NCBI GenBank assembly: GCA_017434555.1
Contig: JAFRFB010000050.1
Location: 1 to 64,000, forward strand
From: Methanobrevibacter sp.
GTDB lineage: Archaea; Methanobacteriota; Methanobacteria; Methanobacteriales; Methanobacteriaceae
DNA: 64,000 nucleotides
Direction: 5' to 3'
Positions 1-64,000 of the stretch are shown piece by piece; the first letter of the stretch is position 1; every line of letters starts with the position of its first letter. The translations under genes and the position numbers were made by a program. Under the pieces are notes generated by a model. The model did no database searches and was not told the origin of the DNA. It saw only the letters and a list, made by a program, of their open reading frames with translations.

Positions 1-41
1 AAAATTTCCAACTTTAAACCCATATCAACAACATTACTCAT
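1..41 (-). CDS. Start of a gene running off the left edge (partial)
   Basis: Only the first 13 codons are inside the window; they read MSNVVDMGLKLEI. The ATG at 41 is preceded by an AGGTG ribosome site at a suitable distance, and a TATA-like stretch lies near 125-140 on the same strand. Too little is visible to name the product. It could also be a chance open stretch. Confidence 0.45.
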   Translation of the reverse strand, partial: MSNVVDMGLKLEI

Positions 42-100
42 AAAAAAAACACCTGATCCCAAAAATTATTTAATTATAATCCCTCACAGTTATTATTAAT

Positions 101-113
101 TCTCTTCAAGAGA
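101..113. promoter_or_regulatory. Perfect 13-nt palindrome, possible operator
   Basis: TCTCTT-c-AAGAGA is symmetric around one base. It lies about 25 nt downstream of a minus-strand TATA-like sequence (about 125-140) and 60 nt before the ATG at 41, which is where a repressor would cover the start of transcription. The role is inferred from position only. Confidence 0.3.
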
Positions 114-233
114 CATACTAATAAGTATTAAATATAATATACAAATTTCGCGAGACCATTTGACGACTATTATTGCTAAAAAAAGAACAACTAAAAAGAT
201 AAAAACTTTTAGTAATATACTATAATAAAGGTA

Positions 234-1640
234 TCAATAATCTCTATGTTTATTCAGTTTGTATTTTTTAAGAAATATTGCTGTGATAATCAGTGTTGCA
301 ACCGCTGATAATACATTGGCTATCATTGACGGCAATCTCAATCCTTCCGGAGCCTGTAGGATATATGCAAATGCAATTAATGAACATGCTATTGCAGGCA
401 GAAATGTAATAATATAGGGTTTTTCTTTCTTTATAAGATAAACGGATGCTGCAAAGAGCACTAATATGGCTATAATCAGTTGGGCCCATGCAAAATATCT
501 CCAAATTAGACTGAAATCAACAAAAGTCAATAAAAATGAAGCTATAAATAGGGGTATGGCCAATTTAAGCCTTGAAATTATTTTTTCCTGATTGATATCT
601 AGCTCGTCGGCCATTGTAATTCTTGAACTTCTAAGTGAAGTATCTCCGGTGGTAATCGGACAGATTACAACGCCTATAATTGTTAGGACTAAACCAACAG
701 GTCCAAGCAATGTCACTGCCATCTCATTGACTCCGATGGATGGTGTTGCACCGTAAATTACTGCAAGTTGGGGTTGGCCGTGGAAAAATGCCATTGCAAT
801 GGCTGCCCAGCACAATGCGATTAAACCCTCTAAAACCATTGCACCGAAAAATACTGGTCTTGCATCCTTTTCATTTTTTATGCAACGTGCAACGATAGGT
901 GATTGGGATGAATGAAAACCTGATATGGCTCCGCATGCAATAGTAACAAATAAATATGGGAAAATAGATTTGTCAGTAAAGTATAATCCTTGTGTTGTAA
1001 ATTCCGGGATAGTATATCCGGGGTTTAAGAGTATGGCTCCTGTCATTAAAATAGCCATGACTAAAAACAAAGCGCCGAAAACAGGATATATTTTTCCAAT
1101 AATCTTGTCAATCGGCAATATTGTAGCTATGAAAAAGTAAATGAATATTATTATAATCCAGATAAATGTATTTGTTTTTGTTAAACTGGCAATCAGATCT
1201 GCTGCTCCTGTTGCAAAAGTGGATGCTACAAGAATTCCTGTTATGATTATTAAAACTGCAACAAATTTCTGGATATTTCTTCCCAAATACTTTGAAATGA
1301 TATTCGGCATTGTAGAACCGTCATTTCGCATAGACATGAATCCTGAGAAGAAATCATGGACACAGCCTATGAAAATAGTGCCTAATGTGATCCATAGAAA
1401 TGCTGCAGGACCGAACAATGCTCCCTGAATGGCTCCAAATATAGGTCCCAAACCGGCAATATTTAAAAAATGAACCAAATATGTCTTGAGTTTAGACATT
1501 GGCATATAATCGACACCATCTTGAAGTTTATATGCCGGAGTTGTCTTTGTTTCATCAGTTCCTGCAAGTTTTTCGATTGCTTTTCCATAAATGAAATAAG
1601 ATGCTATTAAAACCACAGCACAAAGAATAAAACTGTACAT
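234..1640 (-). CDS. cstA: CstA-family carbon starvation / pyruvate transporter
   Basis: A 468-residue membrane protein with about 12 hydrophobic segments. It shows the CstA family stretches VHFLNIAGLGPIFGAIQGA (about 56-74) and HDFFSGFMSMRNDGS (about 95-109), and later SRITMADEL. Family members import peptides or pyruvate in bacteria; the substrate here is unknown, but pyruvate or a small carboxylate is plausible in a methanogen that takes up carbon for biosynthesis. It is shorter than the enterobacterial CstA (about 700 residues), as is usual for archaeal and clostridial forms. The gene stands alone and diverges from the ClC gene across an AT-rich promoter region at 1641-1743. Confidence 0.85.
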   Translation of the reverse strand: MYSFILCAVVLIASYFIYGKAIEKLAGTDETKTTPAYKLQDGVDYMPMSKLKTYLVHFLNIAGLGPIFGAIQGALFGPAAFLWITLGTIFIGCVHDFFSGFMSMRNDGSTMPNIISKYLGRNIQKFVAVLIIITGILVASTFATGAADLIASLTKTNTFIWIIIIFIYFFIATILPIDKIIGKIYPVFGALFLVMAILMTGAILLNPGYTIPEFTTQGLYFTDKSIFPYLFVTIACGAISGFHSSQSPIVARCIKNEKDARPVFFGAMVLEGLIALCWAAIAMAFFHGQPQLAVIYGATPSIGVNEMAVTLLGPVGLVLTIIGVVICPITTGDTSLRSSRITMADELDINQEKIISRLKLAIPLFIASFLLTFVDFSLIWRYFAWAQLIIAILVLFAASVYLIKKEKPYIITFLPAIACSLIAFAYILQAPEGLRLPSMIANVLSAVATLIITAIFLKKYKLNKHRDY

Positions 1641-1743
1641 GCATTTATTTTTTAATTTTTTTTTATTAATAACTTTGCTTTAAATATAAATATTTAATTT
1701 TATAAATGTATTTTTAGTAATTAACTTTTTTTGAGGCCTATTG

Positions 1744-2949
1744 ATGGATTTGAAAAATAATTTGCTTTTAACGTTATACACAATAATAATAGGAGTCATG
1801 ACTGGATTAATCATATGGTGCTTTATTCACGCCATGAACTTCGGAATTCATTTCCTGTGGGATTATCTGCCAGATTTAATTAATTTTAAATATTATACTA
1901 TTGTTATGTGCTTAATAGGTGGACTTTTAATAGGTTTATGGAAAAATAAGTATGGGGACAGTCCAGAAGAACTTAATCATGTAATAAAAAAAGTTAAAAA
2001 GGATCATAGATACTCATACAGCAATATTTTCCCATCAATTGTCTCTTCACTATTGCCTCTGATATTTGGTGCCAGCGTGGGGCCTGAAGCAGGTTTGACA
2101 GGCATTATTGCAGGGCTTTATACATGGATTGGAGACAAATTAAGGATATTCAATGAGGAACTTGAAGAATTGACTCATATTGGTATTACGGCAACTTTAG
2201 GAACAATATTTGCCTCACCTATTTTCGGGTTTGTGGAACCGATTGAAAACGAAGACGGCAAGCTGCCAAAAACATCAAAAAACATATTCTATTTTGTAGC
2301 TATTCTAAGTTCCTTTGGGATATTTATATTTTTAAATCATTTAACCCACAATCATGTAGGTCTGCATTCAATAGGTACTGCAACTTTCTCCAATCTTAAT
2401 TATCTGGCTATAATACTCCTGATAATTCTGGGAATACTTCTTTCATATGTCTATTTCATTAGCCACAAATTATCTAAAACAATATTTAAAAGTCTTGATG
2501 GCAATTTTATTGCAAAAGGACTTGTTGGGGGATTAATACTTGGTATAATGGGAACATTACTGCCATTGACAATGTTTTCAGGTGAAGAACAGATTTATCT
2601 TTTGCTTGGATGCGGCGCCCAGCTTGGAGCAGTCGTCCTGATTTTAACAAGCCTTATAAAAATTCTTTTAACGAACGTCTGTATCGAAACGGGCCTTAAA
2701 GGGGGACATTTCTTTCCTCTGATATTTTCAGGAACCGCAATGGGTTTTGCATTAAGTATTATTTTAAATATTGATCCTGTAATTTCAATGTCTGTTGTTA
2801 CAACATCATTTCTGGCAAGTATCCTAAAAAAGCCTATCGCTGTGGTTTTACTGTTAATGATTATCTTTCCGATGAATCTAATTCCATTAATGCTGGTATC
2901 TGCAGTAATAGCATGCTTATTTAAAACTCCGAAATTTTTGGATGTTTAA
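1744..2949 (+). CDS. ClC-family chloride channel or H+/Cl- antiporter
   Basis: A 401-residue polytopic membrane protein. GASVGPEAGL (about 109-118) matches the ClC filter loop that carries the gating glutamate, and GLKGGHFFPLIFSGTAMG (about 319-336) matches the second conserved ClC loop (GxFxP). The first in-frame codon is TTG at 1741, but ATG at 1744 sits better behind the GAGG at 1732, so the ATG is taken. No regulatory CBS or TrkA domain follows. The family moves chloride or fluoride; which ion is carried cannot be read here. Confidence 0.82.
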   Translation: MDLKNNLLLTLYTIIIGVMTGLIIWCFIHAMNFGIHFLWDYLPDLINFKYYTIVMCLIGGLLIGLWKNKYGDSPEELNHVIKKVKKDHRYSYSNIFPSIVSSLLPLIFGASVGPEAGLTGIIAGLYTWIGDKLRIFNEELEELTHIGITATLGTIFASPIFGFVEPIENEDGKLPKTSKNIFYFVAILSSFGIFIFLNHLTHNHVGLHSIGTATFSNLNYLAIILLIILGILLSYVYFISHKLSKTIFKSLDGNFIAKGLVGGLILGIMGTLLPLTMFSGEEQIYLLLGCGAQLGAVVLILTSLIKILLTNVCIETGLKGGHFFPLIFSGTAMGFALSIILNIDPVISMSVVTTSFLASILKKPIAVVLLLMIIFPMNLIPLMLVSAVIACLFKTPKFLDV

Positions 2950-3053
2950 GGTAAATATATTATGTTATAATGTTAAATTATTATTTATAACCTATTGGAA
3001 GCATTATTTTTAAAGAGTTTGCGCAATGTTTTAATCATTTATGGGGTGATAAT

Positions 3054-3869
3054 ATGGATAATGAATTAAAAGAAGACTCTGTTGTTGATAATTCAAAACT
3101 TGAAGAGTTAATGAAACAAGATTTAACTCCTGAAATGCAAAGTGAATTTTTTGAAATACTTAAGGAATCTCAATTATTCATGCTTGTAGTATACAGCGAA
3201 AACATCTTTGAAGGCATAGAAAATATGGAAGAGGGCGACGTTTTTCAGCCTAAAGAGCAGGTTGGATTTAATATTAACTATTTAACGGATAAAGATGGAA
3301 ATAGGATATTGCCGTTATTTACAAGCAGTGAGATTATGAAAAGTATTGGTCTTGAAAGCTCTGTATATGTGCTCTACATGAGTGATTTGGCGGAAATGTT
3401 AAAACAAACGGATAACTATGCATTCATATCAATTAATCCTTTAACTTCTTTTGACATTAATATGAGTGTTGAAGCATTTTTAAATTTATTCATGGAAGAA
3501 AATGAATACATCAAAATATTAAAAGATATGTTGAAATTGTTAAAAGATGCTTCTGTTGAATTGGAGGAGAATTATAATTTCTTTCTTAGAACGGATGATG
3601 ATTTCATGAAAGAAAATGCAGTTGACGGAGTATTCACTCCTGCCATTCCATTTAATATAAGTACTCGTGAGGATTTTAATGATGATTTAAAATATTTGAA
3701 TGTCTTAATATTGCCTGAAGGTGCAAAAATATTATTCCTCGGCGATATTGTTGAGGAAAACCAATTCGATACTGTAATTGCTCCCGGAACGGAATTCAAG
3801 TTTGTTGAAGATTTGGATGATTTTACAAGAGTTTGGGTTTGTGGAGCTCAACCATTCTATGATGAATAA
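3054..3869 (+). CDS. SseB-domain protein
   Basis: A soluble acidic protein of 271 residues. The part around 45-130 (FMLVVYSENIFEG, then LPLFTSSEIMKSIGL and YAFISINPLTSFDI) resembles the SseB N-terminal domain, a family first named for serine sensitivity in E. coli and found as scattered paralogues in Methanobrevibacter. No catalytic motif is visible. GGGGTGAT at 3041-3048 sets the start. The molecular function is unknown. Confidence 0.6.
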   Translation: MDNELKEDSVVDNSKLEELMKQDLTPEMQSEFFEILKESQLFMLVVYSENIFEGIENMEEGDVFQPKEQVGFNINYLTDKDGNRILPLFTSSEIMKSIGLESSVYVLYMSDLAEMLKQTDNYAFISINPLTSFDINMSVEAFLNLFMEENEYIKILKDMLKLLKDASVELEENYNFFLRTDDDFMKENAVDGVFTPAIPFNISTREDFNDDLKYLNVLILPEGAKILFLGDIVEENQFDTVIAPGTEFKFVEDLDDFTRVWVCGAQPFYDE

Positions 3870-3912
3870 ATTATTTAAAATATCGGTTTAGAAATAAATA
3901 TTAGGGGATAAA

Positions 3913-4422
3913 ATGCAAAAGAATATGATAATTATAATAATATTCTTCTTAATTGGATTGGTTTTAGTTTTTTCATATATTAAGGCAGATCCTACTACTT
4001 ATGATGGCAGATTTAATCCCCCAAAACCTAGAGATATTGAAATTAATGGCATCACATTTTCCGTACGCGGTGGCTTCCTAGAGGATAAGGATTCATATAG
4101 TGCAATCTATGCGGACACCTTTTTAAATCACAGTGTAACGAAAGAAGAAAGGACATTCCATCAAAATGATATTCTATTGTTGTATATTAAAGTATATGAT
4201 TTTAAAGATGCAAATTTCACACTCAATGATTTAAATAATGAGTCTTATGAAATTAAATCAATCAATGGTATTGAAGGTTTCTTTAAAACGGAAGATATTG
4301 AAACTCATTCCGGTTTTGTAAAAAATAATCATCCAAGATATTATTTCAATTACGTTAAAGACAATAAGATTGTAATGATTCAGTGTGATGTAATGAATGT
4401 TCTAAATGAACTGGTAAAATAG
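3913..4422 (+). CDS. Membrane-anchored or secreted protein of unknown function
   Basis: A 169-residue protein with one hydrophobic N-terminal segment (NMIIIIIFFLIGLVLVFSYI), followed by a polar outside domain that I do not recognise. The anchor is likely uncleaved. AGGGGAT precedes the ATG. It lies 43 nt after the SseB-like gene on the same strand and may be cotranscribed with it. Beyond this the sequence holds a gene desert. Confidence 0.65.
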   Translation: MQKNMIIIIIFFLIGLVLVFSYIKADPTTYDGRFNPPKPRDIEINGITFSVRGGFLEDKDSYSAIYADTFLNHSVTKEERTFHQNDILLLYIKVYDFKDANFTLNDLNNESYEIKSINGIEGFFKTEDIETHSGFVKNNHPRYYFNYVKDNKIVMIQCDVMNVLNELVK

Positions 4423-4441
4423 TTCGAGGTCTGAATTTTTT

Positions 4442-4600
4442 TTAGTTTTTAGGTATTGTTGTAATTATGAAATCGTTCGGATTAAATGTTACTTCTGATT
4501 TTACCAACTCTCCAGACTCAAAAATATTATTCAAATATTTGCTTTGGGTATTGATAGTTTTACCAAATAATTCGGCCATAGTTTTCTATGTAGTCCACAT
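4442..4600 (-). pseudogene. Decayed fragment of a RhuM-family (virulence RhuM / Fic-associated) gene
   Basis: Read on the minus strand, 4600-4442 gives MWTT-stop-KTMAELFGKT, then LNNIFESGELVKSEVT. RhuM-family proteins begin with a helix-turn-helix stretch of the type WLTQKQMAELF...HIKNIFEEGEL. The fit is good on both sides of the in-frame TAG at 4586-4588, which stands exactly where the family has Gln (CAG). The frame ends after 45 further codons, whereas full RhuM proteins have about 300 residues, and nothing more of the gene can be read on either side. This looks like the relic of a lost accessory gene. Confidence 0.5.
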
Positions 4601-4619
4601 TTTGTCATTTTAAGAATCA

Positions 4620-5294
4620 ATAATGAAAAGTGATGAAGAATTAAAAACTAAAAATATAATTGATATTCTTTAACTAGGATAATTATTTATTTTAAAATTA
4701 TATTTGCTTATATTTCATAGTAATATTTGCAATATCATCAATTTTTGATTGAGCATATTAGCATTTCATTGAGCAGTTTTTAATTAAATTTTCGATTAAT
4801 ATTATTGATAGTAAATAAATAAAATATGATTTAATTAACATCACTTTCAATTATTTATTAAACCTATATAAAAGAAATTTAAAAATTATTGATATATGGA
4901 TTCTTATAACTTTTTTTCATATATTATCAATTTTTAGAAAATTATTTTAAAATTTAAATTAGCTTATTTGAGTCTTATATCTAATATAACTTCTATTTAT
5001 GTTATTTTTAATTTTTTTAATAATTATTTACTTTTTTTTATTAATAAAAAGTGCGGATACTTAATAATTTAATTATATACTGATTAATATTTTAAAAGAA
5101 GTATTATCATTTCAAGTGTATTAAATGTTTCAATCGATGTTTAGTAATCTCATTTGGTTCTCATTTCGTTTTGAAATAATTTTACATATGTTATGTAAAA
5201 ATATTTTCATTAACTTAAAACTAGAAAAATTATACTTGGAAGATTATCTAAGCACTAATTTGATATTAAAACAGTTTGTATTAAACTAAAACAT
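4620..5294. other. AT-rich gene desert
   Basis: About 670 nt of extremely AT-rich sequence with stops in all frames and no ribosome site in front of a usable start. The only clear structure is a perfect 9-bp inverted repeat with a 3-nt loop, TTTTACATA-tgt-TATGTAAAA (5180-5200), downstream of the RIO1 gene. Together with the RhuM relic this suggests an eroded insertion site. Confidence 0.6.
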
Positions 5295-6068
5295 CTAAAA
5301 CTTAGGGCTAACATACTCCCAAACTTCTTCAAAGCTGGTTTTTACGCCTAAGCGACTATATTCATTAACGAGCGTATTTATATCTCTTTCAAGCAGTTCT
5401 TTTGATATTGGATTATCGAGAACTACTGATTGGGAAACATCAATAATAACTGGAGTTTCATCCTTATTTAAAATGTTATAATTGGATAAGTCCCCATGAA
5501 CCAGTTTTGCATCATTAACGAATTTTTTCAATTCAACCAATAATTTGTTGAAGAATTCATCTGGATTTTGTGGGGTTTGGTTTTTTGCAGGCTGTGCAGG
5601 ATTTCCATTTTCATCACCGATAAATTCAATCAATAGCACATTATTTGCACTGGTAATCGGTTTTGGAACGGTAACACCAGCATCATACAATCTTGTCAGG
5701 TTTTTAAATTCTTTTGTAACCCAGGAATAGATGATTTTACGTTTATTTTTGGTTTTAACATTAAATCTTGGATCTCCGTTAAGATAATAGTTCATCTTTT
5801 TAAAATCGGAAGTAGCTATTCTGTAAATTTTCACCGCTACAAACTTTTCATCGTCTGTTATTCCTGTAAGCACATTGGCTTCCTTGCCGGTACTTATGGC
5901 GCCGTTTAATATGTCAATGTGGCCTTGGTTGGCTAATTTGTATAGTGTTTCTAAGGTGATTTTATCAAAAATTTCATTCCCTGTTTTTCTTTCTGAACTG
6001 TCTTTCTTTCTTTTTTCAGAATGAATTTTTTGATGTTTTGCATCAGCTTTAGCTACTTTAGGATCCAT
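5295..6068 (-). CDS. rio1: RIO1 serine protein kinase
   Basis: A 257-residue RIO-type kinase/ATPase that acts in maturation of the small ribosomal subunit. Visible motifs are the P-loop STGKEANV (59-66), the lysine of AVKIYR (Lys80), the catalytic loop HGDLSNYN (191-198, Asp193 and Asn198) and the metal-binding Asp210 of IIDVSQS. The N-terminus is a lysine-rich tail. The gene follows aIF1A by 30 nt on the same strand, an arrangement common in archaea that ties it to translation. Confidence 0.95.
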   Translation of the reverse strand: MDPKVAKADAKHQKIHSEKRKKDSSERKTGNEIFDKITLETLYKLANQGHIDILNGAISTGKEANVLTGITDDEKFVAVKIYRIATSDFKKMNYYLNGDPRFNVKTKNKRKIIYSWVTKEFKNLTRLYDAGVTVPKPITSANNVLLIEFIGDENGNPAQPAKNQTPQNPDEFFNKLLVELKKFVNDAKLVHGDLSNYNILNKDETPVIIDVSQSVVLDNPISKELLERDINTLVNEYSRLGVKTSFEEVWEYVSPKF

Positions 6069-6098
6069 TAAAATCAGTAAAAAAAGTAAATGGTGTGG

Positions 6099-6404
6099 TT
6101 ACATTTTTAAGTAACCTTTTCTTTCAAGCCAGTTAGATTCGGTTTTTGTGTATCTCCAGATTACGTCTCCTTTTTCATCGGATTGGAAATCCCATGGTTT
6201 TACAAGGATAACGTCGCCTTCACGAATCCAAATACGTTTTTTCATTTTTCCAGGAATTCTAGTCATTCTGATATGTCCGTCTGCACATCTGACTTTTAAT
6301 TTACCATGTCCCATAATTTGTTCTACTACACCAGGTATCTCTCCCTTTTTAGGAGTCCTAACTCTTCTATACTCTTGTTGATTGTTGTTATTAGCTTTAG
6401 ACAA
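6099..6404 (-). CDS. eif1A: Translation initiation factor aIF1A
   Basis: A 101-residue OB-fold (S1-type) protein. It has the typical family core, including GKLKVRCADGHIRMTRIPGK, and GDVILVKPWDFQSDEKGDV. It promotes initiator-tRNA and mRNA binding on the 30S subunit. The start is TTG at 6404, chosen because GGAGGAG (complement of 6410-6416) lies just upstream and no ATG fits. The gene heads an operon with RIO1. Confidence 0.95.
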   Translation of the reverse strand: MSKANNNNQQEYRRVRTPKKGEIPGVVEQIMGHGKLKVRCADGHIRMTRIPGKMKKRIWIREGDVILVKPWDFQSDEKGDVIWRYTKTESNWLERKGYLKM

Positions 6405-6512
6405 ATACTCTCCTCCAAAATTAAAATATTAATTCTCATTAATATAAATTATTTATATATTTATCAATATACTATATATTAATTTATTGGATTTTATAAA
6501 AAAGGTGTTTTA

Positions 6513-7736
6513 ATGGGTACCGAATTTTTAAAAATAAAAGAGTGCGATGAGGCACAGGATATTATTCAGGATTTATTTGAAAAGTATTGTACTGCTAAAA
6601 GCGAAGAAATTAACTGTGAAGATGCTTACGGAAGAGTATTATTCAATGACGTTTACAGCCGAATGGACTTTCCGCCATTTGACAAGGCGCTAAAAGACGG
6701 TTTTGCAATATTGTCTGAAGACAGTTACGGTGCAAGTGAAGAGTCACCAAATACTCTTGATGTCATTGATTTTTTAGAGGCAGGTTCCATTACAGATAAA
6801 AAAGTCGAAAAGGGAAAATGTATTGAAATCAGTACCGGAGCTGCAATGCCTGAAGGTGCAAATGCCGTTGTAATGGTAGAATATTCAGAAAAAGAAGACG
6901 GTAAGGTTAATTTATTCACTACTGCAACACCGTCCCAGGATGTTGCAAAGAAAGGTTCAGATATTGAAGAAGGAAATCTTATCCTTAAAAAAGGAGACGT
7001 ATTGACTCCCGGTAAAATTGGCGTATTGTTGTCACAGGGCTTTAAAACAATTGAAGTATATAAAAAGCCTAGTGTTGGAGTTATATCATCCGGAAATGAA
7101 ATTACAATGCAGGGTGAAGATTTGCCATTCGGTAAAATCTATGACGTTAATGGAAACATGATTAAAAATGATGCCATCTCCTGCGGTGCCGATGCAAGAT
7201 TTTTAGGAGTCGTTAGGGATAACTACGACCAGGTAAAAGAAAAGATTCAGGAAGCTCTTGAAGACGTTGATATTCTTTTGTGTTCAGGCGGAACTTCAGC
7301 AGGTCTTGGAGATGTAATAAAACATGTTCTCGATGAGCTCGGTGAAGTTCATATTCACGGAATATCAGTTCAGCCGGGAAAACCAACAATTGTCGGTGTA
7401 ATAGGTGAAAAACTTGTCATAGGTCTTCCTGGAAATCCTGTATCTGCATTGATGATATTCAATGCTTTTGTAGCACCTCCATTAACTAAAGTTGCAGGAA
7501 TTGAAAAGGATTTCGAGCAAAAGGTAGTTAAAGGTGTAATGACTAGAAGAATCCATTCTCCTGTTGGTCGTATGCAGTATCAGCTTGTTAAAGTTGACGG
7601 TTCAGATATTCATCCGATTTTTAAGGATTCCGGTGCAATATTTTCCCTATCCAGTGCTGATGGCTATGTGAAAGTAGAAAAATCAGTTGAATTATTGGAT
7701 GAAGGGGAAGAAGTAGAAGTTTATTTATTCAATTAA
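6513..7736 (+). CDS. moeA: Molybdopterin molybdenumtransferase MoeA
   Basis: A 407-residue protein that inserts molybdate or tungstate into adenylated molybdopterin, needed here for formylmethanofuran and formate dehydrogenases. It has the MoeA N-terminal region with FPPFDKALKDGFA, CIEISTGAAMPEGANAVVMVE (103-123), the MogA-like domain with LLCSGGTSAGLGDV, GLPGNPVSALMIFNAF, and the C-terminal MoeA domain IV. In the first motif the usual SAMDGYA reads KALKDGFA. It is followed by two small genes in the same direction. Confidence 0.93.
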   Translation: MGTEFLKIKECDEAQDIIQDLFEKYCTAKSEEINCEDAYGRVLFNDVYSRMDFPPFDKALKDGFAILSEDSYGASEESPNTLDVIDFLEAGSITDKKVEKGKCIEISTGAAMPEGANAVVMVEYSEKEDGKVNLFTTATPSQDVAKKGSDIEEGNLILKKGDVLTPGKIGVLLSQGFKTIEVYKKPSVGVISSGNEITMQGEDLPFGKIYDVNGNMIKNDAISCGADARFLGVVRDNYDQVKEKIQEALEDVDILLCSGGTSAGLGDVIKHVLDELGEVHIHGISVQPGKPTIVGVIGEKLVIGLPGNPVSALMIFNAFVAPPLTKVAGIEKDFEQKVVKGVMTRRIHSPVGRMQYQLVKVDGSDIHPIFKDSGAIFSLSSADGYVKVEKSVELLDEGEEVEVYLFN

Positions 7737-7761
7737 ATTAAAATTATTATTAGGTGAAAGT

Positions 7762-8223
7762 ATGGAACATGAGATAAAAATTATTCCCGATCAAAAATTA
7801 GCGGTTATTAATTATAAAGGTCCTATTGATGATTTGGACATTCTGGTTTCTAAATTGATGGGATGGGTTGAAGCAGAAGAGGTTGAAGCCGATGGCGAAC
7901 CATTCATTATTTATTTCTCACCAAGACATGAAGTAAATGACGGTGATGCAGTTTACGATGTGGGAATTGCCATTAAGGACGATGCCGATGAAAAAGACAT
8001 TATCCGTGTAGTTGACATGGTGGAACATAAGATGCTTTGTGGAATTCATGAAGGACCTACAGATAACATTTTAGATACCTATGAAAAATTGGTAGAAGTC
8101 TCACAGGCCAACAATTACGATATCATCGGTTCTCCAAAGGAAGTTTTAGTTAAAAGTTTCCACAATTGTGATGACGAAAAAGAATTCATTACAGAAATAC
8201 AATTACCTATTATTGAAATGTAG
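7762..8223 (+). CDS. Stand-alone GyrI-like / AraC effector-binding domain protein
   Basis: A 153-residue protein with the SOUL/GyrI-like pattern: VINYKGPIDDL at the start, FIIYFSPRHEVND in the middle, MLCGIHEGPTDNILDTYEKL, and a C-terminal strand with EFITEIQLPI. Family members bind small molecules; here there is no DNA-binding domain attached. It begins 25 nt after moeA behind AGGTGAAAGT and is probably cotranscribed with it. The ligand is unknown. Confidence 0.7.
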   Translation: MEHEIKIIPDQKLAVINYKGPIDDLDILVSKLMGWVEAEEVEADGEPFIIYFSPRHEVNDGDAVYDVGIAIKDDADEKDIIRVVDMVEHKMLCGIHEGPTDNILDTYEKLVEVSQANNYDIIGSPKEVLVKSFHNCDDEKEFITEIQLPIIEM

Positions 8224-8231
8224 GTGTTAAA

Positions 8232-8486
8232 ATGGCTAAAAAAGAAGAAAAGTTTGATGTTGATAAAGAAATTGAAAGACTGTCTAAAAACACCCGAGCA
8301 AACATTTTTAAATCAGAAAGGAGTTATGAATCCAGAATCAGTAAGTTGGAAAATGAGATTGATAAGGCAATCAAATCAAAAGAAAAGCTATTTGATGAGA
8401 ATAACGTATTGAAAGAAAAACACCTTACAACCGATTATACCGACTCATCTATTGAAACTTACAGGAAAAAATTAAATAAACTTTAA
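8232..8486 (+). CDS. Small coiled-coil protein of unknown function
   Basis: An 84-residue charged protein (Lys/Glu rich), most of it predicted helix with heptad-like spacing (ISKLENEIDKAIKSKEKLF). It starts 8 nt after the GyrI-like gene behind TAGGTGTTAAA, so translation is probably coupled. No domain is recognised. A second long frame here (8224) lacks these features. Confidence 0.6.
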   Translation: MAKKEEKFDVDKEIERLSKNTRANIFKSERSYESRISKLENEIDKAIKSKEKLFDENNVLKEKHLTTDYTDSSIETYRKKLNKL

Positions 8487-8533
8487 TTTTTCCCTTTTAA
8501 TTATTTTTTTTAATGAAATGGATTTAAACACAT

Positions 8534-9841
8534 TTACAGTCCAATAACTTTCAAATCATGAACAAGGATTTTTGGAATTATAAATGAGCCTTTTTGTTTG
8601 ATTTCAGACTTAACACCTTCACAACTGCCCATTAACTCATAGATATTTCCGGATATCATTGCTTTTTTAACGCTATCTGTTATTTCACCGTTTTCAATAA
8701 TGAATGCATTATTTGCCTCTACGGAAAAGTCTCCGGAAATTGGATTTGCAGTATGTGCTCCCAACACGCTGGTTGTTATTATTCCGGAATCAATTTCATC
8801 CAATCCGACATGCGTTTTAAAGTCAAATTCAAGATTTGACGGTGATACGTCGGGAGTTGTTAGGTATGATCCTCTATAACCGTTGGAAGTGCTTTCCTCA
8901 CCTGCTTTATTTGCAGTATAAATGTCATATAGGAATGATTTCAATATTCCGTCTTCAACTAAAACAGTTTTTTTAGAAGCGGTTCCTTCACCGTCTGCTT
9001 TTGCAGTTCCCATCCCACCTTCTAGTAATGGATTATCAATAATTGAAAGGTCAGTATTGGTAATTTCGCTGCCGATTTTATCATGGAGAATTGATCTTCC
9101 TCTTAATACATTTTCTGAATTGAACCCTTGTATAAATGTTGAAAGCAATCCTGATGCAGCATAGTAATCTAGGATAACGTCACAGTCTTTTGTTTCTATT
9201 GATTTTGGATTAAGGGAATCATGGGCCAGTTTACAGACATCATCAGTCAGTTTTTCATATTCCAAATTCAGATGTCTTGATGCGGTGTAATCATATGCCG
9301 TTGCAATTTGGCCGTCCTTTTCTATATTTACGGATAGGCCTCCGCTAAATCCGGTTCCTTCATCATAAATGGACACTCCATTTGAATTTAAAATCAACTC
9401 TTCGCCTTTGGATGCTGAAAATCCGGTGGAGCTTATGTCACACTTGTTTTCTTTTGCCCTTTCAATGATGTTTTCTAAAAATTCACAGCATTCGTCTAGA
9501 CTTAAATCATCATATTTTTTATCATATGTTCCTTTAACGTCACTGACTTTTTCAACACTTGCAAATTCATAATTTTCATCAACTTTATTTAGTTTTGCAT
9601 TGTCCAAGGCTTTTTTGGCAGTTTGCGGGATTTTATCCAAATCGGATGTGTATGCAAAACCGATTTTTCCATCTTTGATTATACGGATTCCAACTCCGCT
9701 GTCAATTTCTTCCTTTGCAAAACTTAAGATATCCTTTTTGGATTCAACTTCAATACTTTCAGTGTTTGCTATATAAATTTCCCATGCATCAGACAGTTTT
9801 TCAACTTCTTTTACACATTTATCTGCAATTTCATGTATCAT
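8534..9841 (-). CDS. pmbA: TldE/PmbA-family metalloprotease subunit
   Basis: A 435-residue member of the TldD/PmbA family. It has the N-terminal region with DSGVGIRIIKDGKIGFAYTS and the C-terminal family region with GGMGTAKADGEGTASKKTVL and SNGYRGSYLTTP. In bacteria TldE pairs with TldD, which holds the HExxxH zinc site; that motif is absent here, so this is the TldE-type partner. TldD is not in the window. It lies 1 nt after the phosphoglycolate phosphatase gene and ends the three-gene hypD run. Confidence 0.88.
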   Translation of the reverse strand: MIHEIADKCVKEVEKLSDAWEIYIANTESIEVESKKDILSFAKEEIDSGVGIRIIKDGKIGFAYTSDLDKIPQTAKKALDNAKLNKVDENYEFASVEKVSDVKGTYDKKYDDLSLDECCEFLENIIERAKENKCDISSTGFSASKGEELILNSNGVSIYDEGTGFSGGLSVNIEKDGQIATAYDYTASRHLNLEYEKLTDDVCKLAHDSLNPKSIETKDCDVILDYYAASGLLSTFIQGFNSENVLRGRSILHDKIGSEITNTDLSIIDNPLLEGGMGTAKADGEGTASKKTVLVEDGILKSFLYDIYTANKAGEESTSNGYRGSYLTTPDVSPSNLEFDFKTHVGLDEIDSGIITTSVLGAHTANPISGDFSVEANNAFIIENGEITDSVKKAMISGNIYELMGSCEGVKSEIKQKGSFIIPKILVHDLKVIGL

Positions 9842-9842
9842 T

Positions 9843-10553
9843 CTATCCTCTCAATGCAAATTTTTCAATAGCTTCAGCCACGCCGTCACCGAAGTTTTTT
9901 TCACATACGTATGTACTGATGTTTTTCAGTGAGTCATCAGCATTTCCGACAGCTATTTTGACTCCTGCTTCTTTTAAAAAGTCCTCATCGTTCTGGCTGT
10001 CTCCTATGGCCATTACATTGTCCATGTTAATGCCGTTATTTTCACATAATTTTCTAAGTGAGCTTCCTTTATTAACTCGTTTATCGGTGACGTGAAGGGC
10101 AAAACCACTGTCATAAATTTCTAATTCATCAATATATTCATAATCATTAAGCGCATCTTCTATAATCTCTTTTTGAATTGTTTTATAAAATACTATTTCA
10201 GTTGCACGGTAATTGTTGTCATGTGATGCGTGCTTTTGGTAATCATCACCTAACTTTTCCTTAAGGTGTGCATCCGCCTTTTCGATATATTCCCGGTTCA
10301 CTAAAATTTCAACAGTATTATTGTTGTATCCTTCTTTAAAAATCATTCCTCCATTTTCCGCTACAAGACCTCCGCTGCAGCCAACTAAAACCTCAGCGGC
10401 ATATGCATAATTAACTACATTGCCTGTAACGATTATTGTAGGAATTCCTGCCTTTTCAGCAGCTCTTAAAGATTCGATAGCGGAAATGCAAATTTTTCTT
10501 GTATCATCAGTTATTGTCCCGTCAATATCAACTGCTATAGCTTCAATTTTCAT
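9843..10553 (-). CDS. HAD-family phosphoglycolate phosphatase, archaeal type
   Basis: A 236-residue HAD hydrolase with the nucleophile motif DIDGTITDD (Asp9, Asp11), a type-IIB cap, and the metal motif GDSQNDEDFL near the C-terminus. The length and motifs match the archaeal phosphoglycolate phosphatase group, related to sucrose-phosphatase-like proteins. Exact substrate cannot be proved from sequence. It sits between hypD (2 nt upstream) and tldE (1 nt downstream), so the three form one transcript. Confidence 0.85.
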   Translation of the reverse strand: MKIEAIAVDIDGTITDDTRKICISAIESLRAAEKAGIPTIIVTGNVVNYAYAAEVLVGCSGGLVAENGGMIFKEGYNNNTVEILVNREYIEKADAHLKEKLGDDYQKHASHDNNYRATEIVFYKTIQKEIIEDALNDYEYIDELEIYDSGFALHVTDKRVNKGSSLRKLCENNGINMDNVMAIGDSQNDEDFLKEAGVKIAVGNADDSLKNISTYVCEKNFGDGVAEAIEKFALRG

Positions 10554-10555
10554 AT

Positions 10556-11602
10556 TTAGCCTCTTGAATATCTGTGTGCGATGTTACAAGTTCCTTCTTT
10601 ACTTACCATACATGCTCCAATAGGGTGAAGCGGATTACATTCGTTTCTGAATAGTTTACAGTCTTCAGGCCTTGCAAGTCCTCTCAATATTGGTCCGCAG
10701 ATACATCCTTTAGGTGCTTCTTTAACATCTTTAACTTCGATATCGTATTTTTCACGAGCATTAAATTCTGCAAATTCGTCTTTGATTTCTAAAACGGAAT
10801 TTGGTATTTTAGGAAATCCTCTCCATTCTCTGCTTGCAACGTCAAATACTTCCCCAATCATTTTGGTTGCAATTTCATTTCCCTCTTCTTTAACTGCTCT
10901 TGCATATTCGTTATCAATTTTTGGTGTTTCATTGTGAATCTGTCTTAAAATCATATAAACTGACATTAAAATGTCTAATGGATTAAATCCAGCAACTGCC
11001 TGTGGAATGCCAAAGTCAGTAGAGAAATATTCGAAAGGTCTGGTTCCAATGATTGTACAGACGTGTCCAGGCTGAATTAAAGCGTTCAAACTGGTTTGAC
11101 CGGAATTAATTAAAAAATCAATTGCCGGAGGTATTAATCTGTGGCAGGATAATACTGAAAAGTTTTCAGGGGGTGTGGAAAGCAATTCTGCTGCTGTTGT
11201 AGGTGCAGTCGTTTCAAAACCAGCTGCCATAAAAACAACATCATTGTCTTCTTTTTCAGCTATTTCAATAGCTTTATTGATTCCATATACAATTCTTACA
11301 TCTCCTCCTTCAGCTTTAGCATCTGCAAGGGAACCGTTTGACCCCGGAACTCTTAACATGTCTCCGAAGGTTGTGATTGTAACTCCTTTTTCAACAAGTT
11401 CTAAGCATTCATCTATCTCACGTGATGGAACAACACAAACAGGACATCCTGGACCTGCAACAATTTCCACTTCGTCAGGTAAGAGACTTCTAATCCCATT
11501 TTCCATTATTGTATGTTCGTGGGACCCGCATACGTGCATTATTTTAACGGGTGTTGCTAACTTGTTAATTCTATCCAATAGTTCTTTTGACATATTTTTC
11601 AT
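10556..11602 (-). CDS. hypD: Hydrogenase maturation protein HypD
   Basis: A 348-residue iron-sulfur protein that, with HypC, assembles the Fe(CN)2CO centre of [NiFe] hydrogenases. Conserved parts are MHVCGSHEH (Cys25), AGPGCPVCV (Cys53, Cys56), FAAGFETTAPTTA-type sequence, and a C-terminal cysteine set for a 4Fe-4S cluster (GCICGPILRG, ECNPLHPIGACMVS). The start ATG at 11602 follows GGTG. It diverges from the nonulosonate genes over an AT-rich promoter region. Confidence 0.95.
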   Translation of the reverse strand: MKNMSKELLDRINKLATPVKIMHVCGSHEHTIMENGIRSLLPDEVEIVAGPGCPVCVVPSREIDECLELVEKGVTITTFGDMLRVPGSNGSLADAKAEGGDVRIVYGINKAIEIAEKEDNDVVFMAAGFETTAPTTAAELLSTPPENFSVLSCHRLIPPAIDFLINSGQTSLNALIQPGHVCTIIGTRPFEYFSTDFGIPQAVAGFNPLDILMSVYMILRQIHNETPKIDNEYARAVKEEGNEIATKMIGEVFDVASREWRGFPKIPNSVLEIKDEFAEFNAREKYDIEVKDVKEAPKGCICGPILRGLARPEDCKLFRNECNPLHPIGACMVSKEGTCNIAHRYSRG

Positions 11603-11685
11603 TTTAACACCAAAGATTTAATATTATAATATATTAATATTAAGTATAGATATTAATTAAATTTTTTTATATTTTAGTGATTAAC

Positions 11686-13356
11686 ATGTTTAACAACAAT
11701 AAAATTTTAGTAGTTATTCCTGCAAGGGGAGGTTCAAAAAGAATTCTCCGTAAGAATATACGCTTACTTGCAGACAAACCCTTAATTTCATATGCAATTA
11801 ACATCGCAAAATCATCCGAGTACGTTGACGATGTTGTTGTATCAACTGAAGATGCAGAAACTCTTGCAATCGCTGAAAAATTTGGAGCAAGCGTCATCAG
11901 ACGTACTCCCGATTTGGCAGGCGACAAAATCCCGATTGATCCTGTTGTGTATGATGCAACGGTTCAAAAGGAAAAATTGGCATTTGACGAATACGATATT
12001 GTAATTACATTGCAGCCAACTTCACCACTTTTAAAGTCAGAAACTTTAGACAAAGCTATTGAAAGATTTGAAGATTTCAATATTGATACTGTTATTTCAG
12101 TAATTGGTGATAAACATTTAAGCTGGGGTTTTAATGAAGAGGATAATCGTTATTTTCCACTATATTCCCAAAGACTTAATCAGCAATACCTTCCGAAGGA
12201 ATATCTTGAAACTGGAGGAATTTTTGCTACAAGACGTGGCTTTTTAACTCCAAATTCTCGTATGGGAAATAATATAGATTTGATTGAAATTTCTAGAGAA
12301 GAAAGTATTGATATTGCTTCTTATGAAGATTGGTGGGTAGCTGAAAAATATTTGAATAAGAAAAAAATTGCAATGATAGTCAATGCGGATAATGATATCG
12401 GCACAGGCCCAATAAGCCGGTGCATATCTCTTGCTTCAAGATTGCTGAGTGATGAAGTATTGTTTTTGCTTGATGAAAATCACAAATTGGGAATAGACAT
12501 AGTTAAAAGTTTTAATTTTCCATTTAAATTATATGATGGCGAGAAAGACTTATTTAAATTATTAGAGCAGTTCAATCCACACATTGTTGTTAACGATATT
12601 TTTGAAACTACTAAAGAGTATGTAAATCTCCAAAAAGAAATGGGCTTTTTTGTAATAAACTTTGAAGACATCGGTGAAGGCTCAGAAGAAGCTGATGTGG
12701 TATTTGACTCATTGTATGAGCATGATGGAGGTTTTGGAAATATTTTCAGCGGTTATCAATATTATGTCTTAAGGGATGAATTTTATTTCCAGCCAACAAA
12801 AATTGTCGGTCCGGATGTCAATGATGTATTGCTGGCATTTGGAGGAAATGATGAAAATAACTTGACTGAAAGAGTATTGAACGCTGTATTGGCCAGTGGC
12901 TATTCTGGTAGAATTGATGTTATATTGCCATTGAATTACCCGAAAAAGGACGAATTCATTGAAAAATATGAACTTATTAATAATGTTCAAGTTTATAGGA
13001 ATGTAAGAAATATTAGCGAATTTATGCTAAAGGCGGATTTGATATTTTCCTCTGCCGGACGTAAAATGTATGAGATTTGTTCTGTTGGAACTCCATGTAT
13101 CTGTCTTTGCCAAAACGGACGGGAACAAACACATGATTTCGGATCCCATAAACATGGATTCCTAAACATGGGTCTTGCAGAAACAGTATCCGATGAAGAT
13201 ATCACAAACCAGTTTAAAATTGTCTGGCAGGACTTTGATTTAAGACAGAACATGAGCCTTTTAATGAAAAGTATTGATTTAAAGCATGGTTTTGAAAACA
13301 TATGGTCTGTTGTGGAACAAAAATATTGGGCTCGCCAATTTGAACAGAGTCATTAG
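11686..13356 (+). CDS. Fused CMP-nonulosonate synthetase and PseG-like domain
   Basis: The N-terminal part (about 1-225) is an acylneuraminate cytidylyltransferase: VIPARGGSKRILRKNIR, DKIPIDPVVYDA, VITLQPTSPLL. The C-terminal part (about 225-555) resembles PseG, the UDP-sugar hydrolase of pseudaminic acid synthesis, with LLAFGGNDENN and SSAGRKMYEICSVGTP. In PseG the motif GTGHxxR holds the catalytic His; here it reads IGTGPISRC, with Pro at codon 12409-12411. The frame is open from GTG at 11677, but ATG 11686 is preferred because GTGAT just before it can act as ribosome site. It is followed 8 nt later by the NeuB-like gene; together they make an activated sialic-acid-like sugar for surface glycans. 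Confidence 0.85.
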   Translation: MFNNNKILVVIPARGGSKRILRKNIRLLADKPLISYAINIAKSSEYVDDVVVSTEDAETLAIAEKFGASVIRRTPDLAGDKIPIDPVVYDATVQKEKLAFDEYDIVITLQPTSPLLKSETLDKAIERFEDFNIDTVISVIGDKHLSWGFNEEDNRYFPLYSQRLNQQYLPKEYLETGGIFATRRGFLTPNSRMGNNIDLIEISREESIDIASYEDWWVAEKYLNKKKIAMIVNADNDIGTGPISRCISLASRLLSDEVLFLLDENHKLGIDIVKSFNFPFKLYDGEKDLFKLLEQFNPHIVVNDIFETTKEYVNLQKEMGFFVINFEDIGEGSEEADVVFDSLYEHDGGFGNIFSGYQYYVLRDEFYFQPTKIVGPDVNDVLLAFGGNDENNLTERVLNAVLASGYSGRIDVILPLNYPKKDEFIEKYELINNVQVYRNVRNISEFMLKADLIFSSAGRKMYEICSVGTPCICLCQNGREQTHDFGSHKHGFLNMGLAETVSDEDITNQFKIVWQDFDLRQNMSLLMKSIDLKHGFENIWSVVEQKYWARQFEQSH

Positions 13357-13364
13357 GTGAGAAA

Positions 13365-14384
13365 ATGAAAATTTTTTATAAAACTCCATTTCTCATTGCA
13401 GATATTGGGGTAAACTACTATGATATTGCTCAAAAAGAAGAAATTTCAGACATTGATGCTGCCAAATTAATGATTTTGGAAGCTAAAAAAGCAGGAGTTG
13501 ATGCGGTTAAGTTTGAATCATATAAAACTGAAAACATTATCTCTGAACAGTCTCAAGATCAATTTGATTTATTTAAAAAATATGATAAATTCGGTGAGGA
13601 TGAATTTCGCCAACTTGCAGATTACTGTGCCGAATTAAAGATTAAATTTTTTTCAACACCTCTGGATTTTGAATCCGTAGATTATCTTGATGAATTTATG
13701 GATATCTATTCCATATCATCATCCGATTTAACAAATATTCCATTTATTCAATACGTTGCAAAGAAAAATAAACCTATTTTATTATTGACTGGTGCTGCAA
13801 CATTAAATGAAATAAAACAGGCTGTAAGAGCTATTGAAGAAGTATCAACAGTCGACATTGCAATAATGCATTCCGTATTGGCATATCCGACCGAATACAG
13901 AGATGCTAATCTGGCAATGATAAAGGATTTGGCCATAAACTTCCCGGATTATGAAATAGGTTACTCCGATCATACCCGACCGGATTCAAACATGTTCGTT
14001 TTAACCACTGCTTATAATTACGGCGCAGACATTATCGAAAAACATTTCACTCTTGATAAATCTCTTCCGGGAAACGACCATGAGCATTCAATGGATCCCG
14101 AAGACGTAATGGTATTTAAAACTAATGTAGGATTTTTATCTCAAATCAGCGGAATGAAAAACAAACAGCCGTTGATATGTGAATCATCTGCAAAACGTGA
14201 ATCAAGACGTTCCATTGTTTCTACTAAAGACATTAAAAAAGGAGATGTTATAACTCCCGATGCAATAACATTTAAAAGGCCCGGAACAGGAATTTCACCG
14301 GCACTGATTGATGATGTCGTTGGAAAAACTGCTTCTGTTGACATTGCTGCTGATTCATTAATTGATTTTGACATGATTGAATAA
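13365..14384 (+). CDS. N-acetylneuraminate synthase family protein (NeuB/PseI type)
   Basis: A 339-residue two-domain enzyme. The TIM barrel (about 1-265) contains DAVKFESYKTENI, FFSTPLDFESVDYL, IGYSDHTRPDSN and ADIIEKHFTLDKSLPGNDHEHSMDPEDV; the C-terminal SAF/antifreeze-like domain (about 275-339) has SRRSIVSTKDIKKGDVIT. It condenses phosphoenolpyruvate with a hexose derivative to a nine-carbon acid. Neu5Ac, pseudaminate and legionaminate synthases cannot be told apart with certainty here. It follows the cytidylyltransferase fusion within 8 nt. Confidence 0.9.
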   Translation: MKIFYKTPFLIADIGVNYYDIAQKEEISDIDAAKLMILEAKKAGVDAVKFESYKTENIISEQSQDQFDLFKKYDKFGEDEFRQLADYCAELKIKFFSTPLDFESVDYLDEFMDIYSISSSDLTNIPFIQYVAKKNKPILLLTGAATLNEIKQAVRAIEEVSTVDIAIMHSVLAYPTEYRDANLAMIKDLAINFPDYEIGYSDHTRPDSNMFVLTTAYNYGADIIEKHFTLDKSLPGNDHEHSMDPEDVMVFKTNVGFLSQISGMKNKQPLICESSAKRESRRSIVSTKDIKKGDVITPDAITFKRPGTGISPALIDDVVGKTASVDIAADSLIDFDMIE

Positions 14385-14430
14385 GTAAAGTTTATAATGT
14401 GTTATGTTAAATTATTAATTGGTGTTATCT

Positions 14431-15132
14431 ATGAAATTTTGTTATGAATGCGGTTACAAACTGGAGGGTTATGAAAAAGTCTGTCCTGAATGTGGAACAG
14501 AATTAAAACGCCCTGAAGACACAGAATTTTTTGTAGAATCTATTTTCAATCAATTGGCTGAAGATTTAGACCAAATAAAAAATAATGCTTTGGACATGCT
14601 TGATGAAATGGATATCGAGGATGCAATCGATGACTTTTCAATAAACTCTAAAAAAGCATTAAACCGTGATGCGGATTATATTAACAGAGCCAGAAAAAAA
14701 TTGAACAACTCTGGCGAGGAAGAAAGGGTTATTTATCTTTGTAAAAAAGCATTACTCATCGATGACTTAAATTGGGAAGCTTATTATTTAAAAGGAAGAG
14801 CTTTGATTAATTTGAAAAGATATGATGAAGCTATTAATGATTTGATTAACAGTTTAGCATTAAATGATGATAATATCGATGCAAGACTTTACATTGCAAA
14901 GGCTGCTCATTTAAATGGCGACTTCAATTATGCGCTTCAGGTATATGATTCAGTTTTAAATATTGATGAAAAATCATTTGAAGCTCTAAACGGAAAAGCT
15001 TTAGTTTATTTCGATAAAAAAGATTTCCTTGAAGCAGATAAATTCTTTAAAAAAGCATGTAAAATATCCGTACTTCCAGAGGATTCTAAAATTAAATGGA
15101 ATTTTGCTGCAGCTAAATTAAAAGAAGAATAA
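14431..15132 (+). CDS. Zinc-ribbon TPR-repeat protein
   Basis: The protein begins with a zinc ribbon, CYECGYKLEGYEKVCPECG, followed by an acidic helix and then about three TPR repeats (from about residue 90, for example AYYLKGRALINLKRYDEAIN). ATG 14431 is preferred over the upstream TTG at 14419 because GGTG lies 7 nt before it. Length is then 233 residues. Proteins of this make-up are common in Methanobrevibacter and are thought to mediate protein contacts; no enzyme function is visible. Confidence 0.75.
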   Translation: MKFCYECGYKLEGYEKVCPECGTELKRPEDTEFFVESIFNQLAEDLDQIKNNALDMLDEMDIEDAIDDFSINSKKALNRDADYINRARKKLNNSGEEERVIYLCKKALLIDDLNWEAYYLKGRALINLKRYDEAINDLINSLALNDDNIDARLYIAKAAHLNGDFNYALQVYDSVLNIDEKSFEALNGKALVYFDKKDFLEADKFFKKACKISVLPEDSKIKWNFAAAKLKEE

Positions 15133-15142
15133 TTATTTTTGT

Positions 15143-15169
15143 TTAAATGGTAATTTAATTATCATTTAA
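15143..15169. terminator. Hairpin between convergent genes
   Basis: AAATGGTAA pairs with TTATCATTT (one G-T pair) around a 5-nt loop, and two flanking T-A pairs extend the stem. It lies between the stops of the zinc-ribbon TPR gene and the NERD protein gene, with T and A runs following. Confidence 0.55.
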
Positions 15170-15195
15170 CACTTATTTTTAAAAAAAGAAAAAAA

Positions 15196-16713
15196 TTAAA
15201 ATTCTGAAGAACAATCTGCAGAATATTTGCTAAGTAATACTGCACATTTGTCTATAGTTTCAGAATTTAATTTGATAGTTGTATTTTGAATCGTATTTAA
15301 CAATTCTTCAATAAATAAGTCTTCATCGGTTAAAGGCATATTTATTACAACCACTTCATTATTAATAAAACCTACTAATGGTTCTACAAAACAATTTCTG
15401 ATATTATTGTCATTAAGGAAATTAATTAAATCTTCACCTAATGCCAATGCCTTTTGTTTTATTGCATTGTCCTGTGAAAATTTAGCCTGTTTTGTTGTGT
15501 ATCTGAAGCGTTTTTTATTTCCCACCTGTGCAATCTCAAATTTCTCATCTTCGCCTTCAGCGGATTTGATCAATTCAATATTCTCATTTTCAGAATTTAA
15601 TCTATTTTTTGGATTGTATTTCTGGGAAAGAAGCGCATAGATTCCTGTAGGTCCAACAACTACGTGGTTTATTCCAACAGGTGAAGTTGGGGTTTTAACA
15701 TTATAGAATACATAATACTCTTCAGGTAAAGTTAACAAGTGCTCTCTGATAATTCTTGTTCTGATAGTAGTTTCCTGAGTATCTTTTGTTCTATAAAATC
15801 CATAAGCCATAATGACGATAGCTATTAATAAGGCTGCAAGTCCTACTCCACTGTTAACTAATATAACTTCAATTATGCTCAATATAAATATAACAATGCC
15901 TGCAATGATAATGTACTGGTCTGTTGTTAAATTTTTCAAATCTAAATCCGGACCGTCATCAACAAGCATGTCTGTTGAAACGATTCCGTCACCAGGTTCG
16001 GCAATTGTAAATTTGCTTCTTAAGTTTCCAAATCTTCCAGTATGTTCCTCTTCAGGGACAGTTTGATAATATATGCTCATTCCTTTAAAGAATTCATCTT
16101 TAAGGAAATTTTTTAATATATCATAATCATTACTTACTGGAACTGCAAACTCTTTACCGAATTTGGATAAAACAGGCTCAGGTATTGTTGTCCTTGCTGT
16201 TTTTGGGGTATTTTCGATTTCAAGTCTTTCTTGTTCAATTTCTTCTTCTGCAATTTTTTGCATTTCATCTTCTGAAAAGAAAGTTTCAAGTTTATCAGTA
16301 ATGGATTTTATGGAGCGGTCATTTGCAGAGTCCTGTTCTTCTTCAGATAACTCTTCTTGATTTTTCTTGATTTCGGCAAGTTCTTTTCTCCTCTCATCAA
16401 TGATTTGATCCAATTCCTTATTCATTTCTGAATCAAGATATCTTAAAGAACCGCCGCAGCTGTCACATTCATAGTCCAATATATTGTCATTTGCTTTGAT
16501 TTTATACTTTAATCCACAGTCTTCACATTGGACGATTTGTGAATTATCATATTTGATTGAACTTAATATACCGGAATTTTGTGATTGGCCAGTAGAATAA
16601 TCTTCTAAAAGTTCTAAGTCACCTGCACATGAAGAACACTCGAATGATGAAATATCGTCATTATCATCGAGTTGGTACTTGGCACCACAGTTCTTACAAC
16701 ATACAACTTTCAT
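15196..16713 (-). CDS. Membrane protein with two zinc ribbons and a NERD-type nuclease-related domain
   Basis: A 505-residue protein. Two N-terminal zinc ribbons (CCKNCGAKYQL...CSSC and CEDCGLKYKI...CDSC), an acidic coiled-coil part (about 105-170), two adjacent membrane helices (about 272-312), and a C-terminal domain with VFYNVKTPTSPVGINHVVVGPTGIYALLS that matches the NERD pattern. NERD domains are related to nucleases but often occur in membrane or signalling proteins of unknown role. It is convergent with the other zinc-ribbon gene. Confidence 0.75.
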   Translation of the reverse strand: MKVVCCKNCGAKYQLDDNDDISSFECSSCAGDLELLEDYSTGQSQNSGILSSIKYDNSQIVQCEDCGLKYKIKANDNILDYECDSCGGSLRYLDSEMNKELDQIIDERRKELAEIKKNQEELSEEEQDSANDRSIKSITDKLETFFSEDEMQKIAEEEIEQERLEIENTPKTARTTIPEPVLSKFGKEFAVPVSNDYDILKNFLKDEFFKGMSIYYQTVPEEEHTGRFGNLRSKFTIAEPGDGIVSTDMLVDDGPDLDLKNLTTDQYIIIAGIVIFILSIIEVILVNSGVGLAALLIAIVIMAYGFYRTKDTQETTIRTRIIREHLLTLPEEYYVFYNVKTPTSPVGINHVVVGPTGIYALLSQKYNPKNRLNSENENIELIKSAEGEDEKFEIAQVGNKKRFRYTTKQAKFSQDNAIKQKALALGEDLINFLNDNNIRNCFVEPLVGFINNEVVVINMPLTDEDLFIEELLNTIQNTTIKLNSETIDKCAVLLSKYSADCSSEF

Positions 16714-16806
16714 AATATCCTCTTTAATTGCCTTTATGTTATTATTTATGATGAGTTTTTATTATTAAATATATTCATTTATGAGAATCTTTTGAAAATC
16801 AATATC

Positions 16807-16820
16807 TTTATATATAATAA
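16807..16820 (+). promoter_or_regulatory. TATA box of glnA
   Basis: TTTATATATAATAA is a strong archaeal TATA box. The transcription start expected about 25 nt downstream falls at the inverted repeat 16835-16862, which leaves a leader of about 115 nt before the glnA ATG. Confidence 0.7.
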
Positions 16821-16834
16821 AATCGAATATTCAC

Positions 16835-16862
16835 TAGTAGGAAGGAAACTTCCTTCCGACTA
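16835..16862. promoter_or_regulatory. Two overlapping NrpR-type nitrogen operators
   Basis: The methanogen nitrogen repressor NrpR binds GGAA-N6-TTCC. Here GGAA (16840) pairs with TTCC (16850) across six bases, and GGAA (16844) with TTCC (16854) across six bases, so two sites overlap by a 4-nt shift. Both sit inside a 28-nt near-perfect inverted repeat (TAGTaGGAAGG...CCTTCCgACTA) right at the expected start of transcription. This implies repression of glnA when nitrogen is plentiful and release by 2-oxoglutarate. Confidence 0.8.
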
Positions 16863-16957
16863 AATATTCAGTCAAAATATATTTAGTCAAAAAAAGGGTT
16901 TCCACTTTCCATATTTCTCAACTAAATGGAAATATACTCAAAAAGTGATGTGAAAAA

Positions 16958-18295
16958 ATGTCAGTAAAAAATAACAGATTAGACCAAATAATAAAGACGA
17001 TTGAAGTAAATGATATAAAATTTTTGAAGTTAGAATTCTCAGACATTCATGGATTACCAAAAAGCATGGCAGTCCCGCTCAAACAAGCTAATGATGTCGA
17101 AGATATTGTAAATGATGGATTATTATTTGATGGTTCATCAGTAGCAGGATTAGCTTCAATTAATGACAGTGATTTACTTGCAAAACCTGATATTGACACA
17201 TTCTCAACAATTCCATGGAGACCAGAGTCAAAAGGTACTGCTAGATTTATATGTGATATTTTCACTACAGATGGAAAACCATATGACGGAGATCCAAGAG
17301 GAGTACTTAAAAAATCATTACAATTAGCAGAAAAAAGAGGATACCAGTTCAATATGGGTCCTGAACCTGAATTTTTCATTATAAAAAAAGATGAAGAAGG
17401 AAATTACATACCTGCTGATGAAGCTGAGTACTTTGATGTAGAACCTTTAGACCAAGGTACTGATATTAGAAGGGAAATTGTATTAGGTTTAGAAAAATTA
17501 GATTTCAATGTAGAAGTAAGTCACCACGAAGTGGCAGCAGGACAACATGAAGTTGACTTTAAATATGCAGATGCTTTAAAAACAGCTGATGCTGTTATAA
17601 CATTTAAAGAAGCTGTTAAAGCATTAGTCAATAACTTAGGATTTAAAGCAACATTCATGCCAAAACCTTTCCTGGGAATTAACGGTAGTGGAATGCATTG
17701 TAATCAAAGTTTATTTAAAGACGGGAAAAATATTTTCTATGATCCTGATACTGAAAATCAAATATCACAGGATGCATTATACTTCATTGGAGGATTATTG
17801 GAACATGCACCTGCTTTATCATCAATTTTATCCCCGACAGTTAACTCTTATAAACGTTTAGTGCCAGGTTATGAGGCACCATGTTACATTGCATACGGTT
17901 TTAAAAACAGATCAACATTGTTAAGAATTCCTGCATCCCGTGGATTAGGTACAAGGATTGAATGCAGGTCTGCTGACCCATCATGTAATCCGTACTTAGC
18001 ATTTGCTGTATTGCTTGAAGCAGGTTTAGATGGTATGGATAATAAAATCGATCCTGGTGAACCTACAGAAGAGAACTTGTTTGCATTTTCCGAAGATGAA
18101 ATTGCAGAAAAAGGAATTAGCAGTTTACCAACAAGTTTATGGGAAGCATATCATTCATTAGAAGAGGACGATGTAGTCAAAAATGCTCTTGGTGAAAAAG
18201 TATTCAATCAGTTCTACAATATCAAAAGAGCTGAATGGGATGCTTACAGAATACAAGTATTCGATTATGAAAGAAATGAGTACTTAAACGTATAA
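16958..18295 (+). CDS. glnA: Glutamine synthetase, type I-alpha
   Basis: A 445-residue enzyme making glutamine from glutamate, ammonia and ATP. Motifs seen are [67 protein letters not shown] and [24 protein letters not shown]. The length and the MHCNQS form fit the GSI-alpha group of Bacillus and archaea, which is not adenylylated. Expression is likely set by NrpR at the upstream operator. It is followed by a terminator hairpin and the glutamate synthase operon, so both halves of ammonia assimilation lie together. Confidence 0.97.
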
Positions 18296-18313
18296 AATTA
18301 TCTCTTTACATGG

Positions 18314-18339
18314 TTGGTGGTCAATTTATTGGCTACCAA
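18314..18339 (+). terminator. glnA terminator hairpin
   Basis: TTGGTGGTCAA pairs with TTGGCTACCAA over 11 positions (two G-U pairs in RNA) around the loop TTTA, 18 nt after the glnA stop. AT-rich sequence with T runs follows. Confidence 0.6.
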
Positions 18340-18403
18340 TTAATTTAATGTTTTAGGAGGTTCGAATCAAGACGTGACAAAAAAGAAACCCATAAATTTT
18401 AGA

Positions 18404-18495
18404 ATTATTATTTTTAAGGCATATGGAATAATTTTAGAATTGGCATTTAAAAAGGCATATGAAAGTTTAATGATTATTATTTTTAAGGCATATGG
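18404..18495 (+). repeat. Direct repeats ending in AAGGCATATG ahead of glutamate synthase
   Basis: A 23-nt sequence that starts ATTATTATTTTTAAGG and ends CATATGG occurs identically at 18404-18426 and 18473-18495. Between them (18452-18461) the 10-nt core AAGGCATATG occurs a third time in a similar AT-rich setting. Core spacing is 36 and 33 nt, about three helical turns, so the copies face the same side of the DNA. Candidate binding sites or remnants of a duplicated element. Confidence 0.7.
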
Positions 18496-18500
18496 TAATC

Positions 18501-18537
18501 GGCTTAAGTTAACGAGTAATTTAACTTAAAGTAAGCC
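18501..18537 (+). promoter_or_regulatory. Leader hairpin before the glutamate synthase operon
   Basis: GGCTT-AAGTTAA pairs with TTAACTT...AAGCC, 12 bp with a 5-nt bulge (18528-18532) and an 8-nt loop. A T-rich stretch (TATTTTTATTT, about 18545-18555) follows before GGAGG and the ATG at 18569. Hairpin plus T run ahead of a start codon is what an attenuator, or the end of a separate short transcript, would look like. Role unproven. Confidence 0.5.
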
Positions 18538-18568
18538 TATTCACCTATTTTTATTTGGAGGCAGAAAA

Positions 18569-19489
18569 ATGTGTGGAATAGCAGGCGTAATTTACAAAGA
18601 TAAAAAAGCTCATCCTGTAGGGGAAGCATTAACATCAATGCTTGAATCTTTACAACACAGGGGTCCGGATTCAGCAGGTTATGCAATTTACGGTAGTTTA
18701 AATTTCCCCGACAATTATTATCAGTTAAACGTTGAAGTTAAAAGAAAAAGAGGTGCACTAGACAATTTAAAATCACTGTTAAATCAATTCAGTCCGATAT
18801 TTGAAGAACAATTAATCAAATCTGTAGGGGACTCAGATGTATACAAATGTAAAATAACATTGGACGAATATTCTCTTTTAAAACCTTGTATAAGAGAAAT
18901 TGATGAATTGGAAAACGTAAGGGTTATAAACGGTTCACATTCATTTGAAATGATAAAAGACACCGGAAAAGTAAAAGACATTGCTGAGAGATTTGACGTT
19001 CAAAACAGAATGGGAACACACGGAATAGGACATACCCGTTTTGCAACCGAAAGTGGCGTAGACCGTTATCATGCACACCCATATCAGAGTTATATCATAC
19101 CGGACATTACTGTGGTGCATAATGGTCAAATAACCAATTACTGGAAAATAAGAGATCCCCTAGAACGTAAAGGCCATACTTTCGAATCATTTAATGACAC
19201 TGAATGTATCGTTCATTATATGGCAGATAAACTTAATCAGGGATATAAATTAGAAGAAGCTTTAGACCAGGCAGTAATCGATTTGGACGGTCCTTTTTCA
19301 ATATTGGTAGGAACGCCTAATGGTATAGGTATTGCAAAGGATAAACTTGGTCTTAGGCCGGGTGTTATGGTTGAAACTGATGATATTTTTGCAATAGCTT
19401 CAGAAGAAATGGCATTGCATGATGTTACAGATTCCAATCAAATAGAACAGATTTATCCTGGTGAAACAAGGGCTTACACTATCCGATAA
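18569..19489 (+). CDS. Glutamate synthase, glutamine amidotransferase domain protein (GltB1)
   Basis: A 306-residue class II glutamine amidotransferase. The N-terminal MCGIAGV places the catalytic Cys at position 2, and LQHRGPDSAGYA, GIGHTRFATES, HNGQITNY and FNDTECIVHYM are typical substrate-binding motifs. It releases ammonia from glutamine for the FMN subunit. In bacteria this is the first part of the large GltB chain; in methanogens the chain is split into separate genes. GGAGG precedes the start. Confidence 0.9.
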   Translation: MCGIAGVIYKDKKAHPVGEALTSMLESLQHRGPDSAGYAIYGSLNFPDNYYQLNVEVKRKRGALDNLKSLLNQFSPIFEEQLIKSVGDSDVYKCKITLDEYSLLKPCIREIDELENVRVINGSHSFEMIKDTGKVKDIAERFDVQNRMGTHGIGHTRFATESGVDRYHAHPYQSYIIPDITVVHNGQITNYWKIRDPLERKGHTFESFNDTECIVHYMADKLNQGYKLEEALDQAVIDLDGPFSILVGTPNGIGIAKDKLGLRPGVMVETDDIFAIASEEMALHDVTDSNQIEQIYPGETRAYTIR

Positions 19490-19502
19490 GGGGAGTTTAT
19501 CT

Positions 19503-20156
19503 ATGAAAGAATATGTTATTGATGCAAAAGAGATGGCTGAAAAAGAACTGAACCGCAGCATAAAAGAACAATCCTCAAGTCATGATAAACTTATTATTGA
19601 AAATCCCGAATCCAAACACAATATCTGTGCAGGTTTAAGTGAGGATGTGGATATAGAAATCAATGGTTCTGCAGGTTATTTTGTTGGAACCATGGTTAAC
19701 GGACCAAAAATACACATCAACGGAAATGCAGGTTGGTTTGCCGGAGATAATATGACCAAAGGGGAATTGATTATTGAAGGTACTGCAGGTGACGGTGCAG
19801 GTCAGGGAATCTATGGCGGAACAGTAATAGTAAAAGGAAATACCGGTTCAAGAACTGGAGAAATCATGAAAGGCGGAACTATAATAATCGGTGGAAATAG
19901 CGGATTCATGACAGGTCTGCTTATGATGGGCGGAAAACTCATAATACTTGGTGATGTAACCGATGACGTTGGTGAATCTATTATGAGGGGAAGCATATTT
20001 GTTCTTGGTGATGTGAAAAGTCTAGGAAAAAATGCTACTATGGATCAAATCACATCCGAAGATCAAAAAGAGCTAAAAGAAGTTTTAACTAAATACGGTT
20101 TTGAACTGAGCGATGAAGATTATACAAATTTTAAAAAAATCGTTAATATACAATAG
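19503..20156 (+). CDS. Glutamate synthase, GXGXG domain protein (GltB3)
   Basis: A right-handed beta-helix domain with repeated G-x-x-G-x-G turns (for example GDGAGQGIYGGTVIVKGNTG and RTGEIMKGGTIIIGGNSG). In bacterial glutamate synthase this C-terminal domain holds the structure together. The frame is open further upstream, but ATG 19503 is chosen because AGGGGAG lies just before it and the upstream part overlaps the preceding gene. It is 13 nt after gltB1, giving 217 residues. Confidence 0.88.
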   Translation: MKEYVIDAKEMAEKELNRSIKEQSSSHDKLIIENPESKHNICAGLSEDVDIEINGSAGYFVGTMVNGPKIHINGNAGWFAGDNMTKGELIIEGTAGDGAGQGIYGGTVIVKGNTGSRTGEIMKGGTIIIGGNSGFMTGLLMMGGKLIILGDVTDDVGESIMRGSIFVLGDVKSLGKNATMDQITSEDQKELKEVLTKYGFELSDEDYTNFKKIVNIQ

Positions 20157-20168
20157 GAGCTAAAAAAA

Positions 20169-21242
20169 ATGAGCGAACATAGAATAGCAATGGTTGGAAC
20201 ACCATGTGAAATTATGGCTGCATCCAAACTGCAGCATTATACTGATAGCCCTATTTATGTTAAATTGGGTTTATTTTGTATGGAGAATTTTTCATATAAA
20301 TACTTTGAAAATCTCTTGGAAGAGTATGATTTGAAAATGGATGATATTGAAAAATTCCAGATTGATAAAGGATTTGTATTTTTATTATTAAAAACTAGAG
20401 AAACTGTAAAAATACCTTTATCAATAGCTAAAAGAATAATTAGGAAAAATTGTAATATATGTGTTGAACTGACATCAGAAACATCTGATATTTCAATAGG
20501 TTCAATAGGATCAGATGATGGCTGGTCAACATTGATAATCAGAACCCCAAAGGGTGAGGAAATTGTTAATGGAGCATTAGAACAAAGATTCATTGAAGCT
20601 AAAGAGCTTTCAGATTCACAGTTCGGTCTGCTGAATAAGATTGCAGAAAGTAAAATAAACAAAAATCTGGAAGAAATAGAAAAAAGAGAATTTTTGGCTA
20701 GGCCTGTATTATATCAAAGGGAAAAATCAGATGATTCAATCGCAAAAGAAATCTCAGAGTCTTCATTTTTAGATTTAAAATCAAATGTCATCGATATTGG
20801 AGCATGTGTGCTCTGCGGAGCATGTGAATATGCATGTCCGGATAATCTAATAACAATTGATGATACAAAACCGATAATGAAAGGACAATGCAGTGAAGAT
20901 TGCCACGCATGCTTTGCAGTTTGTCCAAGGACTTTCATCCCTGAAGATTTAAGAAATGACAATTCAAAAGCGATAGGGGAGTTTAATAAAGTATTATCCG
21001 TTAAATCCTTAAAGCATAGTCAAGGTCAGGACGGTTCCATTGTTACAACTTTATTGGACTACTTATTAACAAATGATATTGTAAGCGATGCGCTTATTGT
21101 TGATAAAGAGGATTATCTGGCTTGGAAACCTTATGCAAAAATAACAAGCGACATTGATGAAGTCATTAAATCCGGAGGAACAAAATATTCAGTCTGTCCG
21201 GTATTCAAACCGCTTAAAAACATAAGTGAGGAGGTGGATTAA
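20169..21242 (+). CDS. FrhB-type F420-dependent oxidoreductase subunit with ferredoxin domain
   Basis: The first 190 residues match the FrhB/FdhB C-terminal family that binds FAD and F420: MVGTPCEIMAASKL, KLGLFCMENFSYKYF, the Cys pair NCNIC and SDISIGSIGSDDGWSTLIIR. The second half holds two 4Fe-4S motifs, CVLCGACEYACP and CSEDCHACFAVCP. Lying between gltB3 and gltB2 in the same operon, it is probably the electron-input subunit of the glutamate synthase, replacing the bacterial NADPH-binding GltD. That F420H2 is the donor is inference. Confidence 0.82.
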   Translation: MSEHRIAMVGTPCEIMAASKLQHYTDSPIYVKLGLFCMENFSYKYFENLLEEYDLKMDDIEKFQIDKGFVFLLLKTRETVKIPLSIAKRIIRKNCNICVELTSETSDISIGSIGSDDGWSTLIIRTPKGEEIVNGALEQRFIEAKELSDSQFGLLNKIAESKINKNLEEIEKREFLARPVLYQREKSDDSIAKEISESSFLDLKSNVIDIGACVLCGACEYACPDNLITIDDTKPIMKGQCSEDCHACFAVCPRTFIPEDLRNDNSKAIGEFNKVLSVKSLKHSQGQDGSIVTTLLDYLLTNDIVSDALIVDKEDYLAWKPYAKITSDIDEVIKSGGTKYSVCPVFKPLKNISEEVD

Positions 21243-21243
21243 G

Positions 21244-22725
21244 ATGTCATTTACTGTTGAGAGAAAAATAGAAATATGCAGACAGAACAATGATAGGCCG
21301 GGCTGCTGCTGGTATTTATGTGATAATCCTAAAAAATCCTCATGTAAAAATTGTTATAGCTGTTATTCAAACTGTCCTCATGGTGTATATGAAGTAATTA
21401 ATGATGAACCGCTTCCAATACATCAGGAAAACTGTGTGGGATGTAAAATCTGTGAAGAAATGTGTCCGACACACGCAATATATGTGAGGCCTCTTGTTGA
21501 TGAAGGAAGAGGGGTATGGTCAAATTCAACAATGGTGGAAATTAAACGTAAAAGTCAAACCGGATCATATAAAGTACGTGGTTGCGGTTTAACTAGAAAA
21601 ATCCCATCATTTGATGATTTAAGCATATTGCCGGCACAGGTGTCAAGGCCTCCAATAGATTCATACAGAGAAACATGTAAAACTTCAGTAGTGCTTGGAG
21701 ATAGATTTGCAGAAAACCCAATTGAAATAGATACTCCTATTATGATTGGAGCAATGTCTTTCGGTGCATTAAGTAAAGAAGCAAAAATTGCATTAGCTAT
21801 TGGAAGCAGTAGAGTAGGTTCAATATCAAATACTGGTGAAGGAGGAATGCTTCCTGAAGAAAGGCATTATGCAGATAAATTAATCGCCCAATATGCATCA
21901 GGCCGTTTTGGAGTTTCAGCAAGTTATTTAAACAATGCAGAAGCTGTTGAAATAAAAATAGGTCAGGGTGCAAAATCAGGTATGGGAGGACATTTGCTTG
22001 CTCATAAAGTAACTGCTGAAGTAGCCAGAGTCCGTAACATTCCTGAAGGAACATCAGCATTAAGTCCTGCTAGACACATGGATATTGTAGGACCTGAGGA
22101 TTTAGGTATGAAAATCAATCAGTTAAGGGAAATCACTGACTGGAAAATACCGATTATAGTAAAATTCGCATCAGGTAGAGTAGAGCAGGATGTAAAAATT
22201 GCAGCAAAAGCCGGTGCAGATATAATTGTTGTTGATGGTATGCAGGGTGGAACTGGTGCCGGACCTGAAGTGGTTACAGAACATGCAGGTATTCCTACAA
22301 TAGAAGCTATAGTAAAAGCTGATGACGCTCTTAAAGACATTAATTTAAGAAATGAGGTAAGCCTTGTAGCTGCCGGAGGAATAAGATCCGGTGCTGATGT
22401 GGCAAAAGCAATAGCTTTAGGTGCAGATGCAGTATATATCGCTACGTCCGCACTGATTTCTGTAGGATGTAAGGTTTGCCAATCATGTTCTGAAGGTATT
22501 TGTCCGAAAGGAATTGCAACACAGGACAGAGTCCTTAGAAGAAGACTGGATCCTATAAGAAAAGGTCAGCAGGTTGCAAATTATATTGAGGCAATGACTC
22601 AAGAAGTGACCTCATTAACTCAGCAGGCAGGAAATACTGATATAGAAAATCTTGAACGTCAGGATCTTGTTGCATTAACGATGGAAGCTTCACAATTAAC
22701 TGGAGTACCGATGGTGAGAAATTAA
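21244..22725 (+). CDS. Glutamate synthase, FMN-binding catalytic subunit (GltB2)
   Basis: A 493-residue protein. N-terminal cysteines (CCWYLCDNPKKSSC and CKNCYSCYSNCPHG, CVGCKICEEMCP) bind iron-sulfur clusters, and the main domain is the FMN barrel of glutamate synthase with MIGAMSFGALSKEAK, SNTGEGGMLPEER, GQGAKSGMGGHLLAHKVT and IIVVDGMQGGTGAGPEV. It makes glutamate from 2-oxoglutarate and ammonia. Start ATG 21244 follows a strong AGGAGGTG; an earlier in-frame start at 21226 lies inside the preceding gene and is rejected. The gene starts 1 nt after the FrhB-like stop. Confidence 0.93.
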   Translation: MSFTVERKIEICRQNNDRPGCCWYLCDNPKKSSCKNCYSCYSNCPHGVYEVINDEPLPIHQENCVGCKICEEMCPTHAIYVRPLVDEGRGVWSNSTMVEIKRKSQTGSYKVRGCGLTRKIPSFDDLSILPAQVSRPPIDSYRETCKTSVVLGDRFAENPIEIDTPIMIGAMSFGALSKEAKIALAIGSSRVGSISNTGEGGMLPEERHYADKLIAQYASGRFGVSASYLNNAEAVEIKIGQGAKSGMGGHLLAHKVTAEVARVRNIPEGTSALSPARHMDIVGPEDLGMKINQLREITDWKIPIIVKFASGRVEQDVKIAAKAGADIIVVDGMQGGTGAGPEVVTEHAGIPTIEAIVKADDALKDINLRNEVSLVAAGGIRSGADVAKAIALGADAVYIATSALISVGCKVCQSCSEGICPKGIATQDRVLRRRLDPIRKGQQVANYIEAMTQEVTSLTQQAGNTDIENLERQDLVALTMEASQLTGVPMVRN

Positions 22726-22746
22726 AATCAATTAGGAGATAATATT

Positions 22747-25392
22747 ATGGCCGCATTTGATAGAGTTAAATCAGGAATCCCTGGGCTTGATAAAGCTTTA
22801 GACAATATTCGTTTGGGAGATAATGTAGTATGGAATGTTACAAATTTAAATGAATTTTCCTACTTTGTCAACCCTTATGTAAAACAGGCAAAAGAGGATA
22901 AGAGAAACTTGATATATATTCGTTTTGCTAATCATCCTCCATTAATAGATATGACTGAAGAGGATTTTAGATTGCTTGAAATCGAACAGGATAATCCCGA
23001 TACGGAGTTCGCTATGATAGAACGTGATGGGATTAAGATATATCTGGTAAATCCATATAATCAGTTTGAAACATTCACTCTTGAAGTTCATAGGATTATA
23101 GAAAAAGAGGGATTCGATGCATTTTATGTATTCGACTGTTTAAGCGACCTTCAGGCCGTATGGTCAACGGATTTGATGATGGGTAATTTCTTTAAGGTTA
23201 CATGTCCGTTTTTATTCCAGCTTGATACAGTAGCATTTTTCCCGATTATCCGTGGAAGACATTCCTATGATGCCATAGCTAAAATTCGTGAAACCACTCA
23301 GCTATTCCTAAATTCATATTCAAACTCTCCCGAAGAAGTTTATATTGCTCCGTTGAAAGTGTGGAACAGATATTCTCAAACCATGTTTTTGGGACATAAA
23401 TTCAACCCTAGAACAGGTTCTGTTAAAGTTCTCCAGGACGGTCAGGAACTCAGCAGGTATTATAAAACCGTTAATGATTCCGACAAATATCAAAACGGAC
23501 AGACTTTAGACAGCTGGGAAAGGTACATGCTTCAGGTTAAAATGATGTATGAGGAAGGTAAAAACATCGACGATGAGTGCGATAAGATTTGCGAGCTTAT
23601 GATGACAAAGGACGAAAAGATGCTTTCCAAAATCAGGGAATACTTTACTTTTGAGGATTATATCTCAATCTACAACCGTCGTGTTGGCAGCGGTCTGGTC
23701 GGTGGTAAAACCTGCGGAATGCTTCTTGCAAGAAAAATAATCGAGAAAAACTGTCCTGAAATATATAACAATAATTTTGAACAGGATGATTCATTCTATA
23801 TCGGTTCAGATTTATTCTATTCATACATAGTTTCCAATGACTTATGGGATCTTAGGGTAAAACAAAGAACCCCTGAAGGTTATTATAAATACGGTAAGGA
23901 GCTTGAAGAAGCTCTAAAAACCGGTACTTTTTCAGATGCAATTAAAAAGGAATTCATACACATACTGGATTATTTCGGACAGAACCCTATTATTGTCCGT
24001 TCAAGCAGTTTCCTTGAAGACGGGTATGGAAATGCATTTGCAGGAAAATATGAATCAGTGTTCTGTGTAAATAGAGGTAGTCTTGAAGAGCGTTTGGCAG
24101 CTTTTGAAGAAGCGGTAAAGATTGTTTATTCAAGTACCATGAATATTTCTGCTTTGGAATATAGGAAATTAAATGATTTGGATGATACTGATGAGCAAAT
24201 GGCTCTTTTAGTTCAAAGGGTTTCCGGTTCCTATCATGGGGACTATTTATTCCCGACAGCTGCAGGAGTAGGATTTTCATACAGCCCTTATTCTCCGCTT
24301 CCGGATATGGACAATACTAAAGGAATGTTAAGGCTTGTAATGGGTCTTGGTACAAAAGCTGTTGACAGGACAAAAAAGGATTATCCTAGAATTATCAATC
24401 TTGATAAACCTGAAGTAACTCTAATGAAGGATATAAAAGAAAAACACAGATATTCTCAGCATTATCTTGATGTAATTGATTTTAAAAACAATAGTCTGCA
24501 TGATATTCCTGTTGATGACGGTTTGGATGTAATTCCAAGATATTCAAAAAAGGTTTTGATTGAGCATGACCGTGAAGCAGAAAGGATGTTTCGTGAACGT
24601 GGCCAGCGCCGTGAAATAGTATTTGTCAATTGTGAGGGAATCGTGAAAAATCAAGAGTTTATAGATAACATGAAAGAAATCCTAAACACCCTTGAAATTG
24701 CATATGATTATCCTGTCGACATCGAATATACAGTCAATGTCGGAGAGGACAATTCATTCAATATAAACTTACTGCAGTGTCGTCCGCTTCAAGTTTCAAC
24801 AAATAATGAAGCTATTGAAATGCCTGAAGATAAAAATGTCTTCTTCCATATCAAGGAATCCTCTATGGGAATGTCACGTAAGAATGAAATAGGGGTAATG
24901 TGTTATGTCGATCCACATAAGTACTATGAATATCCTTATGCTCAAAAAAGTTCAATTCCCCGCATAATCAGTGATGTTAATGCTTATTGTAAAAATAATG
25001 ATAAAACTGCCATTTTAATAGTTCCTGGAAGAATTGGTACGTCTTCTCCGGAATTAGGTATTCCTGTTGTATTTGCTGACATTAGCCACTTCTCTGCAAT
25101 TCTCGAAGAGTCATATAGCGAAGTTGGTTACATGCCGGAATTATCCTTTGGAAGCCATATGTTTCAGGATTTGGTTGAAGCGGAAATATACTACGGTGCA
25201 TTATTTGAAAATGAGAAAAATCTCCAATTCAATCGGGACATGATTTATGAATATCCGAATATCCTGAAAGATATAAATCCTAACTTAAATGAGGAAATAT
25301 ATGACATGATTCAGGTCGTAGACTTTGGTGAAAACAAAGCGGAACTCTATCATGATATGAATAAGGACGAAACAATGTGTGTTTTTAAATGA
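22747..25392 (+). CDS. PEP synthase-like protein with a degenerate KaiC-type N-terminal domain
   Basis: An 881-residue protein. Residues 1-230 begin SGIPGLDKALDNI as KaiC/RecA family proteins do, but no Walker A motif follows (it reads LGDNVVWNVTNLNE). Residues about 300-640 match the ATP/pyruvate-binding domain of PEP synthase and pyruvate phosphate dikinase: GLVGGKTCGMLLARKII, IIVRSSSFLEDGYGNAFAGKYESVF, PTAAGVGFSYSPY. The swivelling His domain and PEP/pyruvate barrel that make PEP are missing, so it is unlikely to be a PEP synthase. It is cotranscribed with glutamate synthase (21 nt gap). Function unknown. Confidence 0.75.
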   Translation: MAAFDRVKSGIPGLDKALDNIRLGDNVVWNVTNLNEFSYFVNPYVKQAKEDKRNLIYIRFANHPPLIDMTEEDFRLLEIEQDNPDTEFAMIERDGIKIYLVNPYNQFETFTLEVHRIIEKEGFDAFYVFDCLSDLQAVWSTDLMMGNFFKVTCPFLFQLDTVAFFPIIRGRHSYDAIAKIRETTQLFLNSYSNSPEEVYIAPLKVWNRYSQTMFLGHKFNPRTGSVKVLQDGQELSRYYKTVNDSDKYQNGQTLDSWERYMLQVKMMYEEGKNIDDECDKICELMMTKDEKMLSKIREYFTFEDYISIYNRRVGSGLVGGKTCGMLLARKIIEKNCPEIYNNNFEQDDSFYIGSDLFYSYIVSNDLWDLRVKQRTPEGYYKYGKELEEALKTGTFSDAIKKEFIHILDYFGQNPIIVRSSSFLEDGYGNAFAGKYESVFCVNRGSLEERLAAFEEAVKIVYSSTMNISALEYRKLNDLDDTDEQMALLVQRVSGSYHGDYLFPTAAGVGFSYSPYSPLPDMDNTKGMLRLVMGLGTKAVDRTKKDYPRIINLDKPEVTLMKDIKEKHRYSQHYLDVIDFKNNSLHDIPVDDGLDVIPRYSKKVLIEHDREAERMFRERGQRREIVFVNCEGIVKNQEFIDNMKEILNTLEIAYDYPVDIEYTVNVGEDNSFNINLLQCRPLQVSTNNEAIEMPEDKNVFFHIKESSMGMSRKNEIGVMCYVDPHKYYEYPYAQKSSIPRIISDVNAYCKNNDKTAILIVPGRIGTSSPELGIPVVFADISHFSAILEESYSEVGYMPELSFGSHMFQDLVEAEIYYGALFENEKNLQFNRDMIYEYPNILKDINPNLNEEIYDMIQVVDFGENKAELYHDMNKDETMCVFK

Positions 25393-25395
25393 TTT

Positions 25396-25465
25396 GGCAT
25401 ATGTTTAAATAAAAATAATGATTTCATTATTTTAGGGAGGCAGGGTGGGACATATGCCTTTTTTA
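25396..25465 (+). ncRNA. Nested inverted repeat with G-rich tract at the end of the glutamate synthase operon
   Basis: GGCATATG (25396) pairs with CATATGCC (25451), enclosing a perfect 10-bp hairpin (25412-25433). Between the hairpin and the closing arm lies AGGGAGGCAGGGTGGGA, four G runs in an otherwise very AT-rich spacer, and a run of six T follows at 25460. It may be an unusual terminator or a small RNA. The last arm is the reverse complement of the AAGGCATATG repeat found ahead of the same operon. Confidence 0.45.
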
Positions 25466-25542
25466 TTTGTAATAATTCTTTTTGCAAAAAGGATTTTTCA
25501 AATAAATATAAACGTATGACAAAATGTTTGGTGTGATTAATG

Positions 25543-25567
25543 ACCCTATTTTACAATAGGGTTATTT
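25543..25567. terminator. Terminator between convergent transcripts
   Basis: ACCCTATT pairs with AATAGGGT around the loop TTAC, followed on the plus strand by TATTTTT. The stem ends 17 nt from the stop of the minus-strand glycosyltransferase pseudogene, so it could serve both directions. Confidence 0.65.
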
Positions 25568-25578
25568 TTCACATTTTT

Positions 25579-26842
25579 TTAAGCGTTTCTTTTGTATAAA
25601 TACAAGTTATCAATTTGTTTTATTTCTGTAAAGTTAGTTAAATTTTTCTGCTTATGATTTGAGATGTAATACGATACACCACTGTCAATAATCTTTTGTG
25701 TAGCACCAATTTCTATTCCGGGAGTATTCAGATCTAAATACCAGTAATATGGGCGTATATTATAATTTCCTATTTGAATATCGCTCCAATTATCTATATT
25801 TGCTTTAATATAGTCAGTCATTTTTTCGGGTGCATTAAATTCGTTAGTTTCTTCAAAGGTCATTGTGAATGCGAATCCCTGTATTAAAAAGAATACAATT
25901 AATATTATCGGCAGAATCTTTTTCATATTTATTTTGGCATTTATTTCATCAACGCCAATCATTAAAAAGTAAATCATAGGAGGGAAAATCGGTATGATGT
26001 ATCTGTTGACCTTTACAATGTAGTATGATTGAAATATCATGTATGCCAGAATCCACATCAGCATTAAGTAACCCATCTTATTTTCGCTATCTTTTCCGAT
26101 TAACAAGAGTCCAAAGAATGCCAGTATGATTGTAATTGATGAGGAAAACTGTGAAAATGTGGCTAAAGCTATTAAACATAAAATTATTCCAGCTATTTTT
26201 GTCTTATTAAATTCAATATCGTTTCTTTTAATCCACAGCAAAGCGCCTACAATTAAAATTAAAAAGACCAGCACGCTTAGTGGTGTCGGATTATTTAATG
26301 CAGGAGTCTTTGCAACAAATGTCGTGTTGGAAGATGATATGAAATTGCCCATATTCAACAGGTAATATCCAAAGTCAGGGTTATATGAGTTATCATGTGT
26401 TGATCCAAGATTTCCCTGAACTCCGCCTACAACCAATCCGTCAAAGCCTAAAAAACCATTACCCATTGAAGATACTGTTGCTAATATTATTCCGCACAAA
26501 AGAATGACCAAAGCCAGTCCGATTAAAAGAGGCTTTATATCTTCTTTATTTATTTTAATTGAATTTTCATGTAGGTAGTATAAAACTACTGCAGGCAATA
26601 TTAAGCGACTGTATATCTTGTAAAAAATCCTATTATCACTAAAGGCAATACTGCAATAAAGTATTTCGGATTTTTTGTTATAGCCAATATGCTTAAATAT
26701 ACAATCTAAATAGTAATTGTTACTGCCGGTGACAGTAAATCCCCAGATGATTGTTGAAATTAATGTAATAAGCTACAAGAATCGTGCTTATTATTGTAAG
26801 CAGTATTAATTCCTTCTTGTCTTTTAGTGTATTTAAATCCAT
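25579..26842 (-). pseudogene. Broken membrane glycosyltransferase (ArnT/PMT-like)
   Basis: An open frame from 26598 to 25579 encodes 339 residues of the C-terminal half with about eight membrane segments. Further upstream the same gene continues in other frames. A proper start with ribosome site (AGTGAT) stands at 26842 and reads MDLNTLKDKKELILLTIIS; then another frame reads ISTIIWGFTVTGSNNYYLDC, then another NPKYFIAVLPLVIIGFFTRY up to a stop, and then the long frame begins with LPAVVLYYLHE. The pieces line up as one protein with at least two frameshifts and a missing internal block. It follows the UbiA gene by 9 nt, so it was the second gene of that operon. Confidence 0.8.
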
Positions 26843-26851
26843 ATAAATCAC

Positions 26852-27694
26852 TTAAAATGACCCTATTGCAAATGAAACAAATGCTATAATCATTCCGATT
26901 TTTAAAAATTTTGAAGTTTTACCAGCAGTTTCAACGTCCTGATTTTTAACAAGTAAAATTCCTGAATAAATGAATATAATCACTGCAATTGCAATTATAA
27001 TTAGATAGAATATATTGAATATGTGCTGGAAGTATAATAGCGGACATAAAATACAGTCCAGAATAATTAGAATGAATGTGATTGCAGCTGATATTTTGGT
27101 ACCGTAAAGAATTGGAAAAGTTTTAGCGCCTTCAGCTTTATCTCCTTCAATGTCTTCAATGTCTTTTGTTATTTCACGGGCTGTTGTCATTACAAATGCA
27201 AAAAATCCTAAAAATGTTGAAGTATAAATCATTTCAGGCGTTCCGATTGAAAATCCTCCGAAGGTAAAGCATAATCCTGTCATAAATCCGACAGTCAGAT
27301 TACCGATTAAGGGTGTGGATTTTAGTTTGTATGCATATAAATAGAGAATAACGTCTGAAATCAGTACAATAATGAAAGGAATCCAGTTATTTGTTAAATA
27401 ACTTATTAAAAATCCGCATATTGTTCCGCCTAAAAATAATCCGTAGGCATAGTTTCTTGCTGTTTTAAGGCTGATTCGTCCTGAAGGAATTGGACGTTCT
27501 GGTTTATTAATCAAATCTATTTTATAATCGAAATAATCATTAATTACATTTCCTGCACTAATTTCAAATAAAACTGCCAACATTGCAAGTATTATTGGTA
27601 TTGAAATTGTATGTGATACAATCGCTACAAGTACAATAGCTATCATGGCCATTACAACATTTCCGGGCCTTAATATTTCAATATATGCATTCAT
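26852..27694 (-). CDS. UbiA-family digeranylgeranylglyceryl phosphate synthase
   Basis: A 280-residue prenyltransferase with about eight to nine membrane helices. The two Asp-rich motifs are NVINDYFDYKIDLINKPERP (about 49-68) and the second around REITKDIEDIEGDKAEGAKT. The RPIPSGRIS and EGAKTFP forms fit the enzyme that adds the second geranylgeranyl chain in archaeal ether lipid synthesis. Another UbiA prenyl acceptor cannot be ruled out. It diverges from the inositol phosphate synthase gene, also a lipid gene. Confidence 0.85.
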   Translation of the reverse strand: MNAYIEILRPGNVVMAMIAIVLVAIVSHTISIPIILAMLAVLFEISAGNVINDYFDYKIDLINKPERPIPSGRISLKTARNYAYGLFLGGTICGFLISYLTNNWIPFIIVLISDVILYLYAYKLKSTPLIGNLTVGFMTGLCFTFGGFSIGTPEMIYTSTFLGFFAFVMTTAREITKDIEDIEGDKAEGAKTFPILYGTKISAAITFILIILDCILCPLLYFQHIFNIFYLIIIAIAVIIFIYSGILLVKNQDVETAGKTSKFLKIGMIIAFVSFAIGSF

Positions 27695-27822
27695 TATTAT
27701 CCTCTTTCATTATTTTTTTTCTTTAATCTTGCAAACAATAATTATATAAACTATGTTAAGCAATACATATATTAGTATATTATTTATTTAATTTATATTA
27801 TTACTTTTTAGCTGGTGTTAAA

Positions 27823-28917
27823 TTGAACAAGATTAAAATTGCTATAGTCGGAATAGGTAACTGTGCAAGTTCACTTATTCAAGGAATTCATTATTATGAT
27901 GGTAAAAATCCCGAAGATGCAATAGGATTAATGCATTGGGATATCGGCGGCTATGAACCTAGTGACATTGAAGTTGTGGCTGCTTTTGATGTAGACAAAA
28001 GAAAAGTTGGAAAAACTATTGATGAAGCGATTTTTGCTAAACCTAACTGTACTACTGTCTTTCAAGAAGACATTCCTAAATATGAAGCAAAAGTCAGCAT
28101 GGGTCATGTCTTGGATGGTGTTGCAGAACACATGTCCAATTACGACGATGAATACACATTTGTTGTAAGTGATGAGGAACCTGTTGATGTTGTGGAAGTT
28201 TTAAAGCAGAGCGGTGCTGAAATACTCGTTAATTACTTGCCTGTCGGATCAGAAAAGGCTGCAAGATACTATGCACAGTGCGCACTTGATGCGGGTGTAG
28301 CTTATGTTAACTGTATGCCGGTATTCATTGTAAGTGATGATGAATGGGATGCTAAATTCAGAGAAAAAGGAATTCCTATTGTAGGTGATGATATTAAAGC
28401 TCAAATCGGTGCTACTATCACTCACAGGACACTAGCTAGTTTATTCATGGATAGGGGAGTTAAATTAGATAAAACCTATCAAATTAATACTGGTGGTAAT
28501 ACTGATTTCTTAAATATGCTTAATAGGGACAGATTGGATTCTAAAAAAGAATCAAAAACTGAAGCTGTTCAGTCTGTTTTAAAAGAAAGAATGGAAGATA
28601 GGGATATCCATATCGGACCAAGTGATTATGTCCCATGGCAAAACGATAATAAATTATGTTTCCTCAGAATGGAAGGACGTACCTTTGGTGATGTTCCAAT
28701 GAACATTGAACTCAGGTTAAGCGTTGAAGATTCACCTAATTCTGCAGGCTGTGTCATTGATGCAGTAAGATGCTGTAAAATAGGTTTGGAAAGAGGTATT
28801 GGTGGACAATTAACTTCTATTTCTTCTTACACTATGAAACATCCTCCAATCCAATATACTGATGATGAAGCATATGATAATGTTGAAAAATTCATTTCTG
28901 GCGATTTAGAAAGATAA
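27823..28917 (+). CDS. Inositol-3-phosphate synthase
   Basis: A 364-residue NAD-dependent enzyme that converts glucose 6-phosphate to myo-inositol 3-phosphate. It has the Rossmann motif IAIVGIGNCASSLIQG, NYLPVGSEKAARYYAQCALDAGVAYVNCMP, the metal site region VGDDIKAQIGATITHR, and NTGGNTDFLNML. The start is TTG at 27823 behind GGTG, as no ATG fits. In methanogens inositol goes into archaetidylinositol, which agrees with the neighbouring ether-lipid gene. Confidence 0.95.
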   Translation: MNKIKIAIVGIGNCASSLIQGIHYYDGKNPEDAIGLMHWDIGGYEPSDIEVVAAFDVDKRKVGKTIDEAIFAKPNCTTVFQEDIPKYEAKVSMGHVLDGVAEHMSNYDDEYTFVVSDEEPVDVVEVLKQSGAEILVNYLPVGSEKAARYYAQCALDAGVAYVNCMPVFIVSDDEWDAKFREKGIPIVGDDIKAQIGATITHRTLASLFMDRGVKLDKTYQINTGGNTDFLNMLNRDRLDSKKESKTEAVQSVLKERMEDRDIHIGPSDYVPWQNDNKLCFLRMEGRTFGDVPMNIELRLSVEDSPNSAGCVIDAVRCCKIGLERGIGGQLTSISSYTMKHPPIQYTDDEAYDNVEKFISGDLER

Positions 28918-29042
28918 TTTTTCAATTTTCTATTTTTTTTATTTTTTACAAATTTTTAAATATATGGGCATACATATATTAATACATAAGGAATGAAATT
29001 TGTTCATAATTTTTTATAAAAATTAAAAGAGGTGTTTAATAA

Positions 29043-30749
29043 ATGGCTAAAGTAAGATTTACTGAAACTGCACTTCGGGATGCCCACCAGTCCTTGCTTG
29101 CAACTAGGATGAGAACAAGGGATATGATTCCTATTGCTGAAGAAATGGATAAAATCGGTTATTTTTCTGTCGAAGCTTGGGGTGGAGCAACTTTTGATAC
29201 ATGTATCAGATATTTAAATGAAGATCCTTGGGAAAGATTAAGAAATTTAAAATCTGAATTCAATAAAACTCCTATTCAAATGCTTTTAAGAGGACAGAAT
29301 TTGGTAGGGTATAAACATTATCCTGATGACGTTGTAACTAAATTCGTTGAAAAATCCTATGAAAATGGAGTGGATATTTTTAGAGTCTTTGATGCTTTAA
29401 ATGATATTAGGAACATGGAAAAAGCTATTAAAGTAGCTAAAGACCAGGGAGCTCATGTTCAAGGTACTATTAGTTATACCATAAGTCCGGTTCATACTTT
29501 AGATGATTTCGTTGATTTAGCTAAAAATCTGGAAGCACTTGACTGTGATTCTGTAGCTATTAAAGATATGGCTGGTTTAATTACACCAACTGCTGCTTAT
29601 GAGTTAGTATCAAAATTAAAAGAAGAAACTGATTTGCTTGTGGATTTACACTGTCACTGTACAAGCGGTATGACTCCAATCAGTTATTACGCTGCCTGTC
29701 AGGCCGGTGTTGATATATTGGATACAGCAATTTCACCGCTATCATGGGGAACATCACAGCCACCTACTGAAAGTATGGTTGCAGCATTGCAGGGAACTCC
29801 TTATGATACTGGTTTGGACTTAAAAAAATTAACTAATATTAAAGAGTACTTTGACGATATTAAAGAGAAATATGCTACTATACTCGATCCTATTGCAGAA
29901 AGTATTGATGCTGACGTATTATTATACCAAATACCTGGTGGAATGCTCTCAAACCTTATTTCACAACTTAAAGAGCAAAATGCATTGGACAGGTATGATG
30001 ATGTGCTTGATGAGATGCCACGTGTCAGAAAAGATATGGGTTACCCTCCTCTTGTAACTCCAACAAGCCAAATTGTTGGAATTCAGGCAGTAATGAATGT
30101 TTTAGGTGGGGAAAGATATAAAACCGTATCCAATGAAGTAAAAGAGTACATGAAAGGTAATTACGGTAAACCTCCGGCACCAGTTGATCCTGAAATCTCT
30201 AAAAAAATCATTGGTGATGAAGAGGTAATTACCTGCAGGCCTGCTGATTTATTGGAACCTGAATTTGATAAATTCAAATCAGAAGGTATGGAAAAAGGAT
30301 TTGTCAAATCTGATGAAGATGCATTAACTTATGCGTTATATCCACCAATTGCTCCTAAATTCCTTAAAGGAGAAGCTGTTGAAGAAGAACTCAAAGCTCC
30401 ATCAATTGTCGATGATGAAATCGGTATTCCAACACAGTATAATGTTGAAGTTGATGGTGACGTATTTGAAGTCAAAATCATGCCTACCGGATTTATGGAA
30501 GTTGAAGAAACTGATAAAGGTCCATTCACTCCAGTTGAAGGTGGAGTATTCTCTTCAATGCAGGGTATGGTAATTAAATTAAATGTTAATGTTGGAGATA
30601 AAGTATCTGTCGGATCTACAATTGCAGTAATCGAAGCTATGAAAATGGAAAACGATATTCAGTCTGAAGTTGAAGGTGTCGTAAAAGAAATTTTCATAGA
30701 ACCTGGTGATGCTGTAAGTGTCGGCGATATCTTGATGGTTATCGAATAA
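29043..30749 (+). CDS. pycB: Pyruvate carboxylase subunit B
   Basis: A 568-residue protein. It starts with the carboxyltransferase barrel (TETALRDAHQSLLATRMRTRDM, then FRVFDALNDIRNM and AIKDMAGLITP) and ends with a biotinyl domain whose lysine lies in IEAMKMENDI (about 30 residues from the end). An acidic linker region joins them. With subunit A (biotin carboxylase, not in this window) it makes oxaloacetate from pyruvate, feeding the branch completed here by fumarase and the Kor enzyme. An AGGTG-type site precedes the ATG. Confidence 0.93.
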   Translation: MAKVRFTETALRDAHQSLLATRMRTRDMIPIAEEMDKIGYFSVEAWGGATFDTCIRYLNEDPWERLRNLKSEFNKTPIQMLLRGQNLVGYKHYPDDVVTKFVEKSYENGVDIFRVFDALNDIRNMEKAIKVAKDQGAHVQGTISYTISPVHTLDDFVDLAKNLEALDCDSVAIKDMAGLITPTAAYELVSKLKEETDLLVDLHCHCTSGMTPISYYAACQAGVDILDTAISPLSWGTSQPPTESMVAALQGTPYDTGLDLKKLTNIKEYFDDIKEKYATILDPIAESIDADVLLYQIPGGMLSNLISQLKEQNALDRYDDVLDEMPRVRKDMGYPPLVTPTSQIVGIQAVMNVLGGERYKTVSNEVKEYMKGNYGKPPAPVDPEISKKIIGDEEVITCRPADLLEPEFDKFKSEGMEKGFVKSDEDALTYALYPPIAPKFLKGEAVEEELKAPSIVDDEIGIPTQYNVEVDGDVFEVKIMPTGFMEVEETDKGPFTPVEGGVFSSMQGMVIKLNVNVGDKVSVGSTIAVIEAMKMENDIQSEVEGVVKEIFIEPGDAVSVGDILMVIE

Positions 30750-30907
30750 AGATAACCTTATTTTACTTTTTTTTAATAATTTTTTTAAAATGTTTTCAAA
30801 ATCACGAACATTTTTCAACTTTTAGGTATGTTTAAATATTCATTTTTATATACTATTATTGTCGAAGTTTTTAAAAAAACTTTGAATACAATATAGGAGA
30901 CAAAAAG

Positions 30908-31678
30908 ATGAAAAACTACTTTGACATTAAAGATAAAGTTGCTCTTGTCACTGGAGCATCTTCCGGTCTTGGTTGGCAAATTGCTCAAGCATACGCTAGT
31001 CAAGGAGCTAAATTAGCATTATTTGCTAGAAGAGAAGAAAGACTTCAAGAAAACAAAAAACAATTAGAAGACGAATATGGTGTAGAAGTAATGTATGCTG
31101 TAACAGATGTCGGAGATCCAGAAAATATCGCTGAATCTGTTAAAAAAGTAGTGGATCATTTTGGAAGAATCGATATCCTAGTAACTGCTGCTGGTATGGG
31201 AAATAACAAACCTGTTGTCGACCAAAGTGCTGATGAATGGGATAGACACATCAAAATTGATTTAAGTGGTGTTTACTACACTTGTGCTGAAGTAGGTAAA
31301 GTAATGATTGAACAAAACTACGGAAAAATCATTAACATTGGTTCAATCCACTCTCGTGTAATCTTCCCTGGTGGAGGAATTTCCGCATACTCCTCAGCAA
31401 AAGGTGGAGTAATGAATTTAACTAAAAACTTAGCTGTTGAATGGGCTAAATATAATATTACCGTTAACGCAATTGGTCCTGCAGTATTTGCAACTGAATT
31501 AACCACTGAAAGTATTGAAATGGAAGGATTCATGGACTTAATTGCTGCATATTGTCCAATGCAAAGACTTGGTGAACCTGGTGAACTCGACGGTCTTGCA
31601 ATTTATTTAGCATCAGATGCTTCAAGCTTCTGTACAGGTCAGTTAATCTGTGTAGATGGTGGTTGGACAGCTATTTAA
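30908..31678 (+). CDS. SDR-family NAD(P)-dependent oxidoreductase
   Basis: A 256-residue classical short-chain dehydrogenase: cofactor motif TGASSGLGWQIA (about 15-26), TAAGMGNNKP, catalytic Ser near NIGSIHS, and YSSAKGG with the Tyr and Lys. It resembles gluconate 5-dehydrogenase and 3-oxoacyl-reductase types; the substrate is not clear. The 5' region has a TATA box near 30846 and an inverted AAGTTTTT/AAAAACTT repeat near 30867. Codons are regular, suggesting good expression. Confidence 0.85.
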   Translation: MKNYFDIKDKVALVTGASSGLGWQIAQAYASQGAKLALFARREERLQENKKQLEDEYGVEVMYAVTDVGDPENIAESVKKVVDHFGRIDILVTAAGMGNNKPVVDQSADEWDRHIKIDLSGVYYTCAEVGKVMIEQNYGKIINIGSIHSRVIFPGGGISAYSSAKGGVMNLTKNLAVEWAKYNITVNAIGPAVFATELTTESIEMEGFMDLIAAYCPMQRLGEPGELDGLAIYLASDASSFCTGQLICVDGGWTAI

Positions 31679-31698
31679 GTGTAATTTTTAATTACACT
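31678..31698. terminator. Bidirectional terminator after the SDR gene
   Basis: AGTGTAATT pairs perfectly with AATTACACT around TTT, followed by a long T run. It starts at the SDR stop codon and lies 9 nt from the convergent queC stop. Confidence 0.75.
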
Positions 31699-31706
31699 TC
31701 TTTTTT

Positions 31707-32384
31707 TTATTTTTCATAAACTGTTAAATCTTTTATTTCTGCTTTTTTAAATCCTCTTTTACGTCTCATGCAACTTTCACAAACGCCGCAATGCTTTTCT
31801 CTTCCTTTGTAACATGAATAACTTAATTCCATTGGAGCATTAACTTCATAGCCTAACTTGACAATTTCATCTTTATCCAAATCAATAGCAGGGGCTTTTA
31901 TTTCTATATCTATTGGTGAACCAACTTTAAACAATTCATTGAAACTTTCCAGGAATTCTTTTGAATTGTCGGGAAATGTGTTTGCCTCTTCCTTGTCCCA
32001 GCCAACTATAATAATTTCTGCTCCAATGCTTTCGGCATATGATGCGGCAATGGATGTAAAGACAGTATTTCTTGCAGGAACCCAAACACTACTTGCACTT
32101 TCAGCAGATTTTTCAGCATCATCCAAATCTTTCAAATCAATTTCGGGAATTTCTTCTGAGGTATTTAAACTGGAGGTACTGATATCTGCCAGCCAATCCA
32201 AATCAATAACATGGTGTTTAAAGCCCATTTTTTCACATATTTCACGGGATGCTTTTAATTCCTGGTTAAATCCTTTCTGACCATAATTGAATGTTATTGC
32301 ATGAATTTCATAATCTTTGGCATAAACGCTTGTTGCAACGGTACAGTCAAGGCCTCCGGAAAATACGGCTATTGCCTTTTTCAT
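31707..32384 (-). CDS. queC: 7-cyano-7-deazaguanine synthase QueC
   Basis: A 225-residue PP-loop ATPase that converts 7-carboxy-7-deazaguanine to preQ0, which in archaea leads to archaeosine in tRNA. It has FSGGLDCTVATSVYA near the N-terminus (the more common form has SGGxDST) and a C-terminal zinc site CYKGREKHCGVCESC. The start overlaps the larC stop as ATGA, so the two are translationally coupled. Confidence 0.93.
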   Translation of the reverse strand: MKKAIAVFSGGLDCTVATSVYAKDYEIHAITFNYGQKGFNQELKASREICEKMGFKHHVIDLDWLADISTSSLNTSEEIPEIDLKDLDDAEKSAESASSVWVPARNTVFTSIAASYAESIGAEIIIVGWDKEEANTFPDNSKEFLESFNELFKVGSPIDIEIKAPAIDLDKDEIVKLGYEVNAPMELSYSCYKGREKHCGVCESCMRRKRGFKKAEIKDLTVYEK

Positions 32385-33550
32385 TTTATCAGCTCTTTCA
32401 CTTTTCTTAAACTTAGTCCGCTTTCAGAAGCTATTTTTTTCAAATCTTCGTATTCAGGCCTTTTTGAAATTACCTCTCCATTAACGTAACCTATTTTAAA
32501 TGTGACTTCATAATTTTTTCCTTCTATTTCATAGCTTTTTTTAACAAATTCCCTTTTGGACAGTCCTCTGTGAATGTTTGGTGTTATTCTGATACCTAAA
32601 CTTCCGGTTTCCTTAAATATCAGGTTAACTAATTCGTCACGTTTGCTTTTTTTGGAAATAACTTTCAATAAACTGCCCTGACGATTTTTCTTCATTATGA
32701 TTGGAGTTATTGACACGTCAGATGCTCCTGCATTAAGCAGCATGTCAAATAAATAACCGATTTCCTCGCCGGTTAAATGGTCGATATTTGTTTCAATAAC
32801 GTCTATTTCATCACTTTCATTAATGTCGGATGATTTGATTATTCTTAAAACATTAGGATGCTTGAAGTCTTTACTTCCTGCACCGTAGGCCACTTCATCC
32901 ATTTTAACCGGAGGAATGAATTCTTTTATCTCATCACAGAGTTCCGCATATATTGCACAACCGGTTGGTGTTGCAAGTTCGCTTGAAACAGGTCCTCCTT
33001 TAAAATTCAGGTCTTTGAGAATCTCTAGAACTGCAGGCACAGGCACCGGAAGGATTCCGTGTGAGGTTTTTACACGACCTCCTCCAACAGATATTGGAAG
33101 GCCTATAATTTTATGTTCATCTAGATTCAGGGAGTAATATGCCCAGACTGAGCCGATTACATCTGCCACTGCATCGCTTGCACCGACTTCATGGAAGTGT
33201 ATTTCATCTAAATTTTTGCCATGGACTTTTGACTCTGCAAGAGCTATTCTTTTAAATATATTTAGGGATGTTTTTTTAACATCTTCATCTAAATCTAGCC
33301 CATTTATTTCATCGACTAATTCATTATAATGAACATGACTTTTTTTATCAAGCATTTCAACATGGCAATACATAGCATCAATACCATTTTTGTTAATTTT
33401 ATCAAAGTTTACTTCAATTTTTCCAATGATATCTGCTGATTTTTCCATTATTTCTTTCAGTTTATTTTCATCGGCACCCAAATCAACCAATGCACCAATT
33501 ATCATGTTTCCGGATATGCCGCTAGCTTGCGGATCAATAATGATTGTCAT
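32381..33550 (-). CDS. larC: LarC-family nickel insertion protein
   Basis: A 389-residue protein of the family formerly DUF111, starting DPQASGISGNMIIGALVDLGA and with HVHYNELVDEI, HFHEVGASDAVADVIG and TPTGCAIYAEL. LarC inserts nickel into the pincer cofactor of lactate racemase. No LarA, LarB or LarE gene is in the window, so which enzyme it serves here is open. It forms an operon with queC through a 4-nt overlap. Confidence 0.9.
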   Translation of the reverse strand: MTIIIDPQASGISGNMIIGALVDLGADENKLKEIMEKSADIIGKIEVNFDKINKNGIDAMYCHVEMLDKKSHVHYNELVDEINGLDLDEDVKKTSLNIFKRIALAESKVHGKNLDEIHFHEVGASDAVADVIGSVWAYYSLNLDEHKIIGLPISVGGGRVKTSHGILPVPVPAVLEILKDLNFKGGPVSSELATPTGCAIYAELCDEIKEFIPPVKMDEVAYGAGSKDFKHPNVLRIIKSSDINESDEIDVIETNIDHLTGEEIGYLFDMLLNAGASDVSITPIIMKKNRQGSLLKVISKKSKRDELVNLIFKETGSLGIRITPNIHRGLSKREFVKKSYEIEGKNYEVTFKIGYVNGEVISKRPEYEDLKKIASESGLSLRKVKELIK

Positions 33551-33633
33551 AAAATTACTTCCAAATAAATTTCTTCCATATAAACATTTAATAATAGTTT
33601 TGTTTAAATAGTATTAATAGTATTGGTGATTTG

Positions 33634-34320
33634 ATGTTATTTGATGATGCAACTTTTAGGGACTTGCTGTATACGATGATTATTGTAAAATCCGAAAAAG
33701 ATGCCAATTATCAAGAAAAATTATTTAACATAGATTTCATTGATTTAGAAAATTTTGAAGAAGAATTTGAAAATATTTCTGTTGAAAGGGAAGTTAATGC
33801 AATGTTGATGTTCCCTTATCTTGATTATACTCGAGGGTTTTCATTTTTGCTTGTAACAACCGGACTAATCGAAAATGATAAGGTAACTCTTTATGAGCGC
33901 CCTAACTTCGACACATTTCAAATTGTTAGAAAAGACAACCTGAAAGATAAGGAATTCTTCTATCTAAATGATTTATTGATTAATGATGATTTTGATTTGG
34001 AATATTATATGAGTTACGCAATAAATCAGACTGAAACTTATAGGAAAAATCAGGAAGTGGAAATATTAAGGGCATTTTCAGAAATAGATTCATGCAGAAA
34101 TGAAGATTTTCCTGATGATTTCTTAACATATTTCTTCAAAGAAGGTTTGAATCCTGAAGGTATGTGGGTTAGAGGAATCGAGCTAAAAAAAGACCATATT
34201 TTAGCCGAATTGCTTAACCAGCCCAGCCAAGACTTCGGCATTAACGCCGGAGATATCATTAAAGTTATAGTATATGAGGATGAATTAGGTGAAATATCCT
34301 GTATTGCAGATTTGAGGTGA
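33634..34320 (+). CDS. Protein of unknown function next to cobamide genes
   Basis: A 228-residue acidic soluble protein; no domain recognised. ATG 33634 is taken rather than the TTG before it because GGTGAT lies 6 nt upstream. The C-terminal part (about 165-228, with WVRGIELKKDHILAELL and AGDIIKVIVY) looks like a compact beta domain. It is followed by the CobZ-like gene after 4 nt and CobS after 3 nt, so it is probably in a cobamide operon. Confidence 0.6.
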   Translation: MLFDDATFRDLLYTMIIVKSEKDANYQEKLFNIDFIDLENFEEEFENISVEREVNAMLMFPYLDYTRGFSFLLVTTGLIENDKVTLYERPNFDTFQIVRKDNLKDKEFFYLNDLLINDDFDLEYYMSYAINQTETYRKNQEVEILRAFSEIDSCRNEDFPDDFLTYFFKEGLNPEGMWVRGIELKKDHILAELLNQPSQDFGINAGDIIKVIVYEDELGEISCIADLR

Positions 34321-34324
34321 AAGA

Positions 34325-35368
34325 ATGGATAGGGTAAATGTTATTGAAAAAGACTATGCGGTTTTTATTAATAATCCGAATCATTTTTTAGCTATTAGTG
34401 ACTTAACGGACAGTGACGGAATTAATATAGTTGAAAATGTGAACATTATTAAATCAAACAAGGGTCCCAAAGTAAGAAAGGAATCAATTAATCAGGAAAA
34501 AAGACAGTATATTGCTCAGGAAACAGATTCCCTAAATTATTTTAGAAAATCCTATGGGGATATTGTTTTATACACATTTCTGGAAAATGATGTTATTATT
34601 CAGGATTTCACAGGCAATTTGCAGGTTGCCAATTCACCTAAAGGTTTTGAAGATGCAAAAATTAATATAAGTCATGTTATTTACATTAAAAAAATCTTAT
34701 CTAAAAAAGATTTGCTTAAAATTTATAAACTCATATCAAAAATCAAGGCAAAATATCTTGCAAGTAAAAATTTACCTATCCATATAAGCAATATTTTAAA
34801 TAATGACGATTTTCTGGCAGTATTATCTGATGTTCCGAAAAACGATGAACATGAATTTGAAGAAGATGATTTCGATGAATTAAATATAAAAAATGCAATT
34901 GAAGATTCATTGGATGAAGCCTTTAAAAGATTCGATTTGACATTCGGTATTCTTGATTACTTTGTTTCTAAAGGTATTTTAATCGGCGATTTGGTTGAAG
35001 CGGGTATGGAACTGATTCACAATGCCGATACATTAAATGAATTGGAAAAAAAATTGGAAGCCCAGATTTTTAAGTCACTGGAAGACATTAATGTAATTAC
35101 CCTATTGATGGTTGCAATAAGAACAGAACAGGATTTCACACACAACAGGATTCGTGAATTGGCCGATAAGGATGAATCTTCCATATTATATGCAGATGAA
35201 ATTTTAGGCCTCTCGGTAGCAAATCAGATCGGTGGAACAAAAGCAACATTTAATTTCAATCAGTATTATAATCTTAAACCAGGAATACTCTATGGTCTTC
35301 CTCCAATATTAAATGATGTCTTTGCCGGTTTTATCGCAGGATGTGTATCAAAAGTATTAGAGGAATAA
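34325..35368 (+). CDS. CobZ-like alpha-ribazole phosphatase (PgpA family) with an unknown N-terminal domain
   Basis: The C-terminal 145 residues resemble the PgpA/CobZ family: an N-terminal helix set FDLTFGILDYFVSKGI, the acidic YADEILGLSVANQIGGTKATF and the end LPPILNDVFAGFIAG. CobZ in methanogens removes phosphate from alpha-ribazole 5'-phosphate in the last steps of cobamide synthesis, which fits the neighbouring cobS. The first about 200 residues are not recognised; they do not show the CbiZ amidohydrolase motifs seen in fused CbiS proteins. Confidence 0.65.
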   Translation: MDRVNVIEKDYAVFINNPNHFLAISDLTDSDGINIVENVNIIKSNKGPKVRKESINQEKRQYIAQETDSLNYFRKSYGDIVLYTFLENDVIIQDFTGNLQVANSPKGFEDAKINISHVIYIKKILSKKDLLKIYKLISKIKAKYLASKNLPIHISNILNNDDFLAVLSDVPKNDEHEFEEDDFDELNIKNAIEDSLDEAFKRFDLTFGILDYFVSKGILIGDLVEAGMELIHNADTLNELEKKLEAQIFKSLEDINVITLLMVAIRTEQDFTHNRIRELADKDESSILYADEILGLSVANQIGGTKATFNFNQYYNLKPGILYGLPPILNDVFAGFIAGCVSKVLEE

Positions 35369-35371
35369 AAA

Positions 35372-36154
35372 ATGGAACATGATGATTATTTCAAGGAGGA
35401 AGGATTTTCTCCGGTCAAATCTCTTTTAGGTTTGTTAACATTTTCAACAATCCTTCCGATTAACGTATTTACATCAATTGAATACATGACACGCTTAGTC
35501 TGGTGCTGGCCATTTATTCATTTATTTATCGGGGCTTTAGCAGCTCTTTGCGGATTTTTATGTGCAAACATCCTACATTTGAATGCATTTTTTACAGCAG
35601 TCATTGTTTATGCATTTTTGATGTTAATTACAGGATATAATCATCTTGACGGTGTAATGGACATGGCAGATGGTGTCATGGTTCATGGAACGCCTGAAAA
35701 GAAAATCAGTGTTGTTAAGGACTCATCTGTCGGAGCTGGAGGTATAGCAACATTATTTTTGGTGGCCAGCCTAACAATTGCCGGAATAAATAATATTTTG
35801 GATTATAATTTTATCATGGGAATAGTTATTTGTGAAATGGTGGCTAAAATATCACTTCTTTCAACAGCACTAACTTCAAAACCCTTAACTCCTGGAATCG
35901 GCAGTTATTTTATATTGTCAACAAATTCCTTTAACTATACATTGTCAATAGTAATTGTAGGTATCATTGCCTTTTTATTGGGTGGTGCAGTTGGCCTTAT
36001 TGGTCTTTTGGGAGCGGTCGTTTCCGGATTTTTAATATCTCAAATTGCAAAAAGAAACTTTGGCGTTGCAAATGGTGATGTATTGGGGATGAGTAATGAA
36101 GTTGGAAGATTAATGGCCTTGCTTTTCATGTCAATAGCCCTATATTTTTTATAA
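35372..36154 (+). CDS. cobS: Adenosylcobinamide-GDP ribazoletransferase CobS
   Basis: A 260-residue membrane enzyme joining adenosylcobinamide-GDP with alpha-ribazole to form the cobamide. It has about six membrane helices, the Asp-rich NHLDGVMDMADGVMVHGTPEKK and SVGAGGIATLF. It overlaps the operon of the CobZ-like gene (3-nt gap) and is followed 12 nt later by the Trm56 gene. Methanogens need cobamides for methyl-H4MPT:CoM methyltransferase. Confidence 0.93.
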   Translation: MEHDDYFKEEGFSPVKSLLGLLTFSTILPINVFTSIEYMTRLVWCWPFIHLFIGALAALCGFLCANILHLNAFFTAVIVYAFLMLITGYNHLDGVMDMADGVMVHGTPEKKISVVKDSSVGAGGIATLFLVASLTIAGINNILDYNFIMGIVICEMVAKISLLSTALTSKPLTPGIGSYFILSTNSFNYTLSIVIVGIIAFLLGGAVGLIGLLGAVVSGFLISQIAKRNFGVANGDVLGMSNEVGRLMALLFMSIALYFL

Positions 36155-36166
36155 TTTGGTGATAAG

Positions 36167-36706
36167 ATGAATGTTAATGTATTAAGATTAGATCATAGAT
36201 TAAAAAGAGATACTCGTATTACAACTCACGTATGTTTAACTGCCCGTGCATTCGGAGCAAGCAAAATCTACCTTGCAGGTGAAAAAGACAACAAACTGAT
36301 GGACAATGTACGCGATACTTCAAAAAGATTCGGCGGTAACTTTGAAATAGAACACACTGATTCTTATATGGGCATTATCAATAAATGGAAAAATAACGGC
36401 GGAAAAGTAGTTCACCTGACAATGTACGGTTCACAGGCCCATGAAGTTGCTCCTGAAATTAGAGAAGACGGAAGCGATATATTAATCATTGTTGGAGGTT
36501 CAAAAGTTCCGGGAAAGGTTTATAAGGCCGCTGACTGGAATGTGTCAGTTACAACACAGCCTCATTCTGAAGTTTCATCTTTGGCTGTTTTCCAGCACTT
36601 ATTGATGGACGGAAAGGAATTCGACTTGGAATTTGAAAACCCTGTATTGGAAGTTATTCCCACAGCACATGGAAAAAACGTCAATATCCATGATGAAAAC
36701 CGCTAG
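36167..36706 (+). CDS. tRNA (cytidine-56 2'-O)-methyltransferase Trm56
   Basis: A 179-residue SPOUT methyltransferase found only in archaea, methylating the 2'-O of C56 in the T loop. It starts VNVLRLDHRLKRDTRITTHV, and has the knot region ILIIVGGSKVPGKVYKAADWNVSV and QPHSEVSSLAVFQHL. The gene ends 4 nt inside the convergent DUF763 gene, so the two stops overlap. Confidence 0.92.
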   Translation: MNVNVLRLDHRLKRDTRITTHVCLTARAFGASKIYLAGEKDNKLMDNVRDTSKRFGGNFEIEHTDSYMGIINKWKNNGGKVVHLTMYGSQAHEVAPEIREDGSDILIIVGGSKVPGKVYKAADWNVSVTTQPHSEVSSLAVFQHLLMDGKEFDLEFENPVLEVIPTAHGKNVNIHDENR

Positions 36707-37797
36707 GATATAAAGTCATCTAATCTTTTAATGGCTTTTAATTTTTCATCTTTTTTTATTCTTGCCTGGTCAAGAGCATCTTTTATTGTTTGAATTGAAT
36801 TATCATAGACTTCCTTATCAACAGGATATGGAAAACCGTCCTTTCCTCCATGGGTAAAACTGTATTTGACTGGATCTTTCCAGCTTGCAGGTTCACCATA
36901 AACCAAATCGGATATTAATGCAAGTGCCCTGATTTTTTTGGGACCAATTCCCTTAAGTAAAATCAGCTCTTCATAATTTTCAGGCTGTATTTCCCACGCA
37001 TTTTTTAAAACTTCAAATTCCTTATCTGAAATGTCCATATCAAGCACAGGGTGATGAGCAGGCATTGAAAAGTCTTCTAAAAGCGTCTGATTATCTTTTC
37101 TTTTAAAGTATTGTCTTAAATGATCAGGATTGTCGTTAATCAAATCAACACTAATTTTTTGGGCCGATTCACTTTCCTTATCGGTCATATTTAATGTGTT
37201 AGGAGTTTTCATGTCACAGGAAATTCCACTGTGCGGGTCTATGAGTAAATCGTTTACTTCCTCTCCCATCCAATGATAACGGCGGGCATATTTGTTATCC
37301 GTATTCATTCCCTGCTGTATAACGGCCCAGTCACTTTTTTCCGTTACAAAGAAATGGTGCTGGTATAATGTATAGCCGTCCTGAATGCAGGAATTATCAA
37401 TTTTAGCAGATAATTTGCTTGTTTCAATCAGCTTTTCTGTTGTTTTTGTTTTTAGATTAAAGACATCTCCTGCATGAGCAATGCCTTCTGGAGTTTTACG
37501 GGATTTAGCGCCTTTGCCTCCGCTTAAATAAATTCCATGTTCTTCAGGAGATAATGATTCCTTAAGTGCACCCATTGTGGTGGTTGTCGTTCCTGAAGAA
37601 TGCCCGTCAAAGCCTAAAACACATGAAAATGCCTGAAACCAATAAGGATTGGAAATTCTTCTAATGAACTCATTTAAACTGTATTCCTCAATAATCACTG
37701 ATGTTAATGCTCCAGACAGTTCAACCATCCTTGAAAATAGCCATCTTGGGGGATGCCCTCCATGCAGCGGTAAATTTACTGCTCCTCTTCTTTGCAT
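36703..37797 (-). CDS. DUF763-family protein
   Basis: A 364-residue protein starting MQRRGAVNLPLHGGHPPRWL, with GFDGHSSGTTTTTMGALKES and EPASWKDPVKYSFTHGGKDG. The central LLKGIGPKKIRALALISDLVYG is a helix-hairpin-helix motif, which suggests DNA contact. The family is found in archaea and some thermophilic bacteria and its function is not settled. The gene stands alone before a 620-nt spacer. Confidence 0.88.
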   Translation of the reverse strand: MQRRGAVNLPLHGGHPPRWLFSRMVELSGALTSVIIEEYSLNEFIRRISNPYWFQAFSCVLGFDGHSSGTTTTTMGALKESLSPEEHGIYLSGGKGAKSRKTPEGIAHAGDVFNLKTKTTEKLIETSKLSAKIDNSCIQDGYTLYQHHFFVTEKSDWAVIQQGMNTDNKYARRYHWMGEEVNDLLIDPHSGISCDMKTPNTLNMTDKESESAQKISVDLINDNPDHLRQYFKRKDNQTLLEDFSMPAHHPVLDMDISDKEFEVLKNAWEIQPENYEELILLKGIGPKKIRALALISDLVYGEPASWKDPVKYSFTHGGKDGFPYPVDKEVYDNSIQTIKDALDQARIKKDEKLKAIKRLDDFIS

Positions 37798-38017
37798 GAT
37801 TATATTTTTATCATTAATTTATTTATAACAATTTGGTGAGAGCAGTTGATTAGTATTTTTGTTTGGAGTGTATGTTTAACTATGTATTATTCTGAACATT
37901 ATGAAAAAATTAATAATTTTATTTACAGTATCACATGTAAGAGTTGTATGATGTTTGGTGTTTTCTATTAAAATTAGTTTTTATTTTTTATACTTAATTA
38001 ATTTGTGAAAGCGGATA

Positions 38018-38208
38018 TTTTATAAAAATTTTTATTAAAGATAGTTTTTGTCTAAAAAGGTTGCAGAGGATATAAATCCTCAACCAAACCCACATTTAGA
38101 CATTTTTTAACCATACAATCTGTTTGACAAGAATGGTTTTAGTTTCACTACAGTATGAGAAACAATAGAATATGAGAACAATCCATGATTGGAGTATAAC
38201 ATATTCTA
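38018..38208 (+). ncRNA. Candidate structured non-coding RNA
   Basis: A TATA box (TTTATAAAAA, 38018-38027) predicts a transcript start near 38048. From there four hairpins follow. H1 (38049-38102) has outer arms TGTCTAAA/TTTAGACA, then GGTT/AACC, and an inner GAGGAT-ataa-ATCCTC stem, followed by six T. H2 (38109-38138) has AACCAT/ATGGTT, H3 (38142-38163) has GTTTC/GAAAC, and H4 (38166-38208) has TAGAATATG/CATATTCTA enclosing CAATC-cat-GATTG. No C/D box pair is clear and no known RNA class is recognised. Confidence 0.5.
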
Positions 38209-38262
38209 GTGCATAGTATATTTTCATATCTTTATAAAATTATTGTTTACTTTTTGTGAATT

Positions 38263-38329
38263 AACCCCTAATTTAATGGTATAATATTTTATATTAGGAA
38301 ATTCATATTTTTCTATAGTTTTAGGGGTT
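38263..38329. repeat. Long-range perfect 9-bp inverted repeat
   Basis: AACCCCTAA (38263-38271) and TTAGGGGTT (38321-38329) are exact reverse complements 49 nt apart. The arms are the only GC-rich segments in their surroundings. This could be the closing stem of another RNA or the ends of a small relic element. Confidence 0.45.
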
Positions 38330-38417
38330 TGAAATGTATGTTTGGCCAGGATTATTCGAAACGTAAAAAAATATTGAAAAAAATAGATTTATCAACAAAA
38401 TAATTATATTTCATTGA

Positions 38418-39299
38418 TTATATAAATTTTCCAATCCGAAAGTTTTTCCCAGGTTTTTTTAAAGTAAAAAGATATTCGGCCTCGGCATTATCAGGTATTT
38501 TGTCCCAGAGTTCTGATGCCTTTGCCGTCAGTTCATGACTTATAGGGAAGTTGTTTGCAACATAGCCAATCTTTTCATCCTTGAAATATACTGCAATCGC
38601 ATCAGGGTCAAATTCATTATTCGGTTCCTTTACAAGTCGGTAGGGCGTTCCTGGAGTAAAGCATGAATGATTGTCACAAAAATCATTTCCGGTAATCGTA
38701 AATAGTTCAGAACTGTCATATTCCCTTAAGGTTTTAAAATTATTCGAATATTCCTTTTCCATATTTATCGATGAACGGATTGAATCTTTCAAGTTTAAAT
38801 ATTTATCAATATTTTTGTTGTTGTTTTCATCAGGAAGCGTATTTATGGGTGTTGTTATTTTTTCTTCTGCTTCATTTAGTTTTTTAAGCGGATCATAAGA
38901 TTCTTTTGATTCCTGAACTAAATTGATTGCCCATTCATATAGCATTTTTGCCCTGTTGTCCCGAACCGAATCCGTCTGATTCAGTTGAAGTGACCTTTTG
39001 TAGCATTTGTCGGATTCTTCATATCTTTTCATACTTCCCAAAATAATTGCTTTTAACTCCCAGCTTCTTGCATGTTTATTATCCAAATCCAATGCCAAAT
39101 TCACATAGTCAAGTGCCTCTTTCTTATTATTTTTCATATAAAAATGATGCCTTGCCTTTTCTAAATACTCATCTCTTTTGCTATTCTTATTAACCGGTTC
39201 ATCATCTATAATATAGTATCCGGAATTCCAGTTTTGAGCATCCATCCAGCCGTCGGTCGAATAGTCGACAGGATCACCAATCTGCCATTTTCTTCCCAT
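38418..39299 (-). CDS. TPR and HIRAN domain protein
   Basis: The N-terminal half has TPR-like repeats (about 30-110: ARHHFYMKNNKKEALDYVN, ESDKCYKRSLQLNQ). The C-terminal part (about 195-293) matches a HIRAN domain: FTPGTPYRLVKEPNNEFDPD, AIAVYFKDEKIGYVANNF. HIRAN domains bind DNA ends or damaged DNA in eukaryotes; in prokaryotes they often stand alone. The start ATG 39299 follows AAGGTGC, better than the upstream GTG at 39308. Confidence 0.75.
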   Translation of the reverse strand: MGRKWQIGDPVDYSTDGWMDAQNWNSGYYIIDDEPVNKNSKRDEYLEKARHHFYMKNNKKEALDYVNLALDLDNKHARSWELKAIILGSMKRYEESDKCYKRSLQLNQTDSVRDNRAKMLYEWAINLVQESKESYDPLKKLNEAEEKITTPINTLPDENNNKNIDKYLNLKDSIRSSINMEKEYSNNFKTLREYDSSELFTITGNDFCDNHSCFTPGTPYRLVKEPNNEFDPDAIAVYFKDEKIGYVANNFPISHELTAKASELWDKIPDNAEAEYLFTLKKPGKNFRIGKFI

Positions 39300-39432
39300 T
39301 ATTAGCACCTTGATTACATATTGGCATAATGATTATATGAAAGTTGTGTATAAATTATTAATAATTGTGGTTGGTTAAGTTTTCAATATTTCTTGAGATA
39401 TATTCGAAACAAAATAATTAATATGAATTTAT

Positions 39433-40599
39433 ATGTTCAATCCACATATTATAATTATGAACCCTCTGCATTTTTTCACATTAGGATATTATCCGGAGTA
39501 CCTTTTTATAGGCGTTATATTCGGTATTATTATTGGACTTTATGTATATTTTAGAGTCAAATACTCTTTAAACAATACTGAGTTATCAAAAAAGAAAAAA
39601 ATTGGTCTAAATATCATTATTCCGATTTTAGCATTTGCATGTTCTTTAAATATATGGTCAAGTGCGGCAATACTAACATTATATTTATTTTTTTCATCCA
39701 TAATTGCAGACATAATTCTGATTATTTGGAAGATTTTTCTTAAAGACAAATATTTGAATTTTATCCCCAAGTATCATAAAAAAGGCATTTTGGCATTGTG
39801 TATTTTTGCAATTATAATAATCGGGGGCGTTTATGGAATGAATCATATTGAATTAACGGAGTATAATTTAACTACAGATAAGATAGATAATGAATCTTAT
39901 TCCATTGTTTGGGTTAGTGATATTCATTATGGCTCTATTCAAAATCCTCAATTAGTCAAAGACAGTATTTCAAAAATAAATGACTTAAAACCGGATGTTG
40001 TTGTCTTGGGTGGGGATATTGTTGATGAAAGAACATCAAAAGAAGAAATGAATGAAATATTCGAGGAACTTGGCCGAATAAATTCAATATATGGCACATA
40101 TTATGTCTTTGGAAATCATGATACACAGCCAGCAACAACAGACTATGAAAACGGAAATAGAACCTTCAGCGATGAAGAATTAAATAAAACAATAACTGAT
40201 AACGGAATAAAAATTTTGAATGATGAAAAAATATCAATCAATGATGATATTGTTTTGGTAGGCAGAAGCGATGCAGAGTGGGAAGATTCAATTGATAGGA
40301 TCGATATTTCTAAATTACTTAATGAAAGTGATTTATCTAAATATGTTGTTGTTTTAGATCATCAACCTGTAGAATATAATGAAAATTCACAGCAGGGTGC
40401 TGATTTACAAATTTCCGGACATAGCCATGGAGGACAGTTGTTCCCATTTGGATTTTTCATACAACTTACCGGTCATTTGGTTTATGGTAAATATCACTTT
40501 GGAAATATGGAACAAATTGTATCCTCCGGATTGACTGGTTGGGGATGGCCAATGAGAAATGAAGCTAAATGCGAATATGTTTTAATAAACATTAATTAA
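39433..40599 (+). CDS. Membrane-bound calcineurin-like metallophosphoesterase
   Basis: A 388-residue protein with about four N-terminal membrane helices (about 10-140), followed by a phosphoesterase domain on one side. Metal-binding motifs are VSDIHYG, LGGDIVDE, FGNHD and GHSHGGQLFPFG. Family members with this layout cleave phosphodiester or diphosphate bonds of lipids or nucleotides; the substrate is unknown. No ribosome site is visible before the ATG at 39433; the ATG at 39457 is a possible alternative. Confidence 0.85.
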   Translation: MFNPHIIIMNPLHFFTLGYYPEYLFIGVIFGIIIGLYVYFRVKYSLNNTELSKKKKIGLNIIIPILAFACSLNIWSSAAILTLYLFFSSIIADIILIIWKIFLKDKYLNFIPKYHKKGILALCIFAIIIIGGVYGMNHIELTEYNLTTDKIDNESYSIVWVSDIHYGSIQNPQLVKDSISKINDLKPDVVVLGGDIVDERTSKEEMNEIFEELGRINSIYGTYYVFGNHDTQPATTDYENGNRTFSDEELNKTITDNGIKILNDEKISINDDIVLVGRSDAEWEDSIDRIDISKLLNESDLSKYVVVLDHQPVEYNENSQQGADLQISGHSHGGQLFPFGFFIQLTGHLVYGKYHFGNMEQIVSSGLTGWGWPMRNEAKCEYVLININ

Positions 40600-40620
40600 A
40601 ACTCTAACTTGAGTTTTTTA
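40598..40620 (+). terminator. Terminator of the phosphoesterase gene
   Basis: AAAACTC pairs with GAGTTTT around a 6-nt loop, and the second arm runs into a T stretch. It overlaps the stop codon. Confidence 0.65.
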
Positions 40621-40931
40621 AACAGTTATTATCGGAATTAATCTTTATATATAGAAGGATATATTTGAATTTAATATAATATCTCAATAAGAATGTAATA
40701 TGCTAATCAAAAATTGACAATATTATAATATCGGTCAAGAAAAGTCAAAAAATAAAGATGAAATTTATTTATATGGTTTATCAAATAATTAAAAATAGGA
40801 CTAATTAAAATATGCTCAATAAAGTTTGAATGAATGTTTGTTAGATTTTATTCAAAACAGAACATGGTAAGGCATGTAATAGTAAAAAACAAATGTAATT
40901 AGTTTAAATCAATTAATATGGGTGATAATGT
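40621..40931. other. Spacer with a strong TATA box and an inverted repeat
   Basis: A strong TATA box (TTTATATATAG, about 40645) points to the plus strand, 280 nt before the next gene. TTGAC...GTCAA (40714-40738) encloses ATATTATAATAT and is a good palindrome. A second TATA-like stretch (about 40765-40775) could serve the Cys-rich gene directly. No gene is seen. Confidence 0.5.
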
Positions 40932-41183
40932 ATGAGTAATATAGAATTTAAAGACTGTGAATATCGATTCGAACAGGATGATGAATTATACTGTAAAAAC
41001 AAACAAGGAGAAGATACCAATTGCGATAACTGCAAAGAAAACATACATCTAAACTGCGACAATTATAATCCTGGCAAAGATTTGTGTTTAAAATACTTCA
41101 AACCTGAAATATCACAATTAAAAGAATGCCAGGAAAAAACAACATTTAGCGATAAAGAATTAAGCAGAAAATGGAGTAACTAA
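40932..41183 (+). CDS. Small cysteine-rich protein of unknown function
   Basis: An 83-residue soluble, acidic protein with nine cysteines, including CDNCKENIHLNCDNYNPG and CLKYFKPE. The spacing suggests a metal site, probably zinc or iron. There is no signal peptide. GGGTGATAATG sets the start. Family not recognised. Confidence 0.6.
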   Translation: MSNIEFKDCEYRFEQDDELYCKNKQGEDTNCDNCKENIHLNCDNYNPGKDLCLKYFKPEISQLKECQEKTTFSDKELSRKWSN

Positions 41184-41284
41184 GTTTAAAGTATCTTTGC
41201 TTAGGTATTATTTGAAACACCGAAAGTTGACTGATAATCTTCGATAGATAAGTTAATTACTTGTAATTTAGAAAAATATATTTG

Positions 41285-42178
41285 ATGAATATAATAAAGA
41301 AACTCCCAATACCTATTTCCGGTTTGATTTTAGCTATTTTATCTTTAGGTAATCTATTGCAGGCCTATAATCCTAATTTTAAATTAATATGTGGTATTGT
41401 TGGAGTAATATTTATTATAATGCTTATTTTGAAATTATTCCTATATCCGGGTAAGGTAAAAAGTGACCTCTCAAATCCAATAATCTTGTCGAATTCCGGT
41501 ACTTTTTCCATGGCTTTGATGATTTTATCTACATATCTCAATACATTTAATAGTACTTTGGCATTAAGTGTTTGGATTTTGGGTGTGGCTTTACATATTC
41601 TGTTAATCATTTACTTTTCCTATCGTTATATCATTCATGATTTTAATATAACTGGGGTCTACCCAAGTTACTGGATAGTCTTTATCGGAATCACAATGGG
41701 TGCAATAACTGCACATGTTCATGGGTTAAATGAAATCGGATGGTTATTTTTCGTATTCGGGTTCATATCCATGATTATAACATTCCCGTTAGTTATTTAC
41801 AGGTATTTAAAGTATCCGAATCAATTGGATCAAAACAAGCCATTGATCTGCATTTTTACAGCTATTTTCAGCATATTGATTGTTGGATATACCAATTCAT
41901 TAGTTGTTTTAAATGAATTTTTAATCGTGTTATATGCAATAGCATCCGTTTGCTTTCTGTTTTCATTGGTTAAGGTGGTTGAATATAGAAATCTGGAATT
42001 CTATCCAAGCTTTTCTGCATTTACATTTCCATTTGTCATAACTGCCATTGCATCAAAGGAAGTTTCTCTAATTTTTAATAATGCTATTCTTGGTGTTATA
42101 ATTCCAATTCAAACAATAATTGCTAGTATTTTGGTGATTTATGTATTATATTGCTATTTAAAATTTCTACTTTTTTGA
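41285..42178 (+). CDS. TDT-family transporter (TehA/SLAC1-like)
   Basis: A 297-residue membrane protein with about ten helices. It begins IKKLPIPISGLILAILSLGNL, the usual opening of TehA/SLAC1 proteins, and has STYLNTFNSTLALSVWILGV and GITMGAITAHV. Family members are anion channels or dicarboxylate/tellurite carriers. The ATG at 41285 is taken over the TTG just before it. No strong ribosome site is seen. Confidence 0.75.
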   Translation: MNIIKKLPIPISGLILAILSLGNLLQAYNPNFKLICGIVGVIFIIMLILKLFLYPGKVKSDLSNPIILSNSGTFSMALMILSTYLNTFNSTLALSVWILGVALHILLIIYFSYRYIIHDFNITGVYPSYWIVFIGITMGAITAHVHGLNEIGWLFFVFGFISMIITFPLVIYRYLKYPNQLDQNKPLICIFTAIFSILIVGYTNSLVVLNEFLIVLYAIASVCFLFSLVKVVEYRNLEFYPSFSAFTFPFVITAIASKEVSLIFNNAILGVIIPIQTIIASILVIYVLYCYLKFLLF

Positions 42179-42202
42179 TTAATTATAATAGTTGATGAGT
42201 GC

Positions 42203-42228
42203 CAATAATAGATATATATCTGTTATTG
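42203..42228. promoter_or_regulatory. 26-nt near-perfect palindrome
   Basis: CAATAAtAGATATATATCTgTTATTG differs from full symmetry at only one base pair, which could still form a G-U pair in RNA. It lies 25 nt after the transporter stop and before a TATA-like stretch (about 42228-42245), so it may be a terminator or an operator for the next gene. Confidence 0.45.
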
Positions 42229-42265
42229 TAATATATATTATACATAATACTATGGGGGTGAAATT

Positions 42266-43072
42266 TTGGATAAAATCAAAATAGGTATTATTGCAATATT
42301 TGTAATTTTCCTCGTTGGTGGATGTTATGCTGTTTATCATGGAAATGATGTAACTAGCAATGCGGCAACTGATATTTCTTCAAGTCCAAATGCTCCAAAT
42401 GCGCCAGATAATGATGTAAATAATCAGCCAAATACTTTACAAAACGACAATATCAACACTGCTAAAGACATTTCACAAAATAATAATATCAATAACTATG
42501 CATCAGCACTCAAAATCATTTATAGACAAATACCTGGTGTAGCTGTATTTGTTAATACTGATATAGATTATACTGATCTGTATTTGCAATGTGTTGTTTG
42601 TGGAGGATTCATAGCATTAGGAGAAGTTACCGAAGCATTGCCTGAAGATGCATTATGTCCGGATTTATGTGGCGGAGGCAATTGTATGATTTCTAATACA
42701 GATTATACAGTCACATACGAATTCGCCAAAGCATTTTATGACAAATATGGTCGTCATCCTGAAGAAATAGAAGATAGTGATGTACCAGCAAGTTCTAATA
42801 ATGCAAACATTCCAGCAAATTATGAGTCTGGTATTTATGTTCCAGAAGGTCTTAAAATTGCATTACATGATATGAACAATCCGGATATTCACGGAGAATA
42901 TGACATGCCAGTACATATCATCGGACCAGGCATTCATGTACCTGAAAATGCTAAACTAATTTACGATGGAGACGGCATACAGCTATATGATAACGGTATG
43001 GAAGTACAGGGTATGGACAGTAATTCTGGTGCAGTATCCGATACTAACGAGCCTGTAACTATTGAACAATAA
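42266..43072 (+). CDS. Membrane-anchored extracellular protein with a Cys-rich patch
   Basis: A 268-residue protein with an N-terminal membrane segment (IKIGIIAIFVIFLVGGC), then an Asn/Pro/Asp-rich linker (about 32-78) and an outside domain. The cysteines CVVCGG and CPDLCGGGNC (about 112-145) may bind metal. The Cys after the first hydrophobic segment might be a lipid-attachment site. The start is TTG at 42266 behind GGGGGTG. The function is unknown. Confidence 0.65.
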   Translation: MDKIKIGIIAIFVIFLVGGCYAVYHGNDVTSNAATDISSSPNAPNAPDNDVNNQPNTLQNDNINTAKDISQNNNINNYASALKIIYRQIPGVAVFVNTDIDYTDLYLQCVVCGGFIALGEVTEALPEDALCPDLCGGGNCMISNTDYTVTYEFAKAFYDKYGRHPEEIEDSDVPASSNNANIPANYESGIYVPEGLKIALHDMNNPDIHGEYDMPVHIIGPGIHVPENAKLIYDGDGIQLYDNGMEVQGMDSNSGAVSDTNEPVTIEQ

Positions 43073-43093
43073 GATAAGACCAATTTCTTATCT
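43072..43093 (+). terminator. Terminator hairpin
   Basis: AGATAAG pairs with CTTATCT around an 8-nt loop directly at the stop codon and is followed by T-rich sequence. Confidence 0.6.
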
Positions 43094-43192
43094 AATATTT
43101 TATTTTTTTCTTTTTTTAATCGTATTTTTTTGGATAATACCTAAGTATAATATTGTAAAAATCAGTTAGAATCATTGTAAAATATGTAAACG

Positions 43193-43468
43193 TTATTTTC
43201 TAACAACATTTAAAGCTCTTTTTGGACATAAATTAGCACAATTCAAACATAAATTGCATCGGTTTGGGTATAATGTCCATATTCTTCTTTTTTTGTTGAT
43301 GTAAATTGCATGTCTTCTACATAGAATCTGACATTTTCCACATAAATTGCAGCTATGTCCATCAACTTCCAATTCTCCTCTAGGTCTAATTAAACTGGGA
43401 CCAATCAGTTGGCCGATTATGTCAAAAGGAAGTCCACCGCCGTGGCCTCCGCCATGTCTTGCTCTCAA
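43193..43468 (-). CDS. 2[4Fe-4S] ferredoxin-like protein with a His/Gly-rich N-terminus
   Basis: A 91-residue protein. CNLCGKCQILCRRHAI and CNLCLNCANLCPKRAL are two CxxCxxCxxxC/P cluster motifs. The N-terminus reads RARHGGGHGGGLPFD, unusual for a ferredoxin, and could bind a metal. The start is TTG 43468 with GGGAGAG upstream. It has no partner enzyme next to it; the radical-SAM gene lies 198 nt upstream on the same strand. Confidence 0.75.
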   Translation of the reverse strand: MRARHGGGHGGGLPFDIIGQLIGPSLIRPRGELEVDGHSCNLCGKCQILCRRHAIYINKKRRIWTLYPNRCNLCLNCANLCPKRALNVVRK

Positions 43469-43665
43469 AATAATTACTCTCCCGTGTAACTTTAATTATT
43501 ATTTTATGATTTATACTATAAATATTTAGGCATGACTAAATTTTAAAAGTTTTCAAAAAAGCGCTGTATTGAGTTTAGACTTATTTTTCCAAGTTAATTT
43601 GAAGTATTTTTATAAAACTCTTTCGTCAAATAATAATCATAATTTGGCTTATAGGAAATGACATT

Positions 43666-44760
43666 TCACTCATTATTGTCCTCTAATATTTTTTCAACAT
43701 CTTCCTTATGTTCAAATAAAACGCATCCTCCCGCATGATCATCCATCAGGATGCCACCATCCCTAAGTGACATGAAAAGGTTTGAATTTAAAGCTTTTAG
43801 AATGGAAGTGTCCTTTACGTTTATATCTGAATATGGTGATGCAGGACATGGTTCGGCACCTCCGTGGGAGTTGATGTGGAAAAAGCCTCTTCCGGCCGCA
43901 AGACATCCGCCGGATTCCTTTTCATCTCCCGGAAAAGACATGAATAGCATGTCATCATATTCTTCACGCAAACGATTCAATTCATTTAATAACAATTCTC
44001 TTTCACTGTCTCCAGGTGCCAGTTCAATTGTATCTTCACTTACAGGAACATATTCAATGAAAAATACCACTTTACATCCGAAATCATGTAATTTGGAGAT
44101 ATATTCATCTGAGAGTAAATTTGATATATTGTATTTTGTAAAAGTAATTGATGCTCCGAAAATTATATTTTTTCTATTCATTGCATCCATGGACTCTGTG
44201 AGCTTTTCATATACTCCTTTTCCCCTTCTTGAATCAGTTACTTTTTCATCTCCTTCGATGGATAGAATAGGTACAAGATTTCTGTTTTCATCAAATAGCT
44301 TTAAATAATCATCATTAATCATTGTCCCGTTTGTAAATATGGGGAATAATATTTCAGGATACCTGGTGGCTTTGATTAATACGTCTTCTCTCAACATCGG
44401 TTCTCCGCCGGCCAGAACAATAAAGCTGATTCCTAGTTCTCTTGCTTGTTTGAATATATCTTCCCATTCATCTGATGAGAGCTGATTTGCGGGTTCTTCA
44501 TCGCTGCAGGCTTCATTTGCCCTTGAATAACAGCCTTTGCAATGGAGATTACATCTGCTTGTAATGCTTGCTATTAGAAATGCAGGAATGTTTTGACCGT
44601 TTTCAGCATATTGTTCCCTTATTTTAGTGGCTTTTTTAGCATTTTTTGAGAATTTAACCAGAAATAAACTTTCTTTCGGATTTTTTATACAGGATTTCAT
44701 GGCATTTTTTGTGATGTTTTCAACACCTCTTTTAAGATAGTTTTGTAGTTTAAAATCCAT
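43666..44760 (-). CDS. Radical SAM protein with SPASM-like C-terminus
   Basis: A 364-residue protein. CNLHCKGC (Cys70, Cys74, Cys77) binds the radical-SAM cluster, followed by LAGGEPMLREDVL and the strand LSIEG. Further cysteines near the C-terminus (GGCLAAGRGFFHINSHGGAEPCPASPYS, written in part, and AGGCVLFEH) suggest auxiliary clusters. The substrate is unknown. It is directly downstream of a TetR regulator (its ATG follows the regulator stop without a gap). Confidence 0.85.
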   Translation of the reverse strand: MDFKLQNYLKRGVENITKNAMKSCIKNPKESLFLVKFSKNAKKATKIREQYAENGQNIPAFLIASITSRCNLHCKGCYSRANEACSDEEPANQLSSDEWEDIFKQARELGISFIVLAGGEPMLREDVLIKATRYPEILFPIFTNGTMINDDYLKLFDENRNLVPILSIEGDEKVTDSRRGKGVYEKLTESMDAMNRKNIIFGASITFTKYNISNLLSDEYISKLHDFGCKVVFFIEYVPVSEDTIELAPGDSERELLLNELNRLREEYDDMLFMSFPGDEKESGGCLAAGRGFFHINSHGGAEPCPASPYSDINVKDTSILKALNSNLFMSLRDGGILMDDHAGGCVLFEHKEDVEKILEDNNE

Positions 44761-45387
44761 TTATTTCACCTTCACAGATTCCAGTAGGAATTTAGCATGT
44801 TCTTCAGCTTCAAAAAAGAAATTATCCAGACCGCTTTGGGGTATATCATCATATTTTGCACACATTTCGAGAAGCAGGTATATTGGAAAGCTGTAATATT
44901 CCTTGGCCAGCAGTTTTGGATTGCAGTCTTTTCGTATAATTCCTTTTTCTTTAAGGATTGTGAAAAATCCATTCCAGAAGAGCAATGGCTTAACTAGTAT
45001 TTCATTTTGGAAAAATAACCTTATTTCTTCATTATGATGCATTTGGATAAATATCAGTTTCCATATTTTTAGGTTGCGCTCCTGTGAGAGCATGTTTTTT
45101 ATGGCTTCAGATCCCAGATGATAGAATAATTCAGGGTTTTCAACGAGCATTTCATTGTTTTCATCAAGCATGTATTCTTTGCTGTTTAGAAGTTCGTCCA
45201 TTTCAAAAAGACCTGTGAAATAGTCAAATATATCCATCAGTATTGCTTCTTTTGATGGGTAATGACTATATATTGAACTTTTTTTTATTCCTACTCCCTC
45301 AGCTATTTCTTTTAGTGAAACAGAATCATATCCTTTTTTAGAAAATAAATTAAGTGATACATCAAATATTTTTTCTTTGGTATTCAT
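44761..45387 (-). CDS. TetR-family transcriptional regulator
   Basis: A 208-residue protein with a TetR helix-turn-helix at the N-terminus (KGYDSVSLKEIAEGVGIKKS, IYSHYPSKEAILMDIFDYF). The rest is an unassigned ligand-binding domain. It starts the operon with the radical-SAM gene. The palindrome CCTACCGTTCGTTAGG just before it (45396-45411) is the expected type of operator, so it probably represses its own operon. Confidence 0.9.
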   Translation of the reverse strand: MNTKEKIFDVSLNLFSKKGYDSVSLKEIAEGVGIKKSSIYSHYPSKEAILMDIFDYFTGLFEMDELLNSKEYMLDENNEMLVENPELFYHLGSEAIKNMLSQERNLKIWKLIFIQMHHNEEIRLFFQNEILVKPLLFWNGFFTILKEKGIIRKDCNPKLLAKEYYSFPIYLLLEMCAKYDDIPQSGLDNFFFEAEEHAKFLLESVKVK

Positions 45388-45395
45388 AATTCCAA

Positions 45396-45411
45396 CCTAC
45401 CGTTCGTTAGG
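45396..45411. promoter_or_regulatory. Likely operator of the TetR gene
   Basis: CCTA-cCGTTCGt-TAGG is an inverted repeat of the TetR-operator kind. It lies 8 nt before the regulator ATG. A minus-strand TATA-like sequence (CTTTTATATAG, about 45432-45442) stands about 25 nt upstream, so a bound repressor would cover the start of transcription. Confidence 0.6.
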
Positions 45412-45569
45412 CATAATATTTATATCATACTATATAAAAGTATGCTTTTGTAATGTTGTTGGTTGATAATCCAATCTACAATACTTTGAATGTGAATCTA
45501 AAAAGAAATTAAGGACAATACTATTCAATTAGAGTTAATGAAACATTTTTAAGGTTAAACGAAAAACAA

Positions 45570-45656
45570 ATGGCATATCCTATGAACATGGAATTATTTC
45601 TTATTCTGATTCTTGTCATTCTCATATATTACAAAACATTGAAAACAAAACTTTAA
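45570..45656 (+). CDS. Possible 28-residue single-helix membrane peptide
   Basis: The frame starts MAYPMNMELFLILILV and ends YYKTLKTKL: one membrane helix with a basic tail, a form typical of real small proteins. An AAGGT lies 16 nt before the ATG, a little far. The exact inverted repeat CATATCCTA (45574) / TAGGATATG (45661) brackets the frame. No homologue is recognised. It may be chance in AT-rich sequence. Confidence 0.3.
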   Translation: MAYPMNMELFLILILVILIYYKTLKTKL

Positions 45657-45724
45657 TAAGTAGGATATGATATAACTATATAATGTTATAATGTTTATTA
45701 ATTATTATAGGAGCGTTATTATTT

Positions 45725-46462
45725 ATGGCAATTAAAGACGGCGATTTTGTTCGCGTAAATTTTACTGGTAAAATTAAAGAAACTGACGAAGTATTCGATA
45801 CTACTTATGATGAAATAGCTCAAGAAGCTGAAATTTTTGATGAAAATAAAACTTACAAACCAATCCCTATTGTTGTTGGAGGAAACCACTTATTACCTGC
45901 TATCGAAGAAGAAATTGTAGGTCTTGACGCAGGGGACCGTAAAACTGTTGAAGTAGACAGTGACAACGGATTCGGTCCACGTGATCCTAAAGCTATACAA
46001 TTAATACCTATGAAAGAATTCAAAAAACAAGGTATGACTCCATATCCTGGTATGAGAATTTCTGCTGAAGGGGGAGAAGGAAGAATTTTAACAGTTAACG
46101 GTGGAAGAGTAAAAGTTGATTTTAACCACCCATTAGCAGGTAAAGACTTAGTTTATGATGTTGAAGTAACTGAAATCATCGAAGACAATGACGAAAAAAT
46201 CAAAAGTATGATTGAGTTACACTACTCCAATCCAAATGTCGATATCGAAAAAACCGAAATTGAAATCGAAGACGGTATTGTAAACATCCAATTAGATGAA
46301 ATGGCTAAATTCGACCAACAATCTTACATGGACATTACCTTTGCAAGATTCAGAATAGCTAAAGACATTTGGGAAAACATCGAAGAAGTTACCAAAGTTA
46401 ATTTCGTAGATGCTTTCGAAAAAAGAGAAGAAACTGCTGATGAAGAAGAAGATGAAGAATAA
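45725..46462 (+). CDS. FKBP-type peptidyl-prolyl isomerase, long archaeal form
   Basis: A 245-residue protein of the SlyD-like FKBP group. It starts KDGDFVRVNFTGKIKETDEVFDTTYDE; the chaperone insert and the second part of the FKBP domain follow (GLDAGDRKTVEV, FNHPLAGKDLVYDVEVTEI), and a C-terminal extension (about 150-245) is typical of the 26-30 kDa archaeal type. It speeds proline isomerisation during folding in the cytoplasm. GGAGCG precedes the start and a TATA box lies near 45675. Confidence 0.92.
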   Translation: MAIKDGDFVRVNFTGKIKETDEVFDTTYDEIAQEAEIFDENKTYKPIPIVVGGNHLLPAIEEEIVGLDAGDRKTVEVDSDNGFGPRDPKAIQLIPMKEFKKQGMTPYPGMRISAEGGEGRILTVNGGRVKVDFNHPLAGKDLVYDVEVTEIIEDNDEKIKSMIELHYSNPNVDIEKTEIEIEDGIVNIQLDEMAKFDQQSYMDITFARFRIAKDIWENIEEVTKVNFVDAFEKREETADEEEDEE

Positions 46463-46481
46463 TTCTTCTTTTAATTAAATT

Positions 46482-46507
46482 AAGTTATTTTATAAATAAC
46501 TTTTTTT
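46482..46507. terminator. Terminator between convergent genes
   Basis: AAGTTATTT pairs perfectly with AAATAACTT around TAT, followed by a T run. It separates the FKBP gene and the fumarase gene. Confidence 0.7.
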
Positions 46508-46533
46508 ACTATTTTTTTATTAATATTCTTGTT

Positions 46534-47025
46534 TTAAATACTTTTTCCGCCACTTGCTGCAACGATTCCGGGAATATTTTCCACTTCTAACATATACATG
46601 GCTTCCATATCTTCATTTTGAAATGCAACACATTCTTTTTTCATGACTTTGCTTGTCAGTAATGCTGCAACAGGTGGTGTTATAACAAAGATGGAATTGT
46701 TTTCATGTAAAGCTTCTATAGTATTTTCATGAAGCATTCCTTTCCCGATATGGATTTTAACGCCATTTTCACTTAAAAAAGGAATTGTGGATTCAATTTC
46801 TTCCTTGTTGCTTGTAGTCGGTGCGATTCCCGCATCACTTACAGCAGTATGCATTATGGCAGAACCTTTAATATCAAAGTCCAGTTTATCTTCTTTAATC
46901 AAGTCAACAAGTTGAGGAAGAGCAGCGTCACGACCAGTAAACATTATTCCTGAAATAGAAATCTGATCGCCAACTTTTAGGGATGAAATTTCCTCATCAC
47001 TTACCGGTGTTGTAATCTTTTTCAT
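46534..47025 (-). CDS. Fumarate hydratase, beta subunit (class I)
   Basis: A 163-residue protein matching the C-terminal domain of class I fumarases: SLKVGDQISISGIMFTGRDAA, GSAIMHTAVSDAGIAPTTS, GKGMLHENTIEALHENNSIF and ECVAFQNEDMEAMYMLEVEN. In methanogens the enzyme is made of two separate subunits; the alpha subunit with the iron-sulfur cluster is not in this window. It may also be a tartrate dehydratase subunit. It diverges from the Kor operon, in the same pathway. Confidence 0.85.
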   Translation of the reverse strand: MKKITTPVSDEEISSLKVGDQISISGIMFTGRDAALPQLVDLIKEDKLDFDIKGSAIMHTAVSDAGIAPTTSNKEEIESTIPFLSENGVKIHIGKGMLHENTIEALHENNSIFVITPPVAALLTSKVMKKECVAFQNEDMEAMYMLEVENIPGIVAASGGKSI

Positions 47026-47163
47026 AGTTATCTCTATAATTTTAATTTGTTTTAAAATTTCTTATTTTTTAGATAAATGTTGAAATATCGATAAGTTATT
47101 TAATGTTTGAAAACAAATATATTAAACATTATAATTTAATGATTTGTTTAGGAGATTGTAAAT

Positions 47164-47427
47164 TTGATTATAATTAACGAGGATTTATGCAAAGGATGCC
47201 ACCTTTGCCTATTTATGTGCTATAAAAATGTTTATGCAATATCTTCTGAAGCTAATAAGAAAGGAGTGCAGCTCCCTTATGTTAATTTTGAAGATAGATG
47301 CACTAACTGTGGAGTTTGTGAAGTAATTTGTCCGGACCAGGCTATCACAGTAGATACTAATACGAACTGGTGGGTTGGAAAAGAAGATAATTCTTTCAAT
47401 CCTAAATTTTCAAATGGGAAGAAATAG
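47164..47427 (+). CDS. korD: 2-oxoglutarate:ferredoxin oxidoreductase, delta subunit
   Basis: An 87-residue polyferredoxin subunit with CKGCHLCLFMCYKNV and CTNCGVCEVICPDQ binding two 4Fe-4S clusters. The start is TTG at 47164 with AGGAG upstream. It heads the korDABC-sucC operon. It passes electrons from ferredoxin to the catalytic site. Confidence 0.92.
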   Translation: MIIINEDLCKGCHLCLFMCYKNVYAISSEANKKGVQLPYVNFEDRCTNCGVCEVICPDQAITVDTNTNWWVGKEDNSFNPKFSNGKK

Positions 47428-47435
47428 GTGTTTAA

Positions 47436-48566
47436 ATGTCAGAAGAATTTTTTATTCAAGGAAATGAAGCATGTGCAAAAGGTGCACTAAAAGCAGGTTG
47501 TAGATTTTTTGCAGGTTATCCTATTACCCCATCTACTGAAGTTGCAGAAACTTTATCTCGTGAACTTCCAAAAGTTGGAGGGTCTTTTGTTCAAATGGAA
47601 GATGAAATCGCATCTGCAGGTGCAATCATTGGTGGTTCTTGGGGAGGAGCTAAATCAATGACTGCAACATCAGGACCAGGATTATCTTTAATGCAGGAAA
47701 ATATTGGATATGCATTTATTACAGAAACCCCAATTGTTATTGTTGACGTTCAAAGAGGTTCACCATCAACAGGTCAGCCAACTATGGCTTCACAAAGTGA
47801 TATGATGCAGGCACGTTGGGGATCTCATGGAGATTATGAACCTATTGCATTATCTCCTTCAAGTGTTCAGGAATTCTTTGATTTTACAATTAAAGCATTT
47901 AATTTAGCTGAACAATACAGGACTCCTGTTTTTGTCATGGCTGATGAAATAATTGGACATATGAGGGAAAAAATCACTATTGATGAAAATATTGAAATTG
48001 TTGCAAGAAAAATGCCTGAAGATAAGGATAATTATTTACCTTTCAAAAACGTTGAAAACGGAACAAATCCTATGCCTTCATTCGGTCAAGGATTCAACAT
48101 TCACGTTACCGGTTTAACTCACGATGAAAGAGGTTATCCGGATACCAATGATCCTGAAACTCACACTGCATTAGTTCAAAGATTATGTGATAAAGTATTG
48201 AATAACCGTGATAAAATCTGTTCTGTCCAATCCAAATATTGTGAAGATGCTGATTTGGTCATCATATCATACGGTGCTCCTGTCAGGTCTGTTTCTGAAG
48301 CATGTGAAAAAGCAAGAGCTGAAGGTAAAAAGGTAGGTTACATTAAACTGGATACTCCATGGCCTTTCCCTGAAGAGCAGGTTAAAGAGCTTACACAAAA
48401 TGCATCAGATGTTTTGGTTGTGGAATTAAACTTAGGTCAAATGTTTTATGAAGTGGACCGTGTCCTAAGAAAAGATGCAGAAGTTCATCTTATGGGTCAA
48501 ATTGGTGGATTAATGCCTACTCCAGATGAAATATTATCTAAAATTAATGAAATGGGAGGAAATTAA
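47436..48566 (+). CDS. korA: 2-oxoglutarate:ferredoxin oxidoreductase, alpha subunit
   Basis: A 376-residue subunit with FFIQGNEACAKGALKAGCRFF, GYPITPSTEVAETLSREL, and SGPGLSLMQENIGYAFITETP. The length and motifs match the 2-oxoglutarate rather than the pyruvate enzyme. It carboxylates succinyl-CoA to 2-oxoglutarate in the incomplete reductive pathway of methanogens. It follows korD by 8 nt and touches korB. Confidence 0.93.
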   Translation: MSEEFFIQGNEACAKGALKAGCRFFAGYPITPSTEVAETLSRELPKVGGSFVQMEDEIASAGAIIGGSWGGAKSMTATSGPGLSLMQENIGYAFITETPIVIVDVQRGSPSTGQPTMASQSDMMQARWGSHGDYEPIALSPSSVQEFFDFTIKAFNLAEQYRTPVFVMADEIIGHMREKITIDENIEIVARKMPEDKDNYLPFKNVENGTNPMPSFGQGFNIHVTGLTHDERGYPDTNDPETHTALVQRLCDKVLNNRDKICSVQSKYCEDADLVIISYGAPVRSVSEACEKARAEGKKVGYIKLDTPWPFPEEQVKELTQNASDVLVVELNLGQMFYEVDRVLRKDAEVHLMGQIGGLMPTPDEILSKINEMGGN

Positions 48567-49424
48567 ATGTCAGAAGAAAATAAATTTACTCCATATATGA
48601 GGAAAGACAGACTGCCACATATTTTCTGTCCTGGATGTGGAAACGGAACTATCATGAGTGCTTTTTTAAGTGCTATGGAAAAAGCAGAAATGGACTTTGA
48701 TAATATTGCGATGGTTTCTGGTATTGGATGTTCTTCAAGAATTCCTGGTTATATGGAATGTGATTCCCTGCATACTACTCACGGTAGAGCATTAAGTTTC
48801 GCTACCGGTTTAAAAACTGCAAACAAGGATTTGGATGTTGTAGTTTTTACAGGTGACGGAGACTGCGCTTCAATCGGAGGAAATCATTTAATTCATGCAG
48901 CCAGAAGAAACATTAATTTAACTGTTATCTGTATTAATAATAACATTTACGGTATGACTGGTGGTCAAATCAGTCCTACTTCTCCTAAAGGTAGTTTTGG
49001 AACTACAGCACCTTATGGAAATATGGATACTCCATTTAATTTGGCTGAGCTTGTAGCGGCTGCCGGTGCAACTTACTCTGCAAGATGGACTACCGTTCAA
49101 ATTGAAAGTTTGGTCATGGCCATTAAGGATGGTTTAAAAAATCCTGGTTTTTCATTCATTGAGGTTGCTACCCAATGTCCGACTTATTATGGTCGTAAAA
49201 ATAAACTCAGGACTCCAACTGCTATGGCAGTAACTTTAAAAATGAATACTGTATTTAAAGCTGCTGCTGATAGGATGAGCAAAAAAGATTTGGAAGGTAA
49301 AATAGTGGTTGGAGAATTCGCTAATTCACAAAGAGCAGAGTTCACAGAAAACATTGACAGAATTAGTGAAGAGAAATTTGGTAAAAAAACTTTAATTAAT
49401 TCAGCATATGAAGAGGAGTTATAA
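48567..49424 (+). CDS. korB: 2-oxoglutarate:ferredoxin oxidoreductase, beta subunit
   Basis: A 285-residue thiamine-diphosphate subunit. The iron-sulfur and cofactor motifs are FCPGCGNGTIMSAFL, FTGDGDCASIGGNHLIHAAR, VICINNNIYGMTGGQISPT (GDG...N motif of TPP binding). It begins right after the korA stop and ends on the first base of korC (TAATG). Confidence 0.95.
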   Translation: MSEENKFTPYMRKDRLPHIFCPGCGNGTIMSAFLSAMEKAEMDFDNIAMVSGIGCSSRIPGYMECDSLHTTHGRALSFATGLKTANKDLDVVVFTGDGDCASIGGNHLIHAARRNINLTVICINNNIYGMTGGQISPTSPKGSFGTTAPYGNMDTPFNLAELVAAAGATYSARWTTVQIESLVMAIKDGLKNPGFSFIEVATQCPTYYGRKNKLRTPTAMAVTLKMNTVFKAAADRMSKKDLEGKIVVGEFANSQRAEFTENIDRISEEKFGKKTLINSAYEEEL

Positions 49425-49969
49425 TGAGAACCGAAATTAGAATTGGTGGATTTGGAGGTCAGGGAGTAATTCTTGCAGGAATTATAATCGGTAAAGCTGC
49501 AAGTATTTTTGATGAAAATGAAGCTGTTCAGACTCAATCTTATGGTCCTGAAGCTCGTGGAGGAGCTTCTAAATGTGAAGTCGTTGTTAGTGATAGTGAA
49601 ATCGATTATCCTAAAGTACAAAGTCCGGATATTTTAGTTGCAATGTCTAATGAAGCTTTAATCAAATATATTGTTGATTTAAAAGATGAAGGTACTTTAA
49701 TTGTTGATCCGGGAACAACTGACATTGAAGATGTACGTGATTTCATAGACCAGCATAATATTAAAGTTTACGAAGCTCCTGCAACAAAAACAGCAAACGA
49801 TGAAATCGGTCTTAAAATCGTAGCTAATATTGTTATGGTTGGAGCAATTACAAAAATTACTGGTGTTATATCTGAAAATGCAGCTATTGAAGCAATAAAA
49901 GATAGTGTTCCTGCAGGAACTGAAGAGAAAAATATTAATGCATTTGAAGCAGGATATAATTTAGTTTAA
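49424..49969 (+). CDS. korC: 2-oxoglutarate:ferredoxin oxidoreductase, gamma subunit
   Basis: A 181-residue subunit beginning RIGGFGGQGVILAGIIIGKAA and with QTQSYGPEARGGASKCEVVV, the typical gamma domain that contacts the CoA site. Start and stop overlaps with korB show translational coupling. It completes the four-subunit enzyme. Confidence 0.94.
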   Translation: MRTEIRIGGFGGQGVILAGIIIGKAASIFDENEAVQTQSYGPEARGGASKCEVVVSDSEIDYPKVQSPDILVAMSNEALIKYIVDLKDEGTLIVDPGTTDIEDVRDFIDQHNIKVYEAPATKTANDEIGLKIVANIVMVGAITKITGVISENAAIEAIKDSVPAGTEEKNINAFEAGYNLV

Positions 49970-49983
49970 TTTAGGTGTAGAAT

Positions 49984-51099
49984 ATGAGATTTTTCGAAAA
50001 TGTAGCAAAAAAAATTTTTAATCAAGAAGGAATTAAGATACTTGAAGGTCATGTAGCATACTCTCCGGAAGAAGCTGTTGCAGTTTGTTCTGAAATGGGA
50101 GTGCCTGTTGTTGTAAAAGCGCAAGTTTTGACAGGCGGTAGAGGTAAAGCAGGTGGTGTAAAATTCGCAGACAACCCTGGTGAAGCCTTGAAAGTTGCTG
50201 ATGAAATTTTAGGTATGGAAATTAAAGGTGAAAAAGTAAAACATTTGTTAATTGAAGAAAAAGCAGATATTCAACAGGAATATTTCTTAAGTATTTCAAT
50301 TGACAGATTAGAAAGAAGACCTCTTATCATGGTAAGTAAAGAGGGTGGGGTTGAAATTGAAAACCTTGCAAAAACAAATCCTGAAAAAATCATTAAATAT
50401 TATCCACAGCCTTTAATCGACTTTTTACCATATGAAGCTCGTGAAATAGCTCGTAAAATGGGCGTACCGTCCGAATTAATTTCTCCTATGGGGGATATAA
50501 TCTGGAAATTATACAATATCTTCGATAAATATGACTGTGAAATTGCAGAAATCAACCCATTGGTATTAACTCCTGACGGATTAATAGCTGCTGACGCTAA
50601 AATGGAAGTTGAAAACGATGCATTATACAGACATCAGGACCTAGTTAACATGTTGCACTATAAGAAAAAAACAGTTGACTTTGTCAAATTGGATGGGGAT
50701 ATTGCCGTTATTGGAAACGGTGCAGGATTAACATTGACTGCAATGGACATGATTAAACTCAACGGTGGAGAACCTGCAACATTCTTGGATATTGGTGGTG
50801 GAGCTTCAGAACAAATCATTAATCAGGCTTTAAACATTGTTTTAAATTATGACCCTGTCAAAGTCGTATTTTTAAACGTATTGGGCGGTATCACTAAAGC
50901 GGATGATGTTGCTCGCGGTGTAATTAAGGCATTGGAACAGTCCGATAGGGAAATACATATTGTTATCAGATTGACCGGTACTAACGAAGAAGAAGGTCAA
51001 AAACTTCTTGAAGAAGCCGGAATTCCATATGAAATATCCATGGAAAAGGCAGCTAAAAAAGCAGTTGATTTATGTAATGAATTAAAGGCTCAAGAATGA
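49984..51099 (+). CDS. sucC: Succinyl-CoA synthetase, beta subunit
   Basis: A 371-residue ATP-grasp protein with VVKAQVLTGGRGKAGGVKFA, EINPLVLTPDGLIAADAKME, LDIGGGASEQIINQALNIV and VVFLNVLGGITKADDVARG. It ligates succinate with CoA, giving the substrate for the Kor enzyme encoded just before it. The alpha subunit is not in this window. The stop overlaps the next ATG by 4 nt. Confidence 0.94.
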   Translation: MRFFENVAKKIFNQEGIKILEGHVAYSPEEAVAVCSEMGVPVVVKAQVLTGGRGKAGGVKFADNPGEALKVADEILGMEIKGEKVKHLLIEEKADIQQEYFLSISIDRLERRPLIMVSKEGGVEIENLAKTNPEKIIKYYPQPLIDFLPYEAREIARKMGVPSELISPMGDIIWKLYNIFDKYDCEIAEINPLVLTPDGLIAADAKMEVENDALYRHQDLVNMLHYKKKTVDFVKLDGDIAVIGNGAGLTLTAMDMIKLNGGEPATFLDIGGGASEQIINQALNIVLNYDPVKVVFLNVLGGITKADDVARGVIKALEQSDREIHIVIRLTGTNEEEGQKLLEEAGIPYEISMEKAAKKAVDLCNELKAQE

Positions 51100-51755
51100 A
51101 ATTTTTTGCTATAAACGGAAGTCCTCGAAAAGTTTTCAATACTGCACAGCTATTGGACAAATCTTTAGAAGGAATCAAATCTGTTCTTCCTGAGGCCGAA
51201 GTTGAAAGAATAGATTTGTATGACATTCCTTTTAACGGCTGTAAAAGTTGTTTTGCATGTAAAAAAGTAAACGGTCGCCATTATGGCAGATGCGTTTATA
51301 ATGATGATTTTAAACCTATTTTAAATAAAATAACTCAGTCCGACGGACTTATTTTAGGTTCTCCAGTTTACTTTGGAGATTTGACTGGAAATATGAGATG
51401 CTTTTTAGAAAGATTCATGTTTCCATTTCTAGCCTACAGCACCACTGAAACAGTTGACCATAAAAGAATGCCTTTGGCTTTTATCTACACCATGAACGTT
51501 TCTGATGAGGCTTCTTTTGATTTGGGTTATCATGACCTTTTCGATAAATATGAATCTGTTTTAGAAAGGCTATTTACAAAACCAGAACACTTGTATGTTC
51601 ATGAAACTTATCAGTTCAGTGATTATGACAGATACGTTTCGGATATTTTTGACGAAAAAGAAAGAAGAATTATTCATGAAACAAGATTTCCTATAGATCT
51701 TGAATCTGCTTTTAAAATTGGTCAAAATATAGCAAAAAGAGCAAAAAAAGATTAA
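51096..51755 (+). CDS. Flavodoxin-like NAD(P)H or iron-sulfur flavoprotein
   Basis: A 219-residue protein with the FMN-binding opening INGSPRKVFNTAQLLDKSL and CKSCFACKK, then LGSPVYFGDLTGNMRCFLERF. The CxxCxxC cluster part resembles iron-sulfur flavoproteins (Isf) of methanogens, which reduce oxygen or other acceptors. The exact acceptor is unknown. The ATGA overlap with sucC places it in the Kor operon. Confidence 0.82.
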   Translation: MKFFAINGSPRKVFNTAQLLDKSLEGIKSVLPEAEVERIDLYDIPFNGCKSCFACKKVNGRHYGRCVYNDDFKPILNKITQSDGLILGSPVYFGDLTGNMRCFLERFMFPFLAYSTTETVDHKRMPLAFIYTMNVSDEASFDLGYHDLFDKYESVLERLFTKPEHLYVHETYQFSDYDRYVSDIFDEKERRIIHETRFPIDLESAFKIGQNIAKRAKKD

Positions 51756-51783
51756 TAATTTCTATTTTTAAAATAAAAAAAAG

Positions 51784-51810
51784 TTCTTTAAAGAAAAAAA
51801 TTCTTTAAAG
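51784..51810. terminator. Repeated TTCTTTAAAG palindromes between convergent genes
   Basis: TTCTTTAAAGAA (51784) is a perfect palindrome and TTCTTTAAAG recurs at 51801. They lie between the flavoprotein stop and the DUF4012 stop and can fold into a weak A/T-rich terminator. Confidence 0.35.
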
Positions 51811-51814
51811 ATAA

Positions 51815-52534
51815 TTACATTACACTTTCAAATCCTTTTGTAGCCAGTAATCTTGTAAATGAACCTTCTGGGGTCATTATAATATTTCCTTTAGAATATT
51901 GGTCTAAAGCGGTTTGAACCATTGTACTTTTCTTAGCAGGATCTTTTGCAGCATCTGCTAGGGCGTTAACTAATACCATTACAGCATCTCCCCTGGACAT
52001 GTTTCCTTGAACGTTTTCACTTCCAGGATATCCGTTATATGCGTCATTTTCACGGATGATGTCCTCTGCACTAAGGTTAGTATCTTCGCCGTTAACTTTA
52101 AGAGGTTTTACTGAATTAATAACTGCATCAATACCATCAGTATAAACAAGAACAACTGCATCAGCATGCATTCCAGTATTCGATTCTACTATCTCACTAG
52201 CATATTGCATACCTTGTTTTACACCACTCCACAGACAGTCGTGGAGAAGCATTTTTCCTCCAACTCCAGGAACGGCCTCTGGTTGTGTAGGGTGTGTCAT
52301 ACCTCCAGGATATACTGGTGTGTAATTTTTTATGGATCCATTTTCTAAATGAACCATGAATGCCATATCTACAGCACCATTCTGTTGTTCTTCTTTATCG
52401 GAAGCTAAAACAAGCACATTTTTATTTTCGTCGGTCAAGCTCGGACCCCCCATTAGTGCTCCAGCAATTATTGTCAATAATCCGATAAGAATAACTAAAA
52501 GGATTGCTATGATTAGTTTTTTTGATCTTTTCAT
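51815..52534 (-). CDS. DUF4012-family secreted or anchored protein
   Basis: A 239-residue protein with one N-terminal membrane helix (KLIIAILLVILIGLLTIIAG) and an outer domain with NVLVLASDKEEQQNGAVDMAF and HADAVVLVYTDGIDAVINSV. The pattern is that of DUF4012, which resembles the LytR-CpsA-Psr fold that attaches polymers to cell walls. Function in this archaeon is unproven; a role in the pseudomurein wall would fit. No neighbour supports it. Confidence 0.75.
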   Translation of the reverse strand: MKRSKKLIIAILLVILIGLLTIIAGALMGGPSLTDENKNVLVLASDKEEQQNGAVDMAFMVHLENGSIKNYTPVYPGGMTHPTQPEAVPGVGGKMLLHDCLWSGVKQGMQYASEIVESNTGMHADAVVLVYTDGIDAVINSVKPLKVNGEDTNLSAEDIIRENDAYNGYPGSENVQGNMSRGDAVMVLVNALADAAKDPAKKSTMVQTALDQYSKGNIIMTPEGSFTRLLATKGFESVM

Positions 52535-52738
52535 TTAATTCACATTCCCTTTTTTATGAATTAATAAAATGAGTAAAATTATTTTTACTAAATATAAATA
52601 TGGAAATTAATCTTATATAAACATTTTTTTTATTCTTCATTTTTTGGCAATTTTTAACTAAATGAAAAATAATTAATTTAAATCAATTGAAAAATTATAA
52701 TTAATACAAGTAATATATTATATAATAATGTGATTAAA

Positions 52739-53008
52739 ATGCATCCTCATGAAGTTGAATTCAAAATAAGAAATTTGTCCACGGTCAGTAATTATAGGGG
52801 TGCTGAAAGAATTTTAATAGAATTAAAAAATTACTCCGGCCCAATAGATGAAGACCAATTGTCAAGGTTTTGCTTTGCAGTCATTACAAATGAACAGGTT
52901 TACAACTGTTATAACTGCAAAGGTTATTTAAATATAATTTTAAATAAATATAAAGATAAAATTGACGAATCTCAATATGAAGAAATTGAAGAAATAATTA
53001 ATAAATAG
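52739..53008 (+). CDS. Small protein of unknown function, paired with a STAS-like gene
   Basis: An 89-residue helical protein starting MHPHEVEFKIRNLSTVSNYR. The ATG at 52739 is preferred because GTGAT lies just before it; an upstream start at 52730 has no ribosome site. The next gene starts 8 nt later, so the two probably work together. The family is not recognised. Confidence 0.6.
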   Translation: MHPHEVEFKIRNLSTVSNYRGAERILIELKNYSGPIDEDQLSRFCFAVITNEQVYNCYNCKGYLNIILNKYKDKIDESQYEEIEEIINK

Positions 53009-53016
53009 GTGAAATC

Positions 53017-53274
53017 ATGCTTATTAACATCGGTGCGGAATTTGGTACACATCTGGAATCTAATGAAATTGCTATTGAACTAGTCGATATTTTAAATAAA
53101 ATACCTGAAGATGATTTTATTTTGGATTTTAAAGAAGTAATTTTTGTAACTATGAATTTCGCTCAGGCGTATTATCTGGCCAAATCAGAGTCATCTAAAA
53201 AGATATCTGAAATTAACATATCCGAAAGTATTGAAGTAACGATGGGATCAGCGGATGAAGCTGTAAATCCCTAA
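53017..53274 (+). CDS. STAS-like DUF4325 domain protein
   Basis: An 85-residue protein with DDFILDFKEVIFVTMNFAQA, which fits the DUF4325 pattern (beta strand, then DF.GV and a Ser/Thr/Ala-rich turn) found in switch proteins related to anti-anti-sigma factors. GGTGAAATC precedes the ATG. In bacteria and phages DUF4325 proteins often follow a kinase gene, but none is here. Confidence 0.65.
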   Translation: MLINIGAEFGTHLESNEIAIELVDILNKIPEDDFILDFKEVIFVTMNFAQAYYLAKSESSKKISEINISESIEVTMGSADEAVNP

Positions 53275-53292
53275 ATAACTATTTTTAGTAAG

Positions 53293-53312
53293 TTACTAGA
53301 ATTTTCTAGTAA
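53293..53312. terminator. Terminator hairpin next to taw1
   Basis: TTACTAGAA pairs perfectly with TTCTAGTAA around TT, directly before the taw1 stop at 53313 and 19 nt after the STAS-like gene stop. It can act in both directions, though T runs are short. Confidence 0.55.
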
Positions 53313-54230
53313 TCATTCAAGAAGCACAACACGGCTAACTTCGGATTGGTTAACTATTTCTTTTCCACAGGCATCTCCAATTTGTGAAGCGAAGTCTTTA
53401 ACCTCATCAAAAAGAGGCATATTCTTTAAAGTCAGTCTTTCACGTGATGATCCAACACACATATATGCCTTAACTTCAACAAAATCAGGATTTGCCTTTT
53501 CTATTAATTTTGCATATCCTTCAGGGTTAACCATATTTCTTCCCTTAACGCAGGTATTACGTATACATGTACGTGAGTTAAAAGTAGATAAAGTTTCAAG
53601 AGATTCATTTAAATTGTTCCAGGCATCATCTATTTTAGGTCTGCACACCTGATTGAATATTTCCTTTGTCGGTGCATCTAGTGAAAGGTATAACTGGTAT
53701 GGATCATTTTCCAGATTTCTTAATCTTTCAACACATTGCCCGTTACTCACTACAAAAGTGGTAAAATCTCTTCTGTTGAATTCACCAATAAGCTCATCAA
53801 TTTTAGGATAAAGTGTTGGCTCACCTGCAAGAGAAATGGCTGCATTGGTAGGATTTTTCAATTCCTCTAATTTTTTCTTATTGGCCTTGTCATTTCCATA
53901 ATAGCCACATAACAGATTATATTGGGCCTTAATCGCTCCATCAATTATTGTTTTAGGATCATCGTACTCATCATCTTCCCATTGTGTTTGAGTATAGGTA
54001 AGATCTCTCCAGCAAAATTCACATTCCTGCTGGCAGTTCGGAACTGCAGGAGACATTTGAAGGCATCTGTGGGACTCAATTCCATAAAATTTTTCCTTAT
54101 AACAGACTCCCTTATCCACAATACTTTGGCGAGTCCAATGGCATGTTTTAACAGCCGCATGACCGTGTGTTCCCACAAATCTATATCCGCTTTTTTCTAA
54201 TTTTTCTTGTTGGCTTTTATTGAATGACAT
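53313..54230 (-). CDS. taw1: 4-demethylwyosine synthase Taw1 (TYW1)
   Basis: A 305-residue radical SAM enzyme that builds the tricyclic base of wyosine at G37 of tRNA-Phe from pyruvate and N1-methylguanosine. The radical-SAM cysteines are in CQQECEFC (Cys66, Cys70, Cys73), and three more (Cys30, Cys43, Cys56) match those of the second cluster known in archaeal Taw1. ISLAGEPTLYPKI and FVVSNGQC are typical. The length is usual for the archaeal form, which lacks the flavodoxin domain. Confidence 0.95.
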   Translation of the reverse strand: MSFNKSQQEKLEKSGYRFVGTHGHAAVKTCHWTRQSIVDKGVCYKEKFYGIESHRCLQMSPAVPNCQQECEFCWRDLTYTQTQWEDDEYDDPKTIIDGAIKAQYNLLCGYYGNDKANKKKLEELKNPTNAAISLAGEPTLYPKIDELIGEFNRRDFTTFVVSNGQCVERLRNLENDPYQLYLSLDAPTKEIFNQVCRPKIDDAWNNLNESLETLSTFNSRTCIRNTCVKGRNMVNPEGYAKLIEKANPDFVEVKAYMCVGSSRERLTLKNMPLFDEVKDFASQIGDACGKEIVNQSEVSRVVLLE

Positions 54231-54379
54231 AAAATCATTTCTATTTTTTGTTTTGTTAGTATTAGTATTTTATGAAATATGTAATTTTTACAATCCAAAA
54301 TCAATATTGCTTTTAAAAGGTTATTTTGCTTTGATTCGTAAGTTAAATTTATTAATAACAAATAACTTAATTTTTATTC

Positions 54380-55249
54380 ATGAAATTATGGAATAAAGAG
54401 CAGAAAATTTTATTTTTCAATAATTCTCAAAATTTCACATCAATCAATCAGCTATTCAACAAAACCGAAGACGGCAGATATCTTGCATACTGGCCGAAAA
54501 GCTATAACGGCAAAAAGACAACATTGCAGTCCAGAAATTCACTAATCGGTAAATTCAGCGAAAAATGGGTTGCAGACTTATTTGATTATCTCCTAGATGA
54601 TGAAAATCTTTTTGTAATACAGCAGGCCCAAATTCCATCCATTGGAATCACTTCAAACTCTCCGGCTGACGTGGTAATAGCAAGAAAGAATAAGAAAATA
54701 TTAAGTCCAGATGATGTAAAAATAATATTTGAAGTTAAGATGTCACTTGTATGGAACTGGGAGTATGATGTCACTACAAATTCACTGACTGAAATCGGAG
54801 ATTACAGAACTCACAAGGGCAAACCTAGCTTTACCCGTTCAGATTCGATTCTAAAAGCAATTGGAAAATGTATTGACATAAGGGTTTCCAACTGGAAGGC
54901 TTCCAAAATACCTTTGCTTGTTATAGGAAACGCTCCTTTATCCAACGGATTTTGCAAAAAGGCAGATTATTTAAAAAATGCAGGCATTATCCAGGGGTTC
55001 TGGTCTTTAAATCCATTTCCTCTAAATCATGGAAACACCCGTAAAATCACTCCTAAAAAAGGTTTCATACGCTTTGATGATATCTGTGAATTGAAATATA
55101 ATCTCGACAGTATTTTTGATGAGAATCTCAATTTCTTTTCAGGGATGAAAAATCCTGAAGAATTGGGAAAAATCATTGAAATAGCCAACAATGAAAATAA
55201 TTATCAAAATAAGGGTTTGAAATTTTTAGAGTTAATTAATGGGTCTTAA
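54380..55249 (+). CDS. Type II restriction endonuclease (PD-(D/E)XK)
   Basis: A 289-residue protein. SPADVVI (Asp97) followed 20 residues later by IIFEVKMS (Glu118, Lys120) gives the catalytic PD...ExK pattern. The gene overlaps or touches the downstream DNA methyltransferase, which supports the call. The recognition sequence cannot be read from this. Confidence 0.78.
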   Translation: MKLWNKEQKILFFNNSQNFTSINQLFNKTEDGRYLAYWPKSYNGKKTTLQSRNSLIGKFSEKWVADLFDYLLDDENLFVIQQAQIPSIGITSNSPADVVIARKNKKILSPDDVKIIFEVKMSLVWNWEYDVTTNSLTEIGDYRTHKGKPSFTRSDSILKAIGKCIDIRVSNWKASKIPLLVIGNAPLSNGFCKKADYLKNAGIIQGFWSLNPFPLNHGNTRKITPKKGFIRFDDICELKYNLDSIFDENLNFFSGMKNPEELGKIIEIANNENNYQNKGLKFLELINGS

Positions 55250-55250
55250 T

Positions 55251-56129
55251 ATGTACAGAAAAACTAAAACTTCCTCATTTGGATCAATTGTAAGGGAAAG
55301 TCATGATTCAAGTAAATTTTACGCATCAAAATTATTCGATGATATAAAAGTCCCCAAAAAAGTGGAATATGTGGAAAATAAAATTCCGGAAAGTGATTTG
55401 GATAAACTATATGCCAAATCCAGTGAGAATATGGATGAAATTCCTGATAATTCCGTCCATCTGATGATTACATCACCTCCATATAATGTGGGAAAGGAAT
55501 ACGACAATGATTTGACATTGATGGAGTATGAAGAGCTCTTGATGAATGTCTTTGCTGAAAGCCATAAAAAACTGGTAACTGGTGGAAGGGCATGCATTAA
55601 TATAGCAAATCTTGGAAGAAAGCCATACTTGCCATTGCATATGATTGTAATTAACATAATGCTGAGATTGGGATTTTTAATGCGTGGAGAAATAATATGG
55701 GACAAATCTGCCAGTGCCGGAGGTTCATGTGCCTGGGGAAGTTGGATGTCTGCTTCAAATCCTGTTTTAAGAGATTATCATGAATACATTCTTGTTTTTT
55801 CAAAGGATACTTATTCTAAAAATAAGGCTCAGGAGAAAAAGGACAGCATATCCAAGGAAGATTTTATCCAATGGACAAAAAGTATCTGGACTTTCCCGGC
55901 AGTCAACGCTAAACGAATCGGCCATCCTGCTCCATTTCCTATTGAATTGCCACATAGGTTAATTAATCTCTATAGTTATGAGGAAGATGTAGTTTTAGAC
56001 CCATTTTGCGGTAGTGGAACTACTTGTTTGGCAGCCATTCAAAATAATCGCAGATACATTGCATATGATATTAATAAGGACTATATCGACTTATCTGAAA
56101 AGCGAATTTCTAATCATAAGTCTTTTTAA
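55251..56129 (+). CDS. Site-specific DNA methyltransferase (beta class, TSPPY)
   Basis: A 292-residue modification enzyme. The catalytic motif TSPPYNVGKEY (about 74-84) comes before the AdoMet motif DPFCGSGTTCLAAIQ (about 248-262), the beta order; SPPY favours N4-methylcytosine but N6-adenine is possible. The central SASAGGSCAWGSWMSASNP is characteristic of SPPY enzymes. The start may be ATG 55251 (just after the nuclease stop) or ATG 55239, which overlaps it. It protects DNA from the preceding nuclease. Confidence 0.88.
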   Translation: MYRKTKTSSFGSIVRESHDSSKFYASKLFDDIKVPKKVEYVENKIPESDLDKLYAKSSENMDEIPDNSVHLMITSPPYNVGKEYDNDLTLMEYEELLMNVFAESHKKLVTGGRACINIANLGRKPYLPLHMIVINIMLRLGFLMRGEIIWDKSASAGGSCAWGSWMSASNPVLRDYHEYILVFSKDTYSKNKAQEKKDSISKEDFIQWTKSIWTFPAVNAKRIGHPAPFPIELPHRLINLYSYEEDVVLDPFCGSGTTCLAAIQNNRRYIAYDINKDYIDLSEKRISNHKSF

Positions 56130-56174
56130 TAATGTTATTCAAATAATATAATAATAAGTTAATATGGGGATAAT

Positions 56175-56843
56175 ATGAATACACCAATAGTGATATTAAA
56201 TTATAAAACTTATTTAGAATCAAGTGGTATAAATGCTTTAAATCTTGCACGTGATTTAGAGAGTGCTGCTGCAGAGTCCGGAATTACAATGGTCGGTGCT
56301 CCTCAATCAGCTGACATTTATAGAATTTGTGATGAAACATCTTTACCTATTTTTGCTCAACATATTGATCCAATCACTCCTGGCGGACATACCGGTGGAA
56401 ACTTAATTGAAACACTGGTTGAAGCAGGAATTTCCGGTTCTTTAATTAATCATTCTGAAAAAAGAATGCAGCTTGCAGACATAGATGAAGTTATTCAATT
56501 ATGCAAACAACATGAAATTGAATCCTGTGTTTGTACAAATAATATTGCAACCAGTAAGGCTGTTGCAAGTTTAAATCCTGATGCAGTTGCTGTTGAACCA
56601 CCGGAACTTATTGGTACTGGTATTCCTGTATCACAGGCACAACCTGAAGTTGTAGAAGATAGTGTTAAAGGCGTAAAAGCTATCAATAAGGATGTTAAAG
56701 TTTTATGCGGTGCTGGAATCACTAATGGTGATGATATGAAAGCAGCTATGGATTTAGGTGCAGATGGTGTGTTACTTGCTTCCGGAATTATAAAAGCTGA
56801 AAGTCCAAAAGATGCTTTACTAGACCTCGTAAGTAAATTATAG
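56175..56843 (+). CDS. tpiA: Triosephosphate isomerase
   Basis: A 222-residue enzyme of the short archaeal type. NYKTYLESSG holds the active-site Lys, NHSEKRMQ the His, and VEPPELIGTG the Glu; LCGAGITNGDDMKAAMDLGADG binds phosphate. It interconverts dihydroxyacetone phosphate and glyceraldehyde 3-phosphate. It ends exactly before the pgk gene. Confidence 0.96.
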   Translation: MNTPIVILNYKTYLESSGINALNLARDLESAAAESGITMVGAPQSADIYRICDETSLPIFAQHIDPITPGGHTGGNLIETLVEAGISGSLINHSEKRMQLADIDEVIQLCKQHEIESCVCTNNIATSKAVASLNPDAVAVEPPELIGTGIPVSQAQPEVVEDSVKGVKAINKDVKVLCGAGITNGDDMKAAMDLGADGVLLASGIIKAESPKDALLDLVSKL

Positions 56844-58073
56844 ATGTGTGGGAGTATGTCTGGAAATTTTAATACTATAGATGATTTTGATATTGAAGAT
56901 AAAACTGTACTTGTTCGTATTGATGTTAACTCTCCGGTAGATCCTGGTTCTGGAATTATCTTGGATGATACAAGATTAAAACTGCACGCCCAAACAATCA
57001 AGGAATTGGCTAAAAAAGGTGCCCGTGTTGTAATTCTTGCTCACCAAAGCCGTCCGGGTAAAAAGGATTTCACTACTTTATCCCAGCATGCTGATGCTTT
57101 ATCCGATATTTTAAACTTAAGAGTTAAATATGTGGATTCTATTTTTTCAACTTCAGCTAAACAAGCTATTAAAGATTTAAAAGCTCATGAAATTCTTTTG
57201 CTTGAAAATGTAAGATTCTTTTCAGAAGAAACTCTTTCAAGGAGTCCTGAAGAACAGTCAAAAACCATTCTTGTAAGAGAATTATCTCCATTAATTGACT
57301 ATTATGTAAATGATGCATTTGCTGCAGCTCATCGTTCACAGGCATCACTGGTAGGTTTTACAGTTAACACCCCATCAGCGGCAGGCCGTGTAATGGAAGA
57401 GGAGTTAACAGTTATTCAGAATGCTTTGGATAATGTTGAACATCCTTGTGTATTCCTGCTTGGTGGAATGAAACCTGACGATTCCATTGATGTTATGGAA
57501 AATGTATTGAGCAATGGAACTGCAGATTCAATATTGACTACAGGTATTGTTGCAAATATTGTTTTATGGGCAGCAGGTGTTGATATTGGTCAAGTTAACC
57601 GTGATTTTATTGCAAGTCGTGGATATGAAGATATGGTTGCCAAATCTAAGGATTTGATTGAAAGATTTGGTGATAAAGTCAAATATCCTCTTGATATAGC
57701 TATTGACAGAGATGGTGAAAGAGTAGATATTGATTTTGAAGAAATTCCTAATGAATCCATTTTTGATATTGGTGTTAAAACCATCAATTACTATGCAAAT
57801 GAAATAAGGGATGCTAAATACATATTTGCCAATGGGCCTGCAGGAGTATTTGAAGATCCTAAATTTGCAATGGGAACTGAAGATTTAATCAATGCTATGG
57901 CAAAATCTGAAGGATTTTCATTAATTGGTGGAGGCCATATTGCAGCAGCTACCGCAGGACTTGGCTTAGAAGATCAGATGAGCCACTTAAGCAGTGGTGG
58001 TGGAGCTTGTATCAGTATGCTTGCCGGTAAAAAGCTGGCTGCGGTGGAAGCTTTGAAAAACAGTAAAAAATAA
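56844..58073 (+). CDS. pgk: Phosphoglycerate kinase
   Basis: A 409-residue enzyme. VLVRIDVNSPVD and AHQSRPGKKDFTTLSQHA bind substrate, ENVRFFSEE, DAFAAAHRSQASLVGF and IGGGHIAAATAGLG are typical. ATG 56844 follows the tpiA stop directly; ATG 56856 would remove four residues and agrees better with the usual archaeal N-terminus (MSGNFNTIDDF), but GGGAG then ends only 1 nt before it. Works with TpiA in gluconeogenesis. Confidence 0.95.
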   Translation: MCGSMSGNFNTIDDFDIEDKTVLVRIDVNSPVDPGSGIILDDTRLKLHAQTIKELAKKGARVVILAHQSRPGKKDFTTLSQHADALSDILNLRVKYVDSIFSTSAKQAIKDLKAHEILLLENVRFFSEETLSRSPEEQSKTILVRELSPLIDYYVNDAFAAAHRSQASLVGFTVNTPSAAGRVMEEELTVIQNALDNVEHPCVFLLGGMKPDDSIDVMENVLSNGTADSILTTGIVANIVLWAAGVDIGQVNRDFIASRGYEDMVAKSKDLIERFGDKVKYPLDIAIDRDGERVDIDFEEIPNESIFDIGVKTINYYANEIRDAKYIFANGPAGVFEDPKFAMGTEDLINAMAKSEGFSLIGGGHIAAATAGLGLEDQMSHLSSGGGACISMLAGKKLAAVEALKNSKK

Positions 58074-58105
58074 TCTTTTTTTACTCTTTTATTTTTATTA
58101 TTCCT

Positions 58106-58636
58106 ATGAAGAATCTGGCTAACTACATTTCAATTTCAAGAATTATATTATCACCTTTTTTGTTGTTTACAGAGCCGTTATCATTAGGATTTTTTATAAT
58201 TTTTATTTTTTGCGGCATTAGTGATGTTTTAGATGGATATGTTGCCAGAAATTATGGATTGAAAAGTGATTTTGGAGCCATTTTAGACTCTTTTGCAGAC
58301 ATTGTTTTCTGTTCCTGCTTTTTACTTTCACTCTTGTCTATTTTAAATCTTAGTTATTTAATGATTCTGTGGTTAATCTGCATATTTTTGATAAAATTAA
58401 TTTCTTTAGCCGTAGGATTTAAAAAATTTAATCAATTTCCTTTTATCCATACCTATTTGAATAAAATAACAGGCGCATTTTTAATTTTACTTCCATTTAT
58501 ATTGCTTTTATCAAATTCAAACTTAATTTTGGTAATTCTGTTTATGATGGCTACTTTTGCGGCTTTAGAAGAAATGCTTATTATAATTACCAATAAAAAT
58601 TTAAATTTGGATTGTAAAAGTATTTTTGAAAAATAG
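58106..58636 (+). CDS. CDP-alcohol phosphatidyltransferase family protein
   Basis: A 176-residue membrane protein with five to six helices. The signature SDVLDGYVARNYGLKSDFG (followed by ILDSFAD) carries the paired aspartates of the D-G-x2-A-R-x8-G-x3-D-x3-D motif. It makes an ether or phospholipid headgroup from CDP-activated lipid; which one is not clear (archaetidylglycerol or -inositol types are possible). It lies 32 nt after pgk and may share its transcript. Confidence 0.85.
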   Translation: MKNLANYISISRIILSPFLLFTEPLSLGFFIIFIFCGISDVLDGYVARNYGLKSDFGAILDSFADIVFCSCFLLSLLSILNLSYLMILWLICIFLIKLISLAVGFKKFNQFPFIHTYLNKITGAFLILLPFILLLSNSNLILVILFMMATFAALEEMLIIITNKNLNLDCKSIFEK

Positions 58637-58641
58637 AAAAA

Positions 58642-59262
58642 TTAGCTATTAAAAATATTTAATAGCTTTTCAGATGCTTTTTTAGGATCGTCTGCACTCA
58701 TTATTGCACTTACTACAGAAAGTCCGGCTATTCCCGTATCTTTTAATTCGGCAGCGTTTTTTATATTTATTCCTCCAATTGCAACGACAGGAATGTCTAT
58801 TGAATCAACTATGTTGGCTAGTTCTTTTTTGCTAACGCTTTCTGCATCATCTTTTGTTGCTGTTGGAAAAACTGCTCCTGTTCCGATATAGTCAGCACCA
58901 TTACTTTCTGCTTTTTTAGCCTCTTCGACTGTTGCTGCTGAAACGCCTAAAATTTTATCTTCACCAATTAATTTACGCGTAACATCACAGGGCATGTCAC
59001 TTTGACCTACATGAACGCCGTCTGAATCAATAGCCATGGCTATATCAACACGGTCATTAATTATTAGAGGAACATTGTATTTTGAAGTTATTTCCTTGAC
59101 TTTAAGTGCTAAATTATAGAATTCCAATGTATCTGCAGTTTTTTCTCTGATTTGAACTACACTGACTCCACCGAGAATGGCTTCTTCAATAGTTTTTAGA
59201 AATTTTTCCTGGTTTTCACTATTGTCAGTAACCAAATAAAGTGATAAATCTATATCATTCAT
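58642..59262 (-). CDS. thiE: Thiamine-phosphate synthase
   Basis: A 206-residue TIM-barrel enzyme joining hydroxymethylpyrimidine diphosphate and thiazole phosphate. VVQIREKTADTLEFYN, IINDRVDIAMAIDSDGVHVGQSD and DYIGTGAVFPTATKDDAE are diagnostic. Its ATG overlaps the thiM stop (ATGA). Both belong to one thiamine operon. Confidence 0.95.
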   Translation of the reverse strand: MNDIDLSLYLVTDNSENQEKFLKTIEEAILGGVSVVQIREKTADTLEFYNLALKVKEITSKYNVPLIINDRVDIAMAIDSDGVHVGQSDMPCDVTRKLIGEDKILGVSAATVEEAKKAESNGADYIGTGAVFPTATKDDAESVSKKELANIVDSIDIPVVAIGGINIKNAAELKDTGIAGLSVVSAIMSADDPKKASEKLLNIFNS

Positions 59263-60125
59263 AATATCTCAATTTTAGACTCTTTAACTAGTTTTTCTGC
59301 ATCAGTTTTGTATAATTCATCGATTAAGAATGTTCTAAATGATGCGGTTCCAAGGTCATTTTCATCTACTTTGGCTCTTGCTTTTTCGCCTGCTTTATTC
59401 ATCATGAGAATTGCAAGTAAAGCTCCTTCAAAAGGACTTGTAGCTCCTACACAACTTCCAACAATTGAAGATAACATACATCCACTGCCGGTAATTAATG
59501 GCATCATTTCATCTCCGCCATGAATGGCTATTGTTGTTTTACCGTCACTTAAAATGTCAATAGGGCCACTGGCAAGTATTACTGTATTTAATTTTTCAGC
59601 GGTTTGTGCAATGATTTCGCCGTTTGCTTTTAGGTTTTGGGTTGTGATTACATCATCATCACAAACGTCAACGCCTTTTGCGGTATTGTTTTCATCAATA
59701 ACATTGAATAATTTTGCTATGGTTTTTATTTCGGTGATATTTCCACGTATTACTGCAATATCGTTATTTTCAATTAAATCTATTGTGGTATTGTTCCTGA
59801 TTCCACTTACACCGACACCTACTGGATCTAATGTAATTGGGGTTTTTGTTTTTGTTGCATGTGCTGAGCTGACTTTCATAGCTTTTATCTGAGATTGGTG
59901 TAATGTTCCAATGTTTATTACCAATGCACTTGCAATATTAATGATTTCTTCCATTTCTTCAGCTTCATTGGACATTATTGGAGATGCGCCAATTGCTAGA
60001 ACTGCATTTGCACAGTCATTTACTGTAACGATGTTTGTAATGCAGTGAGTCAATGGACTTTTTTCTTTTACATTTTTCATTAATTCAGGGATTTTTCCCA
60101 GTAATTCGTTTTCATTATTTATCAT
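59259..60125 (-). CDS. thiM: Hydroxyethylthiazole kinase
   Basis: A 288-residue kinase that salvages the thiazole part of thiamine. KSPLTHCITNIVTVNDCANA, ITLDPVGVGVSGIRN and MMPLITGSGCMLSSIVGS match the family. It is slightly longer at the N-terminus than many. The 120 nt before it shows no TPP-riboswitch-like sequence. Confidence 0.94.
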   Translation of the reverse strand: MINNENELLGKIPELMKNVKEKSPLTHCITNIVTVNDCANAVLAIGASPIMSNEAEEMEEIINIASALVINIGTLHQSQIKAMKVSSAHATKTKTPITLDPVGVGVSGIRNNTTIDLIENNDIAVIRGNITEIKTIAKLFNVIDENNTAKGVDVCDDDVITTQNLKANGEIIAQTAEKLNTVILASGPIDILSDGKTTIAIHGGDEMMPLITGSGCMLSSIVGSCVGATSPFEGALLAILMMNKAGEKARAKVDENDLGTASFRTFLIDELYKTDAEKLVKESKIEIL

Positions 60126-60244
60126 GATTATTAATTATAATTTTAATTTTATTTAAAAATAGTGTTTTTTAATTTGGGTTTTACGAAAAGTATTTAAGTG
60201 ATATTTTATAAATTATATTATGTTGTATTAATAATATATTCGTT

Positions 60245-60318
60245 GCCTCGGTGGCTCAGCCTGGTAGAGCGCCAGACTTGTAATCTGGTGGTCGCGGGTT
60301 CAATTCCCGCCCGGGGCT
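60245..60318 (+). tRNA. tRNA-Thr (anticodon TGT)
   Basis: The acceptor arms GCCTCGG/CCGGGGC pair (one T-G). The anticodon loop is CTTGTAA between CCAGA and TCTGG. The D and T arms are regular (GGTTCAATTCC). CCA is not encoded. First of five tRNAs in 600 nt. Confidence 0.95.
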
Positions 60319-60396
60319 TTAATATGTTGTTTTTCATATTAAGTTAGTTAACTTTATATACAAAGAAATTTATATCATAATATGTTGTATGTTGTT

Positions 60397-60471
<75 letters not shown>

Positions 60472-60478
60472 TTTTAGT

Positions 60479-60552
<74 letters not shown>

Positions 60553-60676
60553 TTTCAATTATTTTATTGAAGTCAGATAATTTTTTTTAAAAATCCTATC
60601 TTTTTTCAAAACATTTATATATGATGAGTGTCATATTAAATTAATAGTGTATAATTGAATACATCATTTAAGTGTT

Positions 60677-60750
<74 letters not shown>

Positions 60751-60771
60751 CTTAAATTATCATATGTTCAT

Positions 60772-60855
<84 letters not shown>

Positions 60856-60886
60856 ATATTTAACTTTTCTAGCTGGAGGAAGAAAT

Positions 60887-61135
60887 TTGAAGATAGATAT
60901 TCAACAACATGATTTAGTACCAAAGCATGAAGTTATTTCAGAGTCTGAAAAAGAATTATTACAACAGAATTCTGATTTTGATATTAATAACCTTCCGAAA
61001 ATAAAAATTAATGATCCTGTAGTAAAAGAATTAGCTAAAGATAGCAATATTTCTGCAGGCGATGTATTAAAAATTACTCGTAATAGTAAAACAGCTGGTG
61101 AATTTATTTCTTATAGGATTGTTATTGAAGGTTAA
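60887..61135 (+). CDS. rpoH: DNA-directed RNA polymerase subunit H
   Basis: An 82-residue subunit, the archaeal counterpart of the C-terminal part of eukaryotic RPB5. It starts MKIDIQQHDLVPKHEVIS and ends with SAGDVLKITRNSKTAGEFISYRIVIEG. The start is TTG at 60887 with GGAGGA at 60875-60880. It opens the RNA polymerase gene group; rpoB'' follows after 220 nt. Confidence 0.95.
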   Translation: MKIDIQQHDLVPKHEVISESEKELLQQNSDFDINNLPKIKINDPVVKELAKDSNISAGDVLKITRNSKTAGEFISYRIVIEG

Positions 61136-61355
61136 TATAATTTTAGAGTAAGTTTATATTGTTTAATTTCTGTATTTTTATGTTTTTTTAGAAATTCATT
61201 ATAAATTAGTTTGAGATGAATTATCTTTTAATTAGATAGTTGGGAGTAAATTAAGAATAATGATTTAAAAATAATAAATAAGTTAAATTTTTGTTTATAT
61301 TTATTTTTTTATTGTTTAATTTATTATTATGTTTATATAATGCTGGAGGAAGTCA

Positions 61356-62939
61356 ATGACAGATAATAACTGGAAGTTAGTTGATGCATTTTTTGATAAA
61401 TATGATTTAGTGGATCACCATATTAAATCATACAATGATTTTGTGAATAACAGAATTCAGAAAATTATTGACATTAGTGAACCTATTGTTATTGAAAACG
61501 ATGAGACTGATGAAGAAACTGGTGAAATCAAAAAGGTTAAATACACTGTAAAAACTGGTGAAGTTAAAATCAAAAAACCATTTACTCGTGAAGCAGATGG
61601 TTCCAATAGTGATATTTACCCTACTGATGCCAGACTTAGAAATCTAAACTATTCTGCACACATGTACCTTGACATGGCATTGAATAAGGATGATGAAGAA
61701 AATCCTTTAGAAGAGGTTTACATTGGGGAATTGCCTGTAATGTTAAAATCCGATTACTGCTATCTCAACGGTCTTAGTGCTGAAGAGTTATTAGAACATA
61801 ATGAAGACCCTCAGGATTTAGGTGGATACTTCATTGTTAACGGTTCCGAAAGAGCTGTTGTAACCATGGAAGAGATTGCACCTAACAAGGTTATTCTTGA
61901 ACGTGTAAAAGAAGTTGAAGACAGACATGCTAAAGCTGTTGTAACTTCAATTAGAAGTGGTTTTAGAGCTAGAATTACTTTAGAATATAAAAAACCACGT
62001 AAAAATAAAGCATTTTTAAGAGTATCTTTCCCTTATGTTCCTGGTGAAATTCCACTCGTTATTTTACTCAGAGCTTTAGGTTTATCTACTGATCAACAAA
62101 TTATTACTAAAATTTCTGAATCAAATAACAATTTCCAAATGATTATTGCAGACGATATTAAAGTATCTGAAGAAGCTCTCAAAATAGACCCTGATGAAAT
62201 GGAAGGATTAACTATTGAAGAGAGAAATGAATACTTAACTACTGCTGCTATTAAATACATTGGAAATCGTGTTGCTTTTAAAATGTCTGAAGATTACCGT
62301 ATTCAACGTGCTGAAGAAGTAATCGACCGTTACTTATTGCCTCACTTAGGTGATAGTGAAGAAAGACGTGCTGATAAAGCTACTTATTTGGCTGAAATGA
62401 CTGAAATGTTACTTGAAGTAATTCATGAACAAAGAGAACCTCACGATAAGGACCATTATACTAATAAAAGACTCAGAGTTTCTGGAGATTTAATGGAAGA
62501 TTTATTCAGAGTTGCTTTCACTAATTTAACCAGAGATATGAGTTATCAACTTGAAAGAAGTATTTCCAGAGGTAAAGAACTTTCCATCAAACAGGCTGTC
62601 CGTAGTGATGTTTTAACTGAAAATATCAAGCATGCAATCGCTACCGGAAATTGGGTTGGTGGAAGAGCTGGTGTAAGTCAGCTTTTAGACAGAACCAGTT
62701 ACATGGGTACACTTTCACATTTAAGACGTGTTGTATCCCCATTAACAAGAAGTCAACCTCACTTTGAAGCAAGAGATTTGCACCCAACTCAGTTTGGTAA
62801 AATTTGTCCTAACGAAACTCCAGAGGGACCAAATTGTGGTTTGGTAAAGAATTTAGCTTTAATGTGTAATATTTCAGAAGGTTCTGATGAACAGGAAATC
62901 AAAGATATAATCGAAACTATGGATGTTGAATTGATTTAA
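61356..62939 (+). CDS. rpoB2: DNA-directed RNA polymerase subunit B''
   Basis: A 527-residue protein, the N-terminal half of the split B subunit. It has DLGGYFIVNGSERAVVTMEEIAPNKV, the lobe and protrusion regions, and ends after the fork region (LRRVVSPLTRSQPHFEARDLHPTQFGKICPNETPEGPNCGLV, shown here in part). The split lies at the usual place in methanogens. GGAGGA precedes the start; the B' gene begins 9 nt after the stop. Confidence 0.96.
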   Translation: MTDNNWKLVDAFFDKYDLVDHHIKSYNDFVNNRIQKIIDISEPIVIENDETDEETGEIKKVKYTVKTGEVKIKKPFTREADGSNSDIYPTDARLRNLNYSAHMYLDMALNKDDEENPLEEVYIGELPVMLKSDYCYLNGLSAEELLEHNEDPQDLGGYFIVNGSERAVVTMEEIAPNKVILERVKEVEDRHAKAVVTSIRSGFRARITLEYKKPRKNKAFLRVSFPYVPGEIPLVILLRALGLSTDQQIITKISESNNNFQMIIADDIKVSEEALKIDPDEMEGLTIEERNEYLTTAAIKYIGNRVAFKMSEDYRIQRAEEVIDRYLLPHLGDSEERRADKATYLAEMTEMLLEVIHEQREPHDKDHYTNKRLRVSGDLMEDLFRVAFTNLTRDMSYQLERSISRGKELSIKQAVRSDVLTENIKHAIATGNWVGGRAGVSQLLDRTSYMGTLSHLRRVVSPLTRSQPHFEARDLHPTQFGKICPNETPEGPNCGLVKNLALMCNISEGSDEQEIKDIIETMDVELI

Positions 62940-62948
62940 GGAGGTGAA

Positions 62949-64000
62949 ATGTTGACTAAATATACTGATGAAGATATAATTAACGCTTATAAGTTTTTTG
63001 GATTTAATAAAGTAGTTACTCATAAAAAAATTAGAGATGTTTTTGAACAATTGGCTGATAAACATCATCCTGACAATGGCGGTGATGAAGAAAAAATGTC
63101 TGAAATCAATTATCATTATGACGCTATCAAAAACTTTTTTAAATCTCACAAAAAATTAAGTAAAAATACAAGACTCAATAAGGAGTTTCATGAAATTTTT
63201 GATAATATCGAAATTCCAGTTATTGAAGATGAAGCAGTTGAAGAAGTTACCATTAATGAAGATGCAGATTCAGAAGATATCGTTTTAAGTGAAGAAGTTC
63301 CTGAACAGGATTTTAATGAAGTTGAAGAAGTTGTAGAAACTCCAGTATCAACTCCTAAACTCAAAACTAAAATATATATTAATGGTGAACTTTTCGGAAC
63401 TTGTGATAATCCTAGTGAATTTACTCAGGAAATGAGGCAGAAAAGAAGAAAAGGTATAATTTCTCATGAAATGAACATTACCTATTATGAAGATAATAAT
63501 GAGATTTATATTTTCAATGACCCTGGTAGGGCAAGAAGACCTTTAATTATCGTTGAAGACGGTCAACCACTCCTCACTGAAGATCACATCAATAAAATTG
63601 CTAAAGGCAAATTCAAATGGGATGACTTAATCGATAAAGGAGTTATCGAATATTTGGATGCTGAAGAAGAGGAAAATTCCTATATTGCAATGAGATTAAA
63701 TGATTTAAACCCTGATCATACTCACTTGGAAATTGACCCTGCTACCATGTTAGGTATTTGTGCAGGTATTATTCCATTTTCAGACCACAATTCCTCTCCA
63801 AGGAACACTATGGAAGCAGGTATGACAAAACAGGCTTTAGGATTATATGTATCTAACTATGCATTCCGTACAGATACCAGAGCTCATTTGTTACATCATC
63901 CTCAAACTCCTATTGTTAAAACACGTATCATTGACTCAACTAACTATGATTTAAGACCATCCGGTCAGAACTTTGTCGTTGCATTAATGAGTTATGAAGG
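62949..64000 (+). CDS. rpoB1: RNA polymerase subunit B' with an N-terminal J-domain-like extension (partial)
   Basis: One frame runs from ATG 62949 to the window edge with no stop (350 codons seen). GGAGGTGA (62940-62947) directly precedes it. The B' part starts at about codon 139 with KTKIYINGELFGTC and continues ISHEMNITYYEDNNEIYIF, RARRPLIIVEDGQPLLTE, GIIPFSDHNSSPRNT. The preceding 138 codons are extra: residues 1-65 (IRDVFEQLADKHHPDNGG, then MSEINYHYDAIKNFF) read as helices II and III of a J-domain with the HPD motif, followed by a strongly acidic linker (about 80-135). Because the extension is in frame and has the ribosome site, it is probably translated as part of B'. Confidence 0.88.
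   Translation, partial: MLTKYTDEDIINAYKFFGFNKVVTHKKIRDVFEQLADKHHPDNGGDEEKMSEINYHYDAIKNFFKSHKKLSKNTRLNKEFHEIFDNIEIPVIEDEAVEEVTINEDADSEDIVLSEEVPEQDFNEVEEVVETPVSTPKLKTKIYINGELFGTCDNPSEFTQEMRQKRRKGIISHEMNITYYEDNNEIYIFNDPGRARRPLIIVEDGQPLLTEDHINKIAKGKFKWDDLIDKGVIEYLDAEEEENSYIAMRLNDLNPDHTHLEIDPATMLGICAGIIPFSDHNSSPRNTMEAGMTKQALGLYVSNYAFRTDTRAHLLHHPQTPIVKTRIIDSTNYDLRPSGQNFVVALMSYE

Follow-up and report, generated by a model that had tools for sequence, protein, structure and literature searches.

A putative antitoxin-type small RNA on the minus strand of a Methanobrevibacter intergenic spacer

Results

The window analyzed here is a 64,000-nucleotide stretch of contig JAFRFB010000050.1 from a Methanobrevibacter assembly (GCA_017434555.1). 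The feature under study lies in a spacer bounded by two leftward-reading genes that stand outside the system, a DUF763 gene (positions 36703-37797, minus strand) and a gene encoding a TPR plus HIRAN domain protein (38418-39308, minus strand). The preliminary description saw no gene in this spacer and proposed four successive hairpins on the plus strand; we likewise found no recognizable gene there, and every stem was found at the positions given for it: 38049-38056/38095-38102 with an inner hairpin at 38059-38085, 38109-38114/38133-38138, 38142-38146/38159-38163 and 38167-38174/38200-38207. The local symmetry had been considered to exceed chance, and it does so: none of 200 dinucleotide shuffles of the 191-nt region folds as stably on either strand (z -3.6 on the plus strand, z -5.3 on the minus strand), and none of 130 GC-matched 191-nt segments from the same window is as stable as the minus-strand fold. 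TATA-like boxes flank the feature on both sides, one on the plus strand at 38018-38027 and one on the minus strand at 38239-38230, which precedes the hairpin at 38207 by 32 nt. Five tRNA genes are clustered elsewhere in the window (60245-60845).

Read on the minus strand, with its 5' end at the right, the putative sRNA would occupy approximately 38037-38207, as judged by the fold and by homology to copies in G021 (C4) and G069 (C158 and C127); all of the elements described next are on that strand. The predicted TATA box TTTTATAAAG (38230-38239) and its 32-nt distance from the 5' hairpin recur in homologous sRNAs, e.g., as TTTATATA. Directly upstream of this promoter is an inverted repeat, AACCCCTAA...TTAGGGGTT (38263-38335). 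The 5' hairpin AGAATATG...CATATTCT (38167-38207) represents the GAATATG/CATATTC hairpin of nearly all family members, and is followed by a second hairpin, GTTTC/GAAAC (38142-38163), which in the G021 copy has the compensated form GTTTCAC/GTGAAAC. The middle hairpin AACCAT/ATGGTT (38109-38138) holds a predicted SD-pairing segment, CCAUUC (38131-38136), and cognate segments are CCAGUCC/GGACUGG in G021 and CCAUUC/GAAUGG in C127. The terminal stem P1, which shows compensatory changes in 36 homologs, is formed by the 5' arm UGUCUAAA (38095-38102) and the 3' arm UUUAGACA (38049-38056) and encloses the inner hairpin P2 (38059-38085). On the 5' side of the P1-P2 internal loop lies the predicted kissing segment AUGUGGG (38089-38095), its first base being the last base of the P1 arm; its position and complementarity are as in 22 relatives. 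An oligo-U tract (38024-38028) is, from the sequence only, a possible 3' end. The hairpin order is thereby the reverse of that first proposed, such that the original H4 is the 5' hairpin, H3 the second, H2 the middle and H1 the 3'-terminal one, and the T run placed after H1 reads as a row of A residues in the RNA, which is no terminator.

Homologs were sought by whole-genome searches that score the best candidates per genome only, across genomes of which many are fragmentary. The G021 copy is 75% identical to the window copy (E 4e-10), and G069 encodes two more (C158 and C127). These genomes belong to two other species of the genus, and each copy has a different gene context: the G021 copy sits between a CPBP-type protease gene and gltX, and the C158 copy is inside a provirus with an integrase and Sak4- and clamp-loader-like proteins. 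Compensatory changes among relatives, suggested beforehand as a check on the hairpins, were found, in that the stems of the G021 and G069 copies differ in sequence and yet stay paired, and the structure is therefore selected. In the commonest, type II loci, the sRNA unit follows a peptide gene in that gene's reading direction and comprises a TATA box TTTATATA, a distance of approximately 32 nt, the hairpin GAATATG/CATATTC, a middle segment, and a terminal stem UUGUCUAA/UUAGACAA, inside which lie a bulged segment of 7 nt and an inner hairpin. When the window feature is reverse-complemented, it shows precisely the same layout, from the TATA box approximately 32 nt upstream through the 5' hairpin and middle pairing segment to P1, with its 5'-side internal-loop segment, and P2.

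A covariance model of the type II sRNA terminal domain (R3), built with the window excluded, detected 34 convincing copies, which come from 23 of the 139 genomes of the family and all belong to the window's genus, and no copies elsewhere in the order. Its two helices covary, with both partners altered in 10 of 17 pairs and 93% of cells paired, and 0 of 500 shuffles was as good. R3 locates the window copy in the right place and on the right strand with 15 bits and an E-value of about 1, a rough figure, as E-values from home-made models are; because R3 gives only these 15 bits, the window's link to the family runs through G021 and G069. The phage and plasmid collections yielded no match for the sRNA or for the peptide 3' UTR described below, and pattern scans of IMG/VR and GTDB returned mostly bacterial chance matches that the covariance model rejected; L074 was a false, bacterial hit. 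Tandem sRNA pairs occur at single loci (L194 1300/1502, L196 494/696 and L205 21/202), and in G003 only the first sRNA of such a pair matches the local peptide mRNA. A simple scan found sRNA copies without an adjacent matching 3' UTR in L202, L206, L210, L213 and L200 (2331-2395), possibly more solitary copies.

A second conserved element lies approximately 60-450 nt from each of the three other copies (G021 and the two of G069), and a covariance model of it (R2) recovered roughly one and a half dozen members within the genus. Opposite every good R2 member, the other strand encodes a hydrophobic peptide of 23-27 residues, the ORF of which starts 5-9 nt after GGAGG or a similar sequence and stops 60-80 nt before the element. 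Examples are MADELLLFIEIIALTLHVLKLIN (G021), MANALAIVINVVSIILAITSLYLALN (G000 C19) and MIKYILLLLSVITLVLSVIDIWL (G000 C95). Substitutions favor synonymous sites (pooled pN/pS 0.33), and the peptides are, by this measure, under purifying selection. On this basis, the second element is the 3' UTR of the peptide mRNA, and it folds as a long stem with two inner hairpins. About 20 peptide/sRNA loci were found by the covariance models, all in the window's genus, and their SD is mostly GGAGG or GGGGG. No family in Pfam, NCBIfam or PADLOC matches the peptides above its cut-off.

Two other interpretations of these elements were dropped. One took element A, the second element, as a separate RNA opposite the peptide, partnered by B on the plus strand; the tandem loci contradict this, as A is there the peptide mRNA 3' UTR read backward and B has to be reverse-complemented to give the sRNA. 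The other took element A as an MSTV1-like provirus packaging RNA and was abandoned because MSTV1 is without the element. The L136 sequence (7128-9530) is from a relative of MSTV1 (PP537965, 16197-18399) in which the C terminus of a head gene has been swapped, a different small gene follows, and the peptide gene has been inserted ahead of the gene for the XkdF-type protease. The G000 C95 locus (L224, 1360-1717) is a complete peptide/sRNA locus by a tyrosine recombinase gene (1951-2544, plus strand) and cas1 (2686-3498, minus strand).

Two complementarities between sRNA and peptide mRNA are present at nearly every locus. One is between the bulged sRNA segment of approximately 7 nt and a hairpin loop of the mRNA 3' UTR, and the other is between the middle segment and a region before the start codon, the target there often being the loop of a hairpin that holds the SD. 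Sequences at the 3' site change together, as in CUUGCGG/CCGCAAG, CUGAUGG/CCAUCAG, CUGGUAG/CUACCAG, CGGGUAG/CUACCCG, CGGAUGG/CCAUCCG, AUGUGAU/AUCACAU, AUGUGGG/CCCACAU, AUGUUGGG/CCCAACAU and others, and pairs at the 5' site include AUACAAAAGA/UCUUUUGUAU, AUACAAGA/UCUUGUAU, CCAGUCC/GGACUGG and AACCUCC/GGAGGUU, reaching 13-16 bp in some. Because the loci are related, permutation figures overstate their independence, and it is with this reservation that cognate partners at the 3' site of 22 loci score 6.39 vs 4.69 when permuted (z 7.8, 0 of 20,000), that the type II loci alone give z 6.2 (0 of 20,000), and that the 5' site of 18 loci gives z 7.5 (0 of 20,000). Taking the opposite sRNA strand lowers the 3' site score to 3.4. 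At the 5' site several loci fail to rank first, the sRNA nearest the G053 peptide gene does not match that gene, and at some other loci the pairing is of 5-6 bp only.

Near the window copy we found no SD-preceded hydrophobic ORF and no 3' UTR hairpin, and no cognate mRNA was recognized elsewhere in its own genome, the assembly of which is 99.5% complete and contains two complete loci, C19 and C95, whose specificity differs. Its 3'-site segment matches the peptide mRNA of the C158 provirus at 7 of 7 positions (the 5' region there is not sequenced) and those of L136, the MSTV1 relative, and G074, a locus beside terminase and Mu-type portal genes, with one G-U pair each; in both L136 and G074 the 5'-site match is CCAUUCU/GGAAUGG. 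All three are provirus loci from related species, and their peptide genes are its best matches. This ranking of targets is weak, since the unrelated loci G053, G060 and G018 score almost as high.

Discussion

The window feature is probably a minus-strand sRNA of a previously undescribed antitoxin-type family in a Methanobrevibacter-related genus, the partner mRNA of which, in relatives, encodes a hydrophobic peptide of 23-27 residues, in an arrangement best read as a type I toxin-antitoxin system. The sequences show the sRNA family and its structure, a peptide ORF with an SD under purifying selection, and covarying complementarity at both sites; transcription, the order of contacts, translational repression and peptide toxicity are inferred. 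In the proposed mechanism, the bulged segment would first make a kissing contact with the loop in the mRNA 3' UTR, the middle segment would then pair before the start codon and hide the SD, and the peptide would not be made, as in Fst/RNA II. The relatives thus have both parts expected of a type I system, a short hydrophobic peptide gene with a ribosome-binding site (about 20 loci) and an RNA complementary to the peptide mRNA at two covarying sites. The window locus is without a toxin gene, and for that reason we file its RNA as a solitary antitoxin-type RNA and not as a complete system.

The window RNA may be either the remnant of a locus from which the peptide gene has gone or a guard against copies that arrive with proviruses. 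The guard reading is attractive; the remnant is at least as likely. That the peptide gene of a complete locus was lost, leaving an RNA now without function, is a strong possibility, if somewhat short of probable. It would account for the lack of a partner nearby or elsewhere in the genome, and further solitary copies exist. However, decay would be expected to blur the very parts that the window copy retains, namely its promoter, all of its stems and both segments (AUGUGGG, 38095-38089, and CCAUUC, 38136-38131).

It is conceivable, but rather unlikely, that the peptides are not toxins at all and are instead small membrane peptides of ordinary function under the control of a dedicated sRNA. In several species the type II loci share one conserved location, immediately upstream of aspS (L199 118-1446, and others), which would fit a chromosomal function, and the toxicity of the peptides is so far a prediction. 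Their size, hydrophobicity and paired sRNA are nevertheless typical of type I toxins, as are their patchy spread, their diversity and their presence in three proviruses.

The assignment of the antitoxin-type RNA to the minus strand draws on several lines of evidence. Pairs of G-U outnumber those of A-C by 28 to 5 in the homologous sRNAs, which fixes the strand, minus in the window, and two G-U pairs in the inner stem of the G069 C127 copy agree with this. The pairing segments, fold energy and conserved distance from TATA box to hairpin point the same way. A free-standing plus-strand RNA, as originally proposed, is very improbable: the TATA-like box at 38018-38027 exists and is suitably spaced, and the stem AACCA/TGGTT retains a T-G pair on the plus strand in G021, but that box is not at a position conserved in relatives, whereas the minus-strand one is, the G-U and A-C counts contradict it, its fold is the weaker one, and complementarity to the partner is lost. 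What survives of the preliminary description is thus an RNA that is real, structured and absent from Rfam, where no family reaches the gathering score, although it is read from the opposite strand. Its nature could not be recognized from the wrong strand, and the statement that it resembles no known RNA class needs to be qualified, since members of the family are built like type I antitoxin RNAs. Least probable of all is that the feature serves as leader or terminator for the DUF763 gene, which is next on the same strand with its start codon approximately 240 nt further on, as the homologs adjoin unrelated genes (gltX, provirus genes and glycosyltransferases).

According to a 2025 paper, the known range of type I systems was limited to Proteobacteria, Firmicutes and Tenericutes (PMC12390103). 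We found no archaeal case in the open-access literature, which was the scope of the search, and within that scope the type I arrangement has been reported previously only in bacteria. If our reading is true, approximately 20 loci in gut and rumen methanogens would extend type I systems to another domain of life, archaeal biology would gain a base-pairing sRNA system in which the contacts are predicted precisely, and methanogen genetics would gain simple addiction modules. Solitary copies that match provirus-borne peptide genes make RNA-based anti-addiction directly testable.

Methanosarcina sRNA162 also comes from a methanogen and uses distinct domains to pair with mRNAs (PMC3510493), a likeness to the present family, but it has no link to a peptide gene and is part of no toxin-antitoxin system. 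CreTA is an RNA-based toxin-antitoxin of archaea and bacteria in which Cascade, directed by a CRISPR-like guide, silences the RNA toxin CreT (PMC8501985, PMC9458426). It shares with the present system an RNA antitoxin in archaea, and, coincidentally, cas1 is close to the G000 C95 locus. Here, in contrast, the partner encodes a conserved peptide, from which we judge that it is not a Cascade-silenced RNA toxin, and the sRNA is predicted to pair with the mRNA itself.

The SprA/SprG-type and TxpA/RatA-type systems of Firmicutes also combine a short membrane peptide with an antisense RNA, and the G048a peptide has a resemblance to PepG1 that is below any cut-off (E 0.047, cut-off 70 bits). Their antitoxins, however, overlap the toxin gene on the opposite strand, whereas the archaeal sRNA is a separate gene that matches two short stretches only. 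Fst/RNA II, the par locus of plasmid pAD1, is a type I toxin-antitoxin of Firmicutes that uses two kinds of contact, with the loop at the mRNA 3' end first and with the translation-start region for repression (PMC7472228). The archaeal system likewise has a small hydrophobic peptide, an sRNA with two separate predicted pairing sites, an SD that appears within an mRNA hairpin (e.g., CCUC...GGAGG or CCCC...GGGG), and an occurrence both in proviruses and on chromosomes. It differs in being archaeal, in peptides that match neither Pfam nor the Fst family and are devoid of the Fst-type PXXXG motif, in an sRNA of about 130-210 nt with its own promoter and three to four hairpins, and in genes that are mostly tandem, without a shared bidirectional terminator or direct repeats. 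The archaeal system is closest in logic to Fst/RNA II and would work like it; because peptides, gene order and sRNA all differ, it is no member of the Fst family.
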